Notes under the pieces: model-generated
What the model was told of the DNA's origin: nothing
The model's input: the letters and a program-made list of their open reading frames with translations, nothing else
The model's database searches: none
Made by a program: the position numbers and the translations under genes
Part shown: piece after piece, positions 1 to 64,000 of the stretch
Position numbering within the stretch: position 1 is the stretch's first letter
Layout: the number at the start of each line of letters is the position of its first letter
Assembly (NCBI GenBank): GCA_016218085.1
Contig: JACREY010000005.1
Coordinates: 1 to 64,000 of the forward strand
Reading direction: 5' to 3'
DNA from: Ignavibacteriota bacterium
Lineage (GTDB): Bacteria; Bacteroidota; Ignavibacteria; Tepidaquicellales; Tepidaquicellaceae
Length of the DNA: 64,000 nucleotides

Positions 1-1332
1 AATCTTTATGGAAAAGAAGTTTATGCTGTAGTAAAGTATTCTAACGAAGGAGAACAATTGTGGGTAAGAGAATATATTAATGCAGATAGTCTTGGTGCAT
101 ATCCAAAAGCACTTACTGTTGATGATTCCGGAAATGTTTATATAACGGGCAATTGTAGTAAACCAAATTATATTTCTGTTTTTGGAACTGTAAAATATAA
201 TACAAACGGGATTTTTCAATGGGAAAGATTTTTTAACGGGACCGCAAATTTTGGGGCTATACCATATTCTATTACAACAGATAAAAATGGTAATTCTTAT
301 ATAACAGGTACAACAGTAGATTCCGGAAATATCAGACCTATAACTACAATAAAATATGATTCATCAGGTAATCAAAAATGGATTAAAAAATATTTTTTTC
401 AAAATAATAGCTATAGAGAAGGTTTAAAAGTTCAAGTAGATAAAAACAACTATATTTATGTAGGAGGTAATGGGAAAGATGAAGCAAATACAGAATATAA
501 ATTTATTTTAATAAAATATGATACGGGTGGAACAGAAAAATGGGTAAGAACGTACGGTTGTACTTCCGGTTACAACCCGTCTGCTTATCTTAAAGATTTA
601 ACAATTGATAATTATAATAATATACTTGTAACAGGTCTTAGCGATAGTAGTCAAATGGGTTGGGATTTTACAACTTTAAAATATAATAGTAACGGAGACT
701 GGCTCTGGATAAAAAGATATAAGAAATCGTTTAACAGCAGCGATGATGTTAATGCTATAACAGTAGATAGATTTAATAATGTTTATGTAACAGGGGGAAC
801 GGATAATAACACTCCGTGGTATCAGTATCTCACTGTCAAGTATTCGCAAGAAGGCAATTTTAACTGGGCAATGACTTACAGCGACAACAATCCCTATTAT
901 TATAATCACGAAGCAATAAAAGTAAAAACTGATTCTGCTGGAAATATATATGTAACAGGTAACAGTGATGGAATAGGAACGGGGTTGGATATAGCAACAA
1001 TAAAATATTCCGGTCCTTCTGGCATAGGAAGCATTTCAAATGAGATACCCGCAGAGTATAAGCTATATCAAAATTACCCGAATCCGTTTAATAATACAAC
1101 AAAAATAAAATATCAAATAAAATCGGGAGTCAGAAATCAGGAGTCAGAAGTCAAAATAATTGTGTATGATATTTTAGGAAAAGAAATATCGTCGCCGGTT
1201 GACAGAAAACAAAATTCCGGTATTTACGAAGTAATGTTTGACGGAAGTAATTTATCTACGGGAATATATTTTTACAGATTTATAATTGATGGTATTATTA
1301 TCGATAATAAAAAACTTGTTTTTGTAAAATAA
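1..1332 (+). CDS. SBBP-repeat beta-propeller T9SS cargo protein (5' partial)
   Basis: The reading frame is open from base 1, so the N-terminus lies outside the window; the TTG at 58 is internal. Repeats of about 50 residues of the form D..GN.Y.TG....DF.T.KY...G...W run through most of the protein, the pattern of SBBP seven-bladed propeller repeats. The C-terminal 90 residues are a T9SS sorting domain (YKLYQNYPNPFNN, then VYDILGKE, and a GIYFYRF...KLVFVK end), so the protein is probably exported by T9SS and surface-attached or released. The loop between the first two strands of the sorting domain carries an extra stretch (SGVRNQESE) encoded by heptanucleotide repeats. Ligand or enzymatic role is unknown; the propeller may be structural or adhesive. 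By eye its DNA is more AT-rich than the cargo genes at 5548-9596. Confidence 0.85.
   Translation, partial: NLYGKEVYAVVKYSNEGEQLWVREYINADSLGAYPKALTVDDSGNVYITGNCSKPNYISVFGTVKYNTNGIFQWERFFNGTANFGAIPYSITTDKNGNSYITGTTVDSGNIRPITTIKYDSSGNQKWIKKYFFQNNSYREGLKVQVDKNNYIYVGGNGKDEANTEYKFILIKYDTGGTEKWVRTYGCTSGYNPSAYLKDLTIDNYNNILVTGLSDSSQMGWDFTTLKYNSNGDWLWIKRYKKSFNSSDDVNAITVDRFNNVYVTGGTDNNTPWYQYLTVKYSQEGNFNWAMTYSDNNPYYYNHEAIKVKTDSAGNIYVTGNSDGIGTGLDIATIKYSGPSGIGSISNEIPAEYKLYQNYPNPFNNTTKIKYQIKSGVRNQESEVKIIVYDILGKEISSPVDRKQNSGIYEVMFDGSNLSTGIYFYRFIIDGIIIDNKKLVFVK
1126..1153 (+). repeat. Four tandem heptanucleotides inside a sorting domain
   Basis: Four consecutive 7-mers fit GRARTCA: GGAGTCA, GAAATCA, GGAGTCA, GAAGTCA. 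The array is 28 bases long and translates as part of SGVRNQESE, a loop insertion absent from the other sorting domains here. It resembles the short tandemly repeated repetitive (STRR) heptamers known from cyanobacterial genomes; that link is by analogy only. Confidence 0.7.
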
Positions 1333-1639
1333 AACGGAGGGAAAATGACTCGGCATAAAAAACGAGTTCGCTTAAAGCGAAACATAATATGGAATTTATC
1401 CTTGCAGATAAATGGCTCTTAAATTTTTAAATGTGATACAATAAAGAATCTTACTTTTCTACCGTTCAGTAATTTCTTAATAATAAACAATTTTAAAAAA
1501 TAAACTCATCTTGCGGAGATTAAAAAATTTATTATAAAATAATATTTTGCAAAATCAACCTGCTTCGCCGGCATTAATTGAAATTGCACTTTTTTTAATG
1601 CTCATTGCAAGATGAGTATCAAATTCAGGAGATAAAGTA
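1333..1639. other. Intergenic region with dyads and a possible 23-codon ORF
   Basis: This 307-base AT-rich gap separates two same-strand cargo genes. ATG 1345 follows a good Shine-Dalgarno (GGAGGG) and opens a 23-codon basic reading frame (starting MTRHKKRVRLKR) that stops near 1416. The same DNA forms dyads (ACTCG/CGAGT and TTCGCTT/AAGCGAA), so it could equally be a transcript-end structure. Further on are a nested hairpin GCATTAA/TTAATGC at 1571-1601 and an 11-base inverted repeat at 1504-1514 and 1607-1617. No known RNA family is recognised. Confidence 0.35.
1504..1617. repeat. 11-bp inverted repeat bounding 114 bp
   Basis: ACTCATCTTGC at 1504-1514 is the exact reverse complement of GCAAGATGAGT at 1607-1617. 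The interior is AT-rich with one nested hairpin, and contains no gene. The right arm ends about 10 bases before the Shine-Dalgarno of the 1640 gene, so transcription through it would place a long stem in the 5' leader. A small non-autonomous element is an alternative; no flanking target duplication was noticed. Confidence 0.45.
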
Positions 1640-3952
1640 ATGAAACCAAATTTCTTAATAAATGCTATTATCTTAATATTTATTTTCTTTTCAAAAGCTT
1701 CTTTTTCCCAATATGATAATTCTATTTGCGGCTGGACTCTAAGCGTACCAGAATCTTATACTATGCCGACTAAAACACCCGTTAGTGGGCAATATTTACG
1801 AGCTTTAATTCTTTATGTTACGTTTTTAGATGATAATGAGCAAGGACCTGATTGGAATATATGGCCCTATCATAATTCACCATTTAATCCTTATTTAAAT
1901 AATGAACACAAACTTATAGATAATGAAGAGCATAGTAACAATATTCCATTTATGAGCAGATACAGTTCCTACACTTATTCAGATTGGTTTTGTCAAATGA
2001 GTTTAGGTGAACTTGATTTTATTGGCGATGAATATTACATAGAAATTCCATCATCAGAAGAATTCTTTAATGGGAGTAATTTATGGAGTCAAATGAATCA
2101 ATATGTCTTGAATTATGCAAATCCCTATATTGATTTCACTAGATACGATAATTGGACACCAAACGGAAATGATTGGATATGGGGAGGTGATGGTACTGCC
2201 GAAATGATAATTATTCATTATAGATTTATACCGCATAATGGAGATCTCCCCCCTCCTGATGGACACGGTGGTTGGTTTTGGCCTCAGGCGTGGGGAGGGA
2301 TCGCAAGTTTAGGAATTTCTCCTCCAATTTCTTTAGATGGAATATCAATAGGAAGTGACAATGGTGTAACAGCTCTTGGCGGTCTCAACCGATTAACGAA
2401 AACTCAAACTATTGTCGAGCATGAAATATGTCATGTTCTTGGATTAAATCATTATACAACAGGGCTGATGACACCGGGTAATTCAGAGTCGTCATATATA
2501 TTAAACCCAAACGAAAGGGGATGTTTAGGATACGGTAATGTTACTCAAGTCAGTTATTCACAATCTTATCAAGATTATATACTTAAAGATTATGTTGAAA
2601 CAGGTGATGCTCTTATGATAGGAACATACGTAACATCCGATAAATTTTGGATTACAAATAATCAAAAGAAATCTGTTTATGATGGATTATCCAGAGGAAG
2701 CAGTGCTTGTTGGTCCATAAACAGATGTGAACAAGACCCTTATTGCTCTATAGGAAAAGGATTATATGTTTATCATCAGTGGGGAACTCTGACAATTCCA
2801 ATACGAATGGATTTAAAATCAAGTGATGGATTTTGGAGTTGGGAATTAGATAGATATGCAAATGTCCCGCTACTAGGTGGTAATACCCCGCTTATGAAAA
2901 AATCGATTTGGAATCCTTTTTATGGTACAGAAAAATTTCATCAAAAATATCTTAATTCAAATTATTGGTCGCCTCAAACAATTACTGATGATGCTTGTTC
3001 AGAAGATCCAAACGGTGTCTCTATTACACAGGATTACCATGGTTCTGGATATGACGGCTTTAATAAAGGTTACGATGAAATTTTCAGTCCTTATAGTAAT
3101 CCGAATTCTTACTCTTTTGATCCGATAACAAATACTGGAATAACTTTAAGGATTATAGATCAAAACCAAGCAGGTGATATTACGGTTAGAGTTTATTATA
3201 ATGATGAAGAAGCACTTGCAGATTCCCCCCCTTCAAAACCGAAAGGGTTGCAACACGATTATTATTATCCTAACGGGGGTTGGTGTGTGCCAAAAATAAC
3301 CTGGCATCATAATATGGAACCCGATATGTTAAGAGGGGACGGGACAAAGCGATATCAAATATGGAGAGCAACAGCACCAAATATGAATGGTTGTCCCAAT
3401 TTCAACTGGACTTATAGTATGATATATCAAGGAGATTTTAGTACAACATACGATCCTGAATATATTGATAATTCAATACTTGAATATGATTGTGCATTAT
3501 TAGACCAGGTCCCGCCATTCGGGACAAAATACCCCGTTAGTTATAAAATAAAAGCCGTAGATGCAAGTCTTCCTGTAAATAAGATTTCGGTCTATTCGGA
3601 TTCGGTTTTTACAACAGGAATAACAAATGATGGCGGTATGCAAGAAGGTGCCGGTGGTGATAATTTTGGAAATATTAATAACATCCCTAAAGATTTTAGA
3701 CTATCTCAAAATTATCCTAATCCTTTTAATCCAGTAACAAATATTAAATACGACCTGCCAAAAGATGTTATGGTAAATATTAAAGTATATGATTTATTAG
3801 GCAAAGAAATAAAAACTCTTGTAAATGAATTTAAACAAGCGGGAAGTTATTTAGTATCCTTTAACGGTTCTGAATTTGCAAGCGGGATTTATTTTTACAG
3901 GATTCAAGCAGGAAGCTTTACACAGGTGAAAAGAATGGTATTAATTAAATAA
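1640..3952 (+). CDS. Secreted zinc metalloprotease with T9SS sorting domain
   Basis: Signal peptide (residues 1-24, ending FSKASFSQ). The motif HEICHVLGLNH at residues 261-271 is a full HExxHxxGxxH zinc site with Glu262 as catalytic base, followed closely by a GLM (Met277) that could be the Met-turn of metzincin-like or M6-like peptidases. Residues 280-560 are a cysteine- and tryptophan-rich region of unknown fold. Residues ~575-700 look like a fibronectin/choice-of-anchor linker. The last 85 residues form a T9SS sorting domain (LSQNYPNPFNPVTNIKY ... KRMVLIK). It probably degrades extracellular protein. Start ATG 1640 has AGGAG at a good distance. Exact peptidase family is uncertain; M6 (immune inhibitor A-like) is my first guess. 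Confidence 0.8.
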   Translation: MKPNFLINAIILIFIFFSKASFSQYDNSICGWTLSVPESYTMPTKTPVSGQYLRALILYVTFLDDNEQGPDWNIWPYHNSPFNPYLNNEHKLIDNEEHSNNIPFMSRYSSYTYSDWFCQMSLGELDFIGDEYYIEIPSSEEFFNGSNLWSQMNQYVLNYANPYIDFTRYDNWTPNGNDWIWGGDGTAEMIIIHYRFIPHNGDLPPPDGHGGWFWPQAWGGIASLGISPPISLDGISIGSDNGVTALGGLNRLTKTQTIVEHEICHVLGLNHYTTGLMTPGNSESSYILNPNERGCLGYGNVTQVSYSQSYQDYILKDYVETGDALMIGTYVTSDKFWITNNQKKSVYDGLSRGSSACWSINRCEQDPYCSIGKGLYVYHQWGTLTIPIRMDLKSSDGFWSWELDRYANVPLLGGNTPLMKKSIWNPFYGTEKFHQKYLNSNYWSPQTITDDACSEDPNGVSITQDYHGSGYDGFNKGYDEIFSPYSNPNSYSFDPITNTGITLRIIDQNQAGDITVRVYYNDEEALADSPPSKPKGLQHDYYYPNGGWCVPKITWHHNMEPDMLRGDGTKRYQIWRATAPNMNGCPNFNWTYSMIYQGDFSTTYDPEYIDNSILEYDCALLDQVPPFGTKYPVSYKIKAVDASLPVNKISVYSDSVFTTGITNDGGMQEGAGGDNFGNINNIPKDFRLSQNYPNPFNPVTNIKYDLPKDVMVNIKVYDLLGKEIKTLVNEFKQAGSYLVSFNGSEFASGIYFYRIQAGSFTQVKRMVLIK

Positions 3953-3978
3953 TAACTGATTAATCTTGAAGTTTTACA

Positions 3979-4010
3979 AAACGGGGGAATAATATTCCCC
4001 GTTTCTATTT
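3979..4010. terminator. Bidirectional intrinsic terminator
   Basis: AAACGGGG pairs with CCCCGTTT around a short AT loop, with T-rich flanks on both sides. It lies between the convergent 1640 and 4005 genes and overlaps the stop codon of the minus-strand gene. Confidence 0.8.
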
Positions 4011-4805
4011 TGTGAAAGTTTTTGTTTCGAGTTCTTTTTCAAAGATGAAGGCGCCTGCGCCGTATTTTTCGTTTCTGCTTTTTGCTTCCTGAATATCGTC
4101 TTCGTGAATGTGCATTAATACAAGGTTTTTCGGTTTTATGGTATTCGAGAGGGTTTCGAGAACAAAGTTATTTGCATCCATATAGCCGATAAAAAGCACA
4201 TCGATATTATAATTTTCCCATTCAATTTTTTTCAGGTACTGTTCATTCTGGAGTACGAATCCGTCTCCGACGTGCAATACTGTATATCCGTTTATTTTAA
4301 TTATATAAGCAAGGTTCTGAATATCGGGACTTGTTCCGTGCATCAGTCTGAAAGCGGTTATACTCAGACCCTCTTCATTTATTTCTTTCATTTCCCCGTA
4401 ACCGATATCGCAGCATACGATGTCCGGATACCCGGTTTCCGCCTGATTAAGTTTTCCGCAGGCTTCCGGTGTGGACAGAAATTTTGTTTTTTGATTTTTT
4501 TTAAGGAATTCGGCGCAAAGTTTTTCATTAAAATGGTCCTGGTGTGCGTGGGTAAATATAAGATAATCTATATTATTCAGCGGAGCAGAGTTTCCGATGA
4601 TTTTATTTATTGTGCTGTCGGAGGGCGATGTGTAATAGTCCGATTTGAAGAGCGCATCAATAAGGATTTTTTTATTGCCCGACGAAATTAAAAATCCTTC
4701 ATTTGCAATGTAAGTAATTTGCAAATCTTTTTTTGTATCGCCTGACTGACAAAATAAATTTGCAGTCAATAAAGAGAACAAAAGAAAATAAATAGACTTT
4801 TTCAT
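4005..4805 (-). CDS. Exported metallo-beta-lactamase-fold hydrolase
   Basis: The 266-residue protein has a signal peptide (to about residue 20, LLTANLFCQ) and the MBL signature THAHQDH at residues 85-91, which supplies His and Asp metal ligands. A later HVGDG segment matches the fourth metal-binding motif of the fold. The ITYIANEGFLI..GNKKILIDAL start is typical of the UlaG/YtnP-like branch of MBL proteins, whose members hydrolyse lactones, phosphoesters or other small substrates. Substrate is not predictable. It stands alone on the minus strand between cargo genes and may be cotranscribed with the 4860 gene upstream (54-base gap). No T9SS tail, so it is expected in the periplasm. Confidence 0.75.
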   Translation of the reverse strand: MKKSIYFLLFSLLTANLFCQSGDTKKDLQITYIANEGFLISSGNKKILIDALFKSDYYTSPSDSTINKIIGNSAPLNNIDYLIFTHAHQDHFNEKLCAEFLKKNQKTKFLSTPEACGKLNQAETGYPDIVCCDIGYGEMKEINEEGLSITAFRLMHGTSPDIQNLAYIIKINGYTVLHVGDGFVLQNEQYLKKIEWENYNIDVLFIGYMDANNFVLETLSNTIKPKNLVLMHIHEDDIQEAKSRNEKYGAGAFIFEKELETKTFTK

Positions 4806-4859
4806 TTTATAAGGTAAGATGCTTATTTTAATATACGGAAAAAACCCTGAATTGTTTTA

Positions 4860-5348
4860 TTACAAGCTGCCCGGTTCCCTGCGTACTATCATAAGCTTAT
4901 TCTGATTGTCGGGGTCAACCAGCACTTTCAGCACGGCTCCCTGCTTCAGGTTGTCGATATTGTTGATATGGAAGTGTTCATAATGCCCGATTCTGTAAGG
5001 CATTTTTCCCGGAACATTGACATCGAATATAAAATCCATTCTGCGGAGGTTTTTTATTGTTCTGCCCGTAGAGTTGATCGATACTATGGTTGCGGTTCCG
5101 TGCAGTCCGGATTTTTTAAGTTTCTCCGCCATTCTTCTTCGCGCTCCGCCGATAAAGTATAAAGCCGTTCCCCCGATAAAGGGACCTACGAATAAAACTG
5201 TTCCGATAAGGAAGAAGAAATACTGAAGCGGCATATCTTTATCGAGCATTTCTTTCGGGTCGGTAAAGAATCCGATGGTTATAAGCACAATACCAACCAG
5301 GACTTCAATTCCGAATACTATGAATACAACAGGTTTGAAAGGAAACAT
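4860..5348 (-). CDS. DUF3592-like membrane protein
   Basis: The 162-residue protein has two N-terminal membrane helices (about residues 5-27 and 42-68) followed by a soluble beta-rich domain. The stretch GLHGTATIVSINSTGRTI....FDVNVPG....HFHINNIDNLKQGAVLKVLVDPDNQNKLMI resembles the DUF3592 family (G.A.V......D...Y...G......V.VLYDP.NP...). Function of that family is unknown. It lies upstream of, and in the same direction as, the MBL-fold gene. Confidence 0.6.
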   Translation of the reverse strand: MFPFKPVVFIVFGIEVLVGIVLITIGFFTDPKEMLDKDMPLQYFFFLIGTVLFVGPFIGGTALYFIGGARRRMAEKLKKSGLHGTATIVSINSTGRTIKNLRRMDFIFDVNVPGKMPYRIGHYEHFHINNIDNLKQGAVLKVLVDPDNQNKLMIVRREPGSL

Positions 5349-5547
5349 AATAAAAATAATTAATTGTTAATAAAAAATTACTTTCTAACTATGTTTATTT
5401 CTGATAGTCAATTTTAGTGATTTTTTTATTAATAAAATATGTAAACAAAACCGTATATAAGCCCGGAAAACAGGCAAATTTTTTATAGTGAAATAAAAAA
5501 TATTATTGTTTAACATATGAATATCTGAAAAGTCAAAACACAGTGTT

Positions 5548-7839
5548 ATGAAAAAACATTTAATATATATATTTATTTTTTTCTTTATTTCGGGTTCGCA
5601 GGCGCAGATGTACCAGGACTGGAAGTGGCTGCATCAGTCGCCGCAGGGGAATGACCTCCGCTGGGTGAAAATGTGGGATGTGAATACGATTTATGCAATC
5701 GGGAGCAAGGGCACGTTTATAAAAACAACGGACAGGGGAGTAACCTGGACGGTACAGCACAGGGCAGGCAGGATATCGGGAATACCGATTCAGACAGCGG
5801 ATTTAAAAGATGCGTGGTTCATAGACCAGAATACGGGAGTCGTCGTGGGTTCTTTCGGCTCGATATTCAGGACAACGAACGGCGGGCTGACATTTGACAG
5901 CACGGTGAATCCTATACCAACTAATACCACTGTTACGAGTGTATCTTTTATCAACAGCACTACTGGTTTTGTAATCAGCGGTCTGACAAATTACAGGCTG
6001 CTGAAGACAACTGATGCGGGGGCAAGCTGGTTCCAGGTTTCCGGCTCTCCGCCATATTCAAATCCGTATCACGTGAGGGCATTTACGGAAAGCAAGATTA
6101 TGGTTTTGAATCAGCTTGGGGATGTATGCATTACAACTAACGGCGGAGCGATATGGAATACATATCCAATCGGGAGCCAGGTGAATTTTTACAAGACATA
6201 TTTTACGGATGCGAATACGGGTTATGCCTGCGGCGACTGGGGCAGGTGCAGATACACCACGAACGGCGGATTTAACTGGATTAATATGTCGGGAGCACTT
6301 TTTGACAGGGCGATTCATTTCTTTGAAATTAAAGTGCGCGGGAATGCGGTATATATGACGGGTAATTCAAACTACCTGTGGCGCTCTACAAATTTCGGCG
6401 GGAGCTGGGACTCGATTGAATTTATAAATCCTTCGGCTCAGGTTCCGTGGAGTAATTATTATTACGGAATAGATTTTCTTACGACATCGGATACAATGAT
6501 TGCAGTCGGCTCGAAAGGTTCTGTGCACCAGGTTTTATCATCGAATAAAAATTCTCTTTGCAGTTACGTAAAAACAGGAAACTTGCGGGATGTGTGGACT
6601 TCTTCTTCTGGACTGATGCTGGCAGCTGGGGCGCCGTCTTCAGTGAGCGCAACGCTTGTAACGCATGACCAGATTTTAAGGTCAACGAATAGCGGGTTAA
6701 ACTGGAGCACGGTTCAGTTGTCACCGACTTCGGTTGCGGATTTTTACAGCATCGATATGATAGATGACAACACGGGTTTTATTTGCGGAAGTAAGTCCGC
6801 GGTTTACAAAACCACAAACGGGGGACTGAACTGGGATTCGCTTATCATTCCGAATATGATTGCAAATGTCGTATTATCGAAAGTTGATTTTGTAAATGCG
6901 CAGACGGGGTGGATTTTTTCGAGATATATTGCAGGGAATGATTCTACTATTTTTAAAACCACAAACGGAGGAATAAACTGGACAAAACAAAAATTGAGTG
7001 TTGCATTGACAAGCGATAACACTATAAATTCCGCCTGTATGCTCGATGAGAACACTGGATGGCTTTTAAATGCCAAACCGCGTCCCTGGAAAACCACTAA
7101 CGGCGGTGCAAGCTGGGATTCGACCAAGCTGAGCGACAACTATCTTGCGGGGGCTTTATATGATATTAAAATGCTGAATGCGCAGACTGGATACTGCTCT
7201 GGCTCAAACAATAGAGTTTATAAAACTACTAACGGAGGTGCAACTCCGTGGCAGAGCATCGGATATACTTCTTCGACAATTATTACTTTATATGCCTGCG
7301 AAGTTATGAATCAGCAGGAATGCGTGGTAATGGGAACAAACGGAACTGTATATTACACTTCAAATGCGGGAGCGAATTGGGTTAACAAAAATCCATACGG
7401 TACAATTGATGATATTTACGGCTCTTATTTAACCCCGGACGGGAAATTATATGCGACTACTCTGCTTACTGCGGGAGTGCACAAAAACCAGAATATGTTT
7501 TCGGTAGGGATAAGACCTATCAGTAGTTCTACACCTGAAAAATTTGCATTGATGCAGAATTACCCGAATCCGTTTAATCCTGTTACAATCATAAAGTACA
7601 TGATTGCCGAAAATGGGAAATTGAAAACAGAAAAGGGTTTTGTTTCTTTAAAAGTTTACGATATTGTCGGAAAAGAAATTGCGACACTGGTGAACGAAAA
7701 GCAAATGCCGGGGACTTATGAAGTAACCTGGAATGCCCGCCACGGCGGGTCTTCGACGCTGCCGAGCGGAGTATATTTCTGCAGATTGGAGGTTGACGGG
7801 GAAATTTACGGAGTCAGAAGGATGCTGTTAATTAAATAA
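5548..7839 (+). CDS. Ycf48/BNR-like beta-propeller T9SS cargo protein
   Basis: Signal peptide ends near residue 19 (FFISGSQAQ). Residues ~25-660 hold at least ten repeats of the form NTGF..G....I.KTTNGG..W, the Ycf48-like/sialidase-type propeller blade. The sorting domain begins at KFALMQNYPNPFNPVTIIKY and ends RRMLLIK. Two insertions interrupt it: a loop (AENGKLKTEKGF) after the first strand, and NARHGGSSTLPSGVY encoded by a GC-rich palindrome that is shared base for base with the next gene. No catalytic Asp-box set typical of true sialidases was seen, so a binding or structural role is likely. It is more GC-rich by eye than the genes to the left. No clear Shine-Dalgarno precedes ATG 5548. 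Confidence 0.85.
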   Translation: MKKHLIYIFIFFFISGSQAQMYQDWKWLHQSPQGNDLRWVKMWDVNTIYAIGSKGTFIKTTDRGVTWTVQHRAGRISGIPIQTADLKDAWFIDQNTGVVVGSFGSIFRTTNGGLTFDSTVNPIPTNTTVTSVSFINSTTGFVISGLTNYRLLKTTDAGASWFQVSGSPPYSNPYHVRAFTESKIMVLNQLGDVCITTNGGAIWNTYPIGSQVNFYKTYFTDANTGYACGDWGRCRYTTNGGFNWINMSGALFDRAIHFFEIKVRGNAVYMTGNSNYLWRSTNFGGSWDSIEFINPSAQVPWSNYYYGIDFLTTSDTMIAVGSKGSVHQVLSSNKNSLCSYVKTGNLRDVWTSSSGLMLAAGAPSSVSATLVTHDQILRSTNSGLNWSTVQLSPTSVADFYSIDMIDDNTGFICGSKSAVYKTTNGGLNWDSLIIPNMIANVVLSKVDFVNAQTGWIFSRYIAGNDSTIFKTTNGGINWTKQKLSVALTSDNTINSACMLDENTGWLLNAKPRPWKTTNGGASWDSTKLSDNYLAGALYDIKMLNAQTGYCSGSNNRVYKTTNGGATPWQSIGYTSSTIITLYACEVMNQQECVVMGTNGTVYYTSNAGANWVNKNPYGTIDDIYGSYLTPDGKLYATTLLTAGVHKNQNMFSVGIRPISSSTPEKFALMQNYPNPFNPVTIIKYMIAENGKLKTEKGFVSLKVYDIVGKEIATLVNEKQMPGTYEVTWNARHGGSSTLPSGVYFCRLEVDGEIYGVRRMLLIK
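7708..7772 (+). repeat. 65-bp repeat with palindromic core, copy 1
   Basis: Bases 7708-7772 are identical to 9465-9529. Both encode PGTYEVTWNARHGGSSTLPSGV within the sorting domain. The core CCCGCC-AC-GGCGGG is a perfect dyad followed by TCTTCGA, and it adds residues that most other sorting domains here lack. Confidence 0.9.
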
Positions 7840-7876
7840 GAATTGCAAAAAGGGAAATAAGTACTTATATTTATAG

Positions 7877-7894
7877 CGGTATAAAAATATACCG
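7877..7894. promoter_or_regulatory. Short dyad upstream of the 7932 gene
   Basis: CGGTATA-AAAA-TATACCG is a perfect 7-base inverted repeat in the 92-base gap between two cargo genes, 38 bases before the next ATG. It could be an operator or a small hairpin in the leader; nothing in the sequence decides between them. Confidence 0.35.
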
Positions 7895-7931
7895 TATATA
7901 GAATTACCAAATTTTATAAAGGAGAAATAAA

Positions 7932-9596
7932 ATGAAAAAGTTATTCTCTACTTTGGTCATTTTTATGATTTTATTTTCGAATAAAATCTTTCCTCAGATA
8001 ACAATTCAATATGTAAAGCTTGACGCAAATAATATAAGCTCGTATTTCATAAATAACGGGTTATTTGACAGAGACCCGACAGTTCAGAACTCACCGGGTT
8101 TTGAATGGCCGAAGGGTTCAAGCAAGCACGCAATTTTTTCCACAGGTCTGACACTTGCGGGAAGGGTTGACGGGCTTATCCGCATGGCAGCTTGTAAGTA
8201 TGAAAGCGAATATGCCCCCGGATACTGCAACGACAGCATTCCGTACACAAATACAAACTTTAAAGTTTATAAAGTATCGAGAGGAGACAACCAGAATACA
8301 AATCCCGACTGGGCGAACTGGGGGCTGATGGTGCCTTACGGCGCACCTTATGTGGACGTGAACCTGAACGGCATATATGAGCCGGCGATAGACACTCCTG
8401 GTGTCCGCAATGCCGCATCCACAATTTTTCTTTGCATGACCGATGGATTCGCGTCACTGCACACAGGAAACAACAGTTTTGGGGGCGGCACACGACCGCT
8501 ATATGCCGAAATTCATATGACTGCCTGGGCATATACACAGCTTGCATATGCAGATATGCAGTTCATCAAATTCGAAATTATTAACAATGGTAAAAAGCCC
8601 TGGACGAATTTTTTTGCGGCGGTCACCTGCGACCCAGACCTCGGGCAGGCAGAAGACGATTATCTTTGCTGTGATACAATCAGGAATCTTGGTATATGCT
8701 ATAATGCAGACTCAGTGGACGGATATGGAGGGGGATACACATACGGGTTAAACCCGCCCGCATCGGGAATAAAGATTTTAAAGGGTTTGATAAATAAATC
8801 CATTATTCCCTATGTTGCACTTGGAATGACATCATTTAATTTTTGCACTAATACGACAGGTGCTCCCCCGCCCTGCGAAGCATTTCCCGGGGGTCAGCCT
8901 ATAGGTGCATATTATTTTATGAAGGGATTTAAAAAAGATTCTTCCAACTGGATGGATAGGTCGCAACCATTGCCCCAGTATCATAAGAAAACAAAATTCT
9001 GTTATTACGGTGACCCTGAAACGAATCTCGGCTGGACGGAAAGAAAAGGATGGGTACAAAACTGCATGGGTGATTCCGGAATGGTTTCAAATATTAATCC
9101 ATCCGGTGACAGGACTTTTACTTTGGGCTGCGGCGCGCACAGTTTTAATTTTTTACCCGGAGACACCCAGACTGTTTACATTTGCCAGATGGTTGCAAGG
9201 GGGACGAGCAATGTAAATTCGGTAACAAAGCTTAAGCAGCTTGCAGATGTTGCGCAGAATTTATACAACAGTAATTTTACAATAGGGGTAAGGCAGATTT
9301 CTTCTGTAGTACCGGAGAAACATGCGCTGTTTCAGAATTACCCGAATCCGTTTAATCCTTCGACAAATATCAAATATCAAATAACAGATAACAAAATTGT
9401 ATCATTGAAGATTTTTGATTTAAGCGGGAAAGAAGTTGCCGTTCTTGTTAACCAGAGGCAGGCTCCGGGGACTTATGAAGTAACCTGGAATGCCCGCCAC
9501 GGCGGGTCTTCGACGCTGCCGAGCGGAGTGTATTACTGCCGGATGTCGGTTGCGAATCAGCATTTAGAAACAAGAAAGTTGGTTTTGATGAAATAA
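7932..9596 (+). CDS. Unknown secreted protein with T9SS sorting domain
   Basis: 554 residues with a signal peptide (MKKLFSTLVIFMILFSNKIFPQ). Residues ~25-440 are not a recognised repeat or enzyme family. They are rich in Cys, Gly and aromatic residues and include APYVDVNLNGIYEPAIDTPG, a calcium-loop-like D.N.NG.Y.P segment, and TVYICQMVARGTSNVNSVTKLKQLADVAQNLY near the end, a pattern seen in large secreted proteins of this lineage. The sorting domain starts KHALFQNYPNPFNPSTNIKY and ends TRKLVLMK. It shares an identical 65-base segment with the preceding gene. A strong AAAGGAG Shine-Dalgarno precedes ATG 7932. Confidence 0.8.
   Translation: MKKLFSTLVIFMILFSNKIFPQITIQYVKLDANNISSYFINNGLFDRDPTVQNSPGFEWPKGSSKHAIFSTGLTLAGRVDGLIRMAACKYESEYAPGYCNDSIPYTNTNFKVYKVSRGDNQNTNPDWANWGLMVPYGAPYVDVNLNGIYEPAIDTPGVRNAASTIFLCMTDGFASLHTGNNSFGGGTRPLYAEIHMTAWAYTQLAYADMQFIKFEIINNGKKPWTNFFAAVTCDPDLGQAEDDYLCCDTIRNLGICYNADSVDGYGGGYTYGLNPPASGIKILKGLINKSIIPYVALGMTSFNFCTNTTGAPPPCEAFPGGQPIGAYYFMKGFKKDSSNWMDRSQPLPQYHKKTKFCYYGDPETNLGWTERKGWVQNCMGDSGMVSNINPSGDRTFTLGCGAHSFNFLPGDTQTVYICQMVARGTSNVNSVTKLKQLADVAQNLYNSNFTIGVRQISSVVPEKHALFQNYPNPFNPSTNIKYQITDNKIVSLKIFDLSGKEVAVLVNQRQAPGTYEVTWNARHGGSSTLPSGVYYCRMSVANQHLETRKLVLMK
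9465..9529 (+). repeat. 65-bp repeat with palindromic core, copy 2
   Basis: Exact copy of 7708-7772, in the same frame and the same position of the sorting domain. The neighbouring parts of the two sorting domains differ clearly, so the identity is local. Confidence 0.9.
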
Positions 9597-9664
9597 AGAA
9601 AAATAAATTGCTTTTTAGAATATAATCTTTATATTTATGTATAGAAGTTATATCAGAGGAGTAT

Positions 9665-10522
9665 ATGAAAATAAAAAGAGCAGTTAAGGAAGTTTTTCTT
9701 TTGTGTGCAGGGGTGCTGTCTGCAGGTTTCGGTTTGAGGGGGTTTCTACTCCCGAATAATTTCATAGACGGGGGAGCAGTGGGGATTTCTCTTTTGATTT
9801 CGGAGGTTTCTGGATTTTCCCTTTCGTATCTTTTGATTCTGGTGAATCTTCCATTCATTCTGCTCGGAATTAAAACCATTAGCAGGGGTTTTGCATTGAA
9901 AACTGCGGTGAGCATTTTATTGCTGTCAGTTGCCGTTGCTTTTTTTCCATATCCCCAGATTACATCGGATAAGCTGCTAGTTGCAGTATTCGGAGGATTA
10001 TTTCTCGGTACGGGAATCGGGCTTGCTGTGAGGGGAGGAGGTGTGATAGACGGTACGGAAGTTTTAGCGATTAACCTTAGCAAAAAAACCGGGCTTACAA
10101 TCGGGGATATTATTTTTATTATCAACATAATTATCTTTTCGACAGCGGCATACCTGCTTTCGGTTGAGACAGCTTTGTATTCAATTCTGACTTATTTGTC
10201 CGCATCAAAATCGGTTGATTTTGTTATAGAAGGAATTGAAGAATATCTTGGGGTAACGATAATTTCGGATAAGTCCGAACTTGTTCGCCGTGCAATTATA
10301 AACGTAATGGGAAACGGAGTTACAATCTTCAAAGGAGAAAAGGGATACGGGAAACACCTGGTGAACGAAGGAGGCACGGATATTTTATATACTGTACTTT
10401 CAAGACTGGAAGTAAGTAAATTAAAAAACCTTATTGAAGAAATAGATACAGATGCATTTGTGACAATGCACAGTATCAAGGATACTAAGGGTGGTATGAT
10501 AAAAAAGAAATTTAAAGTGTAA
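9665..10522 (+). CDS. YitT family membrane protein
   Basis: The 285-residue protein opens with five or six hydrophobic helices (residues ~10-190) carrying the family pattern GFGLRGFLLPNNFIDGGAVGISLLIS and GGLFLGTGIGLAVRGGGVIDGTEVLA. The soluble C-terminal ~90 residues (VTIISDKSELVRRAI...GVTIFKGEKGYG...LYTVLSRLEVSKLKNLIEEIDTDAFVTM) match the DUF2179 domain. This is the usual YitT_membrane plus DUF2179 architecture and length. The transported substrate of the family is not established. A good AGAGGAG precedes ATG 9665, and a strong terminator follows. Confidence 0.9.
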   Translation: MKIKRAVKEVFLLCAGVLSAGFGLRGFLLPNNFIDGGAVGISLLISEVSGFSLSYLLILVNLPFILLGIKTISRGFALKTAVSILLLSVAVAFFPYPQITSDKLLVAVFGGLFLGTGIGLAVRGGGVIDGTEVLAINLSKKTGLTIGDIIFIINIIIFSTAAYLLSVETALYSILTYLSASKSVDFVIEGIEEYLGVTIISDKSELVRRAIINVMGNGVTIFKGEKGYGKHLVNEGGTDILYTVLSRLEVSKLKNLIEEIDTDAFVTMHSIKDTKGGMIKKKFKV

Positions 10523-10541
10523 GCATTCTCACAAAAAAACA

Positions 10542-10567
10542 AAAAACCCGTCCACGACGGGTTTTTA
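10542..10567. terminator. Bidirectional intrinsic terminator
   Basis: AAAAACCCGTC-CAC-GACGGGTTTTT is a perfect 11-base stem with T-tracts on both strands. It separates the plus-strand YitT gene from the convergent minus-strand gene at 10638. Confidence 0.92.
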
Positions 10568-10637
10568 ATTTTTATATTCTTATTTTATAAGCATTCCCGA
10601 TGTTCTTTGCTACCGGGACATAAGAAAATATCTACTG

Positions 10638-11450
10638 TTATTTTACTAACATCATTTTTCTTGTCTGGTTGAAGTCCTTGGTTTCAAATGAATAAAAATA
10701 AATACCGCTTGAGTATTTTGCAGCATTCCATTTTATTTCATAAGTACCCGCCGAAAGATTTTCATTAACAAGAGTTTCAATAACTTTTCCCGTTAAATCG
10801 AATATTTTGATTTTCACAGGGGAAGTTTTTGCAACGTCGAATTTAATATTTGTTTCAGGGTTAAAAGGATTAGGATAATTCTGAGAAACAGAGAACACTG
10901 CCGGAACATTGCTGTTCACGGGTTCTATGCCGACCGAATTTTTTACAATAATTCTTTTATTCGGTGACCAGTTCCAGTCGTCACCGCTTGCTGAGCCATC
11001 GCTGTTTGTTGCAAGACCCGTTGCGTACAGAGTATCAGTTCCCGCAACCGAAGGAGCCGTATAATTAAACTGGACGGTAACGCTTCCGGAGGGCATCGGA
11101 ATATTAGTATTATTTGTAAGCTCTCCGCTAATAAGCGAAAGGGTGCTCGATACAGGGCTAAGCGTTCCGTTTTTAGCTGCGATATTCAGTCCTGCCCCAT
11201 TTTTACTTGATTTGGAAATCGTAAGTGTATAAAGTGCTGTCTGGCTTTTAACAACTGAATCGGGTCCTGTGATTGTTACCTGCACTTCGGTATTCGGTGC
11301 CGCATCATGGCAGGAACAACCTGCTGTAGAAGTTTTCTTTGTTCTGCCCGTAAATCCAGCGGTAAATGAGTACAGATATGCAGAAAGTGAAGTCAGGAAA
11401 ATTACCACAACTGCCGTTGCAATAAATTTTTTTGTTGATATTTTTTTCAT
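10638..11450 (-). CDS. Choice-of-anchor V-like secreted protein with T9SS tail
   Basis: The 270-residue protein has a signal/membrane segment (residues ~8-28), then GCSCHDAAPNTEVQVTITGPDSV and an immunoglobulin-like beta domain ending GDDWNWSPNKRIIV, which matches the choice-of-anchor V (Reeler-like) family. The sorting domain is FSVSQNYPNPFNPETNIKF ... TRKMMLVK. The C-x-C-H near the mature N-terminus resembles a haem site but is one residue short of CxxCH, so haem binding is not claimed. A haem-binding CxxCH protein is encoded divergently 149 bases away, an association that may be functional. AAGGAG lies just upstream of the start. Confidence 0.8.
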   Translation of the reverse strand: MKKISTKKFIATAVVVIFLTSLSAYLYSFTAGFTGRTKKTSTAGCSCHDAAPNTEVQVTITGPDSVVKSQTALYTLTISKSSKNGAGLNIAAKNGTLSPVSSTLSLISGELTNNTNIPMPSGSVTVQFNYTAPSVAGTDTLYATGLATNSDGSASGDDWNWSPNKRIIVKNSVGIEPVNSNVPAVFSVSQNYPNPFNPETNIKFDVAKTSPVKIKIFDLTGKVIETLVNENLSAGTYEIKWNAAKYSSGIYFYSFETKDFNQTRKMMLVK

Positions 11451-11598
11451 TTGTTTTACTCCTTTTTATTATTAATATTTTATAACAAAAATTTTTCATA
11501 AAAGTTGAGAAAAAGCAGCATTGAAATTAAATCGTATAAAATCCGTTTTGATACTAAAAAACAAGTAAATATAAACCCTTGAATTAATTAATTGTATT

Positions 11599-12060
11599 AT
11601 GAAGAAACTCAGAAAATACTCTTTTGTCTTATTAATATTATTCATAATATTACTTCAGTTTGTTAAACCCGATACGGGAAATCCGCCTGAAGATAAGGAT
11701 AAATTCATTACAGAGCACATTAAGATACCGTACAATGTATATTTGAAACTTGAAGCAGCGTGTTTTGATTGTCACTCAAACAGAACGAAATGGCCGTGGT
11801 ACAGTAAAATATCACCCGTGGTATATCTGATAGACCACGATGTTAAGGAAGGCAGAAGGGAGTTGAATTTTTCGGAATGGGGAAATTACGATAGGAAGAA
11901 AATGATAAAAAAGCTAGATGAAATAGAAAAAGAAGTCGGAGAGGGAGAAATGCCGCCCGGAATTTACAAACCGTTGCATCCCGAAGCCAAATTAACAGAC
12001 AGCGACAGAAAGATTATTTCGGACTGGGCGAAAACCTCAAAAGAAAATCTGTCGAAGTAA
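11599..12060 (+). CDS. Haem-binding domain protein (CxxCH)
   Basis: 153 residues with an N-terminal membrane anchor or signal (about residues 5-22). The core ACFDCHSNRTKWPWYSKISPVVYLIDHDVKEGRRELNFSEW contains a single CFDCH haem c motif and the WPWYS..SPV.YL...HDV..GR..LNFSEW signature of the Haem_bd family. A later MPP..YKPLHPEAKLTD.....I..W segment is also typical, with its Met a possible distal ligand. It is expected in the periplasm as a small electron-transfer or haem-sensing protein. It is divergent from the anchor-V gene and ends 12 bases from the convergent cysteine-synthase-family gene. Confidence 0.85.
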   Translation: MKKLRKYSFVLLILFIILLQFVKPDTGNPPEDKDKFITEHIKIPYNVYLKLEAACFDCHSNRTKWPWYSKISPVVYLIDHDVKEGRRELNFSEWGNYDRKKMIKKLDEIEKEVGEGEMPPGIYKPLHPEAKLTDSDRKIISDWAKTSKENLSK

Positions 12061-12072
12061 AAATATTCAAAT

Positions 12073-13194
12073 TTAATTGCTTCTCATTCTTCTCGGACAG
12101 GGAGGAAGTTCAACCACATCAAGTCCTTCGTAATTTGTATCAATGCAGGTTAACGGGTCACAGCAGGTGTGACACACTCTTTTATATGCTCCGAATCCCC
12201 GCAATTCAACATCCTTAGAGAGAAAATCATGTTTAACGGTTTCTGTTTTCAGAAGGTCAGTGCTTAAATATTTTTTATTATCATCGGGAAAAACCGTAAC
12301 CACGACAGCATCGCCGCCGAGTTCATTCTGAATTTTCAATGCTCCTATAAAATTTGCTCCGGAAGAAATGCCAACGCCTATTCCCAGTTCAGCGGCAAGT
12401 TTTTGCGCCATTATTATTGCGTCCCCGTCATCTACGCTTACGACATGGTCGAGCGATTTAAGGTTGACAATCGAGGGAATAAATTCGTCTGATATTCCCT
12501 GTATTCTGTGCTTGCCGACTTTATATCCCGTTGTCAGAGTGGGTGAATTAGCCGGTTCGAGCGGATGGATTTTCACGGACGGGTGTATTTGTTTCAGGTA
12601 TTTTCCGACACCCATAATTGTACCGCCCGTTCCGACTCCCGCTATGAATGCATCAGGTATAAGTGAACGGAATCTGAGCTGCCACCAGAGTTCAGGTCCT
12701 GTTGTTTCAAAATGCGCCTCGCAGTTATCCTCATTGGAAAACTGTCTGGGAAGAAAAGTATTCTCATTTTTCTTTGCATATTCCTCCGCCCTGCTGATGC
12801 TTCCCAGGAAACCTCCTTCATCCTTGCTTACGAGGTTGATTTTTGCACCGAGGCTTTTAATAAGTTCGATTCTCTCGCGGCTCATCCAGTCGGGCATATA
12901 TATAGTTACATTATGTCCGAGTGCCCTGCCGATTGCAGAAAAGGAAATACCGGTATTTCCGCTTGTGGCCTCAAGAATTTCATTTCCCGGTTTTATATGT
13001 CCTTTAGCGTAGGCATTTTTAATAATATGCAAAGCCATGCGGTCTTTTATGCTGCCTGTCATATTAAGGTTTTCTGCCTTGGCATATATAGTACGGGGTT
13101 TGTTTTTGTAATTTAACTGAATTGCCAGCAGAGGAGTATTCCCGATAAGGTGGGATATTCCGTGAATTTTCAGCTCTAATGTACCGGTTGTCAT
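12073..13194 (-). CDS. PLP-dependent cysteine synthase/CBS-family enzyme with Cys-rich tail
   Basis: 373 residues. IGNTPL, then [16 protein letters not shown] (the PLP lysine is in SIKDR), [19 protein letters not shown] and [17 protein letters not shown] are the hallmarks of O-acetylserine sulfhydrylase and cystathionine beta-synthase enzymes. The usual NPxGS in front of the lysine motif is NMTGS here. After the catalytic core (about residue 310) comes an unusual tail with CHTCC, C and C residues ([13 protein letters not shown] ... LPPCPRR) in place of a CBS regulatory pair, which may bind metal or control activity by redox. It probably acts in cytosolic sulfur amino-acid metabolism; the acceptor substrate is not predictable. 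It stands alone in its direction apart from the lipoprotein gene upstream. Confidence 0.85.
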
Positions 13195-13224
13195 ATTTAA
13201 AAAATTATTTTTTATTAATAAATT

Positions 13225-14181
13225 TTAATGTATCCCCTGTTCGCGCCGCATCTTTTGCGGTCTCTGTGACCTGTCGGGAAGTACGGATAATTTTTTACTT
13301 GCGATTATTTTATTTTCCCTCTTATCCCATATTTCAAGAAGAAGTGTTCCGAAATTTCTGTCTTCGGGGTCGAACTCTTCAAAATCGGTTTGTTCCGGTT
13401 TATGCTTTATGAATTCGCTTCTTGATAAAACATTTCTGAAAAATTTATTTACTGAATCTGCAAATACCAAATCCGCAGATTCCTCTTTAATATATTTTCC
13501 TTTTGAATCTTTTATTTTAAAAACCAATTCTTTTGATGCAGGAGTTTCATTTCCCGAATAAATTTCGAAAAAGATATTTACGTCACTTAGTTTTGAGATA
13601 TTATTTGTTACGAGAGGCGTAATATCCTTCCTGCCATTTTCGCTTACATTGTAATTTGAAAGGACCATAACATCGCTGCAGGAATATGCATCAGAGCTGA
13701 AGTTTTTTACTGTCAGGTCATTTTTTTTCCTGTAATATTTTCCGGCGTTGTTATCGGAAATTTTAATTTCAAGCCTGTATTTACCCGGGTTAACATAATA
13801 GCTGTAGAAATAGTATCTCGATTCTCTTGAGATTTTTTTCATTTCCCCCTCGGTATAGGAAGCCAAAACATCATAATTCTTTAAGATTGAAGCGGAGCTG
13901 TCGGTTCCGGTTAGCGATACGGATATGTTCAGTTTCATTTCGTAAAAACCGTTTGCCCCGGTTTTTTTAAAAAGAATATTTTCCGCGGGTATGCTGAGAT
14001 ATATATCCAGTCTGGGTTTCAGGCTGTCATAATCGTAAAACACAAGCGGGTCCGCATAAAACCTGTCCCTTTCATACAGGAAATAATACTCTGGGCTATC
14101 CATCATATCCAATGGGGGCGTGCAGGAGAAAAAAGCCATCAAAAATATAAATACAGAAAAAAATAAATTGTACCTTTTCAT
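13225..14181 (-). CDS. GWxTD-like N-terminal-domain lipoprotein
   Basis: 318 residues. The N-terminus MKRYNLFFSVFIFLMAFFSC ends in a lipobox-like FFSC, so it is a likely lipoprotein. RLDIYLSIPAENILFKKTGANGFYEMKLNISVSL....GKYRLEIKISDNNAGKYYRK.....VKNF resembles the N-terminal beta domain of GWxTD-domain proteins from this phylum. The second, GWxTD-bearing half of that family is missing: the protein ends soon after a further beta domain with no GW.TD motif. It may be a short relative or a half-protein. The 30-base gap to the downstream enzyme gene allows cotranscription. Confidence 0.55.
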   Translation of the reverse strand: MKRYNLFFSVFIFLMAFFSCTPPLDMMDSPEYYFLYERDRFYADPLVFYDYDSLKPRLDIYLSIPAENILFKKTGANGFYEMKLNISVSLTGTDSSASILKNYDVLASYTEGEMKKISRESRYYFYSYYVNPGKYRLEIKISDNNAGKYYRKKNDLTVKNFSSDAYSCSDVMVLSNYNVSENGRKDITPLVTNNISKLSDVNIFFEIYSGNETPASKELVFKIKDSKGKYIKEESADLVFADSVNKFFRNVLSRSEFIKHKPEQTDFEEFDPEDRNFGTLLLEIWDKRENKIIASKKLSVLPDRSQRPQKMRREQGIH

Positions 14182-14274
14182 AAAAAATTAAAAAATATTA
14201 TCCGGTAAAATATTATAAATTTAGGACAGAAAAAACGTTAAAAGCGGATTTGGGAAGAATCAGGGGAAAAAAAT

Positions 14275-14330
14275 AAGAACCTGTCTGCAAGGAGTCGAAT
14301 TTTAAGGAATTTATGCAAACAGGTTCTTTT
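14275..14330 (-). terminator. Intrinsic terminator behind the 14363 lipoprotein gene
   Basis: AAGAACCTGT and ACAGGTTCTT form a 10-base stem around a 34-base loop that itself has TGCA/TGCA ends. On the minus strand the stem runs into a T-rich stretch, as expected for the end of the 14363 gene; a T4 also follows on the plus strand. Confidence 0.7.
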
Positions 14331-14362
14331 GTTACGAACAGAGAACTTTTTATTATGCAATA

Positions 14363-14722
14363 TTAATTTTGCTGCATTGGTATTGTTACATTGGCTTTTC
14401 CATCCGAGACCAGCCTTATAGTGACTGTTTTAGTCCGATAACCATCTTTACTGCACTGCACCTGAATTTCCTGCGGATCCTGTATCAGGTAATAAGACTG
14501 AATATTAAAATATCCGTTTTTATCGGTTTTTATTGTATCGATTCCGGGTATGGTTATGATTGCCGCATCAGAAACGCCGCTGAAAGAAATTTCATCGATA
14601 GCATAGCCGCTAATCTGGCTTGAACCGTAGTCGGTCGAGCCAATAGATGAAGGATCACATCCAAAAAGCATCATCGAAAAGAAGAATAGGATTAAAAGGG
14701 CTACATAATATTTGATTTTCAT
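14363..14722 (-). CDS. Small lipoprotein with carboxypeptidase-regulatory-like domain
   Basis: 119 residues. MKIKYYVALLILFFFSMMLFGC is a lipoprotein signal with a good LFGC lipobox. The rest (SGYAIDEISFSGVSDAAIITIPGIDTIKTDKNGYFNI...VQCSKDGYRTKTVTIRL) follows the CarboxypepD_reg/Big pattern G.V.D..T...V..A.V......T.T...G.F.......V....GY. This all-beta fold is common in envelope proteins as a stalk or binding module. No partner is evident; it has its own terminator downstream. Confidence 0.7.
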   Translation of the reverse strand: MKIKYYVALLILFFFSMMLFGCDPSSIGSTDYGSSQISGYAIDEISFSGVSDAAIITIPGIDTIKTDKNGYFNIQSYYLIQDPQEIQVQCSKDGYRTKTVTIRLVSDGKANVTIPMQQN

Positions 14723-15155
14723 ATATAATAATAAATTTTAAAATTCGACTGAAAGTTATGTTAAGTAATTCTTTACAAAATTGCGAATATTATAATCTTT
14801 TTGCATTAACCCGTTGTAAATAAAAGTAACAAATTGTAATAGTCTTTTTTAGTAAAGTTCCACTATATTTTGATAGAACATTTTTCAGATTTATATACAA
14901 ACAAATAATATGCCAAACAAAACATCAAATTGAACATTTAAGGTATATGTATATTTAAAAAATATTCATTTATTCTCATAATGAGAATAAATAGTCTCAA
15001 AATGATACAAAAATTGATAATGGCATCAATTATTATTTAAAATATCTTTGATTTTCAATAAAAATGATACTTTTTTTTCTGAGTTTTTGGGTATGTTATT
15101 TGCAATTTTAAATAAAATATTCAAAAAATTATCTTAATGTCAGGGGGGCAAGATA
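14723..15155. other. Long AT-rich divergent intergenic region
   Basis: 433 bases between the minus-strand lipoprotein gene and the plus-strand glycosidase gene. No ORF or known RNA was seen. It contains the 21-bp palindrome at 14970-14990 and several TGATA/TATCA-like words, and ends with an unusually strong AGGGGGG Shine-Dalgarno before ATG 15156. Its length and dyad suggest promoter control of one or both neighbours. Confidence 0.5.
14970..14990. promoter_or_regulatory. Perfect 21-bp palindrome, candidate operator
   Basis: TTATTCTCAT-A-ATGAGAATAA is an exact 10-1-10 inverted repeat located 165 bases upstream of ATG 15156. The size and AT-rich symmetric form fit binding sites of dimeric regulators such as the Fur/PerR group, but no regulator of that kind is encoded in the window. 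Confidence 0.55.
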
Positions 15156-16964
15156 ATGAAAAAAACCATCTCTTTTATTCTTTTATTGCTTTTATCTTCG
15201 CACTTATCCTATTCAGGTGTCACAGATACAAACCGCATGTGGGGAGTTACCATTGACGCAGTCGGCGGACTCAACGCAGTTGTAACATCCTTGCAGAATC
15301 TCTGTAAAAAACCAACCACGAGAATAGTCTTCGATGAATTCATACCCGCTTCAGATTATGTCAATGCCGTAAACCAGATTCACAATGTCAGTTTTATAAT
15401 GGGAGAGCTTCTGGACAGTTATTACATGAACCAGTACAGTCTTGCCCAGTACGTAGCCAGGACTAATGAATACGTTAACCTGCTCGGGAGCAAGGTTGAC
15501 ATATGGGAAATCGGCAATGAAATTAACGGCGAATGGCTCGGCAACACGGCAGATGTAGTTGCAAAGATGGACACCGCATATTCAATTGTAAAAGCTCAGA
15601 ATAAAAAAACGGAACTTACATTATATTATAATCAGGACTGCTGGAGCAACCCGAAAAACGAAATGTTTTACTGGGTTAATAAAAACGTAAGCACAAAGCT
15701 TCGAAACGGACTTGATTATGTTCTTGTCTCCTATTATGAAGACGACTGCAACGGTCTACAGCCGAACTGGCAGAAAGTTTTTGACAGCCTGCACGTGCTG
15801 TTTCCTAATTCGAAGCTGGGAATCGGTGAATGCGGAACTGTTGTTTCGGGAAAAAAAGCGGCTTATATAAACAGGTATTACAAAATGAACATCACGACTC
15901 CAAACTACATAGGAGGGTATTTCTGGTGGTATTACAAGCAGGACTGTGTACCATATACAAACGCACTATGGACGACACTGAACAATGCATTTTCAAATTC
16001 GGCAATTCCTACTTCCCAGGCGAGCCAGATTTCTTATCTTGCGCTGACATCAAACTCCGTACAGATAGACTGGACGAACGGGAACGGGACATCCAGGGCT
16101 GTTTTTCTGAGCGAAGGTGTTGCAGGGATTGCCGCACTAACAGACGGATATACCTATACTGCAAACAGCATTTTCGGTCTTGGCAGTCAGGCGGGCGCGG
16201 GCTGGTATTGTGTTTACAAGGGTACGGGCAGCAGCGTGACCGTTAGCGGCTTATCTCCCGGAACCACATACAGGGTTATGGTATCCGATTTTAACGGAAA
16301 TCCCGGATTCGAGGGATATAATAAAAATACCGCAGTTAATAATCCCGTAAATATACAAAGTGCAATGCCTGTTCACCTTTTATATTTTAATTTTGCGGTT
16401 GAGGAAAATGCAGTCAGGCTGAAATGGGCGACAGGAAAGGAAGTCAACAATTCAGGATTCACAGTGGAAAGGGCAAGCCCTGAGAATCCCGGGCAATGGA
16501 TTAATGCAGGTTTTGTAAAAGGAAGAGGTAACGTTGAATTTATGACCACATATGAATTCATAGATAAGAATCTTGCCGGAGGTAAATACAGATACAGAAT
16601 AAAGCAGACCGATTTAAACGGAAATTTTGAGTACTTTAATTTAAACGGTGAAGTGTGCATAGGCGCTCCTGAGAAGTTCGGATTATCCCAAAACTATCCT
16701 AACCCTTTCAACAATACCTCGGTTATAAAATACAAGATTCCGAATTCGGGCGAAGCAGTACTGACTCCCGAGAATGTTTTTATCGAAATGAAAGTATTTG
16801 ATGTAACAGGTAAGGCGGTTCATACACTTGTGAAGCAAAATCAGACGCCGGGATATTACGAAGTGAAAATGACTGCAAATCATTTGTCATCGGGACTTTA
16901 TATTTACACACTTTCCGCAGACGGAATGCTGATTGACGCAAAAAAATTCGCACTTATAAAATAG
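15156..16964 (+). CDS. Glycoside-hydrolase-like TIM-barrel protein with T9SS tail
   Basis: 602 residues with a signal peptide ending near residue 21. Residues ~25-275 look like a (beta/alpha)8 clan GH-A hydrolase: WEIGNEINGEW (Glu122, acid/base position, in the usual NE motif) and LGIGECG (Glu225, nucleophile position at the end of a strand), with YYEDDC and GGYFWWYYKQD strand ends between and after. A fibronectin type III-like domain follows (~285-395), then a beta domain with the VHLLYFNFAVEENAVRLKWATGKEVNNSGFTVERA pattern common in T9SS cargo, and a sorting domain (LSQNYPNPFNNTSVIKY ... KKFALIK). It probably cleaves an extracellular polysaccharide. GH family not assigned; GH5, GH30 or GH39 relatives are possible. 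Confidence 0.72.
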   Translation: MKKTISFILLLLLSSHLSYSGVTDTNRMWGVTIDAVGGLNAVVTSLQNLCKKPTTRIVFDEFIPASDYVNAVNQIHNVSFIMGELLDSYYMNQYSLAQYVARTNEYVNLLGSKVDIWEIGNEINGEWLGNTADVVAKMDTAYSIVKAQNKKTELTLYYNQDCWSNPKNEMFYWVNKNVSTKLRNGLDYVLVSYYEDDCNGLQPNWQKVFDSLHVLFPNSKLGIGECGTVVSGKKAAYINRYYKMNITTPNYIGGYFWWYYKQDCVPYTNALWTTLNNAFSNSAIPTSQASQISYLALTSNSVQIDWTNGNGTSRAVFLSEGVAGIAALTDGYTYTANSIFGLGSQAGAGWYCVYKGTGSSVTVSGLSPGTTYRVMVSDFNGNPGFEGYNKNTAVNNPVNIQSAMPVHLLYFNFAVEENAVRLKWATGKEVNNSGFTVERASPENPGQWINAGFVKGRGNVEFMTTYEFIDKNLAGGKYRYRIKQTDLNGNFEYFNLNGEVCIGAPEKFGLSQNYPNPFNNTSVIKYKIPNSGEAVLTPENVFIEMKVFDVTGKAVHTLVKQNQTPGYYEVKMTANHLSSGLYIYTLSADGMLIDAKKFALIK

Positions 16965-16999
16965 GCAATCTCATATCCCTTCTCCAATACAAAAATAAG

Positions 17000-17031
17000 C
17001 CGCACGAAACGGACTATTCGTGCGGTTTTTT
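17000..17031 (+). terminator. Intrinsic terminator
   Basis: CCGCACGAA and TTCGTGCGG form a perfect 9-base stem with an 8-base loop followed by TTTTTT. It ends the glycosidase transcript. Confidence 0.9.
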
Positions 17032-17117
17032 ATATTTTAATCCATTAATATTTATTGCATAATTTTTTATATTACATTCGTTGTTATTCTTCCGAAAACT
17101 TTTCATAAGGAGAAAGC

Positions 17118-18362
17118 ATGGCACAGGATTATTCAAATCTTCAGCGGCTTGCAATGCAGCAGTCACAGACACCGATGCAGCCCTCGCCCAAGAGGCCCCA
17201 GGGCGGGTTCGGATGCATTATAATAATTATTCTTGCGGGTTTTTTCGTGGGGATGGGGGCGTTGTTTTATTTCTGGGTTTATCCGACTTATTTCGGCGGA
17301 AGCACAGACGGAAAAAAAGAGTTTTCCCTTTTCAACAAAGGAAGCGACGGTGAAACAAATGAAAGCGGCAGTTCTTCTCTGGAAGGAATAATTATTAACT
17401 CACTTCCCGTAAAGGATGAAGGAGGAAACGAGAAACTCTGGATACTGACTTATAAATACAAGAGATCGAAATATATTCTGAATACATACATTTATGATCC
17501 GTACAATGAAAAAGTGCTGAAAAGTTTTGAAACGGAATCGAAAGATTATCCGGGTGTTATCAAGCTTTTCTACACAGGCGGCGAAGTATGGAAAGTAAAT
17601 ATGGAATCGGGAAGCATTCCTGCCGGAGTATTTGTTTACGACCCCTCGGGCGGGGAGGAAAAACTTAACACGCAGGGATTCCTTGATAAGTACGGAATTC
17701 AGAGTGAAATCGGAAAAATGTACATTACGGAAAATCCTCCGAATCTTAACATCGAAACGAGGGATGGAAGGAAGGTTGTGTTCGACATAGAAAACAGGAA
17801 ACTATATGATAATATAACCGAATACAGGAATTCGTTTAAGAAAGACGATAAAACAATTTCGGTTTTTGCTCTTGGATATGAAAAGAGCGGGGAGGATTCC
17901 CGCAAGAAACTGTTTATGGTAACCGGACCCATGTCGAATCTCTGGGAAAAAAATGTTCACGAATCTTACCTGTCCAGCGAATCGACGCTTAAATTTTTTA
18001 TGAAATCAACTGCAAAGCAACTGATGCCCGACAAGGTTTTTCTTGAAGGGGTGATGCTTTACCAGGATGATGAATGTTGTTTCATTTTCTATCAGGACAA
18101 GGTAGGCAGCAATGCGGAAAGACTGCTCTCCTGCATAGACAGGGAGGGTAATATTCTCTGGACGGCATCTACGGAAAGGAATCTTTTCACGAAGCTTAAA
18201 GCCACAGACAAGGAATCCACATCCGGGATGTTTTTCATCAAGCACAATGTGCACGTACACAGGCAGGGGAATCTTGTATTGTTTACATTTGACAGGTTCG
18301 GAATAATCGGATTTGATTTTGCATCGGGCAAAAAACTGTTTCAGGAAGAACTTTCCAAATAA
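17118..18362 (+). CDS. Single-pass membrane protein, unknown
   Basis: 414 residues. A proline- and glutamine-rich cytosolic head (residues 1-33) precedes one strong membrane helix (~35-60, IIIIILAGFFVGMGALFYFWV), then an acidic/serine linker and a large ~320-residue outer domain. That domain is rich in short beta segments of the form KLWILTYKYK..., GGEVWKVNM, ECCFIFYQDKVG....LSCIDREGNILWTAS and NLVLFTFDRFGIIGFDFASGKKLFQEE. This suggests a degenerate beta-propeller (PQQ-like or WD-like), but no family is recognised. It sits between two terminators, so it is its own transcription unit, with a good AAGGAG before ATG 17118. Confidence 0.7.
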   Translation: MAQDYSNLQRLAMQQSQTPMQPSPKRPQGGFGCIIIIILAGFFVGMGALFYFWVYPTYFGGSTDGKKEFSLFNKGSDGETNESGSSSLEGIIINSLPVKDEGGNEKLWILTYKYKRSKYILNTYIYDPYNEKVLKSFETESKDYPGVIKLFYTGGEVWKVNMESGSIPAGVFVYDPSGGEEKLNTQGFLDKYGIQSEIGKMYITENPPNLNIETRDGRKVVFDIENRKLYDNITEYRNSFKKDDKTISVFALGYEKSGEDSRKKLFMVTGPMSNLWEKNVHESYLSSESTLKFFMKSTAKQLMPDKVFLEGVMLYQDDECCFIFYQDKVGSNAERLLSCIDREGNILWTASTERNLFTKLKATDKESTSGMFFIKHNVHVHRQGNLVLFTFDRFGIIGFDFASGKKLFQEELSK

Positions 18363-18382
18363 TTAAAATTTTAAATTTACTT

Positions 18383-18420
18383 AAAGCCGTTTTCCTTCCC
18401 GGAAATCGGCTTTTATTTTT
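18383..18420 (+). terminator. Intrinsic terminator
   Basis: AAAGCCG ... CGGCTTT with an inner TTCC/GGAA stem, followed by TTATTTTT. It ends the 17118 gene. Confidence 0.85.
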
Positions 18421-18579
18421 TGAAAAGTGAAAATAAATCCGCAAGTTTTAAGAGGAAAAAACATCTAAAGCCTTAAAAGGATAACAAAACGAGTTTTTGG
18501 TTAAATTAATTCCTCTTGCATATTCTTTTACATATCTCCGCATATAAAATTATTTATTAATAATATCAAAATTATTTTT

Positions 18580-18978
18580 ATGAGAAAGAAAATTTTATGG
18601 GCACTAATTGCCTTTATTACTTTTACGGGAATTACACTTGCACAGGAAGGTCCGCCTGTTCGTAAAAACGAAAGGGATAAACCAAATGCAGAAGAAATGA
18701 TTAAAAAAGAGCTTAATATGTTGAAGCATGAACTTGCCCTGACAGAGACACAGGAGGTATTTATTAAGAAAATTCTCGAAGAAAGCTTAAAGAAAATTGA
18801 AACTCAGATGGAGAGCGGGGAGAAAAATATTGGTGAAGTTGAAAAGCTGATGAATGAAAAAGACGAGAAAATAAAATCCGTGCTTACGGATGAGCAGACA
18901 GAGAAATTTAATAGCTTGAAAAGCAGAAAGGAAGAAAATTTCAAAGAAGGGGACCGTCCTCCGAAAAGGAAAGGATAA
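18580..18978 (+). CDS. Small periplasmic LTxxQ/Spy-like helical protein
   Basis: 132 residues with a clear signal peptide (cleavage after ITLAQ, residue ~22). The mature part is highly charged and predicted all-helical: ELNMLKHELALTETQEVFIKKILEESLKKIETQM....LMNEKDEKIKSVLTDEQTEKFNSLKSRK. Paired L(T)xxQ-like segments (LTETQ, LTDEQ) match the Spy/CpxP and related families, which act as periplasmic chaperones or metal/stress sensors. It is 13 bases upstream of the STAS gene and probably cotranscribed with it. Confidence 0.7.
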   Translation: MRKKILWALIAFITFTGITLAQEGPPVRKNERDKPNAEEMIKKELNMLKHELALTETQEVFIKKILEESLKKIETQMESGEKNIGEVEKLMNEKDEKIKSVLTDEQTEKFNSLKSRKEENFKEGDRPPKRKG

Positions 18979-18991
18979 AGCAGGAAAGGTT

Positions 18992-19309
18992 ATGCAGAGA
19001 GAATCCATATATGTAATCAGGTACGAAGGACAGTCAACAATTTTCTCCATTAAAATAGAAAATGTTGATTATTCCAATGCGGATGAACTAATAAGGGAAC
19101 TAACCAAAGTAATGGCAGGCGGCAGCAGCATAATTGTTATTGATATTTCTAAGGTGAGATATTTCGATTACTCAGGGATGAATTTCTTAACCACTGCGGA
19201 GAGGTTACGCATCCTGAAGAATGGCCGGGTGAGGCTGACGAAATGTTTCAGCGCGAGTATCAGAAACGAAGAAGTTGCAACGGCTTTTTTTAGAGCCCAT
19301 AATTCCTGA
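18992..19309 (+). CDS. STAS domain protein
   Basis: 105 residues that fit one STAS fold: a beta-start (YEGQSTIFSIKIENVDYSNADELI), the strand-helix centre SIIVIDISKVRYFDYSGMNFLTTAERLRIL, and a final strand and helix. The DYSGMNFL segment occupies the place of the D-S-S-G loop where anti-sigma factor antagonists are phosphorylated; the phospho-acceptor would be Ser in YSG. The role may be in a partner-switching pathway or simple scaffolding; no anti-sigma kinase lies nearby. The start is supported by AGGAAAGG upstream. Confidence 0.65.
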   Translation: MQRESIYVIRYEGQSTIFSIKIENVDYSNADELIRELTKVMAGGSSIIVIDISKVRYFDYSGMNFLTTAERLRILKNGRVRLTKCFSASIRNEEVATAFFRAHNS

Positions 19310-19393
19310 GTGTCCGCCAATTATTACCCGCCGGGAATTTTCAGCATTTTCTTTTAAATATCATAGCGCAGCAGGAAAGAGAAGAAGAAAGAG

Positions 19394-19437
19394 AAACAGG
19401 CCCGATGCGGTAACGCAAAGAGCCTGTTTTATTTTAT
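19394..19437. terminator. Bidirectional intrinsic terminator
   Basis: AAACAGGC and GCCTGTTT stem with an inner GCG/CGC helix, followed by TTTTATTTTA. It lies between the plus-strand STAS gene and the convergent gene at 19455. Confidence 0.82.
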
Positions 19438-19454
19438 TGAGAGAAAGTAAACTT

Positions 19455-20303
19455 TTAGAATGTAAATCCAATGCCGAACTTGAACGATTCGTGCATAAGA
19501 GGCGCTTCAGTATCAAAGGGCCAGTTCATTTTGGTTTTTCTGAGTTCATACATTCCGTATGAATAAGCGTTTTTCAGTACGAAATTAACGATAGCCCCGG
19601 CAAGAGGTTTATTTTTCAGAATGCGCGCGACGAAGTTATCCAAAATCTGCATTCCGCCCTCTTCGATAATTGCGCTACCTGCGTATTTCCAGAAAAGAGT
19701 TCTCGGAAAAATTGCAGACCTTTCATACTTTGCTTCAAGGGAAAGCATTGGCAGCACGTTCAGTATGATTCCTCCTTCAGACTGTGTGCCGAATCTAATA
19801 TCCCTGTTAAATTTTGTGAGAGCATTAATATCACTTTGGGTGGTAAGTTCCGTAAAATTATTAAGGTCAAGATAAGTCCACGCCAACGAATTAGAAGTGT
19901 ATGGAACGACAGACATCGAGCCAATTTTAGCACCGTAACCTTCTTTTTTTCCCGTACCGAATCTCCACATATTATAAGGCTGGGTTCCGGCCGTTTTTGA
20001 TTTATAATTATAGGTTTCCGAAGCTTTGCTTAAAAACAGGTATGAATTAAAATATTTTAAAACGTCTTTGCTGTACCTGCTTTTAAACTGTGTAGCGGAG
20101 CCGAGTTTGACTTCAATAATCCCTGCGTTGGAGAAACTTCCGTTGTATCCATCGAGAGAAAGTTTTGAAACTCCGTTATTAAGTTCAATGAACGGTTTAT
20201 CGAAAAACCTGAAATTTCCGGAATTCCCGCTATCCTGCGAAAAGCCTGAAATTGAGAATGCGGTAAAGATAATTATTGAAAAAACCGTAATTTTTCTTTT
20301 CAT
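19455..20303 (-). CDS. Probable outer-membrane beta-barrel protein, unknown
   Basis: 282 residues with a signal peptide (MKRKITVFSIIIFTAFSISGFSQ). The body has many alternating polar/aromatic strands and ends HESFKFGIGFTF, with the terminal Phe typical of outer-membrane barrels. No T9SS tail. A central segment (GGMQILDNFVARILKNKPLAGAIVNFVLKNAYSYGMYELRKTKM) is predicted helical, so it may be a barrel with an inserted plug or a periplasmic protein. No family recognised. Confidence 0.55.
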   Translation of the reverse strand: MKRKITVFSIIIFTAFSISGFSQDSGNSGNFRFFDKPFIELNNGVSKLSLDGYNGSFSNAGIIEVKLGSATQFKSRYSKDVLKYFNSYLFLSKASETYNYKSKTAGTQPYNMWRFGTGKKEGYGAKIGSMSVVPYTSNSLAWTYLDLNNFTELTTQSDINALTKFNRDIRFGTQSEGGIILNVLPMLSLEAKYERSAIFPRTLFWKYAGSAIIEEGGMQILDNFVARILKNKPLAGAIVNFVLKNAYSYGMYELRKTKMNWPFDTEAPLMHESFKFGIGFTF

Positions 20304-20525
20304 ATTTTTTACTATAAATATTCGCTATTATTTAATTAGACGTTTTAGAATTAAAAAGGTTGCAGGGTAAATGAATTTTTTTAATGTTTTCAGGGTTTTA
20401 TCTTAATAAGTATGAGTGTCCATGATTTTGTATGCCATAAATATATATGGTTTTTGTACTTGCATTTTAAAATTAAATTTCATTTTTTACAGAACAATTA
20501 AAAACCAATAAAAAAAGGAGAAGAA

Positions 20526-21026
20526 ATGACGATAGCACAGAATTTCCTGGAAGAGTTCAAGCAGGAAGCAAAGGCAACGAGAAAATTACTTGAAAGAGTT
20601 CCGCTCGATAAAGCAAACTGGAAGCCGCACGAAAAGAGCATGGAGCTTGCAAGGCTTGCAAGCCACGTAGCGGAAACGTCTCTATGGATATGGCACACGA
20701 TCGAAAATGACGTGCTCGACCTTGCAATACAGCCATACGAACCGTTAATTCCGAAATCAACCGACGAACTTCTTAAATTCTTCGATGACAATAACAAGAA
20801 AACCGAAGAAATATTATCGAAGTGCAGTGATGCTGAGATGATGAAAACCTGGACAATGAAAAAAGGCGATGTAGTATATATGAGCATGCAGAAAGCGCCA
20901 GTTATCAGGAGTTTCTGCTTTAATCACATGATTCACCACAGGGGACAGCTCGATGTTTATTTAAGGTTGCTCAACGTTCCTCTTCCGCAGATATATGGAC
21001 CGACTGCAGATGAGCCGATGGGATAA
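20526..21026 (+). CDS. DinB family protein
   Basis: 166 residues forming the expected four-helix bundle. Three metal-ligand histidines typical of the DinB/YfiT-like superfamily are in place: LASHVAE (about residue 49), and the HMIHHRGQLDVYLRLL segment near residues 137-141. The N-terminal motif FLEEFKQEAKATRKLLERVP...NWKPHEKSM is also characteristic. Members are metal-dependent enzymes of diverse thiol transfer or unknown activity, so substrate cannot be stated. Good AAAGGAG before the start, and a perfect terminator downstream. Confidence 0.88.
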   Translation: MTIAQNFLEEFKQEAKATRKLLERVPLDKANWKPHEKSMELARLASHVAETSLWIWHTIENDVLDLAIQPYEPLIPKSTDELLKFFDDNNKKTEEILSKCSDAEMMKTWTMKKGDVVYMSMQKAPVIRSFCFNHMIHHRGQLDVYLRLLNVPLPQIYGPTADEPMG

Positions 21027-21050
21027 GATTTTGCATTCCACCGAAATTAT

Positions 21051-21080
21051 GGGACTCTTTTTAAAAAGAGTCCCTTTTTA
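21051..21080 (+). terminator. Intrinsic terminator of the DinB gene
   Basis: GGGACTCTTTTT is directly followed by its reverse complement AAAAAGAGTCCC and then TTTTTA. The perfect dyad spans 21051-21074. Confidence 0.9.
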
Positions 21081-21092
21081 TTTGATTAAAAC

Positions 21093-21136
21093 TCCGCCCC
21101 GGCGGATTTCGATTAAGTAACTATCGTTACTTAATC
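21093..21136 (-). terminator. Two adjacent dyads at the 3' end of the 21127 gene
   Basis: On the minus strand a perfect 11-base hairpin (GATTAAGTAAC / GTTACTTAATC at 21111-21136) includes the stop codon of the propeller gene. It is followed by TCCGC-CGGG-GCGGA and AGTTTTAATC, a plausible intrinsic terminator. The GC dyad (CCGCC-CC-GGCGG then ATTTCGA on the plus strand) resembles the core of the repeats at 7708 and 9465. Confidence 0.6.
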
Positions 21137-22374
21137 ATCAACATTTTTTTTGTGTCCGTAAAATTTCCCGTAGTGATTTTGTAGAAATACAAACCCGAAG
21201 ATAATTTCCCTCCATCGAACATCGTTTCAAATTCACCCGCTTCCAGAAAATCATTTACAAGCAATCTTTCTTCCTTACCCAGTGCATTATAAACTTTGAG
21301 TGTTGTAAAGCCCGGTTTTTTAATGCTGAATTTTATATTTGTAGATGGATTGAACGGGTTCGGGTAATTCTGGCTTAAAGAATATTTTTCAGGAATATTT
21401 TTGTTTGTATTATTTATGTATGTAGCTCCGCCGTTTGTGGTTTTCAGAATTTTTCCCGACCAGGTTGATATGTAGCCAGTGTTAACAGTGGGGAAGCTGA
21501 TTTCGTAAAGGTTTTCAGTCAGTGGAGTTGACTGCTGAATCCAGTTCAGTCCTCCGTCGGTTGTTCTTAATACCGTTCCTACATTTGTACAGCCGTATCC
21601 GGTTAAAGGGGTCGGAAATGCCAGTCCCCAAACAGCTCCACCGCTTGTAGTGGAATAAACGAGATTCCATGTATCGCCGCCGTCAGTTGTTCGTACAATG
21701 CGAGCGGCATTTGTGCTGTATATGCCGGTATTTGCATCGGAGAAATAGACAGATTGCGCGGTTTCAAACGGGCTGATAAATGAGCCGACCTTATTAATCC
21801 AGGTTTGCCCTGCGTCAGTGGTTTTAAGAAATATATTAGCACCCCCCACATATCCTGTTGTTTCGTTTATGAAATAAATCCCGTCGAGGGCAGTAGATGT
21901 TGGTGTTGCCTGAATTATCCAGTTATCGCCCTTGTTGGTGGTTTTCATAATTCTTCCATTACTTCCGGAAACAAAGCCTGTATTTGAGTTGACGAAGAAC
22001 AAACCCCAGAACTGAAGTGAAGTATCGGAATACTGAACTATCCAGTTATTCCCACCATTGACCGTTCTCAGAATTTTTCCGTAGTTTCCGCTTATAAAGA
22101 CCGTATCGGGGTGGAGCATAAAAATTGACATAAATCTTTGCGAAGTGAAGTTTGAATTCTGCGCAACATAATTCACTCCTCCATTAGTGGTTTTGTATAT
22201 ATTCATTGTGCTTCCGCTATACAAAATGCCCGAATGGTATCCCGTATTAACATCAAAAAATTTCAAAGACATCACGGTTTGAGACGGGGAAGAAGTATAT
22301 TGAATACTCCACTGGGAAAAAGAAACTCCGGAGAATGCTGTCAGAGTTAAAAAAAGTAATATAATTTTTTTCAT
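21127..22374 (-). CDS. Ycf48-like beta-propeller T9SS cargo protein
   Basis: 415 residues. Signal peptide MKKIILLFLTLTAFSGVSFSQ. Seven or so blades of the form NTGY.SG..G.I.KTTNGG.NW.....S follow (residues ~25-320), the Ycf48-like repeat that also builds the 5548 protein, here in a single-propeller length. The sorting domain is KYSLSQNYPNPFNPSTNIKF ... TDTKKMLMIK. No catalytic motif was seen; a surface binding role is likely. It is transcribed toward the DinB gene and has its own 3' dyads. Confidence 0.88.
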   Translation of the reverse strand: MKKIILLFLTLTAFSGVSFSQWSIQYTSSPSQTVMSLKFFDVNTGYHSGILYSGSTMNIYKTTNGGVNYVAQNSNFTSQRFMSIFMLHPDTVFISGNYGKILRTVNGGNNWIVQYSDTSLQFWGLFFVNSNTGFVSGSNGRIMKTTNKGDNWIIQATPTSTALDGIYFINETTGYVGGANIFLKTTDAGQTWINKVGSFISPFETAQSVYFSDANTGIYSTNAARIVRTTDGGDTWNLVYSTTSGGAVWGLAFPTPLTGYGCTNVGTVLRTTDGGLNWIQQSTPLTENLYEISFPTVNTGYISTWSGKILKTTNGGATYINNTNKNIPEKYSLSQNYPNPFNPSTNIKFSIKKPGFTTLKVYNALGKEERLLVNDFLEAGEFETMFDGGKLSSGLYFYKITTGNFTDTKKMLMIK

Positions 22375-22498
22375 AGCATTTTTTAATTATTAAAAAATAT
22401 ATTTTTTTTCATAAAAATACTATGAATAATAAACGTAAATAAGCAGAGACAGGCAATTAAAATTTCACTTGAAAGTAAATTTTATTCTTTATAGTTTA

Positions 22499-22518
22499 AT
22501 GATACCTTAAGGTATCAT
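22499..22518. promoter_or_regulatory. Perfect 20-bp palindrome at the start of the Rrf2 gene
   Basis: ATGATACCTT is followed directly by its reverse complement AAGGTATCAT, ending two bases before the ATG of the Rrf2 gene. Rrf2 regulators (IscR, NsrR) bind dyads of this size and often repress their own operon, so this is a strong candidate auto-operator. A regulator bound here would block promoter clearance or initiation of the whole respiratory operon. Confidence 0.75.
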
Positions 22519-22520
22519 TT

Positions 22521-22952
22521 ATGAATTTATCAAAAACATCCCAATACGCTTTAAAGATATTCAATTTTATGGTATTAAACGAAGGAACGGAATTCACCGC
22601 TCAGCTTTTGCATAACAGACTGAAAATACCATACCAATATTTAAGAAGATTGCTGACGAGGCTGTCCAATAAAGGGCTGATAAAAGGAGGGAAAGGCAGA
22701 GGCGGCGGATACGTGATTGCCAAAAGTTACGATTCGATTTTTTTATCTGACATACTAGAAGCAACAGGTGAGCCGAAAATATTTAATTCCTGTTTGTTCG
22801 GATTTGAAAGCTGTCTACTGGCAGAAAAGTGCAAAATACACGACAGGTGGTCGGAGGCAAGAGATAGCATAATTAATGTTTTACAGACTACTAATTTAAG
22901 CGCTCTGAAAGCAAAAAAGACGTCTAAAAAGATTTCAAAGTTAAATAAATAA
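22521..22952 (+). CDS. Rrf2 family regulator with three cysteines (NsrR/IscR-like)
   Basis: 143 residues. An N-terminal winged helix-turn-helix (residues ~1-65: SKTSQYALKIFNFM..., IPYQYLRRLLTRLSNKGLIKGGKGRGGGYVIAK) matches Rrf2 proteins. Cys91, Cys98 and Cys104 (NSC-LFGFES-C-LLAEK-C) form a C-x6-C-x5-C set close to the C-x5-C-x5/7-C iron-sulfur ligands of IscR and NsrR, so an NO- or redox-sensitive cluster is likely. It is first in an operon with two respiratory subunits (10-base gap). Together with the palindrome at 22499 this suggests autoregulated control by nitric oxide; the ligand is inferred from context. Confidence 0.88.
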   Translation: MNLSKTSQYALKIFNFMVLNEGTEFTAQLLHNRLKIPYQYLRRLLTRLSNKGLIKGGKGRGGGYVIAKSYDSIFLSDILEATGEPKIFNSCLFGFESCLLAEKCKIHDRWSEARDSIINVLQTTNLSALKAKKTSKKISKLNK

Positions 22953-22962
22953 ATTAAAAATT

Positions 22963-23520
22963 ATGGTTGATTCTCAAGTTGTATTAAATGGTCAGACATT
23001 TGCATATACATTTTATGCAATTGCAATCATCCTATTGATGGGGTGGTTTGGATTCAAATTAACAAAAGAGGGAAAAGGGAAGGCAGTAAGTTCGGGACTC
23101 TTTTATTCTTTTGTTGGAATGCTCGTAATCCTGGGTGTATCGCTGCATATTATTACTTACAATACAATTCCATGGGCACCGATGGATTTAAACAGAAACG
23201 ATATAAAGCCGGATAAATCCTTCAACATTACGGTTGCAAATCATAAATTCAGCCTGCCGTCTGAAAAACTGATGATAGATATAAACGATAAAGTATTGTT
23301 TGATGTATATTCACAGGACCTAACATACGGATTCGGACTTTTCAGACAGGATAATTCTATGTTATTCCAGATGCAGGTTGTTCCCGGGCACAGAAATGAT
23401 ATATTGTGGCAGTTTGACAAACCCGGAATTTATACAATCCGCTCGACTGAATATTCGGGACCGAAAGGCGCTAATATGGTATTAAAAGATGTAGTAGTTG
23501 TTCAGGAAAGAAAGAAATAA
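22963..23520 (+). CDS. Haem-copper oxidase/NOR subunit II-like cupredoxin without CuA ligands
   Basis: 185 residues: two N-terminal membrane helices (~12-32 and ~45-68) and a periplasmic cupredoxin domain. SQDLTYGFGLF, MQVVPGHRNDILWQFDKPGIYTIRSTEYSGPKGANMVL aligns with the subunit II consensus around the CuA site, but the ligand motif C-x-E-x-C-G-x-x-H-x-x-M reads S-T-E-Y-S-G-P-K-G-A-N-M. Both cysteines and the histidine are gone, so a binuclear copper centre cannot form; Met remains. There is no haem c motif. Electrons would therefore enter subunit I another way, perhaps directly from quinol. Lies between the Rrf2 gene and subunit I in one operon. Confidence 0.82.
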   Translation: MVDSQVVLNGQTFAYTFYAIAIILLMGWFGFKLTKEGKGKAVSSGLFYSFVGMLVILGVSLHIITYNTIPWAPMDLNRNDIKPDKSFNITVANHKFSLPSEKLMIDINDKVLFDVYSQDLTYGFGLFRQDNSMLFQMQVVPGHRNDILWQFDKPGIYTIRSTEYSGPKGANMVLKDVVVVQERKK

Positions 23521-23548
23521 ATAATTTTAAAATTTTAATATTATCAAT

Positions 23549-25183
23549 ATGACTTTTAAAGATACTTTTTTAAACGGGGCACAGGGATTGTTTAAACCTG
23601 TAAGTTTGACACCTATGCAAAAACTGGTTTTACGGTTTGTAGTCGTAGGTTTAATTTATTATGCGTTTGCAACCATAGAAGGTATGATTATGCGTATTTA
23701 CCAGATTGAACCGATTTCTGCTATCGCAGATTATCAGTATTTTGCGATATTAACAGCACATCCTCTCGTTGGTATATTCGGTTCGACATATTCAATAGTA
23801 TTCGGAGCGTTTTTGTTTCTTGTTCCTTTTTTAATGAAAAAACCAATATGGAGTTATAAGTTAGCTAACTGGACATTCTTATTAATTGCACTAGGTACTT
23901 TTGTTTTCTGGTTCGCAGGATTTGTTTCTCATTTTGCTCCCCTTTACACTTTATACTGGCCTCTTCCTGCTGATTTTTCGCAGTTCAGTCCGCTCGGAGG
24001 TACTTTTTTTGTATTGGGTATAGCACTTGTAATGGTTGGAACGGTTTTTTTTGTTATAAATATTTTCAAAACGATAACATACACACCCGAAGGATGGGAT
24101 AAACAGCCTGCAGGAGCTATGCTCGGTTCGGCTCTCGGATTCAGCGGCTTGAAAAATTTATTCAGAAAAAAAGAGGACAAAAAAGATCATCTCGTTTCTT
24201 TGCCCGTTGCGGCAATAGCGAGAGGTACTGTGGATACAGCTTTAAATGCGGGTATTATTTTATTTACAGGTGTGCTAATTCTTGTTTATTTGGTATCCCA
24301 TTTATTCGGAGTCGATTTAAAAAATACTGCTGTTGATGCTTTGCTTTATAAAAATTGGTTTTGGTGGGGACTGGATTTAATTGCGGATGGATTGGTTTTG
24401 ATTTTCGTTGCAGGTACTTGGTATCTTCTAGCAATGTTAATTACAGGCAAGAATCTTTTCATGCAGAATTATGCGCGTGCTGCTTTATTTATAGAGATGG
24501 TAGTTTCGTGGACGGTTTGGTCACATCATTTGCTTTCGGACCAGGCACAACCCGGATTTTTAAAAGTTTTATCGGGAGAAATGGTTACTGCGTTTGAACT
24601 GATTACACAAGGTCTGGCTTTCTTCATAACCCTTGCCACACTTTGGAGTGCAAGGCCTTTGAAAATGTCAAATGAATTAAAATTCCTTCTTGGTGGTTTG
24701 CTTGGATTTGCATTAGCAGTACCGGCGGGAATTATGCAGGCAGATATAGGCTTGAACAGGATTCTGCACAACACACAGTGGATTGTCGGTCCTCACGTTC
24801 ACGTTGCAATATTGGTAGGATTAACAATGACACTATATTCCGCAATATATATTCTTTTCCCGATTTTAACAAACGGAGCAAAACTCTATAGTCAGAAGCT
24901 TGCAACTTTCCATTTCTGGGCGCATTTAATCGGAGGAATAGGAATGGGAGCATTTATGGGAATGGCGGGACTCAAAGGAATGCTGAGGCGTACTATATAT
25001 GTAAACGGAGAATATAATATTTATATGGTTCTGGCGGCATTATGCGGAGGTTTGTTGTTGGTTGGTTTTCTTGCCTTCTTTCTTAATATTGTGATGAGTG
25101 TGGGATTAAAAGGTGTAATAGGTATATTTACACCGTCTAAACTTAATCCTAAAGAGCTTCTTCCCGTATCAGAAAACAAATAG
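23549..25183 (+). CDS. Divergent haem-copper oxidase-fold subunit I, probable nitric oxide reductase
   Basis: 544 residues with about 12-14 membrane helices. Haem ligands are conserved: His71 (TAHPLVG, helix II, low-spin haem), and His416 and His418 (GPHVHVA, helix X). Helix VII has the paired metal ligands His326-His327 (WSHHLLSD). Helix VI lacks the usual GHPEVY histidine and tyrosine and reads WWGLDLIADG (272-281), leaving Asp276 or Asp280 as possible third ligand. Loss of the cross-linked Tyr argues against oxygen reduction. With an Rrf2 regulator in front this fits NO reduction to N2O, as in the recently described NOR groups with altered active-site ligands. Product call is inference from motif and context. 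Confidence 0.8.
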   Translation: MTFKDTFLNGAQGLFKPVSLTPMQKLVLRFVVVGLIYYAFATIEGMIMRIYQIEPISAIADYQYFAILTAHPLVGIFGSTYSIVFGAFLFLVPFLMKKPIWSYKLANWTFLLIALGTFVFWFAGFVSHFAPLYTLYWPLPADFSQFSPLGGTFFVLGIALVMVGTVFFVINIFKTITYTPEGWDKQPAGAMLGSALGFSGLKNLFRKKEDKKDHLVSLPVAAIARGTVDTALNAGIILFTGVLILVYLVSHLFGVDLKNTAVDALLYKNWFWWGLDLIADGLVLIFVAGTWYLLAMLITGKNLFMQNYARAALFIEMVVSWTVWSHHLLSDQAQPGFLKVLSGEMVTAFELITQGLAFFITLATLWSARPLKMSNELKFLLGGLLGFALAVPAGIMQADIGLNRILHNTQWIVGPHVHVAILVGLTMTLYSAIYILFPILTNGAKLYSQKLATFHFWAHLIGGIGMGAFMGMAGLKGMLRRTIYVNGEYNIYMVLAALCGGLLLVGFLAFFLNIVMSVGLKGVIGIFTPSKLNPKELLPVSENK

Positions 25184-25205
25184 AGGAAAACATAATAAAA
25201 TAAAG

Positions 25206-25230
25206 CACAGTGCGTTTGCACTGTGTTTTA
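25206..25230. terminator. Bidirectional intrinsic terminator
   Basis: CACAGTGC-GTTT-GCACTGTG forms a perfect 8-base stem, followed by TTTTATTTT on the plus strand and by TTTATTTTA on the minus strand. It ends both the respiratory operon and the convergent sugar operon. Confidence 0.88.
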
Positions 25231-26142
25231 TTTTAGCAATATCATTTTCTTTGTATCGGAAAATTTTACTCTCCTTAATTTTTCAATTTGCGATAGCTCG
25301 CTGTCATAAACTTTCTTCATTCCGTCACCCAATGAGTTTTCGATATCGCGGATATTTTTTACAAGTCTGTGAAGACCTTCGATTTCCACCGAAGCGGATT
25401 GGTCGGAGCCCCACATAGCCCTATCGAGAGTAATATGCCTTTCCACAAAGGCAGCACCGATAGAAACCGCAGCCCATGTTGGTGCAAGTCCGGTTTCGTG
25501 ACCGGAATAACCTACCGGTACAGAAGGATAAAGTTCTTTCAGGGTTTTTATCATATTCAGGTTGAGCTGGTCAACGGGGCAGGGATATGCCGATGTTGAA
25601 TGGGCAATTAACAGATTATCTTCACCGATTTCACTGACTGTATTTTTTATCTCGTTCATTGTTGACATACCTGTTGATATAATCAGAGGTTTTCCGGTTG
25701 ATTTTTTCTTTTTAAGAAGCTCAATATCGGTGAGAGATGCTGAAGATGCTTTATAGCAGGGGGGATTAAACTGTTCGATAAAATCCACGGATTCCTCGTC
25801 CCAGCACGAAGCAAACCAGTCGATTTTCATTTCTTTGCAGAATAGGTCTATTTCGGCGTACTGTTCTAGCGAGAATTCAACTTTATGTCTGTATTCCAGA
25901 TAAGTTATTCTTCCCCAGGGAGTATCTCTTTCTTTATCCCATTGGTCTTTTGGCACGCAAATTTCGGGAGTGCGTTTCTGGAATTTTACTGCATCACAAC
26001 CTGCTGCTTTCGCACCCATAATAAGCTGTTTTGCGATATCAACCGAACCGTTATGATTGATTCCGATTTCTCCTATAATATAAACTCTTTCGCTGTCTCC
26101 TACGTTTTTGTTTCCGATTGTTACTTTTGCTTTTTTTTCCAT
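25228..26142 (-). CDS. NeuB-type nonulosonate synthase, SAF domain missing, T9SS-like tail
   Basis: About 304 residues from ATG 26142 (a longer start at 26193 would run into the SDR gene). The TIM barrel of PEP-condensing sialic-acid-type synthases is complete: YIIGEIGINHNGSVDIAKQLI, AGCDAVKFQKR, FASCWDEESVDFI, KASSASLTDIELL, ISTGMSTMNEI, HSTSAYPCP, GYSGHETG and VERHITLDRAMWGSDQSASVE. It should join PEP to an amino-sugar to give a nonulosonic-type acid. The C-terminal SAF/antifreeze domain (about 60 residues) found in NeuB, LegI and PseI is absent. After LRRV the protein ends KFSDTKKMILLK, matching the last residues of T9SS cargo in this window. Last gene of the operon. Confidence 0.85.
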   Translation of the reverse strand: MEKKAKVTIGNKNVGDSERVYIIGEIGINHNGSVDIAKQLIMGAKAAGCDAVKFQKRTPEICVPKDQWDKERDTPWGRITYLEYRHKVEFSLEQYAEIDLFCKEMKIDWFASCWDEESVDFIEQFNPPCYKASSASLTDIELLKKKKSTGKPLIISTGMSTMNEIKNTVSEIGEDNLLIAHSTSAYPCPVDQLNLNMIKTLKELYPSVPVGYSGHETGLAPTWAAVSIGAAFVERHITLDRAMWGSDQSASVEIEGLHRLVKNIRDIENSLGDGMKKVYDSELSQIEKLRRVKFSDTKKMILLK

Positions 26143-26167
26143 AGTTTTATTATTTGATTTAATAATT

Positions 26168-26980
26168 TTACCAGGCAGTCCAGCCTCCGTCAACCACGAG
26201 GTTTGCGCCTGTCATATAAGACGAAGCATCGCTCGCAAGGAATACGACAGCGCCCAAATAATCGTCGGGTTTTGCCATTCTTCCGAGCATTGTTTTTTGG
26301 GAATAGTTTTTTACGAAATATTCATCCTGTTTATTTTCCACGCCACCCGGGGATAGTGCATTAACACGAATCCCTTTTTTCCCCCAGTAAGCGGCGAGGT
26401 AGCGTGTAAAATTAATTACAGCACCTTTAGCAGAAGGATAAGACGGAGACTTAAAGAATTTCTGATTTCCGTTTTCGTCTTCGTAAATTGACTGGTCGGG
26501 ACCAACGATTCCGTATGTAGAAGCTACATTAATTATGCTGCCTTTTTCTTTTTCCGCCATTCCGGCACCAAAAATTTTACAGCATAAAAACATTCCTGTT
26601 AGATTTACTTCGAGCGACCTGTTCCACATTTCCAGGGAATAGTTTTCGAATTTGGACTGTTCGAGAACCGAATTATCGTTGTTAAAAATATCGTTTAATG
26701 CGGCATTGTTTACAAGAGCGTCTATGGAATCCATTTTCGACAGGATAGCATTTCTTGCTCGTTTAATAGAATCTTCACTTCTTACATCCAGAACGGCGGC
26801 AAAGGAATTTTCATTCAGTTCTTTAGTAATTTTTTCGGCTTTTTCGATATCGATATCGCAAGCGACAACTGCGGCACCGAAGTCCGAAAGTGCTTTGCAC
26901 TGTGCGCTCCCAATCAAGCCTGCCGCACCAGTAACAATAACGGTTTTATTTTTCAACGAAAAAATATTTTCAGTACTCAT
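26168..26980 (-). CDS. SDR family oxidoreductase
   Basis: 270 residues of a classical short-chain dehydrogenase: VIVTGAAGLIGSAQCKAL (Rossmann TGxxxGxG), VACDIDIEKAEK after the second strand, VNNAALND (NNAG-like), and catalytic SYPSAKGA (Tyr-x-x-x-Lys), with S in INVAST before it. The end MTGANLVVDGGWTAW is typical. It overlaps the aminotransferase gene upstream by four bases (ATGA), so the two are translationally coupled. In the operon it probably reduces or oxidises an intermediate on the way to the NeuB substrate, comparable to PtmA in flagellar sugar clusters; that comparison is by gene context. Confidence 0.88.
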   Translation of the reverse strand: MSTENIFSLKNKTVIVTGAAGLIGSAQCKALSDFGAAVVACDIDIEKAEKITKELNENSFAAVLDVRSEDSIKRARNAILSKMDSIDALVNNAALNDIFNNDNSVLEQSKFENYSLEMWNRSLEVNLTGMFLCCKIFGAGMAEKEKGSIINVASTYGIVGPDQSIYEDENGNQKFFKSPSYPSAKGAVINFTRYLAAYWGKKGIRVNALSPGGVENKQDEYFVKNYSQKTMLGRMAKPDDYLGAVVFLASDASSYMTGANLVVDGGWTAW

Positions 26981-28308
26981 ACTTTTTCAACCTGTTTAAA
27001 ATTAGTTGTCTTGCGGAAAACCGGTTCAATCACACTGCCTTTAAGGTATTTTTTAATATTTCCTTCATCCACTGCTTTTTTGAGAATTGGCAGAGCATCT
27101 TCGTACGCTTCGAGAGTATATTTTACATCATCACCCGAATGGGAAAAGCACATATTGTGGAATCCTCCCCAGAGGATTCCGCGTTTAATCATTTCCTGCT
27201 GGAGGAGTGATTTCATTTCAAGCGGATTTGCCACATCGGGGTTAAAAGTTATAATTGTTCTCACATCATACCCGGAGCAAAATGTATAATCCATTCCGAG
27301 CGAGCCTGCGATTTTATTATAACCGTCTTTTAATTTCTTTCCCTGTTTGAATAAATACTCCGGTACGTTTTTTTCAACAATCTCATCAATGGTAGCAATT
27401 ACAGCGGCAAGCGAGAGCGCTTCACCACCGAATGTTGTAAAGAAGAAAACGTCTTTATCGAGAAGTCTCATAATTTCTTCTCTTCCTGTTAAAACCGATA
27501 CCGGCATTCCGTTTGCAATTGCTTTGGAATAAACCGCGAGGTCGGGTGAAATTCCGAAATACTCCTGTGCTCCGCCGGGCGCCATTCTGAACCCGGTCCA
27601 CATTTCGTCGAATATCAGGACGGCTCCTATTTTTTTACAGACAGACTGAACATTAAAAAGAAAATCGTTCGATGGTTTTTCGAAAATAGCCGGCTCCATA
27701 ATCACACAGGCAGTATCATAGTCTATTGCATCTATCAGAGAGTCGATATTATTATAATTAAAAGTAGTTACAAGGTCATTATTAAAAGAGGGTATTCCCG
27801 AATTTCTGTCGGTAACGCTAATATACCAATCGTGCCAACCGTGATATCCACAACACACAACTTTATTTTTTCTTGTGTAAGCTCTCGCAAGCCTGACAGC
27901 GGCAGAAGTAACATCGCATCCTGTTTTTGAGAACCGGATATTTTCAGCATTAAGTACAACGTTTCTGATTTTTTCAGCCGCTTTCACTTCGAGCGGATGC
28001 ATAAGTGAAAAAGTAATTCCATCTTCGAGTTGCTTTTTAATAGCTTCATCCACCCTGTCATATGCATACCCCAATACAATCGGACCGATTCCCATATTAA
28101 AGTCTATAAATTCGTTTCCGTCAACATCCCATACATGCGAGCCTTTTCCCTTACGGATATATTTTGGTGCAACCCCGTCAGTCCACTGCGAAGGACCTTT
28201 TGCAAGAGTCTGCGTGAGGGCAGGGATAAGGTGCTTTGCTTTATTTATAAGATTATCGGATTCAGTGATTAAGGGATAATCGTTTTTCAGATTTATTTTA
28301 TTTGCCAT
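26977..28308 (-). CDS. Class III aminotransferase (glutamate-1-semialdehyde aminomutase-like)
   Basis: 443 residues. GSHVWDVDGNEFIDFNMGIGPIVLGYAYDRV, FSKTGCDVTSAAVRLARAYTRKNKVVCCGYHGWHDWY, LIFDEMWTGFR (PLP pyridine Asp) and YSKAIANGMPVSV (PLP lysine) place it in the class III fold, nearest to HemL-like glutamate-1-semialdehyde 2,1-aminomutases. Here it sits in a sugar operon, so it more likely moves or adds an amino group on a keto-sugar made by the transketolase pair than takes part in haem synthesis. Start overlaps the stop of the transketolase C subunit (TAATG). Confidence 0.87.
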   Translation of the reverse strand: MANKINLKNDYPLITESDNLINKAKHLIPALTQTLAKGPSQWTDGVAPKYIRKGKGSHVWDVDGNEFIDFNMGIGPIVLGYAYDRVDEAIKKQLEDGITFSLMHPLEVKAAEKIRNVVLNAENIRFSKTGCDVTSAAVRLARAYTRKNKVVCCGYHGWHDWYISVTDRNSGIPSFNNDLVTTFNYNNIDSLIDAIDYDTACVIMEPAIFEKPSNDFLFNVQSVCKKIGAVLIFDEMWTGFRMAPGGAQEYFGISPDLAVYSKAIANGMPVSVLTGREEIMRLLDKDVFFFTTFGGEALSLAAVIATIDEIVEKNVPEYLFKQGKKLKDGYNKIAGSLGMDYTFCSGYDVRTIITFNPDVANPLEMKSLLQQEMIKRGILWGGFHNMCFSHSGDDVKYTLEAYEDALPILKKAVDEGNIKKYLKGSVIEPVFRKTTNFKQVEKV

Positions 28309-29213
28309 TATAGTTCTTCTAATTTTTTTATAATTCGTTTAGTTAAATTCAGAGGGGTAAGTTCTTCATATTCCAGAGCATCTTTTATAAGAGACGGTTT
28401 AAACCATTTTTCTTTAAAGGCTATTGGCAATATATTGCCTTTGATTTTATTGCAAGTCAGGACTTCAGAAACTATTGAAAACAATCCGCCTGTAAGAAAA
28501 TGGTCTTCGAGGATAACAGTCAGTCTCGAGTTCTTGACTGTACTAATAATAGTTTCTTCATCTACGGGTTTCAATGTTCTCATATTGACAAGACCGGCAT
28601 CAATTCCTTTCCATTTTAAAAGTCTTATAGTTTCAAATGCTTCGGTAAAAAGATAACCGTAAGTTAGAATATTAACATTTCTACCGGTCATGATAATTTC
28701 GGCTTTTCCTTCGGAAAAATCTGCTGAGTGAGAGTAGCAGGGTTTTCTGTTGTTATACCTGATATAATAAGGAGAGGAACTTGTAAGTATTTTTTCAATA
28801 CAAAGCATTAAATCATCTTCATCGGCAGGACAGAATATTTTCATATTAGGTATTCCACGCATAATCGAAATGTCTTCCAGAGCCTGATGAGTCGGACCGT
28901 TTGCTTCGGAAAGCAGTCCCGGTACGCCTCCGACTAATTTTACAGGCAGGTTTGCTATACCCACATCTGTTCTTATAAATTCAAAAGCTCTCATTGTTAA
29001 AAATGTTGCAAGCGCATGTGCTACGGGGATTCTCCCGCGATTTGCCAGACCCGCCGCCATTCCTACGAGAGTCATTTCCGTAATGCCGGTATCGATAAAT
29101 CTTTTCCCAATTTTAGACGGAAGGTTTCTGATTGCAGCCCTGTTTTCAGCCGTCATAATTATGAATCTTTCGTCTTTGGTAACGAGATTTTCAAGCAGTG
29201 TTTCGTAATTCAT
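28308..29213 (-). CDS. Transketolase C-terminal subunit (Pyr and C domains)
   Basis: 301 residues. KRFIDTGITEMTLVGMAAGLANRGRIPVAHALATFLTMRAFEFIRTDVG is the PYR domain with Glu of the GITE motif that activates thiamine diphosphate. SEANGPTHQALEDISIMRGIPNMKIFCPADEDD and the terminal domain (NVNILTYGYLFTEAFETIRLL...VDEETIISTV....TVILEDHFLTGGLFS) complete the half enzyme. It follows the N-terminal subunit with a single-base gap. Together they should form a two-subunit transketolase transferring a two-carbon ketol group; in this operon the acceptor is probably a sugar precursor rather than pentose-phosphate intermediates. Confidence 0.88.
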   Translation of the reverse strand: MNYETLLENLVTKDERFIIMTAENRAAIRNLPSKIGKRFIDTGITEMTLVGMAAGLANRGRIPVAHALATFLTMRAFEFIRTDVGIANLPVKLVGGVPGLLSEANGPTHQALEDISIMRGIPNMKIFCPADEDDLMLCIEKILTSSSPYYIRYNNRKPCYSHSADFSEGKAEIIMTGRNVNILTYGYLFTEAFETIRLLKWKGIDAGLVNMRTLKPVDEETIISTVKNSRLTVILEDHFLTGGLFSIVSEVLTCNKIKGNILPIAFKEKWFKPSLIKDALEYEELTPLNLTKRIIKKLEEL

Positions 29214-29214
29214 A

Positions 29215-30072
29215 TTATCTTACCATTAAAGTTTCCGAAGTTAAAATAGTTTTTTCCTGTGTTCTGAGTTCTTCTAGAAGGTTGTACACTTCTTCGTTTG
29301 TAAAATTGCAGAACCATCTGTCTGCACGCGATTCTATGCTTGGCAGACCTTTGCCTCTTAGCGTATCTGCGATTACAATTACAGGCATGTTATAATCTTC
29401 TTTTAAATCCGTGAAGATTTTTTCCATATCGATAAAGCTGTGTCCGTCGGTTGTTAGAACTTTCCATCCAAAAAGCAGAAATTTTTCAGCGAGAGGTTCG
29501 AGTTTAATTAGTTTTTCAGTTTCAATATTAGCCTGGAATTTGTTTCTATCCACGATAACAACAAGGTTATTCAGTTCAAGTGAAGGGGCGACCAGGAGTG
29601 CTTCCCATACAGAGCCTTCGTTAAGCTCTCCGTCTCCAAGAAGGACAACAACTTTATTATTTTGTCCGCAAAGCAAGCAGTCATAGGCAGTACCCATTGC
29701 AACGCTTAATAAATGTCCGAGCGAGCCGGAATGAAATTCCACACCGGGAATATTGGTATTAGGGTGCCAGTAAAGAAAATCCTTAGTGTTTAAATGATTG
29801 TTCAGCCTGCTCTTCTCGAGGAGCCCTGATTCGGCAAGTGTTCCGTAGAGAGCAGGGACGTCATGTCCTTTAGAGAGGAAGAAATAATCCCTTTGGGGAT
29901 TAGAGAGATTATCTTTTCCAATATTCAAAAAGCATTTGTACAGGTAAACGATAATATCAGCACAGGAAAGGGAAGCTCCGATAAAGCATCCTCCATCCGT
30001 TGACATTTTAATAATATGTTCCCTTACTTTAAATGCTGTTTCTTTGAGTTCGTTCAGTTTATCTATTGTCAT
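29215..30072 (-). CDS. Transketolase N-terminal subunit (thiamine diphosphate-binding)
   Basis: 285 residues. LSKGHDVPALYGTLAESGLL, FHSGSLGHLLSVAMGTAY and VVLLGDGELNEGSVWEALLVAPSLELNNLVVIVDRNKFQ supply the PP domain, with the GDG...N motif that binds magnesium and thiamine diphosphate. Length is that of the N-terminal half in split transketolases. Four-base overlap with the cytidylyltransferase gene upstream and one base before the C subunit show tight coupling. Confidence 0.9.
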   Translation of the reverse strand: MTIDKLNELKETAFKVREHIIKMSTDGGCFIGASLSCADIIVYLYKCFLNIGKDNLSNPQRDYFFLSKGHDVPALYGTLAESGLLEKSRLNNHLNTKDFLYWHPNTNIPGVEFHSGSLGHLLSVAMGTAYDCLLCGQNNKVVVLLGDGELNEGSVWEALLVAPSLELNNLVVIVDRNKFQANIETEKLIKLEPLAEKFLLFGWKVLTTDGHSFIDMEKIFTDLKEDYNMPVIVIADTLRGKGLPSIESRADRWFCNFTNEEVYNLLEELRTQEKTILTSETLMVR

Positions 30073-30878
30073 ATAATTTTTGTTTGTTCGGGAGAGATTG
30101 TTTTCAGGCTACCGATGTGGTTTCTATACCAGTTAACACCGTTGAATTTTTTATTTATTTCTTTCAGTTCGGGTTTAAGAATATCGGTCAGGTATAAAAT
30201 TTCTTTAAGACCGAACACGGGATTGCCCGGATACAATTCTTCAAATACTTTTTTTATTAATTCGTAATCTTCCTTATAATCAATTGTGAATCTATGTGTC
30301 ATAGAGTAATCAAGCCCTGTGTCCCATTCGACATTTCCGATTTTAAATGACTGCGGATTATCCCATATATACGGAGTTGTATGTTCTCTTTCAAAGAGCA
30401 TTTTCGATTTTTTCCAAGCCGCTTCGAGTGCACTGAATTTAAAAACTTCTACATCATTACCGTCGGGATAAGTAGCGGGATGCAGATTGCTTACATAATC
30501 AAATTCCGGATAAATTCCGATAAATCTTTCAAAAACTTTATCGATAATTTCCGGGTCAATCAGGGGGCAGTCAGATGGAATTTTTGCAATAACATCCGCT
30601 TCGTAATAAAGTGATGCATGATAGTACCTATCCAGCAAGTCATATTCGTCACCCCTGAAGTAGTTTATTTTTTCACTCTTGCATAAATCCACGATTAAAT
30701 CATCTTTTTTATTTTTTGTAGTTGCTATTACAATATTTTTTCCGAAGCGCGAGGCTTTAACTCTTTCCACCATACGGAGAAGAAGTTCTCTGCCGCAAAG
30801 CGGAAGAAGTATTTTATCTTCCAACCGTGTTGAGGATCTACGCGCCTGAATAATAATTATTATATTATCGATGTTCAT
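30069..30878 (-). CDS. SpsF-like cytidylyltransferase
   Basis: 269 residues. IIIIQARRSSTRLEDKILLPLCGRELLLRMVERVKAS is the nucleotide-binding start of the CMP-sugar synthetase (NeuA/KdsB/SpsF) fold; IPSDCPLIDPEIIDKVF follows, with the metal-binding Asp. DGNDVEVFKFSALEAAWK.....REHTTPYIW and the LRFTIDYKEDYELI-like segment (HRFTIDYKEDYELI) are typical of SpsF from spore-coat and glycan clusters. It would activate the final acid sugar with CTP. It follows the glycosyltransferase gene by 9 bases and overlaps the transketolase gene by four. Confidence 0.88.
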   Translation of the reverse strand: MNIDNIIIIIQARRSSTRLEDKILLPLCGRELLLRMVERVKASRFGKNIVIATTKNKKDDLIVDLCKSEKINYFRGDEYDLLDRYYHASLYYEADVIAKIPSDCPLIDPEIIDKVFERFIGIYPEFDYVSNLHPATYPDGNDVEVFKFSALEAAWKKSKMLFEREHTTPYIWDNPQSFKIGNVEWDTGLDYSMTHRFTIDYKEDYELIKKVFEELYPGNPVFGLKEILYLTDILKPELKEINKKFNGVNWYRNHIGSLKTISPEQTKII

Positions 30879-30887
30879 TAAATTTAT

Positions 30888-31901
30888 TTAAAATTCAGGA
30901 ACCGGAACTGCCAGTTTTTCATTAATACTATATCCTCTATCCATCAGTCCATTTATATGATATTCACAAATTCTTGCAATATTAACGGATGAAGTTCCCC
31001 CATTCTGCCTGGGAATCAGTGACTTTAACTGTTCAATATTAAAATCCGAATACACTTTTTTTCCGAGCGCAAGTCCGATGTAAACGACAGAAGAATATTT
31101 TGTAATCAATGTATCGCAGTTTGCAATCATTTCGCTTGTGTTTCCTTCCGAAAATACAAGTGAGCCGGGAGCATATTCTTTAATTTCCCTGAATGCTCTT
31201 TCGGTTTTTTCGTTAGGGTGAAGTTTAAAGATAATCTGTTTCCCATTTGCAATTTTTACAGCTTTTTCGATAAATTTTTTTCTGTTTTCATATTTAAATG
31301 TTTCTCTCGAATCGGAAGTACAAACCAGTACATAATCTTTGTTCGGGAATTTATTTTTAAGATGTCTTTTGCAGTTATCAAAATTCGGAATTCCGGTCAC
31401 TATTATTTTTTCGGCTTTTATTCCGTTTTTAATGAACATATTTTTATATCCTTCAGATGCCACGCAGAAATAATCATATTTATTAGAAAGTCCTGTAGTG
31501 GATGTGCTGGCAAGGTATCTCGGCAGACCGAGATATTTTGCGGTATAAAAGAAAAGGTTCTTTTTGTCGGTCATTCCTTCCTGCACGAGAATTACTTTTT
31601 TTCCTTTGAGATTTTTTTGTAAAATAAGGTCGGTACATGTAACAACAAGTTCGTAATCATTTTTCTGTCCTTTGTAATCAATTTTTAGTCCGTTCACAGA
31701 AAGATAATTATCTGTATCCCTTTTAAAATTCCCGCCAAGAATGGTAAAATCGAGAAAACCCTTTTTTCTAAGCTTTTCGAGATAACCGTTAGTATAGAAA
31801 GGTGTAAACCAGCAGTCATACCTGTCGCTTAATTGTTTTGATATCCGGTGCATCATTGTAGTCTGGTTAAGTGAGCCGCAAATAAAAAGAATTTTCTTCA
31901 T
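30888..31901 (-). CDS. GT-B-like glycosyltransferase / CDP-glycerol phosphotransferase-like protein
   Basis: About 337 residues from ATG 31901 (MKKILFICGSLNQTTMM...); an ATG 24 bases further out would add eight residues with no homology cue. The C-terminal half has IIFKLHPNEKTERAF, SLVFSEGNTSEMIANCDTLITKYSSVVYIGLALGKKVYSDF, the pattern of GT-B enzymes such as CDP-glycerol glycerophosphotransferases, polysialyltransferase-like and UDP-GlcNAc epimerase-like proteins. VPNFDNC-like (TGIPNFDNC) marks the domain link. As the first gene of the operon it may use the CMP-activated sugar as donor. Exact class not certain. Confidence 0.65.
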   Translation of the reverse strand: MKKILFICGSLNQTTMMHRISKQLSDRYDCWFTPFYTNGYLEKLRKKGFLDFTILGGNFKRDTDNYLSVNGLKIDYKGQKNDYELVVTCTDLILQKNLKGKKVILVQEGMTDKKNLFFYTAKYLGLPRYLASTSTTGLSNKYDYFCVASEGYKNMFIKNGIKAEKIIVTGIPNFDNCKRHLKNKFPNKDYVLVCTSDSRETFKYENRKKFIEKAVKIANGKQIIFKLHPNEKTERAFREIKEYAPGSLVFSEGNTSEMIANCDTLITKYSSVVYIGLALGKKVYSDFNIEQLKSLIPRQNGGTSSVNIARICEYHINGLMDRGYSINEKLAVPVPEF

Positions 31902-32105
31902 AAAAAATTTATTGACTTTATACAAATGTTCAAAATTTTCTTGTTTTATCTATAAAGGAATCGTAAATAAATATTAAAAATATCTTATAAGAGGAGATAA
32001 GAAAAATCAGAATCGTTATGATGCTTAACGTTTTAATAACACACAGGAAAACATTTGTTAACACAATGTCTCTATTTTTAAAATTGTTTAATTAATTATT
32101 TTATA

Positions 32106-32804
32106 CTGGAAAAAGTTGACACAATAATAATTTCCGATGTACATCTTGGTTCGGAAGTTGCCCGCCCCAGGCAGATTCTGGAAATGCTAACTCAATATAC
32201 ATTTGACCGTTTAATTCTTCTCGGAGATATTTTCGATAATCTGAATTTCGCAAGACTCAAGAAGAATCACTGGAACCTTCTTTCATACATCCGAAAGCTA
32301 TCGAATCCGAAAAGAAATACAGAAGTAATATGGGTGGAGGGAAACCACGATGACGGTCTTGCCGAAATAATGTCGCATTTAATTGGAATAGATGTATACA
32401 AAGAGTATGCATGGAGCACAAACGGCAAAAAATATCTTGCAATCCACGGACATCAGTTCGACAGGTTTCTGAACGAGAATTTTATCATCAGTGCGATTGC
32501 ATCTTTTATTTACGACAGGATTCAGAGATGGGGGAATGAAAAGCAAACCGTTGCAAGGTTCCTGAAGAATAAAAGCAAGGGCTGGCTAAGGCTTGCAAAA
32601 AAAGTTGCAGACGGAGCCGTGGAATACGGAAGACACAGAAATGCAGACATAGTGATTTGCGGACACACTCACAAAGCTGATATGTATGAATATCCGGAAA
32701 AGAATATGGTTTATTATAATTCAGGGTGCTGGACAGACCTGCCTTCCTCATATATTCTGATATATGAAGGAGGAAAAACGGAAATAAAATATTTCGATAA
32801 ATAA
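32106..32804 (+). CDS. Calcineurin-like metallophosphoesterase (LpxH-like), unusual start
   Basis: The frame shows DTIIISDVHLGS from 32118, the first metal-binding DxH motif. The others follow: LLGDIFDNL (GDxxD), VEGNHDD (GNHD), IHGHQFD and CGHTHKAD (GHxH). This is the complete set of a UDP-2,3-diacylglucosamine hydrolase-like phosphoesterase of about 232 residues. The first ATG in frame (32184) would remove the first motif, and no ATG, GTG or TTG exists between that and the upstream stop at 32079. CTG 32106 is the best placed candidate, with no Shine-Dalgarno. A non-AUG start, a sequence error or a recently damaged start are all possible. Divergent from the sugar operon. Confidence 0.75.
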   Translation: MEKVDTIIISDVHLGSEVARPRQILEMLTQYTFDRLILLGDIFDNLNFARLKKNHWNLLSYIRKLSNPKRNTEVIWVEGNHDDGLAEIMSHLIGIDVYKEYAWSTNGKKYLAIHGHQFDRFLNENFIISAIASFIYDRIQRWGNEKQTVARFLKNKSKGWLRLAKKVADGAVEYGRHRNADIVICGHTHKADMYEYPEKNMVYYNSGCWTDLPSSYILIYEGGKTEIKYFDK

Positions 32805-32806
32805 TT

Positions 32807-34507
32807 TTATTTTATCAATATCATTTTCTTAGTATCTGAAAATCTTGCATTTGCAGAATTCACTTCAATTCTATAAAAATATACCCCCCCTGCTAATTTA
32901 AATTCGGGCTTAAATTCGATTTGATAAATTCCTGCATTCAGAAATTCATTTACAAGTACAGCCGTTTCCCTGCCGAGCATATCAAACACTTTTAATATTG
33001 TAAATCCGGAACAGTTCAGTTCAAACTTTAAACTACTTGCAGGATTAAACGGATTCGGGTAGTTCTGATGCAATTTGAATTCCGACGGGGTATTTTGAGA
33101 TAATATCTGTATCCCGTTTGAAAGAGTGTTTTTAAAAACGTAATTGCCGATAGCAGTATTGTCCCAGTTAGTCACTGCAAAATCGATTTTACGAGAGGCG
33201 ATATACTTTACCGAAACCTGCACGGAAACGGCGGGAGCATTTTTAAAACTAATCCATCCGTTTTCGAGACTGAAGCAGTAATCGCTTGCGGGAACTGTGT
33301 TCGTTCCGAATTTTGCCCACAGGATTCTGTTAAGGGAATTTTTCTGAAGATAGAAAAGTTTTTTACTTCCGTTCCCTGTAAAGTTTGTTGTAAGTGTATC
33401 GAGTCCGTCATTATTATAATCGATGAATTTTATTGCTTCCACCACACTGCTTGTGGAGGAAGTCCACTGCGGTGTTGTCTGGAATGTTCCGTTCTGGTTT
33501 TTATAAACATAGCAGGGTTTCCACCATCCTCCGCTGATTAAATCTTTCCATCCGTCTGCATCCACATCTGCAAGGGCGATTCCAGAGCCGTAGCCGGAGA
33601 AAGCAGATGACCAGAAAGGAGTGGAATTAAAAGTAGAGCCTGTATTCAGGTAAATCTTGAATTTTCCTGTTCCTCCGAGCTGGTTATTATCAGAAACGGC
33701 GAGGTCTGTATTTCCGTCATTATTTACATCGGCGAGGAAAAGAGAATTCGAATAAATGCTTGCATCACCGGAAGTCCAGTAAGGCAAATGTCCTATTGAA
33801 TCACCATAATTCAGGTAAGCTATTGAAGGAGCGCGCTCGCAGGCAAATATCAAATCAAGTTTACCGTCGTTATTTATATCAGCCCATTCCACGTCCATTC
33901 CGTAAGTCAGGTTAGTGCTTTTCCAGTAGGGGAGAGTCTGCATTACACCGTTTACATTTTTATAAATTCTCATTTTATCGGAATACTGGTCATAGCTTTC
34001 ACCACAGGCAACAGCGAGGTCGAGATAGCCGTCGTTATCCGCATCACCCAGAGCGCAGCTAAATGTGTACATGGAATCTGCTGAAACCCAGGCAGGGGAT
34101 GTGCCGGGAGTGCCTCCATTATTCATATAAATTTTCACTTTTCCTTTTGTGCCGAAGCCAGTCGGGCCGAGATAAACCGAAACAGCGATATCGGGATATC
34201 CGTCGTTATTGATATCTCCTGCGGATAAATGTCCGTGATAGTCTATATCGGATGATTCCCATCCCGGAGTCGCCGAGAGTGTTCCGTTATTATTAAAGTA
34301 AATTGTAACTTTTTGTCTTGCCATGTCATTTCCGTTTGAAACGACCAGGTCCATCCACCCGTCGGCATTGATATCCGCCCATGCGCAGCCTGTCGAATAT
34401 TTCGGAAAATTGGTTGAAATCCAGGTTGGGGAAGTGTTATAAGGTATCTGGGCAAAGCTAAAGCCGACGAATAAAAAATTCATCAGAATGAAATTCAGGT
34501 ATTTCAT
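32807..34507 (-). CDS. FG-GAP/VCBS-repeat T9SS cargo protein
   Basis: 566 residues from ATG 34507, which opens a normal signal peptide (MKYLNFILMNFLFVGFSFAQ); an upstream ATG at 34555 would bury it. Six or seven repeats of about 55 residues contain D.N.DG..DL.V (for example WADINADGWMDLVVSNG, GDINNDGYPDIAVS, ADVNNDGNTDLAVSD), the calcium-binding loop of FG-GAP/VCBS integrin-like propellers. The sorting domain is FKLHQNYPNPFNPASSLKF ... RFSDTKKMILIK. Probably a calcium-stabilised surface propeller. Its stop lies two bases from the convergent phosphoesterase stop. The last 40 bases are close to those of the NeuB-type gene. Confidence 0.9.
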   Translation of the reverse strand: MKYLNFILMNFLFVGFSFAQIPYNTSPTWISTNFPKYSTGCAWADINADGWMDLVVSNGNDMARQKVTIYFNNNGTLSATPGWESSDIDYHGHLSAGDINNDGYPDIAVSVYLGPTGFGTKGKVKIYMNNGGTPGTSPAWVSADSMYTFSCALGDADNDGYLDLAVACGESYDQYSDKMRIYKNVNGVMQTLPYWKSTNLTYGMDVEWADINNDGKLDLIFACERAPSIAYLNYGDSIGHLPYWTSGDASIYSNSLFLADVNNDGNTDLAVSDNNQLGGTGKFKIYLNTGSTFNSTPFWSSAFSGYGSGIALADVDADGWKDLISGGWWKPCYVYKNQNGTFQTTPQWTSSTSSVVEAIKFIDYNNDGLDTLTTNFTGNGSKKLFYLQKNSLNRILWAKFGTNTVPASDYCFSLENGWISFKNAPAVSVQVSVKYIASRKIDFAVTNWDNTAIGNYVFKNTLSNGIQILSQNTPSEFKLHQNYPNPFNPASSLKFELNCSGFTILKVFDMLGRETAVLVNEFLNAGIYQIEFKPEFKLAGGVYFYRIEVNSANARFSDTKKMILIK

Positions 34508-34599
34508 AAGCTTTTTTTTAAAAGATAATGCAAAAAGAAAAGATATGTAATTCAAATTTTCCGGAATAATTTTCTGATTAAGTATAATCAGAAGTAAAA

Positions 34600-35844
34600 T
34601 TATTTCAGCAGTGTCATTTTTTTTGTGTCGGTAAATCTGCTTTCGGGGGAATTCACTTCTATTTTGTAAAGATATATTCCGCTTGGTAATTGTGTGGCGG
34701 CATAAAACTTTGTTTCATAACTTCCGGCTTTCATTTCTTCGCTGATGAGTGTGCTGATTTCCCTGCCGAGCAAGTCAAACACTTTTAAAGTAGTAAAGCC
34801 GTTTTCGGGAATCCTGAACCTGATGACAGTCGAAGGATTGAAAGGATTCGGAAAATTCTGCGACAGAGAATATTTATCGGGCAATATATCGCTTATGCTT
34901 CTGACGGGTACAATTTCATTAATTTCAATAGACCAGGACATAAGAGTTTCAAGTCCGACGTGAAGCTGGGATGAAATTGCAAAACACAAAGCTTTTGGAT
35001 TTTCGGGAAGTCCGGCATTTCTGGGATACCAGGAATCGCCGTTGTTTGCAGAGACATATACTCCGTTATCTGTTCCCGCTACGAGCCTGTTGTTAAGAGC
35101 AGCAAATGCGTTGACGGACAGGTTTCCTAGTCCGTTATTTTTCTGGGTCCAGTACTGTCCGTTATCTGAAAGCAAGAAGACTCCGCCTCCCACAGTACCT
35201 GCGAACATTTTTGAATTGTGAAAACATATATAGCGGACATTGCTGCTTGTAAGGCCTGTATTGACCGGAATCCACTGCACTCCGTAATTTGTAGTTTTAT
35301 AAATTCCTGCTCCGTCTGTAGCGGCATAGACATCATTTCCGTTTGCAAAGAGATATACTTTTCCGACCTGGTTTGCGGGTAGATTAGAAGTCCTGTTAGT
35401 CCAGGTTTTTCCTGTATCCTGCGAAACCCATACTTCCCTTTTTGTTCTTCCTGCAAAAATATAGTTTCCGCAGGTTGTAATGCTGTTAACAGGGGAATTT
35501 ACCGGTATATTGTTTGTAATTTTTACGAAGTGGGGCGGGTCAGTTACGGTTGAAATGTAAATGTTGCCCATCTCAGAGCCGGCAATTACGTATTTTCCAA
35601 AGAAGCATACACTGTTAAATACACCATCCGTAATATTGGGAGTGCCGTTCATCCAGTGCGAGTTTTCGTAAACGGAATAGAATACGCCGTAATCGGTAGC
35701 GGCATACCACATTGAGTCACGGACAATTATGCAGGGAAGTTTGCTGTCATAAGGCAGCCCGCATGCATTCACGACCCAGTCCGTTTTCCCCGTTGATAAA
35801 AACAGTGTCAAAAATAATAAAAATGAGAGTATGCTTTTCTTCAT
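34600..35844 (-). CDS. Beta-propeller T9SS cargo protein (sialidase/WD40-like)
   Basis: 414 residues with a signal peptide (MKKSILSFLLFLTLFLSTGKT). Blades with the pattern ..N.VYAATDGAGIYKTTNYG.QW.......L.S..V (residues ~40-310) are related to the two-component regulator/YCF48 propellers and repeat about every 40-45 residues. The sorting domain is KYSLSQNFPNPFNPSTVIRF ... FTDTKKMTLLK, with QNFPNPF in place of the usual QNYPNPF. No active-site residues were recognised. 93 bases separate it from the FG-GAP gene downstream, so they may be cotranscribed. Confidence 0.85.
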   Translation of the reverse strand: MKKSILSFLLFLTLFLSTGKTDWVVNACGLPYDSKLPCIIVRDSMWYAATDYGVFYSVYENSHWMNGTPNITDGVFNSVCFFGKYVIAGSEMGNIYISTVTDPPHFVKITNNIPVNSPVNSITTCGNYIFAGRTKREVWVSQDTGKTWTNRTSNLPANQVGKVYLFANGNDVYAATDGAGIYKTTNYGVQWIPVNTGLTSSNVRYICFHNSKMFAGTVGGGVFLLSDNGQYWTQKNNGLGNLSVNAFAALNNRLVAGTDNGVYVSANNGDSWYPRNAGLPENPKALCFAISSQLHVGLETLMSWSIEINEIVPVRSISDILPDKYSLSQNFPNPFNPSTVIRFRIPENGFTTLKVFDLLGREISTLISEEMKAGSYETKFYAATQLPSGIYLYKIEVNSPESRFTDTKKMTLLK

Positions 35845-35925
35845 TACCTATTACAAAATTTTGTAATAATAGTCTTATTTGATGAATTTCACAAGACCTT
35901 TTTGAGAATAAATTAAGTAAGGATT

Positions 35926-37572
35926 TTAATTTCCTGTTATTTCTTTAATTGGTTTGCCCGTACAGCCTGACGGAAAGCCAATATTCAGCAGTACTGAAAG
36001 TGTTGGGGCTATATCTGCCTGGCTTACGGGATTATTTGTTTCGCCTTTTTTTATACCGCAGCCGTACCAGATGAGTGGTATATGAATGTCATAATCGTAG
36101 GGTCCGCCGTGTTCAGCTCCTTTTATCCTGTCTTCCACCCAGTATTTTTTGAAATTGACGAAAACATCTCCGCATCTTTTTTCATAAAATCCGTTTTTAA
36201 AAAAGCGAAAATAATATTCATCCGAATTCTTATTCATTAAATCATATTTCGTGCATACGTTTTCGACACCAGCTACATTATTTTTTATATAATCTGCGGT
36301 ATATTCGGTTATTTCATTCAGGTTAAGTTTATTTTGCTCAATCAGTTTGTAATCCAGGGTAATCTGCTGGTTAAAAAAATGATAAGCAAGATTTTTAACT
36401 TTATATTTCCTTTCGAGGCTCACATTCACAGAATCGAGGATTGCTTTGGTATAGAAGACTCCGGAAGGAATTCCTTTACTGTTAAGGTATCCCGGATTAC
36501 CGCAGACTCCGTGGTCGGCGGTGAGGAAGACGAGGTAATTATCTTGACCGGTGAAATTGTCAAGATACCGAAGCAGGTCTTCTATGTCCCTGTCAACCCT
36601 GAGATAAGTATCTTCGACTTCAATGGAATTTGGTCCGAATTTGTGTCCGACGTAATCAGTTGACGAGAAACTAACGCAGAGGAAATCTGTTGCCTCGTTT
36701 CTTCCGAGATTTTCATTTGTAATTGCATCAATTGCAAAATCCTTTGTTATTGAATTTCCGAAAGGTGTGGACCTTAGAAGGTTTTTGTTTTTATTAATAA
36801 GTTCGGGGAGATTGTGAGGAAAAACAGGTTTATCCTCTCCCCTGAAAATATCTTCATACGGGTTATCATCTTCCGTGCTTTCGGTATACTGCTCAATCGG
36901 CAGCAGGGTTTTCCATTCGCTGCTTAGATAAAAATCGGGCAGATATTTTCCGTTGAACTTCTCCACCCATTCGGGAAGTTTGTTCATATAGTAAGTGCTT
37001 GTTACAAAGTTCTTGCTTGAAGGGTCAAACCAGTAAGCCGTTCCCAGATGTCCGGCGGGGAAAATAGCGCCCCGGTCTTTAAGGGCTATACCGATAACTT
37101 TAGAGTTTTTATTTTTTTTCACAAGCTCATCGGTAATCGTGGAAGTAAGCATTGAACGGGGAGACATTTTTCCGTCGTCGGAAAAACTTCCGACTGTATG
37201 GCAGGAATCATCGTCCGCGCAATATACAATTTTATTTTTTTCCCTGTCATACCAGTCGTTTGCGCAGATTCCGTTTACAGACGGAATTGCACCCGTATAA
37301 ATGCACGCATGTCCAACTGCTGTATAGGACGGAAAATGTTCAAGCCCGGTATTCCTGCAGAAATATCCCTGATTGATTAATCTTTTGAATCCTCCGTCAG
37401 AAAATTTATCCCAGTATCTCGGAATAAATTCATAAGTCATCTGGTCAATAACAATTCCGACAACAAGTTTTGGCTCTTTCTTCTTTCCGGGTATAAACTG
37501 TAGCGAGAGGAAAAGAGCAAGGAAAAGCGGGAGGAAAACTAATGTAAATTTTGCAAATCCGGTATTTTTCAT
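35926..37572 (-). CDS. PafA-like alkaline phosphatase (nucleotide pyrophosphatase/phosphodiesterase superfamily)
   Basis: About 548 residues from ATG 37572 (MKNTGFAKF..., signal peptide), six codons inside the longest frame. VVGIVIDQMTYEFIPRYW supplies the first metal Asp. HFPSYTAVGHACIYTG has the catalytic Thr of PafA-type enzymes. STDYVGHKFG (Asp and His ligands), LVFLTADHGVCGN (Asp-His) and GAEHGGPYDYDIHIPLIWYG (His) complete a two-zinc site. Such periplasmic monoesterases release phosphate from organic esters. Divergent from the aryl-sulfotransferase-like gene. No T9SS tail. Confidence 0.88.
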   Translation of the reverse strand: MKNTGFAKFTLVFLPLFLALFLSLQFIPGKKKEPKLVVGIVIDQMTYEFIPRYWDKFSDGGFKRLINQGYFCRNTGLEHFPSYTAVGHACIYTGAIPSVNGICANDWYDREKNKIVYCADDDSCHTVGSFSDDGKMSPRSMLTSTITDELVKKNKNSKVIGIALKDRGAIFPAGHLGTAYWFDPSSKNFVTSTYYMNKLPEWVEKFNGKYLPDFYLSSEWKTLLPIEQYTESTEDDNPYEDIFRGEDKPVFPHNLPELINKNKNLLRSTPFGNSITKDFAIDAITNENLGRNEATDFLCVSFSSTDYVGHKFGPNSIEVEDTYLRVDRDIEDLLRYLDNFTGQDNYLVFLTADHGVCGNPGYLNSKGIPSGVFYTKAILDSVNVSLERKYKVKNLAYHFFNQQITLDYKLIEQNKLNLNEITEYTADYIKNNVAGVENVCTKYDLMNKNSDEYYFRFFKNGFYEKRCGDVFVNFKKYWVEDRIKGAEHGGPYDYDIHIPLIWYGCGIKKGETNNPVSQADIAPTLSVLLNIGFPSGCTGKPIKEITGN

Positions 37573-37765
37573 TTTATACATATAACGCAATATAATACGT
37601 TTTAGTTAAATAATTATAAATATAAAGCAAAATAATTATCGTAATAAATAGTTACAATTCGTTACATAAATTTACAGGTTAATGACAATCCTCAGGTTTA
37701 AAATAATTATTTTGCATATAGTTAGAAGTGATAAAATATTTACTAATTTATACTCCTCTTTGCTG

Positions 37766-39541
37766 ATGAAAAAACCTTCACTAAAAGTATTTATTGTATT
37801 TCTGCTTTTGTTTCCGTTGAGTGATCTGATTTTTGCCGATATTGTTCAGTACATATCACCTTTACCGGATTCTAAATACAACAATGAAAAGACGAACATA
37901 ATTCTTGGTTATACCGTAAAGTTGACACCGGCAATGCTGAAAAAAAGTTCTATAAGGGTTACGGGTTCATCAAGCGGAGTTCACACAGGTACTCTTTCTA
38001 CAGCAGAGAAGAATTACAGGCTGATATTTACGCCGGATATGCCTTTTACCTTGGGAGAAAAAGTAACCGTATCCGGAATTAAAGACACAGATGATTTTTC
38101 TTTTTATATTAGAAACGAAAAGGTGATTTTGCCGGATAATTACAGCTTCGAATATTTTTCGCGAAATTCATCAAAAAACATGCCTTTTCACAGGGATTTT
38201 TTGATAAGACCGGACTCTCTTCCCGCTTTTACGATTTTTAATTCGGGTAATACTGCAAGCGGGTATTTATTCTTTTCGAATTTCCAGCAGTCTTATTCGA
38301 ATGGTAATTTTTTAATGATGCTCAATAACAACGGGTCGCCATATTGGGCTAAGCGCCTTTTTGCAAACGGATACGATTTCAAAAAGCAGAATAATAATCT
38401 GTTGACATATTATGAAGAAATGAAGCATTTTTATTATGGACTTGATTTAAATTATAATATAGTGGATAGTTTTTACTGCGGAAACGGCTATTCAACAGAT
38501 CTTCACGAATTACTTGTAATGCCTGACGGAAGCGCCTGGCTTATGAGTTATGACCCACTTTATATTGATATGAGCGGTCTGGTTCCCGGAGGAAAAACAA
38601 ACGCACTAGTTACCGGTTTGATAATTCAGAAAATCAACGCATCAAAAACTGTGGTTTTTCAGTGGAGAAGCTGGGATTATTTTCAGATCACCGATGCAAC
38701 TCACGAAGACCTGACATCTTTCAGTATTGATTATGTTCACGGCAATTCAATTGAAGAAGATAATGACGGAAATATTATTATTTCAAGCAGGCATATGGAT
38801 GAAATCACAAAAATTAATTCATCAACAGGTGAAATAATCTGGAGATTTGGCGGAAAAAACAATCAGTTTCTTTGTGATAATGATACAATCGGTTTTTCAC
38901 ACCAGCATTTTGTCAGGAGACTTACCAACGGAAACATAATGCTTTTCGATAACGGTAATTATCATTCCCCTCCCTTTTCAAGAGCTATTGAATATAAAAT
39001 AGATGAAGAAACAAAATGGGCACACGTAGATTGGCAGTACAGGCACACGCCGAATATTTATGCATTTGCAATGGGAAGCGCGCAGAGATTAAGCAACGGA
39101 AATACACTGATTGGCTGGGGCTCTGCATCAACAACCTTAACCGAAGTAAATCCTGCCGGTCAGGTTGTATATGAATTGTCACTGCCGGCGGGACAAATGT
39201 CTTACAGAGCATACAGGGATGTTTGGGGAAATCTTACGGGATTTCCTTCCGCTCAGGTTACAGAGGATTTCAAGTTATACCAAAATTATCCGAATCCGTT
39301 TAACCCTTCTACAAATATCAAGTATAGTTTATCAAAAAACACAAACGTTACTTTAAAAGTGTTTGACATGCTGGGCAGAGAAGTGGCCACCCTTGTAAAC
39401 GAATTCCAGAAAGCAGGCATTTACGAAAAACAGTTTACCGCAGGAAAGAATTCTGCTAATGCAATATCAAGCGGAATATATTATTTCAAATTGCAGGCAG
39501 GTGATTTTACAGAAGTTAAAAAAATGGTTCTTTTAAAATAA
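37766..39541 (+). CDS. Aryl-sulfate sulfotransferase-like T9SS cargo protein
   Basis: 591 residues from ATG 37766 (MKKPSLKVFIVFLLLFPLSDLIFA, signal peptide); the ATG at 37682 would add 28 residues without a role. After a bacterial Ig-like N-terminal domain (~25-110), residues ~140-500 carry the arylsulfotransferase propeller: HELLVMPDGSAWLMSYD, DYVHGNSIEEDNDGNIIISSRHMDEITKINSSTGEIIWRFGG, SHQHFVRRLTNGNIMLFDNG. Several His in SRHM, SHQH and STDLHE match conserved positions of that family, including the likely catalytic His. Sorting domain FKLYQNYPNPFNPSTNIKY ... VKKMVLLK. It could move sulfate between phenols outside the cell, or be a non-enzymatic relative. Confidence 0.8.
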   Translation: MKKPSLKVFIVFLLLFPLSDLIFADIVQYISPLPDSKYNNEKTNIILGYTVKLTPAMLKKSSIRVTGSSSGVHTGTLSTAEKNYRLIFTPDMPFTLGEKVTVSGIKDTDDFSFYIRNEKVILPDNYSFEYFSRNSSKNMPFHRDFLIRPDSLPAFTIFNSGNTASGYLFFSNFQQSYSNGNFLMMLNNNGSPYWAKRLFANGYDFKKQNNNLLTYYEEMKHFYYGLDLNYNIVDSFYCGNGYSTDLHELLVMPDGSAWLMSYDPLYIDMSGLVPGGKTNALVTGLIIQKINASKTVVFQWRSWDYFQITDATHEDLTSFSIDYVHGNSIEEDNDGNIIISSRHMDEITKINSSTGEIIWRFGGKNNQFLCDNDTIGFSHQHFVRRLTNGNIMLFDNGNYHSPPFSRAIEYKIDEETKWAHVDWQYRHTPNIYAFAMGSAQRLSNGNTLIGWGSASTTLTEVNPAGQVVYELSLPAGQMSYRAYRDVWGNLTGFPSAQVTEDFKLYQNYPNPFNPSTNIKYSLSKNTNVTLKVFDMLGREVATLVNEFQKAGIYEKQFTAGKNSANAISSGIYYFKLQAGDFTEVKKMVLLK

Positions 39542-39577
39542 ACCATCATATTAATAAACGTTTTAACTGATTAGATA

Positions 39578-39660
39578 AAATACATCCCCCTTTTCCGAAA
39601 AAAGACAGGAAAAAGGAATGAACTAAGGTGAAGGGGGGTATTTATATAAGAACTTTTCTC
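39578..39660 (+). other. Structured leader/intergenic hairpin region
   Basis: TACATCCCCCTT (39577-39588) can pair with AAGGGGGGTA (39632-39641) around a region with its own TTCC/GGAA helix. A terminator follows at 39666. The arrangement could be a two-stage transcript end for the sulfotransferase-like gene, or an attenuated leader for the PQQ/PKD gene at 39809. No known riboswitch class is recognised. Confidence 0.35.
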
Positions 39661-39665
39661 ATGTT

Positions 39666-39720
39666 AGGCTCTCAGGAACAAAATTCGGTTTTAAAAAAGG
39701 TGTTCCGGGAGCCTTTTTTA
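39666..39720 (+). terminator. Intrinsic terminator
   Basis: AGGCTC-TCA-GGAACA pairs with TGTTCC-GG-GAGCCT, with an internal mismatch loop, followed by TTTTTTA. It lies 125 bases after the sulfotransferase-like gene and 89 bases before the next gene. Confidence 0.82.
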
Positions 39721-39808
39721 TTTCATTGCAATACAACTCCTTTACCTGAAATAATATTAAGTTTTTTAATTTCGATTTTTTATTTATTTTCTAAAAAAGA
39801 AGATAAAG

Positions 39809-41533
39809 ATGATAAAAATTTTTACATCAATATTTTTATTGTTTTCAGTTTTGCTGAATGCGCAGAACTGGTATACATTTGCCGGCAGCAATCAGAAAAA
39901 CGGACTGACAAAGCTTACAGGTCCTTCAAGCGTGTCATCACAGTACTGGTCGGTGGCCAGTTCCAATAATACTGTTTGGGGAAATGCTGTTTATACTTTC
40001 GGCGATAAATTTGTTACATCAAGAGTGATTTTATCTCCTTACATGGGCAAGGTTGAATTAAGAAGCCTGGTTACGGGAAGTTTAATCTGGGAGAAAACAG
40101 TTTCCGACACAGCAAGAATGTATGCTGTGGGGTTTACCGAAGATGCAGTTTATGCCTGCGATTATAAGGTCGGGAGATTATATGCATTAACGGTAGACAG
40201 CGGGAACGTAAAATGGAGCATTGCTTCTGATATGTTTCCGGGAAACACCGGTATCTGTTTCGCGCCTGACGGTGACCCGATAATTTTCGGGAAAAGACTC
40301 GATAGAAAAACGGGCGTACCGAAATGGAGTAACAATTATATTATTCCGGTTGGTCCGGACGGCGGATTTGTAGTTTATGGTAATACATATTATCACTGGA
40401 CCGGCTCGATTGTAACGCCGAAGAAACTTATTGCAATTGATATAAATTCCGGTTCAACAAAATACATGTCCGATGCTCTGCCCGGAGACGGTGACCAGGA
40501 AAATGATTTAGTTATTGGGCCGGACGGCACAATATACATTTCCCGGGACGGAGGAGCCCTTCACGCATTTACCGATAACGGCTCTGGGTTTACACAAAAA
40601 TGGACTCTTTCTCCTGCCGTGCTCGTAAAATCTTTCGGACCGGATAATGTTATTTACTGCGCAAATGTAAATTACGGCTCGACAAACGGAAAGCTTATGA
40701 GGGTGAATGGTACTTCGGGAACGGTAATCGATTCGGTTTCATCGAGCATACCGGGAGTATATGTTACTGTTGGATATGATTCAACGGTTTATGTAAGTAC
40801 GGGTGAAGCCGCAAACGGAAGATATTTTGCTTTCAGTCCGGACCTGCAGACAACAAAATGGCAGCTGTCTGTGCCGTATAATTATTACACTGGATGTCCA
40901 CTGGGGAAAGAAGGTGTGTTTGTGTCGGCAGGTTCCGGAACCCAGATAACGGCTTACAAGCCGGGCATAACGAGGAAGCCCGTTGCCGATTTCCGTTCGA
41001 GCGGAAGGGATATTTCAACTGCTCAATCCATCAGCTTCTATGACCAGTCTTCATATCTGCCGACTTCCTGGAACTGGACTTTCACGGGCGGCACGCCTTC
41101 AACTTCAACCGTACAGAATCCGGCAGGCATTACATACAGTTCTCCGGGAATATACGAAGTGAAGCTGGTTGCGGCTAATTCATTTGGTTCGGATACAATT
41201 GTAAAAACTCAGTATGTATTTGTAGCACAGTCTTCAGGAATCAGCGGAACGGAACAGCTTCCGGATAAATTTATTTTGTGCCAGAATTATCCAAACCCGT
41301 TCAATCCGAATACGACAATAAAATTCAGCATTCCCGGAAACGGTTTGGTATCTCTTTTTGTTTATGATGTAACGGGCAAAAAGGTTTCGGGAATACTGAA
41401 TAATGTGAAATATAGTTCAGGAAGTCACTCTGCTGTCTTCAGCAGCGAAAATATTCCTTCGGGAATTTATTTTTACTCTTTGTATTTTGACGGGATAATT
41501 GTAGATACAAAAAAAATGATAGTTATAAAGTAA
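39809..41533 (+). CDS. PQQ-like propeller plus PKD domain, T9SS cargo
   Basis: 574 residues with a signal peptide (MIKIFTSIFLLFSVLLNAQ). Residues ~20-390 have PQQ-enzyme-type repeats such as RLYALTVDSGNVKWSIAS, GTIYISRDGGALHAF and GKLMRVNGTSGTVIDS, the strands of an eight-bladed or similar propeller. A PKD domain follows (~391-475: VADFRSSGRDISTAQSISFYDQSSYLPTSWNWTFTGG....YEVKLVAANSFG). Sorting domain FILCQNYPNPFNPNTTIKF ... TKKMIVIK. No catalytic quinoprotein residues or haem motif was noticed, so it is probably a binding or structural surface protein. Confidence 0.87.
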   Translation: MIKIFTSIFLLFSVLLNAQNWYTFAGSNQKNGLTKLTGPSSVSSQYWSVASSNNTVWGNAVYTFGDKFVTSRVILSPYMGKVELRSLVTGSLIWEKTVSDTARMYAVGFTEDAVYACDYKVGRLYALTVDSGNVKWSIASDMFPGNTGICFAPDGDPIIFGKRLDRKTGVPKWSNNYIIPVGPDGGFVVYGNTYYHWTGSIVTPKKLIAIDINSGSTKYMSDALPGDGDQENDLVIGPDGTIYISRDGGALHAFTDNGSGFTQKWTLSPAVLVKSFGPDNVIYCANVNYGSTNGKLMRVNGTSGTVIDSVSSSIPGVYVTVGYDSTVYVSTGEAANGRYFAFSPDLQTTKWQLSVPYNYYTGCPLGKEGVFVSAGSGTQITAYKPGITRKPVADFRSSGRDISTAQSISFYDQSSYLPTSWNWTFTGGTPSTSTVQNPAGITYSSPGIYEVKLVAANSFGSDTIVKTQYVFVAQSSGISGTEQLPDKFILCQNYPNPFNPNTTIKFSIPGNGLVSLFVYDVTGKKVSGILNNVKYSSGSHSAVFSSENIPSGIYFYSLYFDGIIVDTKKMIVIK

Positions 41534-41573
41534 TAAATGAAAGTTAATTAAGATTATTAATCAAACAAAATCT

Positions 41574-43595
41574 ATGAAAATAAAAACATCTTCCGCACGA
41601 AAATTGCAATTACTTCTGATTGTAATAATATCATTTTTAGGAACGATAATTTTTCAGGCACAGTCAACCGATGAGATAGACGATAACGATCCGAGGTATG
41701 AAAGGCCTACAAAAGAATCAAGAACAGTATTCATTCCTCCCAGACCTATCGGACAGCCTATGGTAGTTACTGTAAATGATTTCGATAACTTCGATGTTGG
41801 TGTTGATTACTATGAACAGTACGGTTCTTCGAATCCGCTCAATCCTCTCTGGATATTTTTTGGAGCAAATGCAGTTACTTCTCCGCAAAACGCAAGGGGA
41901 ACGACAAACGGAGGTCTTACCTGGTATTTAAATAATCCGAGCTATCCGGGAGGAACCTGCTGCGACCCGTGGGCAACCCATACGGGAAACGGTGTTTTGA
42001 TTTATGCTTCCGGAGTAAGCGGACAGTATATATACCGCTCGACAAATAACGGTATTAACTGGTCGGCTCCCATCTTATCGGTAAGCGGTAACGACAGGAA
42101 TCACGTGACTGCCGAATATACGGGGAATGGTCCCTATGCAAATTATGTATATGCTGCAATGACACCCGGAAATTTTGCAAGAAGCACTGATGCAGGACTA
42201 ACCTGGACAACGACTTTTACTCCGACAAATTCGCTTCCCGGCTGTTACATTGCCGTTGGTCCAAGCGGCGCTGTCGACGGAGGATGCGTGATATATGTAA
42301 CAAACACAGGAAGCGACGCAGGAAACAGAATATATAATTTTTACCGTTCGACGAATGGAGGCGCCAACTTTTCATTAATGTCGAGTCAGTCCGGATGGGC
42401 AGGTTATGTAGGATATCATACGGGAAGCAGGCATACTATTAATAATGTAAGAACTGCACCGCATCCAAAAGTTGCAATGGATAATTCAAATGGTCCGTAC
42501 AGGGGCAGGTTGTATTTTGTGAACGCGTCTAATAACCCGGCTGGAAACGGAAATAAACCTGATATATGGCTTCGCTATTCAACCGATCAGGGCGCAACCT
42601 GGTCTGCAGGAGTGATGGTAAATGATAATCCAAATCCGACACAGAGCGACCAGTGGTTTCCTGAAATTTTCTGCGAAAGAACAACAGGCAAGCTTTATAT
42701 TCACTGGTATGACGACAGAGCCAATCCCTCAACATTTCAGACGGCAATTTATGCAACATACACGACTGACGGAGGTCAGACATTTGCACCTAACCAGCAG
42801 GTAACCAATACAACGTTCACATTTCCTAATCCGCCGTGCTCGCCCAACTGTTACAGGGGGGATTATACAACTATGACTGCAAACAATCCCAGGGTCGGGT
42901 TCAGCATCTGGGGTGACCACAGAAACGGAACTGCTTTAAATATGGGAGCATACTTTCCCGATTTTGCAATGAGAGTCAGTTCTACTGCTTTGAATATGAA
43001 TGGAATAAGCGACAGTGCATTCGTGTATGTCAGCGTTCCTGCAGTAAAGCTGTACACAGACACAGCACTGTTTTCCGCAGTTGTGACAAATCCACCGGGA
43101 GTCGGCTCCATAGCATTGTCATTTTTGAATAAGACATCAAATACTGCACAAAGTATTTTGACATCATATCCTGATTCGCTCAGGCTTAAAATAAAAGTAA
43201 CCGGCGGAGTAACCAGCGGTGCATATACTGTAAAGGTATATGGTAACGGACCAAACGGAACACCTGTTCACGAAAGAACAATAACCCTGAATGTGACTCT
43301 GACCGGTATATCGAATAATACAAACGTTGTGGAATCTTTCGGCCTCATGCAGAATTATCCGAATCCGTTCAATCCAAATACGATAATAAAATTCAGGATT
43401 AAAGAATCAGGATTTGTAACGCTAAAGATATATGATATGCTTGGTAAAGAAGTTGCGGTACTTGTAAATGAAAACCTGAAGCCCGGTTCATACGATAGGG
43501 AATTCGATGCATCCGGATTAAGTTCGGGGATATATTTTTACAAAATCACAGCGGGTGATTTTACCGATACGAAGAAGATGATATTAACAAAATAA
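41574..43595 (+). CDS. Sialidase/BNR-like T9SS cargo protein
   Basis: 673 residues; a membrane-like signal lies at ~10-33. Residues ~60-470 contain BNR/Asp-box-like turns: RGTTNGGLTWYLN, YRSTNNGINWSAP, ARSTDAGLTWTTT, YRSTNGGANFSLM, RYSTDQGATWSAG and TYTTDGGQTFAPN, all S-T-(D/N)-x-G-x-(T/N)-W. These mark a six-bladed sialidase-type propeller. The catalytic Arg triad of neuraminidases could not be confirmed by eye. An Ig-like segment follows and then the sorting domain FGLMQNYPNPFNPNTIIKF ... TDTKKMILTK. It is 40 bases after the PQQ/PKD gene and probably in the same transcript. Confidence 0.85.
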   Translation: MKIKTSSARKLQLLLIVIISFLGTIIFQAQSTDEIDDNDPRYERPTKESRTVFIPPRPIGQPMVVTVNDFDNFDVGVDYYEQYGSSNPLNPLWIFFGANAVTSPQNARGTTNGGLTWYLNNPSYPGGTCCDPWATHTGNGVLIYASGVSGQYIYRSTNNGINWSAPILSVSGNDRNHVTAEYTGNGPYANYVYAAMTPGNFARSTDAGLTWTTTFTPTNSLPGCYIAVGPSGAVDGGCVIYVTNTGSDAGNRIYNFYRSTNGGANFSLMSSQSGWAGYVGYHTGSRHTINNVRTAPHPKVAMDNSNGPYRGRLYFVNASNNPAGNGNKPDIWLRYSTDQGATWSAGVMVNDNPNPTQSDQWFPEIFCERTTGKLYIHWYDDRANPSTFQTAIYATYTTDGGQTFAPNQQVTNTTFTFPNPPCSPNCYRGDYTTMTANNPRVGFSIWGDHRNGTALNMGAYFPDFAMRVSSTALNMNGISDSAFVYVSVPAVKLYTDTALFSAVVTNPPGVGSIALSFLNKTSNTAQSILTSYPDSLRLKIKVTGGVTSGAYTVKVYGNGPNGTPVHERTITLNVTLTGISNNTNVVESFGLMQNYPNPFNPNTIIKFRIKESGFVTLKIYDMLGKEVAVLVNENLKPGSYDREFDASGLSSGIYFYKITAGDFTDTKKMILTK

Positions 43596-43695
43596 AACCG
43601 GGTATTGGATTTTAATTAATTTTAATTTCCCGGTATAAATATAGCTGAACTAACAATACCTGAATTGTGTTTTCTACTTAAAAGGAGGTTCTATA

Positions 43696-45576
43696 ATGAA
43701 AACAATAATTCTGTTTTTAATAGCAATTCAGGTATTTAGTTCGGCTTTTTTATTTTCTCAGGAAATCCCGAACGCAATCAATTACCATTCAAAAATTACT
43801 AACACATCAAGGACAGATGGAAAAACCGAATCTTTCAGCACGGGAAACTTTTATGACAGGGGAAAAGTCTTAGAACTTGAAAACCGCATAGCGGAAATCA
43901 GAAAGTCATCAAACCCGGACTTCAGCGAGATTGAAAATCTTCAGAAGCAAATTGCCGGCATAACAGGTGAAAACTTTGTAATGAAATCCGGTTATTACTC
44001 CGGACAGGTCAGGCCGGCGGATATGATGGAGCAGTTTATTGCAGCGGGCAATTCAAGACTGCTTACAAAAAGCAGTATAAAAGGTCTTGCAACGGCAACC
44101 GAATACACCGGGGCAACTGCGGGTAAAATCTGGGCAGTTGCAGGTTTTCAAGGGGCAGGCTCCGGTTCTTCTCCTGATACGCTTATGGTTTTTTATTCCA
44201 CTGATTTCGGAACAAGCTGGATTTCATACGCAGTCATTACGCTTGCGGGTACAGACAAGATAAACTACGGTGAAATAGATGCAGAACTGATTGAAGGCGG
44301 TACAAACAAATATCTTCATATTGTATTCGGTTTGCGTGCAAACGGCGGTTCGGGAAAGTGGTTCACGGCGGGTGCTTCAATCCGGCTCACGGGTTCATTT
44401 GCAGGAAGCACGTGGTCTTTAAACTGGCCGGGAGATGATGCCACAAAAAGATATTACTGTCCGAGGATTACATCTGACAATTTTGTCTGGCCAACATCGC
44501 CCTGGGCTTATGTAGTTGCATCTTTTGATTCTGCTGGAGTAACAGGCAGGGTAAACACGCAGAAGTTTGCCCAGTTGAACTCTCCCAATACCACAACCCC
44601 TGTGTTTTCATATAAGACGAGTAAGATATACTGGTACAGCGAAACTCCGACAGTTCAATATTTATATTCCGACATTGCTTTTTACCAGAGAGGGGGCAGG
44701 GATTCGGTAATAATTTCATACTGCGGTGTAAGTGACAGCACGAAAGTATTTTTTTCAAAGATGTATACATCGGGAATGGTTTCACCTTCCACTGCGGGTC
44801 AATACATCGGGCCAATAGGGGGAAGCGAGCCGAATTATATGAAGTACGGCGGAAAATTATCAACGAACGGAAACAACAACGGCAGCGTATTTTTTATTTT
44901 CAACCAGAAAAGTGCAACTACTGACGGGGTAAAATATTTCAGGACGACAAATTACGGTGACTTTAACGATTTGAGCCAGAGCGTTACCTGGACTGCGCCT
45001 CTTGGGGTTTCATTTGCAGATATAGCAGGGGTCCGCGGAGGGCATACCCACCGTTTCGGATTCTTTTTAAGGAATGCCGGTTCGGATTCACTAAAATATA
45101 TTTCAGTTAATCCGTCGGGAACATTTTTAACCGTATCGGGAAAGATGAATTATATATCCACAGCAACAGGGACTTTTTCTCCTGCAGTCGGAATGAGTTT
45201 CCGTCCGGGTGACAGCTGTTTTGTGCTTTATGCTTCTTATGTCCCCTCGGAAGTCTGGTCAGCCAGCGGGTGCACCGGAATTATTACCGGAATTACTGAA
45301 AGAAAGATTCCGGTAAAATATTCATTAAGCCAGAATTATCCGAATCCGTTTAATCCCGTAACGAAAATCAGTTATTCTCTTGTTAAGACGCAGTTTGTAA
45401 CTTTAAAAATATACAGTACTGCGGGAAAGGAAGTCGCAACTCTGGTAAACGAGCGGAAAAGCGGCGGTGATTACGAGGTTACTTTTAATACGGAAGGACT
45501 GAGTTCCGGAATATATTTCTACAGAATTACCGCAGGGGATTTTTCGGACACGAAGAAAATGGTTCTGGTAAAATAA
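43696..45576 (+). CDS. Unknown secreted protein with T9SS sorting domain
   Basis: 626 residues. Signal peptide to about residue 22 (SSAFLFSQ). A helical region with a short coiled-coil-like run (GKVLELENRIAEIRKSSNPDFSEIENLQKQIAGI, ~55-90) precedes a large beta-rich domain (~120-540) with TDFGTSWISYAV and RTTNYGDFND turns that resemble weak BNR-type blades. Sorting domain KYSLSQNYPNPFNPVTKISY ... SDTKKMVLVK. A strong AAAAGGAGG Shine-Dalgarno precedes ATG 43696, and the gap in front contains a long ACCGGG/CCCGGT dyad (43597-43634). Function unknown. Confidence 0.8.
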   Translation: MKTIILFLIAIQVFSSAFLFSQEIPNAINYHSKITNTSRTDGKTESFSTGNFYDRGKVLELENRIAEIRKSSNPDFSEIENLQKQIAGITGENFVMKSGYYSGQVRPADMMEQFIAAGNSRLLTKSSIKGLATATEYTGATAGKIWAVAGFQGAGSGSSPDTLMVFYSTDFGTSWISYAVITLAGTDKINYGEIDAELIEGGTNKYLHIVFGLRANGGSGKWFTAGASIRLTGSFAGSTWSLNWPGDDATKRYYCPRITSDNFVWPTSPWAYVVASFDSAGVTGRVNTQKFAQLNSPNTTTPVFSYKTSKIYWYSETPTVQYLYSDIAFYQRGGRDSVIISYCGVSDSTKVFFSKMYTSGMVSPSTAGQYIGPIGGSEPNYMKYGGKLSTNGNNNGSVFFIFNQKSATTDGVKYFRTTNYGDFNDLSQSVTWTAPLGVSFADIAGVRGGHTHRFGFFLRNAGSDSLKYISVNPSGTFLTVSGKMNYISTATGTFSPAVGMSFRPGDSCFVLYASYVPSEVWSASGCTGIITGITERKIPVKYSLSQNYPNPFNPVTKISYSLVKTQFVTLKIYSTAGKEVATLVNERKSGGDYEVTFNTEGLSSGIYFYRITAGDFSDTKKMVLVK

Positions 45577-45671
45577 TTTTTATATTTATATTAAAATCCT
45601 GTGTAACTATTTTACAAAGGTATTAATCAATAAAAATTATTTTTCGTAAATCATTTATATTTAATTCAACG

Positions 45672-47681
45672 ATGAAAAAATTTTCTTTTCTTCAGCTTTT
45701 GCTGATTTGCCTTATTGCGTTCACAAATCTGCACTGCCAGAAGATTCTTCCCGAAAAGAATCTGGACTTAAAAGACAAAATTGAATATTACAGAGATTCA
45801 AAACCCTGGACGAGATGGTGGTGGTTTGCATCGGAAATAGACAGGCTTTCGGTTCAGGATAACCTTGTCTGGCTGAAGAAAAACGGATTCGGAGGAGTTG
45901 AGATTGCCTGGGTATATCCTCTAAACAGGATGCAGAAAGATACTGTTAACTATACACCGCGACAGGAATGGCTCAGCCCGGAATGGACGGACATAGTTGC
46001 ATATGCAAAAAAATGTGCAGACAGCCTGGGGCTTGGGTGCGATTTCACATTCGGAACACTCTGGCCTTTCGGCGACAGTCAGGTACCTTTTGAAGAAGCC
46101 ACGATGAAACTTACCGATAAAAACTGGAGGCAGGAAATTACGGCATCCTGGGAATATCCAAAAAAAGGATATGTGATAGACCACCTGAACAGAAGAGTGC
46201 TTTATAAATACGGGAGCAGAATAGGGAATGCCCTGAAGCCGGCACTTTCCACAGGTCAGAAATCAGGATTCTTCTGCGATTCCTGGGAAGTAGAAACAAA
46301 ATATCTTTCCACGAATAATTTTGAAATTGGTTTTTATAACAGGTACAGGTATCCCATAAAGCAGTACTTAGACAGTCTATATGTTGACAGCGAGCCATAC
46401 AGAAGCGTCAGGTATGATTACATGAAAATAATTTCCGAAATGGTAATTGAAGAATTTTACAAGCCCTATGCAGAGATGTGCAAAAAGCTCGGTGGTTTTT
46501 CGAGAGTGCAGTGTTCCGGTGCGCCCTGCGATATACTAACTGCATACGGCTCTGTAGATGTGCCCGAAAGCGAAGCACTTCTGTTCGAGCCATCATTCTC
46601 GAATATAGTCTCTTCTGCGGCAAGTCTTTCGGGGAAAAGAGTAATTACATCCGAAACTTTCACCTGCCTTTACGGCTGGCCGAGGATAAAGCTGGGAGAA
46701 GAGCAGACAGCCGATCTGAAACTTCTCGCGGATGCACTTTTTGCAAACGGAGTAAACCATATTATTTGGCACGGCAAGCCTTTTAATCCTGTTGGTGTGG
46801 ATACGGTTAAGTTCTATGCATCCGTGCACGCAGGTTCTTCGGGTTCCCTGGCAGAAGAAATTTCCGCTTTCAATAAATATCTCGAAAAAGTTTCTTCTGA
46901 AATGAAAAAGGGAGCAGTTTATTCCGATGTAGCGGTTTACCTGCCGACAGAGGACAGCTGGATTGCAGGCGAGCTTCCGAAGGAGAAACAGTTTATCTGG
47001 GCGTGGGGCGAGTATGAGCACAGATATACATATTTTCCTGAAGAGCTAAGGGGTTACTGTCCGACCTGGATTAACGGGGATTTTCTTGAAAAGGCAAAAT
47101 TTGAAAACGGTTTTCTCCGTGTCGGGGATTGCGCTTTCAGGGCTTTATACATAGACGTGAAATGGATTGACATGCGAAACCTGGAAATAATTCTTAATCT
47201 TGCAAAGACAGGACTGCCTGTTTATTTAAAGAACATTCCGGAAGAGCCAGGATTCAATAAGAATGAACAGGGATATAAGGACTTAACGGACCGGCTTCTG
47301 AAATGTCCCGGAGTAAAGAGGAAATGGGAAGAAACAACAAACATCAAACCGATTATTTCAGGAAAGAATCTTCCTGATTTTAAATGCAGGCAGACAGAGG
47401 ATGGGCTTGTAATCTTTTTTGCGAATCCAAAGTCAAAAGGACTGAAGTTTCCGCTTGAATACGGACAGTCTTACAGCACGGAAAATGTTAAAGCTGAAAT
47501 AAATATCACGACCGATAAAAAAAGAATTTCGTACACACTTGATTTCAAGCCTTATCAGTCCATTCTTCTAAAGGTAAGCAATACAGGTAAAATCAGCGAA
47601 TCAGATATTGGTTTTACTCCTAAAATTCCTCAGGTAATAAAAAGGGAAAAGCCGGAAAAAGAATTATGGGAGGTGAAATAA
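45672..47681 (+). CDS. GH106-like glycoside hydrolase
   Basis: 669 residues with a signal peptide that ends TNLHC, possibly a lipoprotein. PWTRWWWFASEIDRLSVQDNLVWLKKNGFGGVEIAWVYP is the opening of GH106-type alpha-L-rhamnosidases and related barrels. Then follow DFTFGTLWPFGDSQVPFEEA, VRYDYMKIISEMVIEEFYKPYAEMCKKLG, CSGAPCDILTAYGSVDVPESEA, SETFTCLYGWPRIK and GVNHIIWHGKPFNPVG. The usual family proteins are longer, with C-terminal beta domains; this one stops after a short extension, so substrate range may differ. Not T9SS-tagged, which suggests a periplasmic or outer-membrane lipoprotein location and action on polysaccharide fragments. Confidence 0.75.
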   Translation: MKKFSFLQLLLICLIAFTNLHCQKILPEKNLDLKDKIEYYRDSKPWTRWWWFASEIDRLSVQDNLVWLKKNGFGGVEIAWVYPLNRMQKDTVNYTPRQEWLSPEWTDIVAYAKKCADSLGLGCDFTFGTLWPFGDSQVPFEEATMKLTDKNWRQEITASWEYPKKGYVIDHLNRRVLYKYGSRIGNALKPALSTGQKSGFFCDSWEVETKYLSTNNFEIGFYNRYRYPIKQYLDSLYVDSEPYRSVRYDYMKIISEMVIEEFYKPYAEMCKKLGGFSRVQCSGAPCDILTAYGSVDVPESEALLFEPSFSNIVSSAASLSGKRVITSETFTCLYGWPRIKLGEEQTADLKLLADALFANGVNHIIWHGKPFNPVGVDTVKFYASVHAGSSGSLAEEISAFNKYLEKVSSEMKKGAVYSDVAVYLPTEDSWIAGELPKEKQFIWAWGEYEHRYTYFPEELRGYCPTWINGDFLEKAKFENGFLRVGDCAFRALYIDVKWIDMRNLEIILNLAKTGLPVYLKNIPEEPGFNKNEQGYKDLTDRLLKCPGVKRKWEETTNIKPIISGKNLPDFKCRQTEDGLVIFFANPKSKGLKFPLEYGQSYSTENVKAEINITTDKKRISYTLDFKPYQSILLKVSNTGKISESDIGFTPKIPQVIKREKPEKELWEVK

Positions 47682-47755
47682 AGGAACATAAATTATCCGA
47701 AAAAGTATAATATAAAATAAGGCGTATTTAACGCCCAAACTAAAACAAACAAAAT

Positions 47756-48463
47756 ATGAAAAAATTAAGCGTTATTTTTATTCTATCGGTGCTATTTTCA
47801 ACAACAAGCGGCTATTCACAAACACCATTGACGGTAAAATTAACCGGCGGTATTAACTCACCAATGGGGACATTTTCCGACGTATATAAAAGCGGTGCTT
47901 CAATTGAAGGTGCTTTGTATTATTCACTTCCTTTTCCGGGACTTGACCTGTCTTTGACAGCCGGATACAACGGCTTTAAATATAAAAACGATTATTTTAC
48001 AGGGCTGGTGCAGTCCAATCTGAATACTACGGTCGATAACTTTAATTACAGCTGGACGGCAACCGATATTCCGGTAATGGTTGGCGCAAGATTCAAATTA
48101 CCCGCCGGAAATATGAAACCGTATGTGACAGGAGAAATCGGTCTGCATTTTATGAGTTTTACAGACAGGTTCAACGGTCAGAAACTGATTGGTAATTCAT
48201 CTTCTACTTCAACTTCGTTTTCTTATAACGGTGCTATTGAATCCGGAAGTGAAACAGGTTTTGGAACATCGATTGGCGCAGGGATTGAAATTCCTGTAGC
48301 TCCTAAAATCAGTCTTGACCTGAACTTAAAATACAATTACTCAAGTCTTGTATTTTCAAAATCATTTAATGTTTTCAGGAATTCCAATTCTCAGTTTACA
48401 ACCAGTGAACTTAAAAATCCGAACTATGTGACTATAAGGGGAGGAATAGTAATAAGTCTGTAA
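47756..48463 (+). CDS. Outer-membrane beta-barrel protein, tandem paralogue 1
   Basis: 235 residues with a signal peptide (MKKLSVIFILSVLFSTTSGYSQ). Alternating amphipathic strands include LTVKLTGGINSPMGTFSDVYKSGASIEGALYY, DLSLTAGYNGFKYKNDYF and MVGARFKLPAGNMKPYVTGEIGLHF, ending VTIRGGIVISL. This is the small eight-stranded barrel type (OmpA/porin family). The gene at 48593 encodes a clear paralogue with the same strand order. Confidence 0.8.
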   Translation: MKKLSVIFILSVLFSTTSGYSQTPLTVKLTGGINSPMGTFSDVYKSGASIEGALYYSLPFPGLDLSLTAGYNGFKYKNDYFTGLVQSNLNTTVDNFNYSWTATDIPVMVGARFKLPAGNMKPYVTGEIGLHFMSFTDRFNGQKLIGNSSSTSTSFSYNGAIESGSETGFGTSIGAGIEIPVAPKISLDLNLKYNYSSLVFSKSFNVFRNSNSQFTTSELKNPNYVTIRGGIVISL

Positions 48464-48486
48464 AAAGAAAGATATTTGTAATTTCC

Positions 48487-48518
48487 AAAAGGCTGCCCGG
48501 CAAGGACAGCCTTTTTTT
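48487..48518 (+). terminator. Intrinsic terminator
   Basis: AAAAGGCTG and CAGCCTTTT form a 9-base stem around an 11-base loop, followed by more T residues. It separates the two barrel paralogues into different transcripts. Confidence 0.88.
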
Positions 48519-48592
48519 ATTTTCAGTTAATATTTCTAAATTGATAATAAAATATTTGTATTATATTTTAATTCAAACAAAATATCTGAAAT

Positions 48593-49294
48593 ATGAAAAA
48601 GTCATTTGTCATTATAATTCTGATGGTTATCTTTCTTTTTAAGTCGGGAATATCCCAGACCCCGCTGCGCGCGAGTATTTTAATAGGTGCAAGTCTTCCT
48701 CTTTCCGAGTTTGCAAACCAGTACGATGGGGGCCTGTCATTTGAGGGGGGATTGTTTTACAAGGTCCCGAAAACAGATATGAACATTACATTGACGGCCG
48801 GATACAACAGGTTCAATTACAATAAAGCATATTTCAACGACCTTGTTCTTAAAAATCTCGGACTGACGACAGAAAATTTCACGTTCAAATGGAAAGCAGA
48901 AGATATTCCCGTAATGCTTGGTGCAAGGATTAAATTTCCTTCAGGCAAGCTCACTCCCTATATAGGTGCTGAAGCAGGCATACATTTCCTGAAGATAAGC
49001 GACAGGTTTAGGGGTGACACTATTAAAGTGGGAGCAACGGTACCAAATGTATTTTATTTTAACGGAGTAGAAACAGCCAGTGAAACGGGATTCGGGTTTG
49101 CCTTTAATTTCGGGCTGGAATATGAGCTTTATCCGAAAGTAAATATTGACGTAAATGTGAAGTACAATTATTCGAAGATAAATATTACAAAGACTTACAA
49201 CGTATTCATGACGCAGAGTTTGCAGTTTACTGCGCCTCCGCTTGAAAAGTTTAACAGTTTTTCATTGAGGGCAGGTCTTCTGGTTGATTTATAA
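48593..49294 (+). CDS. Outer-membrane beta-barrel protein, tandem paralogue 2
   Basis: 233 residues with a signal peptide (to about residue 22, FKSGISQ). LRASILIGASLPLSEFANQYDGGLSFEGGLFYK, MNITLTAGYNRFNYNKAYF, DIPVMLGARIKFPSGKLTPYIGAEAGIHF and FSLRAGLLVDL follow the 47756 protein strand by strand, often with identical residues. It is a tandem duplicate that has diverged and kept its own promoter, since a terminator stands between them. Convergent with alanine racemase (stops three bases apart). Confidence 0.8.
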   Translation: MKKSFVIIILMVIFLFKSGISQTPLRASILIGASLPLSEFANQYDGGLSFEGGLFYKVPKTDMNITLTAGYNRFNYNKAYFNDLVLKNLGLTTENFTFKWKAEDIPVMLGARIKFPSGKLTPYIGAEAGIHFLKISDRFRGDTIKVGATVPNVFYFNGVETASETGFGFAFNFGLEYELYPKVNIDVNVKYNYSKINITKTYNVFMTQSLQFTAPPLEKFNSFSLRAGLLVDL

Positions 49295-49296
49295 AG

Positions 49297-50457
49297 CTAA
49301 AGAGTTTTTTTATTGTCTAAGTAAATTCTCTGAACTCTGTCTGCAACGGCGCAACAGATTTCATAAGGAATTGATTTAGCCATCCGTGCGAGTTTGTCGG
49401 CACCGATTGCATAATTGTTTTCGTTTCCCATCAGAAGCACGTCATCGCCTACGCGGACATTGCTTTTTTCGCCGAGGTTAACCATAAGCCAGTCCATTGT
49501 AATATTGCCAACGATAGGATACAGTTTGCCGTTTATAAAAACTTTTCCCCTGTTAGAGAATACTCTCCAGAATCCGTCTCCATAGCCGATTGGAATCGAA
49601 CCAATAAAGCTTCTTTCGTCGGTATAATAATCCCTGCCGTAAGATATGCTTGTATTCGGCTCAACACGTTTTATATATGTAACTTTCGATTTAAGGTTCA
49701 TTACAGGTTCAAGCTGAATATTTTTAATGTTATTATCCGAAGGGTAATAGCCATAGAGAATCAGTCCGGGTCTTACCATATCGAAATATGAATCTTTTAA
49801 ATCAAGCACCGCTCCGCTGTTAGCTGTATGGACAATCGGAAATTCCATTCCGGATTTTTTTAGCTGGTGAAGCAATTCCCGGAATTTGTTCAATTGTTGT
49901 TTTGCAAAAGTCTTATCGTTGCTTTCTGAGGTAGCAAAGTGTGTATATATTCCTTCCACTTCAAGATTTTTATATGTAAATACCTGAGCAATATTTTTAA
50001 AAGCCCATTTAACATCGAACCCGATTCGCTTCATTCCCGTATCAACTTTTATATGTACCTTGAATTTTTTTCCGATTTTTTTGCTGTAATAATCGAGGAA
50101 TCTTGCAGTTTCAAGCGAAGCTACCGTTGCAATCAGGTCATTTTTCAAAAGCCGCTTTACATAGGCGGCGGGTTTCAGTTTTGAATGTATCAGAGTACCG
50201 AAAACGAGTATTGATGCATCAGGTATATCAGCTCTTAATTTAATTGCCTCGTCATAGTTGGCAACTCCGAGATAGTCTGCTCCGATTGAAATTAATTTTT
50301 TACTGATTTCCTGGATTCCGTGACCGTACGCATTTGCTTTTACCACTCCGCATATTTTAATTTTCTTACGCGGATTGTTTTTGTGCAGATGTTTTTTTAT
50401 CTGGTTAAAGTTAAATTCAAGCTTACTTAAGTCTATTTCTGCTCTGGTCGGGTTCAA
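49297..50457 (-). CDS. alr: Alanine racemase
   Basis: About 386 residues. RAEIDLSKLEFNFNQIKKHL and CGVVKANAYGHG (PLP Lys in KANAYGHG) open the fold type III barrel. VDTGMKRIGF, YTHFATSE, VHTANSGAVL, VRPGLILYGY and SYGRDYYTDERSFIGSIPIGYGDGFWR (second catalytic Tyr near the end of this segment) are all present. It makes D-alanine for peptidoglycan in the cytosol. No ATG precedes the conserved start; TTG 50457 gives MNPTRAEID and is the best placed candidate. The longer frame from GTG 50529 would add 24 unlikely residues. No Shine-Dalgarno is evident. Confidence 0.93.
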   Translation of the reverse strand: MNPTRAEIDLSKLEFNFNQIKKHLHKNNPRKKIKICGVVKANAYGHGIQEISKKLISIGADYLGVANYDEAIKLRADIPDASILVFGTLIHSKLKPAAYVKRLLKNDLIATVASLETARFLDYYSKKIGKKFKVHIKVDTGMKRIGFDVKWAFKNIAQVFTYKNLEVEGIYTHFATSESNDKTFAKQQLNKFRELLHQLKKSGMEFPIVHTANSGAVLDLKDSYFDMVRPGLILYGYYPSDNNIKNIQLEPVMNLKSKVTYIKRVEPNTSISYGRDYYTDERSFIGSIPIGYGDGFWRVFSNRGKVFINGKLYPIVGNITMDWLMVNLGEKSNVRVGDDVLLMGNENNYAIGADKLARMAKSIPYEICCAVADRVQRIYLDNKKTL

Positions 50458-50613
50458 ATTTCTAATATTTAGAACAAGATAATTATGAAAGTTGTAAATA
50501 TAAATACAATAAGAATTACAAAACAGCACAAATTATGGATTTACTCCCCGGAAATGTCATTATGCACATAAATTTTTGTTTATTAAATTTAAAAAATTTA
50601 AGTTAAATTAAAC

Positions 50614-50644
50614 TATAGTAATATAGCCGTATGTTATTACTATA
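50614..50644. promoter_or_regulatory. Inverted repeat between alr and the sensor kinase
   Basis: TATAGTAAT (50614-50622) and ATTACTATA (50636-50644) form a 9-base inverted repeat with a 13-base spacer in the divergent region (about 295 bases) between alr and the hybrid kinase. Spacing is plausible for a dimeric regulator, but the AT content makes chance possible. Confidence 0.35.
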
Positions 50645-50752
50645 TTAACTTAGTTTTTTTATTTGAATGAGTTTTTCCTTATTCCTTAATTTCATTCCAA
50701 CCTCACCCCGGGGAAAAACAATTACGGAAGAATTAACTAATCCCGAGTAAAA

Positions 50753-53700
50753 ATGGATAAAAAAATATCTAATACCGCGAAATCACCCCCTTCAAAAAAA
50801 ACAGAAAAATTGATAAATGGAACCGGAAGTCCGGATGAACTTCAGATGAAGTTTTTTGAATTGCAAAATAAATACAAGAAGCTTGAATCGGAAATAAACG
50901 AAATCAATTCAGGAAAAGAGAATAAATCAACTCCCAGGACAGAGAAACTAATCGAAGCGCTTAACTCTGCAATTTTTTTACTGCAAACCTCTCATACAAG
51001 GGAAGAAGTATTCGAAGTCGTCGCAGGTGAACTGAAGAAAATGGATATAGATAGTCTTGTTATGACTGCAAGCGATGATTTAAATATTCTCAGTCTGGAG
51101 TATTTCAGTTTTCAGACAAAGTTAATAAAGGCTGCGGAAAAAGTAGCAAAGATGACCATTGGCCAGCTCAAATTAAATATTAAAGAAATCAAAGAGTATG
51201 AAGATGTTCTGGTTCGGAGGAAAACAGTTTTTATTAATAATACAACAGAGTTTGTAAGAAGGGTCCTGCCTGAAAAGCTGAAATTCATGGCAGGGCAATT
51301 AATCAAATCATTAAGAATAAAACAATTCATACTTGCTCCTCTGATTGTTGAGAACAGAGTAATAGGAATTTTTTCGGTTCAGGGAAACGACCTTCGGGAA
51401 ACGGACATTCCTGAAGTTACGATGTTTGCTCACCAGCTTGCTGGCATATGGCATAAGGTAGAATTGCTCGAAAATGCAAGGAAGGAAATTGCAGAAAAGA
51501 AGCTCGCCGAGGAAAAACTGATAGAAAGCACAAGAAAAATAAATACACTGATTAACAATCTGCCTGGAGTTGTTTACAGATGTCTTAACGACAAGGACTG
51601 GACAATGGAATATATAAGCGATGGCATAGAGAGATTATCCGGGTATCCCGCATCGGATTTCATCAATAACAGTGTAAGAACGTTTAATTCCATAATAGTG
51701 ACGGATGACCAGAATTCAGTTTGGAGCGAGATACAGAAAGGACTGAAAGATAAGATGCCATTTACAATGGAGTATAAGATAAAAACCTCTGCAGGAGATA
51801 TCAGAAATGTTTGGGAGCGAGGGGTTGGGATATATAAAAACGGGGAACTTACGGCACTTGAAGGATATATAAGCGATATAACCGAACAAAAGAAAGCACA
51901 GGAAATAATTTTCGAAAGTGAAAAAAAATACAGGACTATTGTGGAGCAGTTGTCAGAAGGATTTTTCCTGATTGACAGCGACGGAGTACTGATTGAGTGG
52001 AATAAAGCAATGGAAAATATTACCGGACGAAAAAGAGCCGGTGTAATTAATAAATATTTTATTGAAATAAAGAAAGAGCTGATTGTTTCCGGGAGAAACT
52101 CAGGAAAAAGCATTGAAGAAATCCTGGAAAACTTTAAACGTGTTCTTCAGACACAAAAGGCAGATATATTTTATAAAGAAATGGCTTTGCAGATTGCCTG
52201 CACTGACGGCAAAATAAAAGACATTCAGGCAACAGTATTTCCGGTGTACGAGGGGAATAAATTCTTTATTGGATTTATCGGTAGGGATGTTACGGAAAGG
52301 ATAAAAACCGAAAAAGAAAATCGAGAATATGCTGATATGATTGAAGGGATATTCAGGGTTGCGCCGGCAGGCATTGGAGTAGCAAAAGACAGAATAATCA
52401 CCGAAGTTAATCCCCGAATCTGCGAAATGACGGAATACAGCAGGGACGAGCTTATTGGTAAAAATTCCATTCTATTATATCCTTCTCAGGAAGAATATGA
52501 TTTTGTCGGTAAGGAGAAATATGACCAGATAAGGAAAAAAGGTTCCGGTTTTTTAGAAACAAAATGGAAAAAGAAAAGCGGAAAAATAATCAATATTCTT
52601 CTTGCTTCGACTCCTTTGGAAAATGATGACATAAAAAAGGGAGTCATTTTCACAGCGTTGGATATCACCAGCCGTATTCAGGCAGAAGAAGCCCTGGCAA
52701 AAAGCGAAGCGAAGTATAAAACATTATTTCATAATTCAGCACTGGCGATAGGAATTAGAAAAACTGACGGTTCCTATATTGAATTTAATGAAGCCTATTC
52801 AAAAATGCTTGGTTATTCCTGTGAGGAGTTAAAGTATTTAAGCCAGTCAGATCTTACGCATCCCGGTGATGTAAAGATTACAAAAGGCAACATGAAACTG
52901 GTTTCCGAAGGAAATGCGGAAATTGTTAAATACGAGAAAAGATATATTCACAAAAACGGTAATATTATCTGGGGAGAGGTTTGCATTCAGCCGCTTCATA
53001 TAAACGGTGGAAAAGTTGAAGCCGTAATCGGAACGGTTGTTGATATTACGAAAAGGAAACTTGCGGAAATGAGTCTCAGGGAAAGCGAAAAATCATTTGA
53101 AAAGCAGAGGGATGCGATTGCTTCTCTTGCGACAAATGAAATTCTTTCTGCGGGAGATATTGAAAAATCAAAGAAGATATTAACCGAAACCGCTTCCGAT
53201 GTTTTGAATGTCGATAGGGCAAGTATTTGGCTTCTTTCAGAAGACAAAGAGGAATTGCTGTGTATTGATTTATTTGAAAAATCAAAGGGTGTTCATTCTT
53301 CAGGGATGATATTAAAAGCGAAAGAATATCCGAATTATTTTAAAGCACTAAAGGAAAACTCACAGATAACAGTCTATGATGCTCAAAATGATTTCAAGAC
53401 AAGAGAGTTCAATGATAATTACAATATTCTTTTTGGAATTAACTCTATGCTCGATTCTGTTCTTCTTAGCAAAGACGGGGTACTGGGTGTTATTTGTTTC
53501 GAGCACACGGGTGCAAAAAAAAACTGGTACCCTCACGAAGAGTCGTTTGCAAACACAATAGCATCCCTGTTTGTAAAAACTTTTACAATTGATGAGGCTA
53601 AGAAAGCGGAAAAGCATATTTCGATGCTGGCAAATGCACTGGAAAGCGTTAACGAAAGCGTGAGCATCACCGATACAAATAACGACATAATTTTTGTTAA

Positions 53701-55153
53701 TCAGGCATTCACAAAATCATACGGATACACAGAAAAAGAAATAACCGGAAAAAATATTTCAATTCTGGGATCCGATAAAAATCCTCCCGGAATACACGAT
53801 AAGATACATTCTTCCGTAACAAATGGTTTGTGGCAAGGGGAGCTTGTTAACAGAAAAAAAGACGGTACGGAATTTCCAATATATTTATCATCTGCTCCTA
53901 TTTTTGATAAAAGAGGGAAAACTATTGCTTATATCGGAGTTGCAAATGACATAACAGAAATTAAAAAGTCAGAGGAAGCCCTTCGCTCGGCAAAGGACAA
54001 GGCTGAGGAAATGAACAGGATAAAGTCAAGTTTCCTGGCGAACATGAGTCACGAGGTAAGAACACCGCTTGTTGCTATTCTCGGATTTTCCGAGGTGCTG
54101 AGCGATATTGTTACAGAGCCGCAGATAAAGTCCTATGTCGAGATGATTCACGCAGGCGGCGTAAGGCTACTTGATACTCTAAATCTGATTCTTGATTTAT
54201 CCGTGATAGAATCTCAGAAAGTGAATATAAGACTTAAACCCGTCGATATTGTAGCCGAAGCGAAGGATGCCGTTTCACTTTTCAGGAAGTTTGCCGAAAA
54301 AAAGAAATTAAAACTGAATATTGAATCTCCCTATGAGAGTCTTGTTTTCGATACAGATGAAAAAATATTAAGGCAGATACTTAATAATTTAATCAACAAT
54401 GCAATAAAGTTCACAGCACACGGAGGGGTAACGGTTAGCATTGGAAAAGAAACAAAGGGGAGTAAATCTTTTTTAAGCCTCAGGGTGGAAGACACGGGAA
54501 TAGGGATCCCGCAGAACAAGCGGGAACTGATATGGGATGAGTTCAGACAGGTGAGCGAGGGCTTTAACCGGTCTTTTGAGGGTGCGGGTCTCGGTTTGTC
54601 CATTACAAGAAAATTTGTTGAAAAAATAAATGGTGAAATTATACTTGAAAAAAGTGAAGTGGATATCGGTTCGGTTTTTAAAGTGCTTTTTCCGGCAGAT
54701 GAAAAAATATTCGACAATGCAAAATATAAGAAACAGAAAACACCGGATAGTTCAGATAATTCACCAACGGAAAGAACAGGTAATTTACCTCAGTTACTAT
54801 ATGTGGATGACGACCCGGTTTCGCTTGAAATAGTTTCGGCTTTTACAAAAGATATATACAAAATTGATACTGCACTAAGCGGAAGAGACGGAATTGAAAA
54901 ATCCAAAAGCAAAAACTACGATGCAATGCTTATAGACATTAACCTTGGAAGTGAGCTGGACGGATTGATGACACTAAAGATAATGCGCGAATTAAAAAAC
55001 AACAGGGATATTCCCGCTGTTGCTGTAACGGCATTTGCAATGAAGGGCGACAAGGAAAAATTCCTGAATGGAGGCTTTACGCATTATTTATCAAAACCAT
55101 TCGATAAAAAAGATTTGCTGAGCCTGCTTTCAGATGTTTTTAAAAATAAATAA
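50753..55153 (+). CDS. Hybrid sensor histidine kinase (2 GAF, 5 PAS, HisKA, HATPase, REC)
   Basis: 1466 residues with no membrane helix, so a cytosolic sensor. Approximate order: coiled coil 25-60, GAF 65-225, PAS 265-385, PAS 390-515, PAS 520-640, PAS 650-770, GAF 780-940, PAS 955-1080, HisKA with phospho-His at about 1100 (NMSHEVRTPLVAILGFSE), HATPase 1200-1315 (NNLINNAIKF, VEDTGIGIP, GAGLGLS), and a receiver 1345-1465 (LLYVDDDPVSLE, LIDINLG acceptor Asp, VTAFA, LSKPF). There is no DNA-binding output. The nearest genes encode no response regulator or Hpt protein, so its partner must lie elsewhere. The many PAS and GAF units suggest integration of several signals such as redox, gas or cyclic nucleotides. 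Confidence 0.93.
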   Translation: MDKKISNTAKSPPSKKTEKLINGTGSPDELQMKFFELQNKYKKLESEINEINSGKENKSTPRTEKLIEALNSAIFLLQTSHTREEVFEVVAGELKKMDIDSLVMTASDDLNILSLEYFSFQTKLIKAAEKVAKMTIGQLKLNIKEIKEYEDVLVRRKTVFINNTTEFVRRVLPEKLKFMAGQLIKSLRIKQFILAPLIVENRVIGIFSVQGNDLRETDIPEVTMFAHQLAGIWHKVELLENARKEIAEKKLAEEKLIESTRKINTLINNLPGVVYRCLNDKDWTMEYISDGIERLSGYPASDFINNSVRTFNSIIVTDDQNSVWSEIQKGLKDKMPFTMEYKIKTSAGDIRNVWERGVGIYKNGELTALEGYISDITEQKKAQEIIFESEKKYRTIVEQLSEGFFLIDSDGVLIEWNKAMENITGRKRAGVINKYFIEIKKELIVSGRNSGKSIEEILENFKRVLQTQKADIFYKEMALQIACTDGKIKDIQATVFPVYEGNKFFIGFIGRDVTERIKTEKENREYADMIEGIFRVAPAGIGVAKDRIITEVNPRICEMTEYSRDELIGKNSILLYPSQEEYDFVGKEKYDQIRKKGSGFLETKWKKKSGKIINILLASTPLENDDIKKGVIFTALDITSRIQAEEALAKSEAKYKTLFHNSALAIGIRKTDGSYIEFNEAYSKMLGYSCEELKYLSQSDLTHPGDVKITKGNMKLVSEGNAEIVKYEKRYIHKNGNIIWGEVCIQPLHINGGKVEAVIGTVVDITKRKLAEMSLRESEKSFEKQRDAIASLATNEILSAGDIEKSKKILTETASDVLNVDRASIWLLSEDKEELLCIDLFEKSKGVHSSGMILKAKEYPNYFKALKENSQITVYDAQNDFKTREFNDNYNILFGINSMLDSVLLSKDGVLGVICFEHTGAKKNWYPHEESFANTIASLFVKTFTIDEAKKAEKHISMLANALESVNESVSITDTNNDIIFVNQAFTKSYGYTEKEITGKNISILGSDKNPPGIHDKIHSSVTNGLWQGELVNRKKDGTEFPIYLSSAPIFDKRGKTIAYIGVANDITEIKKSEEALRSAKDKAEEMNRIKSSFLANMSHEVRTPLVAILGFSEVLSDIVTEPQIKSYVEMIHAGGVRLLDTLNLILDLSVIESQKVNIRLKPVDIVAEAKDAVSLFRKFAEKKKLKLNIESPYESLVFDTDEKILRQILNNLINNAIKFTAHGGVTVSIGKETKGSKSFLSLRVEDTGIGIPQNKRELIWDEFRQVSEGFNRSFEGAGLGLSITRKFVEKINGEIILEKSEVDIGSVFKVLFPADEKIFDNAKYKKQKTPDSSDNSPTERTGNLPQLLYVDDDPVSLEIVSAFTKDIYKIDTALSGRDGIEKSKSKNYDAMLIDINLGSELDGLMTLKIMRELKNNRDIPAVAVTAFAMKGDKEKFLNGGFTHYLSKPFDKKDLLSLLSDVFKNK

Positions 55154-55225
55154 TGAAATCAGGCATTTAAAATTTTATTGATATTTAGATTCTGCATATT
55201 TAAATTCAAGAAAAAGGAGTAAGGT

Positions 55226-55522
55226 ATGAAGACCTTTATTCTAATGACAAAGCTCTCGCCCGAGGTTACAGGCAAGCTCAAACAGCGTGCAAAAGTCGGC
55301 CACGCCTGGCTGGACGAAGTAAAGAAAAAATGCCCGCAGGTAAAATTTCTGAATCATTATGCACTGCTCGGTAAGTATGATTTTCTGGATATTTACGAAG
55401 CTCCCGACGAAGAAACTGCCGCAAAGGTTTCTATGATAAGCCTTGCAAACGGAGCAATGTTTGCCGAAAGCTGGACGGCTATACCGTACAAGAATTTTCT
55501 GAAGCTTACGGAAGAGATATAA
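55226..55522 (+). CDS. GYD domain protein
   Basis: 98 residues, the usual length for a stand-alone GYD-domain protein: MKTFILMTKLSPE at the start, LLGKYDFLDIYEAPDEETAAKVSM in the middle (GKYD replaces the name-giving GYD-like motif) and LANGAMFAESWTAIPYKNF at the end. It folds as a dimeric alpha/beta barrel; the biochemical role of the family is unclear. AAAGGAG precedes ATG 55226. It is convergent with the polyferredoxin gene. Confidence 0.82.
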   Translation: MKTFILMTKLSPEVTGKLKQRAKVGHAWLDEVKKKCPQVKFLNHYALLGKYDFLDIYEAPDEETAAKVSMISLANGAMFAESWTAIPYKNFLKLTEEI

Positions 55523-55528
55523 ATCTTA

Positions 55529-55568
55529 GTGCCGGAAGTTACTTCAACAAAAGGAGAACCTCCGGCAC
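55529..55568. terminator. Hairpin between convergent genes
   Basis: GTGCCGGAAGTT and AACCTCCGGCAC pair over 12 positions with one mismatch. It sits between the stops of the GYD and polyferredoxin genes. A T-tract is lacking, so it may end transcription poorly or protect the 3' end instead. Confidence 0.5.
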
Positions 55569-55577
55569 AAGAAAACT

Positions 55578-56600
55578 TTACTGAACACCACCCCGCATAT
55601 GGTCGAGTTTTTCTATGTTTTTGAAGTGGCGAAGGTATTCTTCTTTAGTAACATTATTCTGCCATTTGCCTGAGAGCATAGCAATTCCGGTAGCAAGGAG
55701 AAAAACTGAAATTACAATTCCTGCGGCAATTTTTTTATTAATTTCTTTTTTAACCAGAACAGGTTTAAAATACAAAGTACTTTTTACAGGACAGGCATCT
55801 ACGCAGCTCATACAGGATGTACATTCATCTGAAATTACGCTTTTCATTTTATGTACTTTTATAAAAGACGGACAGGCTTTTGTACAGGCTTTGCAGTCTG
55901 TGCAGGTTTCGGTGTTGCGTTTTATTTTTGCAGGACTGAAAAGCGATATAAATCCGAGCAGTGCGCCGTATGGACAAAGATACCTGCACCAGAAATTTCT
56001 GAATACGATTGAAAGAACAATCAGCACTCCGATTACAATCAACGAGAACTGCGAAATCTTTGCAAAGAAATAATACATTTTTACATCAGCAACTAAATTG
56101 TAAGGGCTATCGAGGAATGCTTTCAGTACAATTTCATTCATCATAAAAAACACTGTATAAAAAAGAAAAGCCAGCAGGAGATATTTAATGCTTCTCAAAG
56201 GGTAGTCGAGGAACTTCGGCATTTTAATTTTTCTTCTGAAAATCTTATCACCGAGATTTGCGAGCATCTCGGAAATAAACCCCACAGGGCAGAACCAGCT
56301 GCAGAAGGATTTACCGATTAAGAAAGACATAAAAATAATTGCGAAGAAAATCACCAGACCTGCCGGATGCGCGGGATGTATATTTCCCGTCAGAAAAAAA
56401 TAATATAGACTCATCATAGAACTGATAGGCAGGAAGCCGTCAACTCCGGGAGGACGGGTGGAAAATTCGAGTGCTCCGCCTGATTCGAGAAAATTTACAA
56501 ATTTATAAAAATCATACCCAATCCAGATGCAAAGAAATACAAAAGCAATCTGGATTATAAATCTGAATGTTTGAATGGGTTTTTCAATATTTCTTACCAT
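55578..56600 (-). CDS. Membrane polyferredoxin (NapH/NosR/CcoG-like 4Fe-4S protein)
   Basis: 340 residues with about five membrane helices. Two conserved C-x3-CP clusters are in loops: CSWFCPVG (about residue 111-118) and CRYLCPYG (about 210-217). Two classical 4Fe-4S sites follow: CTDCKACTKACP and CTSCMSCVDACP. This layout is that of NapH, NosR C-terminal domains and the YccM/CcoG relatives, which move electrons from quinol or maintain redox enzymes. No partner enzyme is encoded beside it. A TTTGAC-N4-GTCAAA dyad about 57 bases upstream suggests control by an FNR/DNR-type regulator, in line with anaerobic or NO-linked respiration. Confidence 0.85.
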   Translation of the reverse strand: MVRNIEKPIQTFRFIIQIAFVFLCIWIGYDFYKFVNFLESGGALEFSTRPPGVDGFLPISSMMSLYYFFLTGNIHPAHPAGLVIFFAIIFMSFLIGKSFCSWFCPVGFISEMLANLGDKIFRRKIKMPKFLDYPLRSIKYLLLAFLFYTVFFMMNEIVLKAFLDSPYNLVADVKMYYFFAKISQFSLIVIGVLIVLSIVFRNFWCRYLCPYGALLGFISLFSPAKIKRNTETCTDCKACTKACPSFIKVHKMKSVISDECTSCMSCVDACPVKSTLYFKPVLVKKEINKKIAAGIVISVFLLATGIAMLSGKWQNNVTKEEYLRHFKNIEKLDHMRGGVQ

Positions 56601-56649
56601 AATGTAATTTTAATCTATTACAAAAATGGTAAAAAAAGTGGAAATAAAG

Positions 56650-56665
56650 TTTGACTTATGTCAAA
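56650..56665. promoter_or_regulatory. FNR/DNR-like box upstream of the polyferredoxin gene
   Basis: TTTGAC-TTAT-GTCAAA is a perfect 6-4-6 dyad close to the CRP/FNR-superfamily consensus TTGAT-N4-ATCAA, with C/G at the fourth pair. Its centre lies about 57 bases upstream of the minus-strand ATG at 56600. An AT-rich TAATAGAT at roughly 56613-56620 could be the -10 region, giving the spacing of an activator site. Confidence 0.6.
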
Positions 56666-56691
56666 TTTGCCCGGGTTTATCCGGAAAAAAA

Positions 56692-58722
56692 TTAAAGATT
56701 AAAATTATAACCGATTTTAAAATATCTTATTGTATTTTGAAGCTTTTCACCTTCGAGATTGAAGACAAGATAAACATTACTCCCCGCAAAAAATTCATAC
56801 TGAAGCAGTGTATTCCACAGAGCCATATCGTTAAAAGTATCTTCCTGAAAAAATGAACGCAGATAAAGTTTTGGAAGAATTCTGTAATTCAGTTTTACCC
56901 TGTATATATTTTGTTTTATATCCATCACATCGCGGTAGTGATATACGAACTGCATATTTACTTTATCGAAAAACACCATATCAGCCGATGCATAAGGGTG
57001 CTTAATAAAACTTCCGAAATACGGACCGAATTCGTAACCTATACTCACGGCATTGGGGCCTACAAGGAATTTCACACTTGTGTTGAAGTCGTAATTATTT
57101 CTTTTTATTGGATTGCCGTCTGCATCGAAATCATCGGGTCTATTATATTCAAGATAATGATAAACACTGACGAAATCATTGACTTTATAAAAAATATCGC
57201 TTGAAATTCTTTCCTGATATTTAAAATCGGTGGATATTTGTTTTCCCACATAATAGCTTCCGCCGATGTTAATATCGGAAAAATATTTTCTGTTCAGTTT
57301 CCACTGGTAACCTCCGCCAGCATATATTTCTTCATAATCATTTGGGGCTCCTATCTGGGAGTTGAACGATGTTGACGATTGAAAATCCTTGTTTACCCTG
57401 TTATAGCTTAAGTCATAATACGGACCGCCTGACTGGTTATACTCATAATAATTATAAAACTGAAATGCCTGTCCGTTTTTATTTGCACCAAGGTTAGAGG
57501 CAAACTGTCCGAAAAACCTTAGCCTGTTTGCGGGCATTCTGTAATAGCCGTCAACACTGATAATATTCTCCTTCACATCGGTTCTGCCGTCGAATGTATA
57601 GATAAACATGCTGCCGAAATTAAAATCCTTAAAATTAAAATTCGGGCGTGTTACGAAATAGTCCTTATAGTCAGAGCCTTTAGGTTCCCGGATAAAAAGT
57701 GCGCCTGCTTTGAACTTGTCGCTTCGGTAAGTATAGTTGCCACCGTATTTAATGCTGTCTATAGAGCGGGTGTAAAAAAGTGAAATCGGAGTATTATAAA
57801 TATCAAGGTCCTTGCTGAAAAAAGGTCTTTTCTCCTGAAGAAAGACGGGTCTATTGTAAAAAGTAAAAGTATAAGGGTCGGCTTCGAGAGTTGACTGGTC
57901 TGTATTTATAGTAGCTTTAAGTTTATGCTTATCCAGAGTTGCGTTCAGGTCACCGCCAAGAATAGCTTCGATATTTTTCCCGTTTGATTTATTTGAAACA
58001 ACAAACGGAGTAAGGTCAAAATTCACGTTTAATTTTTCATCGAAGGGAGTTATATCGAATTTATGAGTTCCCTTCAAAGACAGCAGTTCACTGTTCGGAG
58101 TAATGGAATAGAAGAAGGATGTTCCGTCGGGTTTGTATGCAAAGAGCTGGACATCTATGCCAATCTGCTCCGTATTCTTGTTCTGAAGTTTGTCGACGGG
58201 AATTTTTATTTCACTTTCAATATATCCCGGCTCGCCGTTTTTTGCTTCGCGGAATATTGTTGATTTGCAGTACCACACCCAGTCCCATTCGTTGGACATG
58301 TTTCTTGTATTATACACTAATGCGTCACGCTGATTATTAAGGAAGCTGAAAGAAAAGAAATAACCGTTTTTATTTTTGTTTTCGAGGTCAAGAAGAATAA
58401 AAAATTCGTTTTCCTCGTCGGTGCTTCTGTCGCGTGAAAACGATTTTGAGATTACCTTGCCTTTTGGCCAGAACTTAAAGCCGAAATACAAAGCGTCCTT
58501 TGATTGCTTTATGTAAACTATTGTGCTGTCATAAAACTTTTCGTCAGTTTTAGGAATTATTATGTAAAAATTATTAAATACTTTCGCATTATTCCATTCG
58601 GAATCCTCTATTTTACCATCAATTAAAGGAAATTGAGAATTTCCGGATGTATTTTGGGGATAGATTTTAGCGGACAGAATAACCAGAAAAAAAAACAATA
58701 AAATTATTAAAAACTTCTGCAT
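56692..58722 (-). CDS. DUF5916-type outer-membrane protein with CBM9-like N-terminus
   Basis: 676 residues with a signal peptide (MQKFLIILLFFFLVILSAKIYPQ). The N-terminal ~200 residues (FPLIDGKIEDSEWNNAKVFNNF...DALYFGFKFW....FFILLDLENKNKNGYFFSFSFLNNQRDALVYN......WVWYCKSTIF....GYIESEIKIPVDKLQ) follow the carbohydrate-binding module 9-like domain of DUF5916 proteins. The rest is a long series of beta strands (TINTDQSTLEADPYTFTFYNRPVFLQEKRPFF is the family landmark) ending RYFKIGYNFNL, consistent with an outer-membrane barrel. Ligand unknown; some homologues are annotated as hydrolases without proof. Confidence 0.82.
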   Translation of the reverse strand: MQKFLIILLFFFLVILSAKIYPQNTSGNSQFPLIDGKIEDSEWNNAKVFNNFYIIIPKTDEKFYDSTIVYIKQSKDALYFGFKFWPKGKVISKSFSRDRSTDEENEFFILLDLENKNKNGYFFSFSFLNNQRDALVYNTRNMSNEWDWVWYCKSTIFREAKNGEPGYIESEIKIPVDKLQNKNTEQIGIDVQLFAYKPDGTSFFYSITPNSELLSLKGTHKFDITPFDEKLNVNFDLTPFVVSNKSNGKNIEAILGGDLNATLDKHKLKATINTDQSTLEADPYTFTFYNRPVFLQEKRPFFSKDLDIYNTPISLFYTRSIDSIKYGGNYTYRSDKFKAGALFIREPKGSDYKDYFVTRPNFNFKDFNFGSMFIYTFDGRTDVKENIISVDGYYRMPANRLRFFGQFASNLGANKNGQAFQFYNYYEYNQSGGPYYDLSYNRVNKDFQSSTSFNSQIGAPNDYEEIYAGGGYQWKLNRKYFSDINIGGSYYVGKQISTDFKYQERISSDIFYKVNDFVSVYHYLEYNRPDDFDADGNPIKRNNYDFNTSVKFLVGPNAVSIGYEFGPYFGSFIKHPYASADMVFFDKVNMQFVYHYRDVMDIKQNIYRVKLNYRILPKLYLRSFFQEDTFNDMALWNTLLQYEFFAGSNVYLVFNLEGEKLQNTIRYFKIGYNFNL

Positions 58723-58821
58723 AATTAATTAATTAAAGAAGAGAATCGGGGCAAAAATATGTTCTGTATTTACATAATAAGACGGAAAAAATGACAAAAA
58801 GTTGCGAAAGAGGGAAAATAA

Positions 58822-59745
58822 TTATTGTTTTATATTTCTCGATTTAAAAAACCCCCATATAACATCTTCGGCTTTGAAATCTTTGCAGAGGTTTCCGACA
58901 AGTTTTTTGGGAAGGTATTGAGTGCCGCCGGACCAGGTGTGTCCTCCGTTTGTGATTTTTATTAATATTACATCGGTATTATTTATTCCGCCCGAATATG
59001 TGTATTTAGTTGCATAACATTCATCATCACTTATTACATCGGGTATGTCTTCTGTCTTTGCTTTATCACTGCATTTATCCAGCTTCTTAAAAATGGAAAT
59101 TGATTCATCCGTGGATAGTGATTTTCCGCGGCTTTTGCCAAACCTGAATCCGACTTTTCCTCCTTCGTATTTTACAAGCGGGTCTTCTGTTCCATTTATC
59201 AGCATAAGCGAAACAGGATTTTCCGGTTTATAAAAATCTTTCAGGTTTTTCGGAATGTTTGCGCATACTGGGGCGATTGCAAGGAATTTATTTGAAAGCT
59301 TATATGCCAGATAAAAAGAAAAAAATCCGCCGTTAGATATTCCGGTAGCAAAAATTCTTGAAGTATCTATGTTGTATTGTTTATATATTGTATCAATCAG
59401 GCGGGAAATAAATTTTACATCATCTTTCATTTCACCTTTTTCTTTTTTTTCTCTTCCGTCGTTCCAGGCTCTATAAAGTCCGTCAGGATAAACAGCAATG
59501 AATCTATCCCTGTCGGATAATTTGTTGAATCCTGTCTCGTTCATAATCAGCTTTCCCGTTCCGCCGCCCCCGTGAAACACAAAGACCAGAGGGAGATTAT
59601 AAAATGATGCCGTTTTTTCCGGCAGATGAAGCAGGTAAGTCCTCTCCAGCCCGTCTATAGTGATTGTGCAGTCCTTTGTCTGGGAGAAGAGGGACAAAAG
59701 CGGAAACAACAAAATTACAGATAAATAAAAAAATATAGTTTTCAT
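58822..59745 (-). CDS. Secreted alpha/beta-hydrolase esterase (LpqC/PHB depolymerase-like)
   Basis: 307 residues with a signal peptide (to about residue 22). RTYLLHLPEK....PLVFVFHGGGGTGKLIMNETGFNKLSDRDRFIAVYPDGLYRAWNDGR is the start of the esterase/PHB-depolymerase-like family. GISNGGFF holds the nucleophile Ser in GxSxG, LINGTEDPLV the Asp, and NGGHTWSGG the His. Likely acts on extracellular or periplasmic esters such as feruloylated or acetylated sugars or polyhydroxyalkanoate pieces. No T9SS tail. Confidence 0.87.
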   Translation of the reverse strand: MKTIFFYLSVILLFPLLSLFSQTKDCTITIDGLERTYLLHLPEKTASFYNLPLVFVFHGGGGTGKLIMNETGFNKLSDRDRFIAVYPDGLYRAWNDGREKKEKGEMKDDVKFISRLIDTIYKQYNIDTSRIFATGISNGGFFSFYLAYKLSNKFLAIAPVCANIPKNLKDFYKPENPVSLMLINGTEDPLVKYEGGKVGFRFGKSRGKSLSTDESISIFKKLDKCSDKAKTEDIPDVISDDECYATKYTYSGGINNTDVILIKITNGGHTWSGGTQYLPKKLVGNLCKDFKAEDVIWGFFKSRNIKQ

Positions 59746-59829
59746 TATGGAGTTAACTTTATTTTTGAAAATAATTATATTATTATTCTAATGACATAAC
59801 TTTATTAATAACTAAATAAGATTGTAATT

Positions 59830-60303
59830 ATGTCAGCCAAATCTGCATATCTGTTAATAGTAATTGTTTTCAATAGTGTGTTTTATGCTTATGGACAAGA
59901 TAAAGTATATACTTTAGGCTATATGTACTATTTTAGTGATACTCTGGATTGTATGGATGGTAGTACCGAGGGAATAAATGTTTATATTGATAAAATTACT
60001 AATGAATCAAATAAATACTATATTTTTGAAGGTGTATTGTGCAATGGAAAGAGAAATCATCCGTTAATCAGTTCATATGGATTAATATTTCTTGGATATA
60101 TTAGTGAAATTTATGGAAATACCTGGCTTGGTTTTACAAAAACAGGATTGTTAAATAGAATTGAGCAATATAAAATAAATGATAAGGGTGAATTTAAAAT
60201 AACTGTTCCTTATGATACTCAATATAATCTCATTTTTACAGGATATGGATTCGAGGTAAAAGTATATAGTATCCGAGAATTGTTAAATTTAAAAAACGAA
60301 TAA
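59830..60303 (+). CDS. Secreted hypothetical protein
   Basis: 157 residues with a signal peptide (MSAKSAYLLIVIVFNSVFYAYGQ). The remainder looks beta-rich (GINVYIDKITNESNKYYIFEGVL, LIFLGYISEIYGNTWLGF, EFKITVPYDTQYNLIFTGYGFEVKVYSI), and resembles the general style of carboxypeptidase-regulatory-like or lipoprotein beta sandwiches without a firm match. It is markedly AT-rich by eye next to EttA and the esterase, which could mean recent acquisition. No Shine-Dalgarno. Confidence 0.6.
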   Translation: MSAKSAYLLIVIVFNSVFYAYGQDKVYTLGYMYYFSDTLDCMDGSTEGINVYIDKITNESNKYYIFEGVLCNGKRNHPLISSYGLIFLGYISEIYGNTWLGFTKTGLLNRIEQYKINDKGEFKITVPYDTQYNLIFTGYGFEVKVYSIRELLNLKNE

Positions 60304-60308
60304 TTAAA

Positions 60309-61982
60309 CTACTCTTTCAATTTTTTATATTTTATCCTCTTTAGCGCCACATCACCGAGGCGTTTCTTTTTGTTTTCTTCGTATTCTGAGTAGCCGCCTT
60401 CGAAATAATACACCTGCGAGTCGCCTTCAAATGCAAGTATGTGAGTAGCAACCCTATCGAGGAACCACCTGTCGTGCGAAATAATCACTGCGCATCCTGC
60501 AAAATTTTCAAGTCCTTCTTCAAGTGCACGTAGCGTATTTACGTCTATATCGTTTGTCGGCTCGTCGAGCAGGAGAACATTTGCCTGTGATTTCAGCGTA
60601 AGCGCAAGGTGAAGCCTGTTGCGCTCGCCGCCCGAAAGCATATTCACTTTTTTCTCCTGGTCAGCACCTGTGAAATTAAATCTTGCAACGTATGCGCGCG
60701 AATTATACTGCTTTCCGCCAAGGTCAATAAATTCCTGTCCTTCGGAAATCGCCTGCCACACTGTATCTTCGGGGTTTATTTCCGCGTGCGCCTGGTCAAC
60801 ATATCCCACCTGCACGGTTTCGCCGACTTCGAATGCGCCTGAATTCGGTTTTTCGCTTCCGAGTATCATTCTGAAGAGCGTGGTTTTTCCTGCTCCGTTC
60901 GGACCAATTACGCCCACTATTCCCGCAGGAGGAAGCATAAAATTCAAATCTTCAAAAAGAATATTTTCACCGAATGCTTTTGAAACGTTAATTGCTTCGA
61001 TAACTTTATTGCCGAGCCGCGGACCGTTCGGAATAAATATTTCGAGTGTTTCTTCTTTCTGTTTTGTGTCTTCGTTTAATAACCTGTCGTATGCCTGAAG
61101 CCTTGCCTTCGATTTCGCGTGTCTTGCTCTCGGTGACATCCTTACCCATTCAAGTTCGCGCTCTAATGTCTTCATGCGTTTGCTGGCAGTTTTCTCTTCC
61201 ATTTCGAGGCGTTTAGATTTCTGGTCGAGCCACGAAGAATAATTTCCTTCCCACGGAATTCCTTCGCCGCGGTCGAGTTCGAGTATCCATCCCGCAACGT
61301 TATCGAGGAAATATCTGTCGTGTGTTACGGCTATCACCGTTCCTTTGTACTGCCTCAAATGAAGTTCGAGCCACTCGACTGATTCAGCATCCAGGTGGTT
61401 AGTCGGCTCATCGAGTAAAAGTATATCGGGTTCGGAAAGCAAAAGTCTGCAAAGCGCAACTCTTCTTCTTTCGCCTCCGCTAAGGTTTTTAATCGGTAAG
61501 TCTTCTTCGGGACAGCGGAGCGCATCCATTGCGCGGGAAAGCTTTGCATCCAGTTCCCAGCCGTTTTTATGCTCAATAAGTTCTGTTAGCTCTCCCTGCC
61601 GCTCGATAAGTTTAGTCATTTCGTCGTCTTCCATCGGCTCGGCGAATTTATTGTTCACTTCTTCGTATTCTTTTAGAATGTCCACAACATCCTGCACGCC
61701 TTCCATCACGATTTCTTTAACGGTTTTGCTGTCATCCAGAATAGGCTCCTGCGGAAGGAATCCGATTGAATACTCTTTTGTAAAATGAACCTCTCCATCG
61801 AAGTTTTCTTCTTCACCTGCTATTATCTTGAGCAAAGTGGATTTACCGGAACCGTTTAAACCGATTATGCCGATTTTAGCTCCGTAAAAAAATGAAAGGT
61901 ATATATTTTTCAATACCTGTCTCTTGGGCGGGTAGGTTTTTCCCACTCCGACCATCGAAAAAATTATTTTATTGTCTGCCAT
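60309..61982 (-). CDS. ettA: Energy-dependent translational throttle protein EttA (ABC-F ATPase)
   Basis: 557 residues, full length. Two ABC domains: Walker A GLNGSGKSTLLK and GPNGAGKTTLFR, signatures LSGGERRRVALCRLLLSEPDILLLDEPTNHLD and LSGGERNRLHLALTLKSQANVLLLDEPTNDID. A P-tRNA interaction (linker) region lies between (~240-320), with no membrane part. The arm-type insertion (KEYEEVNNKFAEPMEDDEMTKLIERQGELTELIEHKNGWELDAKLSRAMDALRCP) after the first Walker A is characteristic of EttA. It binds the ribosomal E site and gates the first elongation steps according to the ADP/ATP ratio. Housekeeping gene; no linked regulation seen. Confidence 0.95.
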   Translation of the reverse strand: MADNKIIFSMVGVGKTYPPKRQVLKNIYLSFFYGAKIGIIGLNGSGKSTLLKIIAGEEENFDGEVHFTKEYSIGFLPQEPILDDSKTVKEIVMEGVQDVVDILKEYEEVNNKFAEPMEDDEMTKLIERQGELTELIEHKNGWELDAKLSRAMDALRCPEEDLPIKNLSGGERRRVALCRLLLSEPDILLLDEPTNHLDAESVEWLELHLRQYKGTVIAVTHDRYFLDNVAGWILELDRGEGIPWEGNYSSWLDQKSKRLEMEEKTASKRMKTLERELEWVRMSPRARHAKSKARLQAYDRLLNEDTKQKEETLEIFIPNGPRLGNKVIEAINVSKAFGENILFEDLNFMLPPAGIVGVIGPNGAGKTTLFRMILGSEKPNSGAFEVGETVQVGYVDQAHAEINPEDTVWQAISEGQEFIDLGGKQYNSRAYVARFNFTGADQEKKVNMLSGGERNRLHLALTLKSQANVLLLDEPTNDIDVNTLRALEEGLENFAGCAVIISHDRWFLDRVATHILAFEGDSQVYYFEGGYSEYEENKKKRLGDVALKRIKYKKLKE

Positions 61983-62097
61983 GGTGCTAAAATAGGTCTT
62001 ATATTCTTAAATTGAAATGAAAAGGGTCTAAGAATTCTGAATTATGAATGAAATGTGAGAATAAGTAATAAAAAGTTTTTGAATAGATTAAAAATAA

Positions 62098-62658
62098 TTA
62101 TTTCCTTATTTCAGGAAGATTAAAATTCAAACCTCCTAAAAAAGTAAAAAACAATTTTCCGTGCCATTTTGCTTTTGTTGAAAACTCGAGAGATTTTGTT
62201 ATTGAATATTTTGCCCCGAGTCCAATGCTTATATCTGCTGCAATATCGCCAAAGTTAAATTCTGTTGTAGGTGGTTCATCTAGACTTTTTTGAGTACCTG
62301 CTCCAAGTTGTGTCTGCCCAAAAATTCCAAATTTATTATTTATATTATATGTGTATCTAAAACCTAAATAAAAAATCTTGTAATGTGATAAGTACGTTTT
62401 ATCTCCGAAAAACTCTTTTTTTCTTATATTACTCAAATCAAAATTAAAAAATACGGCAAAGCTTCTGTTTATATTAACCGCAGCTTCACACTCTAAAACA
62501 GGATTGATGCTTGAAAAATACTCATTGGTTGGTTTTACATCAACTGCAATAATTCCACCATGAAGTCCGAAGGATAAATATGGATCGTTATTCTGAGCAA
62601 AATCAGAAAAGGGTATAAAAATCAGCAATAATAAAAAAAACAAATAAATATTTTTCAT
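62098..62658 (-). CDS. Small outer-membrane beta-barrel protein
   Basis: 186 residues with a signal peptide (MKNIYLFFLLLLIFIPFSDFAQ). Strands such as LSFGLHGGIIAVDVKP, ECEAAVNINRSFAVFFNFDLS, IFYLGFRYTYNINNKFGIFGQTQLGAG and DISIGLGAKYSITKSLEFSTKAKW fit an eight-stranded porin-like barrel (PorT/OmpA-like). It is followed upstream by a similar barrel gene at 62710, but a terminator lies between. Confidence 0.72.
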   Translation of the reverse strand: MKNIYLFFLLLLIFIPFSDFAQNNDPYLSFGLHGGIIAVDVKPTNEYFSSINPVLECEAAVNINRSFAVFFNFDLSNIRKKEFFGDKTYLSHYKIFYLGFRYTYNINNKFGIFGQTQLGAGTQKSLDEPPTTEFNFGDIAADISIGLGAKYSITKSLEFSTKAKWHGKLFFTFLGGLNFNLPEIRK

Positions 62659-62670
62659 ATTTTTATAATA

Positions 62671-62699
62671 TAAAACCTGCCCGCATTCCTGCGGGCAGG
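62671..62699 (-). terminator. Intrinsic terminator of the 62710 gene
   Basis: CCTGCCCGC and GCGGGCAGG form a perfect 9-base GC-rich stem with a six-base loop; on the minus strand it runs into TTTTATATTATAAAAA. The GC richness stands out in an AT-rich gap and recalls the GC palindromes at 7735 and 9492. Confidence 0.82.
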
Positions 62700-62709
62700 G
62701 GAATGAATT

Positions 62710-63363
62710 TTAAAATCTTATACCTGTTTTAATTTCGAAGGTATAGTTTCTGACTGTATAGGAAAAATTATACCTGTCGGTTAATTCGCCCAGGTTAGTA
62801 AAATCAGGATTGTAAGTTCCTTCAATGAAAGTAGTTAGTGATTTTAAAGGTATGAACTCCAATCCCATTCCAATCACCCCTCCGAAAGTCTTATTGTTAT
62901 TTATCGGATAACTATAGAAAGATCGGGTTAATTCATCCCCGTCCAATGTATTTTTTGCTGAAATAAAAATATCCAATCTTAAGCCTGCTAAAATATATGG
63001 TGATAATTTATCCTTATTCCCGCCGTATTTTGTGAGTAATTCAATGGATGCCATATTTACTGTTCTGTGGAAATATTTTGTTTCTAAAAGTTGTCCGGTT
63101 TCAGATGTTACATAAAATGGTTCGAGTGCACCTTTTTGAATGAAATTTAATCCGACAATCAGGCTTAGATTCTCGATTAAGTCTGTTTCCTTAAAAACCC
63201 CTGCCGTAAATCCGAACTTGTATCTGAAATGACTTCCGTACAATTCGGTTTCCTGATTTGATATCGAAGTCCCGGCCTTCACTCCGAATCCCTTATAAAA
63301 CTGCGCATTTGAAAGATTTGAAACTAAAAAAACGAGGAAGAGCACAACAATTGTTCTTTTCAT
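62710..63363 (-). CDS. PorT-like outer-membrane beta-barrel protein
   Basis: 217 residues with a signal peptide (to about residue 20, SNLSNAQ). GFGVKAGTSISNQETELYGSHFRYKFGFTAGVFKE, LSLIVGLNFIQKGA, NMASIELLTKYG, LSPYILAGLRLDIFIS and GGVIGMGLEFIPLKSLTTFIEGTYNPDFTNL follow the outer-membrane beta-barrel (PorT/OmpW-like) pattern, ending with FEIKTGIRF. No T9SS function is implied by the name PorT; this branch is broad. Confidence 0.78.
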   Translation of the reverse strand: MKRTIVVLFLVFLVSNLSNAQFYKGFGVKAGTSISNQETELYGSHFRYKFGFTAGVFKETDLIENLSLIVGLNFIQKGALEPFYVTSETGQLLETKYFHRTVNMASIELLTKYGGNKDKLSPYILAGLRLDIFISAKNTLDGDELTRSFYSYPINNNKTFGGVIGMGLEFIPLKSLTTFIEGTYNPDFTNLGELTDRYNFSYTVRNYTFEIKTGIRF

Positions 63364-63536
63364 CTTATTAAAAGTTTAATTAATGAAAATGCTTTGCCTG
63401 CAAAGCAGTAGAATATTCGATAACCCTTCTTTTTTTATTTGGTAAGATATTTGTCTATAATATGTTATAGTTGAATAAAACTATTTGATAATTTCATATA
63501 TTACAAGAGACAAATTATTGCACTATTCGAATGCCT

Positions 63537-64000
63537 TTAAATCTTTTCGAAGCTCTTAACGAGTTTTTCCACGTGCATAAATATATCATCCTCTCCGACC
63601 TGGTCAAAAGGTTTTTCGAGGTCGTCCTGAATGTTATCCAGTCCCACAAGTACCAGGCTCATAAGAACCGGAGTAACCATAGCAAGGTAAATGTTGATGT
63701 TCCTTCCGACATAAGCGAAGTAAGGGGAATAAATAATGGGTGTAAGGATTATAAAAATCCTGCTGTAAGCTCTCAGTGTAACCGGTGTGCGGTATTGCGC
63801 CACGTGCTTCATGCTTTCGAATCCCTCTATCATCTTGCTCAGGTACTGGTTCACACGTGAAAGCTCGCCAGCCTGCATTCCGCGAACGCGCAGTTTTTTT
63901 ATAAAAGCGGACAGCTCCGAAAAATTCCTGTAAACTTCATCCTCTTTATTTATTCTGTCTTTTTTTCTTCCCGAAAGAAATGCCCTGATGGACAGGAATA
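63537..64000 (-). CDS. Bestrophin-like membrane protein (5' partial)
   Basis: The minus-strand frame is open to the right edge, so the N-terminus is outside the window; the ATG at 63878 is internal. The visible 150 residues include RNFSELSAFIKKLRVRGMQAGELSRVNQYLSKMIEGFESMKHVAQYRTPVTLRAYSRIFIILTPIIYSPYFAYVG and MSLVLVGLDNIQDDLEKPFDQVGEDDI. The LDNIQDDLE-PF turn after a membrane helix is typical of the bestrophin/UPF0187 family of anion channels. Assignment rests on the C-terminal half only. Confidence 0.65.
   Translation of the reverse strand, partial: FLSIRAFLSGRKKDRINKEDEVYRNFSELSAFIKKLRVRGMQAGELSRVNQYLSKMIEGFESMKHVAQYRTPVTLRAYSRIFIILTPIIYSPYFAYVGRNINIYLAMVTPVLMSLVLVGLDNIQDDLEKPFDQVGEDDIFMHVEKLVKSFEKI

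Follow-up and report, generated by a model that had tools for sequence, protein, structure and literature searches.

Gene order and features of the locus

Three tightly spaced ORFs on the + strand occupy positions 22521–25183 of the window (by which we mean the whole stretch of 64,000 nucleotides that was analyzed), and encode, in this order, an Rrf2 regulator, a subunit II and a subunit I of a haem-copper enzyme, with intergenic gaps of 10 nt between rrf2 and the subunit II gene and of 28 nt between the two subunit genes (Table 1). The pairing of subunit II with subunit I was constant (76/79 loci), and an Rrf2 gene was located upstream of this two-gene module in approximately 48 of the 79, while the remaining neighbors differed between loci. 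Subunit I passed none of the curated NCBIfam cut-offs in a profile search and Pfam returned COX1 only, so that automatic annotation would name such proteins cytochrome oxidases. The adjoining region of the opposite strand (25228–31925) holds a surface-sugar cluster with a NeuB-type synthase, a class-III aminotransferase, a split transketolase, a cytidylyltransferase and a CDP-glycerol-type transferase.

Table 1. Features of the rrf2–subunit II–subunit I locus, in window positions.
Feature	Position	Strand	Remarks
Perfect 20-bp palindrome ATGATACCTTAAGGTATCAT	22499..22518	.	Separated by 2 bp from the rrf2 ATG downstream; candidate Rrf2 operator
Rrf2-family regulator gene	22521..22952	+	143 aa; Pfam PF02082, 89 bits
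Subunit II gene	22963..23520	+	185 aa; weak CoxB match
S161-T-E163-Y-S165 of subunit II, at the C-x-E-x-C place of CuA proteins	23443..23457	+	Invariant in 40 aligned subunits II; opposite CLEFC of L021
Subunit I gene, haem-copper superfamily	23549..25183	+	544 aa; Pfam PF00115 (COX1), 178 bits
H71, low-spin haem ligand, helix II	23759..23761	+	Aligns with the helix II His in all families
WWGLDLIADG motif, helix VI, residues 272–281	24362..24391	+	80/80 relatives, I/V at one position
D276, at the CuB/FeB histidine position of helix VI	24374..24376	+	Alignment with cNOR WW..H, A/B GHP and Asn-type GH
D280, at the cross-linked Tyr / sNOR Asn / cNOR Glu position, i+4 from D276	24386..24388	+	Alignment
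H326-H327, helix VII metal-B ligands	24524..24529	+	Invariant in all aligned families
H416 and H418, high-spin and low-spin haem ligands, helix X	24794..24802	+	Aligned with the helix X HxH

Active-site residues and conservation of subunit I

The original prediction had assigned to subunit I the ligands H71, H326-H327, H416 and H418 and the helix VI sequence WWGLDLIADG; its residue numbering proved right, the helix VI motif spanning residues 272–281. It had also held that the third metal histidine and the cross-linked Tyr were both missing, with Asp276 or Asp280 as the replacement. We examined this in an alignment of 59 sequences that covered the family, A-, B- and C-family oxidases, cNOR (L149, L150, L154), qNOR (L151, L152) and Asn-type enzymes (L021, L174–L179). 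Both residues were indeed absent from subunit I; replacement by Asp held true, and the choice between the two candidates gave way to both, with Asp276 at the position of the metal-B His and Asp280 at that of the Tyr. Three metal-B histidines with a nearby Tyr, as found in A-, B- and C-family oxygen reductases, do not occur in subunit I. Its helix VI reads D-x3-D, not the His-x3-Glu of cNOR and qNOR (HLWVEG), and it does not fit the sNOR pattern GH-x3-N, the partner subunit II also being without CuA. The family bears a further mark in the alignment, namely a one-residue insertion immediately before H416.

A histidine supplied from elsewhere to the metal site would have told against the predicted ligand loss, and comparison of subunit I with a distant Chloroflexota homologue yielded no sequence candidate for such a residue: the only other histidines common to the two proteins, H407 and H455, align with the HNT and HFW motifs of ordinary haem-copper enzymes. 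The AF2 model of subunit I had a clear HCO fold (VIA-align Z 30–34 to oxidases), with low-confidence pLDDT values of 46–66 around the active site. Neither cNOR nor qNOR was among the 50 structure matches listed for subunit I, an absence that we do not take as evidence, and searches of the PDB, both with the single sequence and with a profile, returned cbb3 subunits only, aligned mainly over the C-terminal third, with no close solved relative.

Relatives of subunit I were present in 394 stretches of a species-representative collection. The best 80 of these 394 were 75–86% identical to subunit I and came mostly from Bacteroidales and Ignavibacteria MAGs; all 80 carried WWGLD(I/V)ADG, with one further residue variable, together with WSHH, and all 80 had the Asp at the cross-linked Tyr position (D280) that marks gNOR. 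H71, D276, D280, H326-H327, H416 and H418 were all invariant over 73 aligned rows, and the Chloroflexota homologue, at 42% identity, retained the haem ligands and the Asp pair and was accompanied by a subunit II of the same type. The Asp pair, kept in each of these 80 relatives and at 42% identity, is not there by chance.

No relative of subunit I was found on viral contigs, and plasmids gave distant oxidases only, mostly haloarchaeal. A scan of the phylum of G298 gave no second family member, and a scan of the phylum of G297 gave one further member, L188. Very similar copies at L058, L068, L088 and L103 were found in MAGs assigned to Anaerolineae, Patescibacteria, Acidobacteriota and Neomarinimicrobiota, and these host labels reflect either horizontal transfer or binning errors. 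Two family copies were present in G733, the genome of L082 (contigs C12 and C26), one of them convergent with a neighboring gene for a probable qNOR of 750 aa.

Subunit II and the predicted electron donor

Subunit II comprises two N-terminal TM helices followed by a cupredoxin domain that lacks the CuA ligands, as does the subunit II by which gNOR is recognized (PMC8906906). Its match to CoxB was weak (E 4.8e-8), its AF2 model had a pLDDT of 87.6, and its top Foldseek matches were the subunits II of caa3, bo3 and ba3. Alignment with the sNOR-type subunit II revealed that the CuA Cys/Cys/His/His set is replaced by Ser/Ser/Gly/Tyr. Because the cupredoxin fold is kept and the CuA ligands are not, the electron donor is probably quinol rather than cytochrome c, by analogy with bo3 oxidases.

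Phylogenetic position and relation to known NO reductases

The family formed a single clade (100/100) that lay outside the A, B, C, cNOR and qNOR groups and branched on the A/B side (99.4/100). The Asn type appeared as its sister with weak support (35/77 and 47/84). The AU test rejected a grouping with the C family (0.045) and did not reject groupings with cNOR/qNOR (0.083), B (0.41) or A (0.31); since the C-family grouping is the only one rejected, the deep position of the family could go several ways.

In NORs, the Tyr of the oxidases is replaced by Glu, Gln, Asp or Asn (PMC3475470), and the same paper reports, with reference to Hemp & Gennis 2008 and to Sievert et al. 2008, that certain NOR types have Asp for one metal histidine. 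gNOR is the Asp type (PMC8756737, Table A4), the gNOR encoded by norGH is quinone-oxidising and non-electrogenic (PMC8906906), and PMC11388526 relates sNOR, gNOR and nNOR to the enzymes of the B family. Likened to gNOR by published description, the family shares with it Asp in place of Tyr, a two-subunit composition with a cupredoxin-type subunit II, the probable quinone donor and kinship with the B family. A further likeness is the His-to-Asp change of a metal ligand, present here as D276 in helix VI, for which PMC3475470 gives the Sulfurimonas genome paper as its source; we infer that the NOR type with this published change is gNOR. The original suggestion that this may be an undescribed ligand set had to be dropped, because Tyr-to-Asp and His-to-Asp changes in NORs (PMC3475470), Asp as the gNOR type (PMC8756737) and the quinone donor were already published.

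The sNOR or CuA-NOR group (the Asn type; L021, L174–L179) resembles the family in being two-subunit and B-related, in the common motifs LDAL.KN and HNT.W, and in its weakly supported sister position. However, sNOR has all three metal histidines (GHxxxN), and its operon contains a SenC/SCO gene; the Asn-type locus L021 encodes a subunit II that binds CuA, a SenC protein and a membrane protein, as PMC3475470 describes for sNOR. cNOR and qNOR likewise have a carboxylate at i+4 after the helix VI metal-ligand position (HLWVEG, compared with DLIADG here) and reduce NO, whereas they keep the helix VI His and have a cytochrome c subunit or fused domain, and the clade of the present family is separate from theirs. 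The B-family (ba3-type) oxygen reductases share the fold, the haem ligands and the HNT.W motif, but GHPxVY is replaced and CuA is lost in the present family, which forms a clade of its own.

The hosts of gNOR (norGH) are Sulfurimonas, Sulfurovum, Persephonella and Ca. Methylomirabilis, in contrast to the mainly Bacteroidales and Ignavibacteria hosts of the family described here, which also has an Rrf2 gene in its operon. It is possible, though we do not favor it, that these enzymes are members of nNOR (Murali et al. 2024), or of an unnamed sister group of gNOR that shares the Asp pair, and reduce NO in either case: the clade is centred on Bacteroidota, has its own signature in the extra residue before H416 and is tied to no named gNOR sequence, and nNOR is B-related as well (PMC11388526), but the Asp for Tyr, the quinone donor and the published His-to-Asp change all fit gNOR, as weighed on the gNOR description alone. 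We regard as rather unlikely the stronger proposal of a separate Asp-type NOR family, distinct from gNOR and with a copper-free His2-Asp2 iron site, whose Bacteroidales and Ignavibacteria hosts without NirS or NirK would be overlooked NO sinks and N2O sources.

The Rrf2 regulator and its candidate operator

The regulator had been described in the original prediction as NsrR/IscR-like. The Rrf2 protein has the Fe-S type motif C-x6-C-x5-C-x2-H, which was present in 51/51 Rrf2 proteins near these operons, and its best NCBIfam subfamily was IscR, at 57 bits and far under the cut-off of 207; the NsrR model was not passed (29.8 bits, cut-off 182), and what stood of the description was an Rrf2 protein with an IscR-like Cys3-His motif.

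For the 20-bp palindrome in front of rrf2, shuffled sequences gave an expectation of 0 at ≤3 mismatches. An inverted repeat was seen at the same place in relatives, with ≥7/8 arm pairs at 14 of 50 loci compared with 2.9% in shuffled sequence, an excess that is indicative only, as the loci are related and non-independent. The arms of the repeat change together between relatives. A search of the nos cluster for an operator shared with the palindrome found none. It is plausible that the palindrome is an autoregulatory operator of the Rrf2 protein.

Genomic context

Two family loci, L035 and L062, have a qNOR gene as neighbor, along with genes for hemerythrin-like and Rrf2 proteins, and L062 also has an iron-sulfur repair (RIC) gene; this qNOR neighborhood is confined to few loci and neighbors vary elsewhere. 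The source genome encodes a clade-II nosZ with RIC, nosL, nosF and nosY. Across genomes, co-occurrence of nosZ with the family was not above background (4/9 carriers compared with 99/296 genomes overall, p 0.49). No full-length NirS match was found among 59 carriers, the source genome included, and NirK was present in only 3 of the 59 and absent from the source genome, such that a role in denitrification is not indicated. A strong NrfA-type match was present in 22 of 50 carriers, and enzymes of this type can release some NO.

Several further observations concern the same genome. In its nos cluster, the NosD ORF (L113 14747–15364) covers only positions 177–377 of the NosD model, possibly owing to a frameshift or an assembly error. 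On the same contig (C3), L113 16815–17270 encodes a protein of a 151–154 aa type whose resemblance is to haem-copper subunit I over its first helices; it adjoins nosF/nosY here, and in L074, L087, L098 and L109 proteins of this type precede the enzyme. Within the window, positions 55578–56600 of the minus strand encode a membrane protein with 4Fe-4S domains (Fer4_5), NapH/NosR-like by eye, which could possibly be an electron-transfer partner.

The source genome has subunit I as its only intact haem-copper enzyme, and in 13 of 50 carrier genomes the family subunit I was the only PF00115 match, so that some hosts may rely on it as their sole such enzyme. Together with the haem-copper fold, this would suit an oxygen reductase that needs no cross-linked Tyr and binds its metal through a carboxylate; we consider such an enzyme very improbable, given that the clade stands apart from families A, B and C, that additional haem-copper matches occur in the other 37 carriers, many of them with the scores of ordinary oxidases, and that we know of no oxygen reductase family lacking this Tyr. 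Just as improbable is a non-respiratory protein, whether a sensor that binds NO or O2 or a remnant without redox activity that has been retained alongside its regulator, as the loss of a metal ligand and the regulator in the operon might suggest, since all haem ligands and both Asp residues are strongly conserved over 42–86% identity and the conserved subunit II has an oxidase-like fold.

Discussion

We put at roughly two in three the probability that this two-gene enzyme is an Asp-type (gNOR-like) NO reductase, matched to gNOR by published description and not by sequence; membership of the family in gNOR itself appears probable. The lost Tyr, the lost metal His, the absence of CuA, a clade outside the oxygen-reductase families and the two loci adjoining qNOR all agree with the non-canonical NO reductase that had originally been inferred. 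NO as the substrate also draws support from the family copy next to a probable qNOR in G733 and from the clade-II nos cluster of the source genome, in which subunit I is the sole intact haem-copper enzyme.

As an Asp-type NO reductase, subunit I would hold its low-spin haem on H71 and H418 and its high-spin haem on H416, beside which a non-haem metal would be bound by H326, H327 and Asp276, with Asp280 standing in for the catalytic Tyr of the oxidases or the Glu of cNOR. The reaction would combine two NO and two electrons to give N2O, the electrons being delivered from quinol with a subunit II devoid of CuA. Two histidines with one or two carboxylates form a typical non-haem iron site, and the metal site would be better suited to iron than to copper; because such a site suits iron and CuA is also gone, the complex may be copper-free. 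The Rrf2 protein would sense NO or the Fe-S state and control the operon via the palindrome before its own start codon.

The job of such an enzyme would be to detoxify or respire NO coming from neighbors and, where nosZ is present, as in the source genome, the resulting N2O could be further reduced to N2. The enzyme more likely scavenges external NO than takes part in classical denitrification, as carriers almost never encode NirS or NirK. The site of two histidines and a carboxylate would be well suited as a natural case for asking whether metal B of NORs must be iron. Should these enzymes reduce NO, many anaerobic members of the Bacteroidota and Ignavibacteria that have neither NirS nor NirK could turn NO into N2O, which would change who counts as an N2O source.
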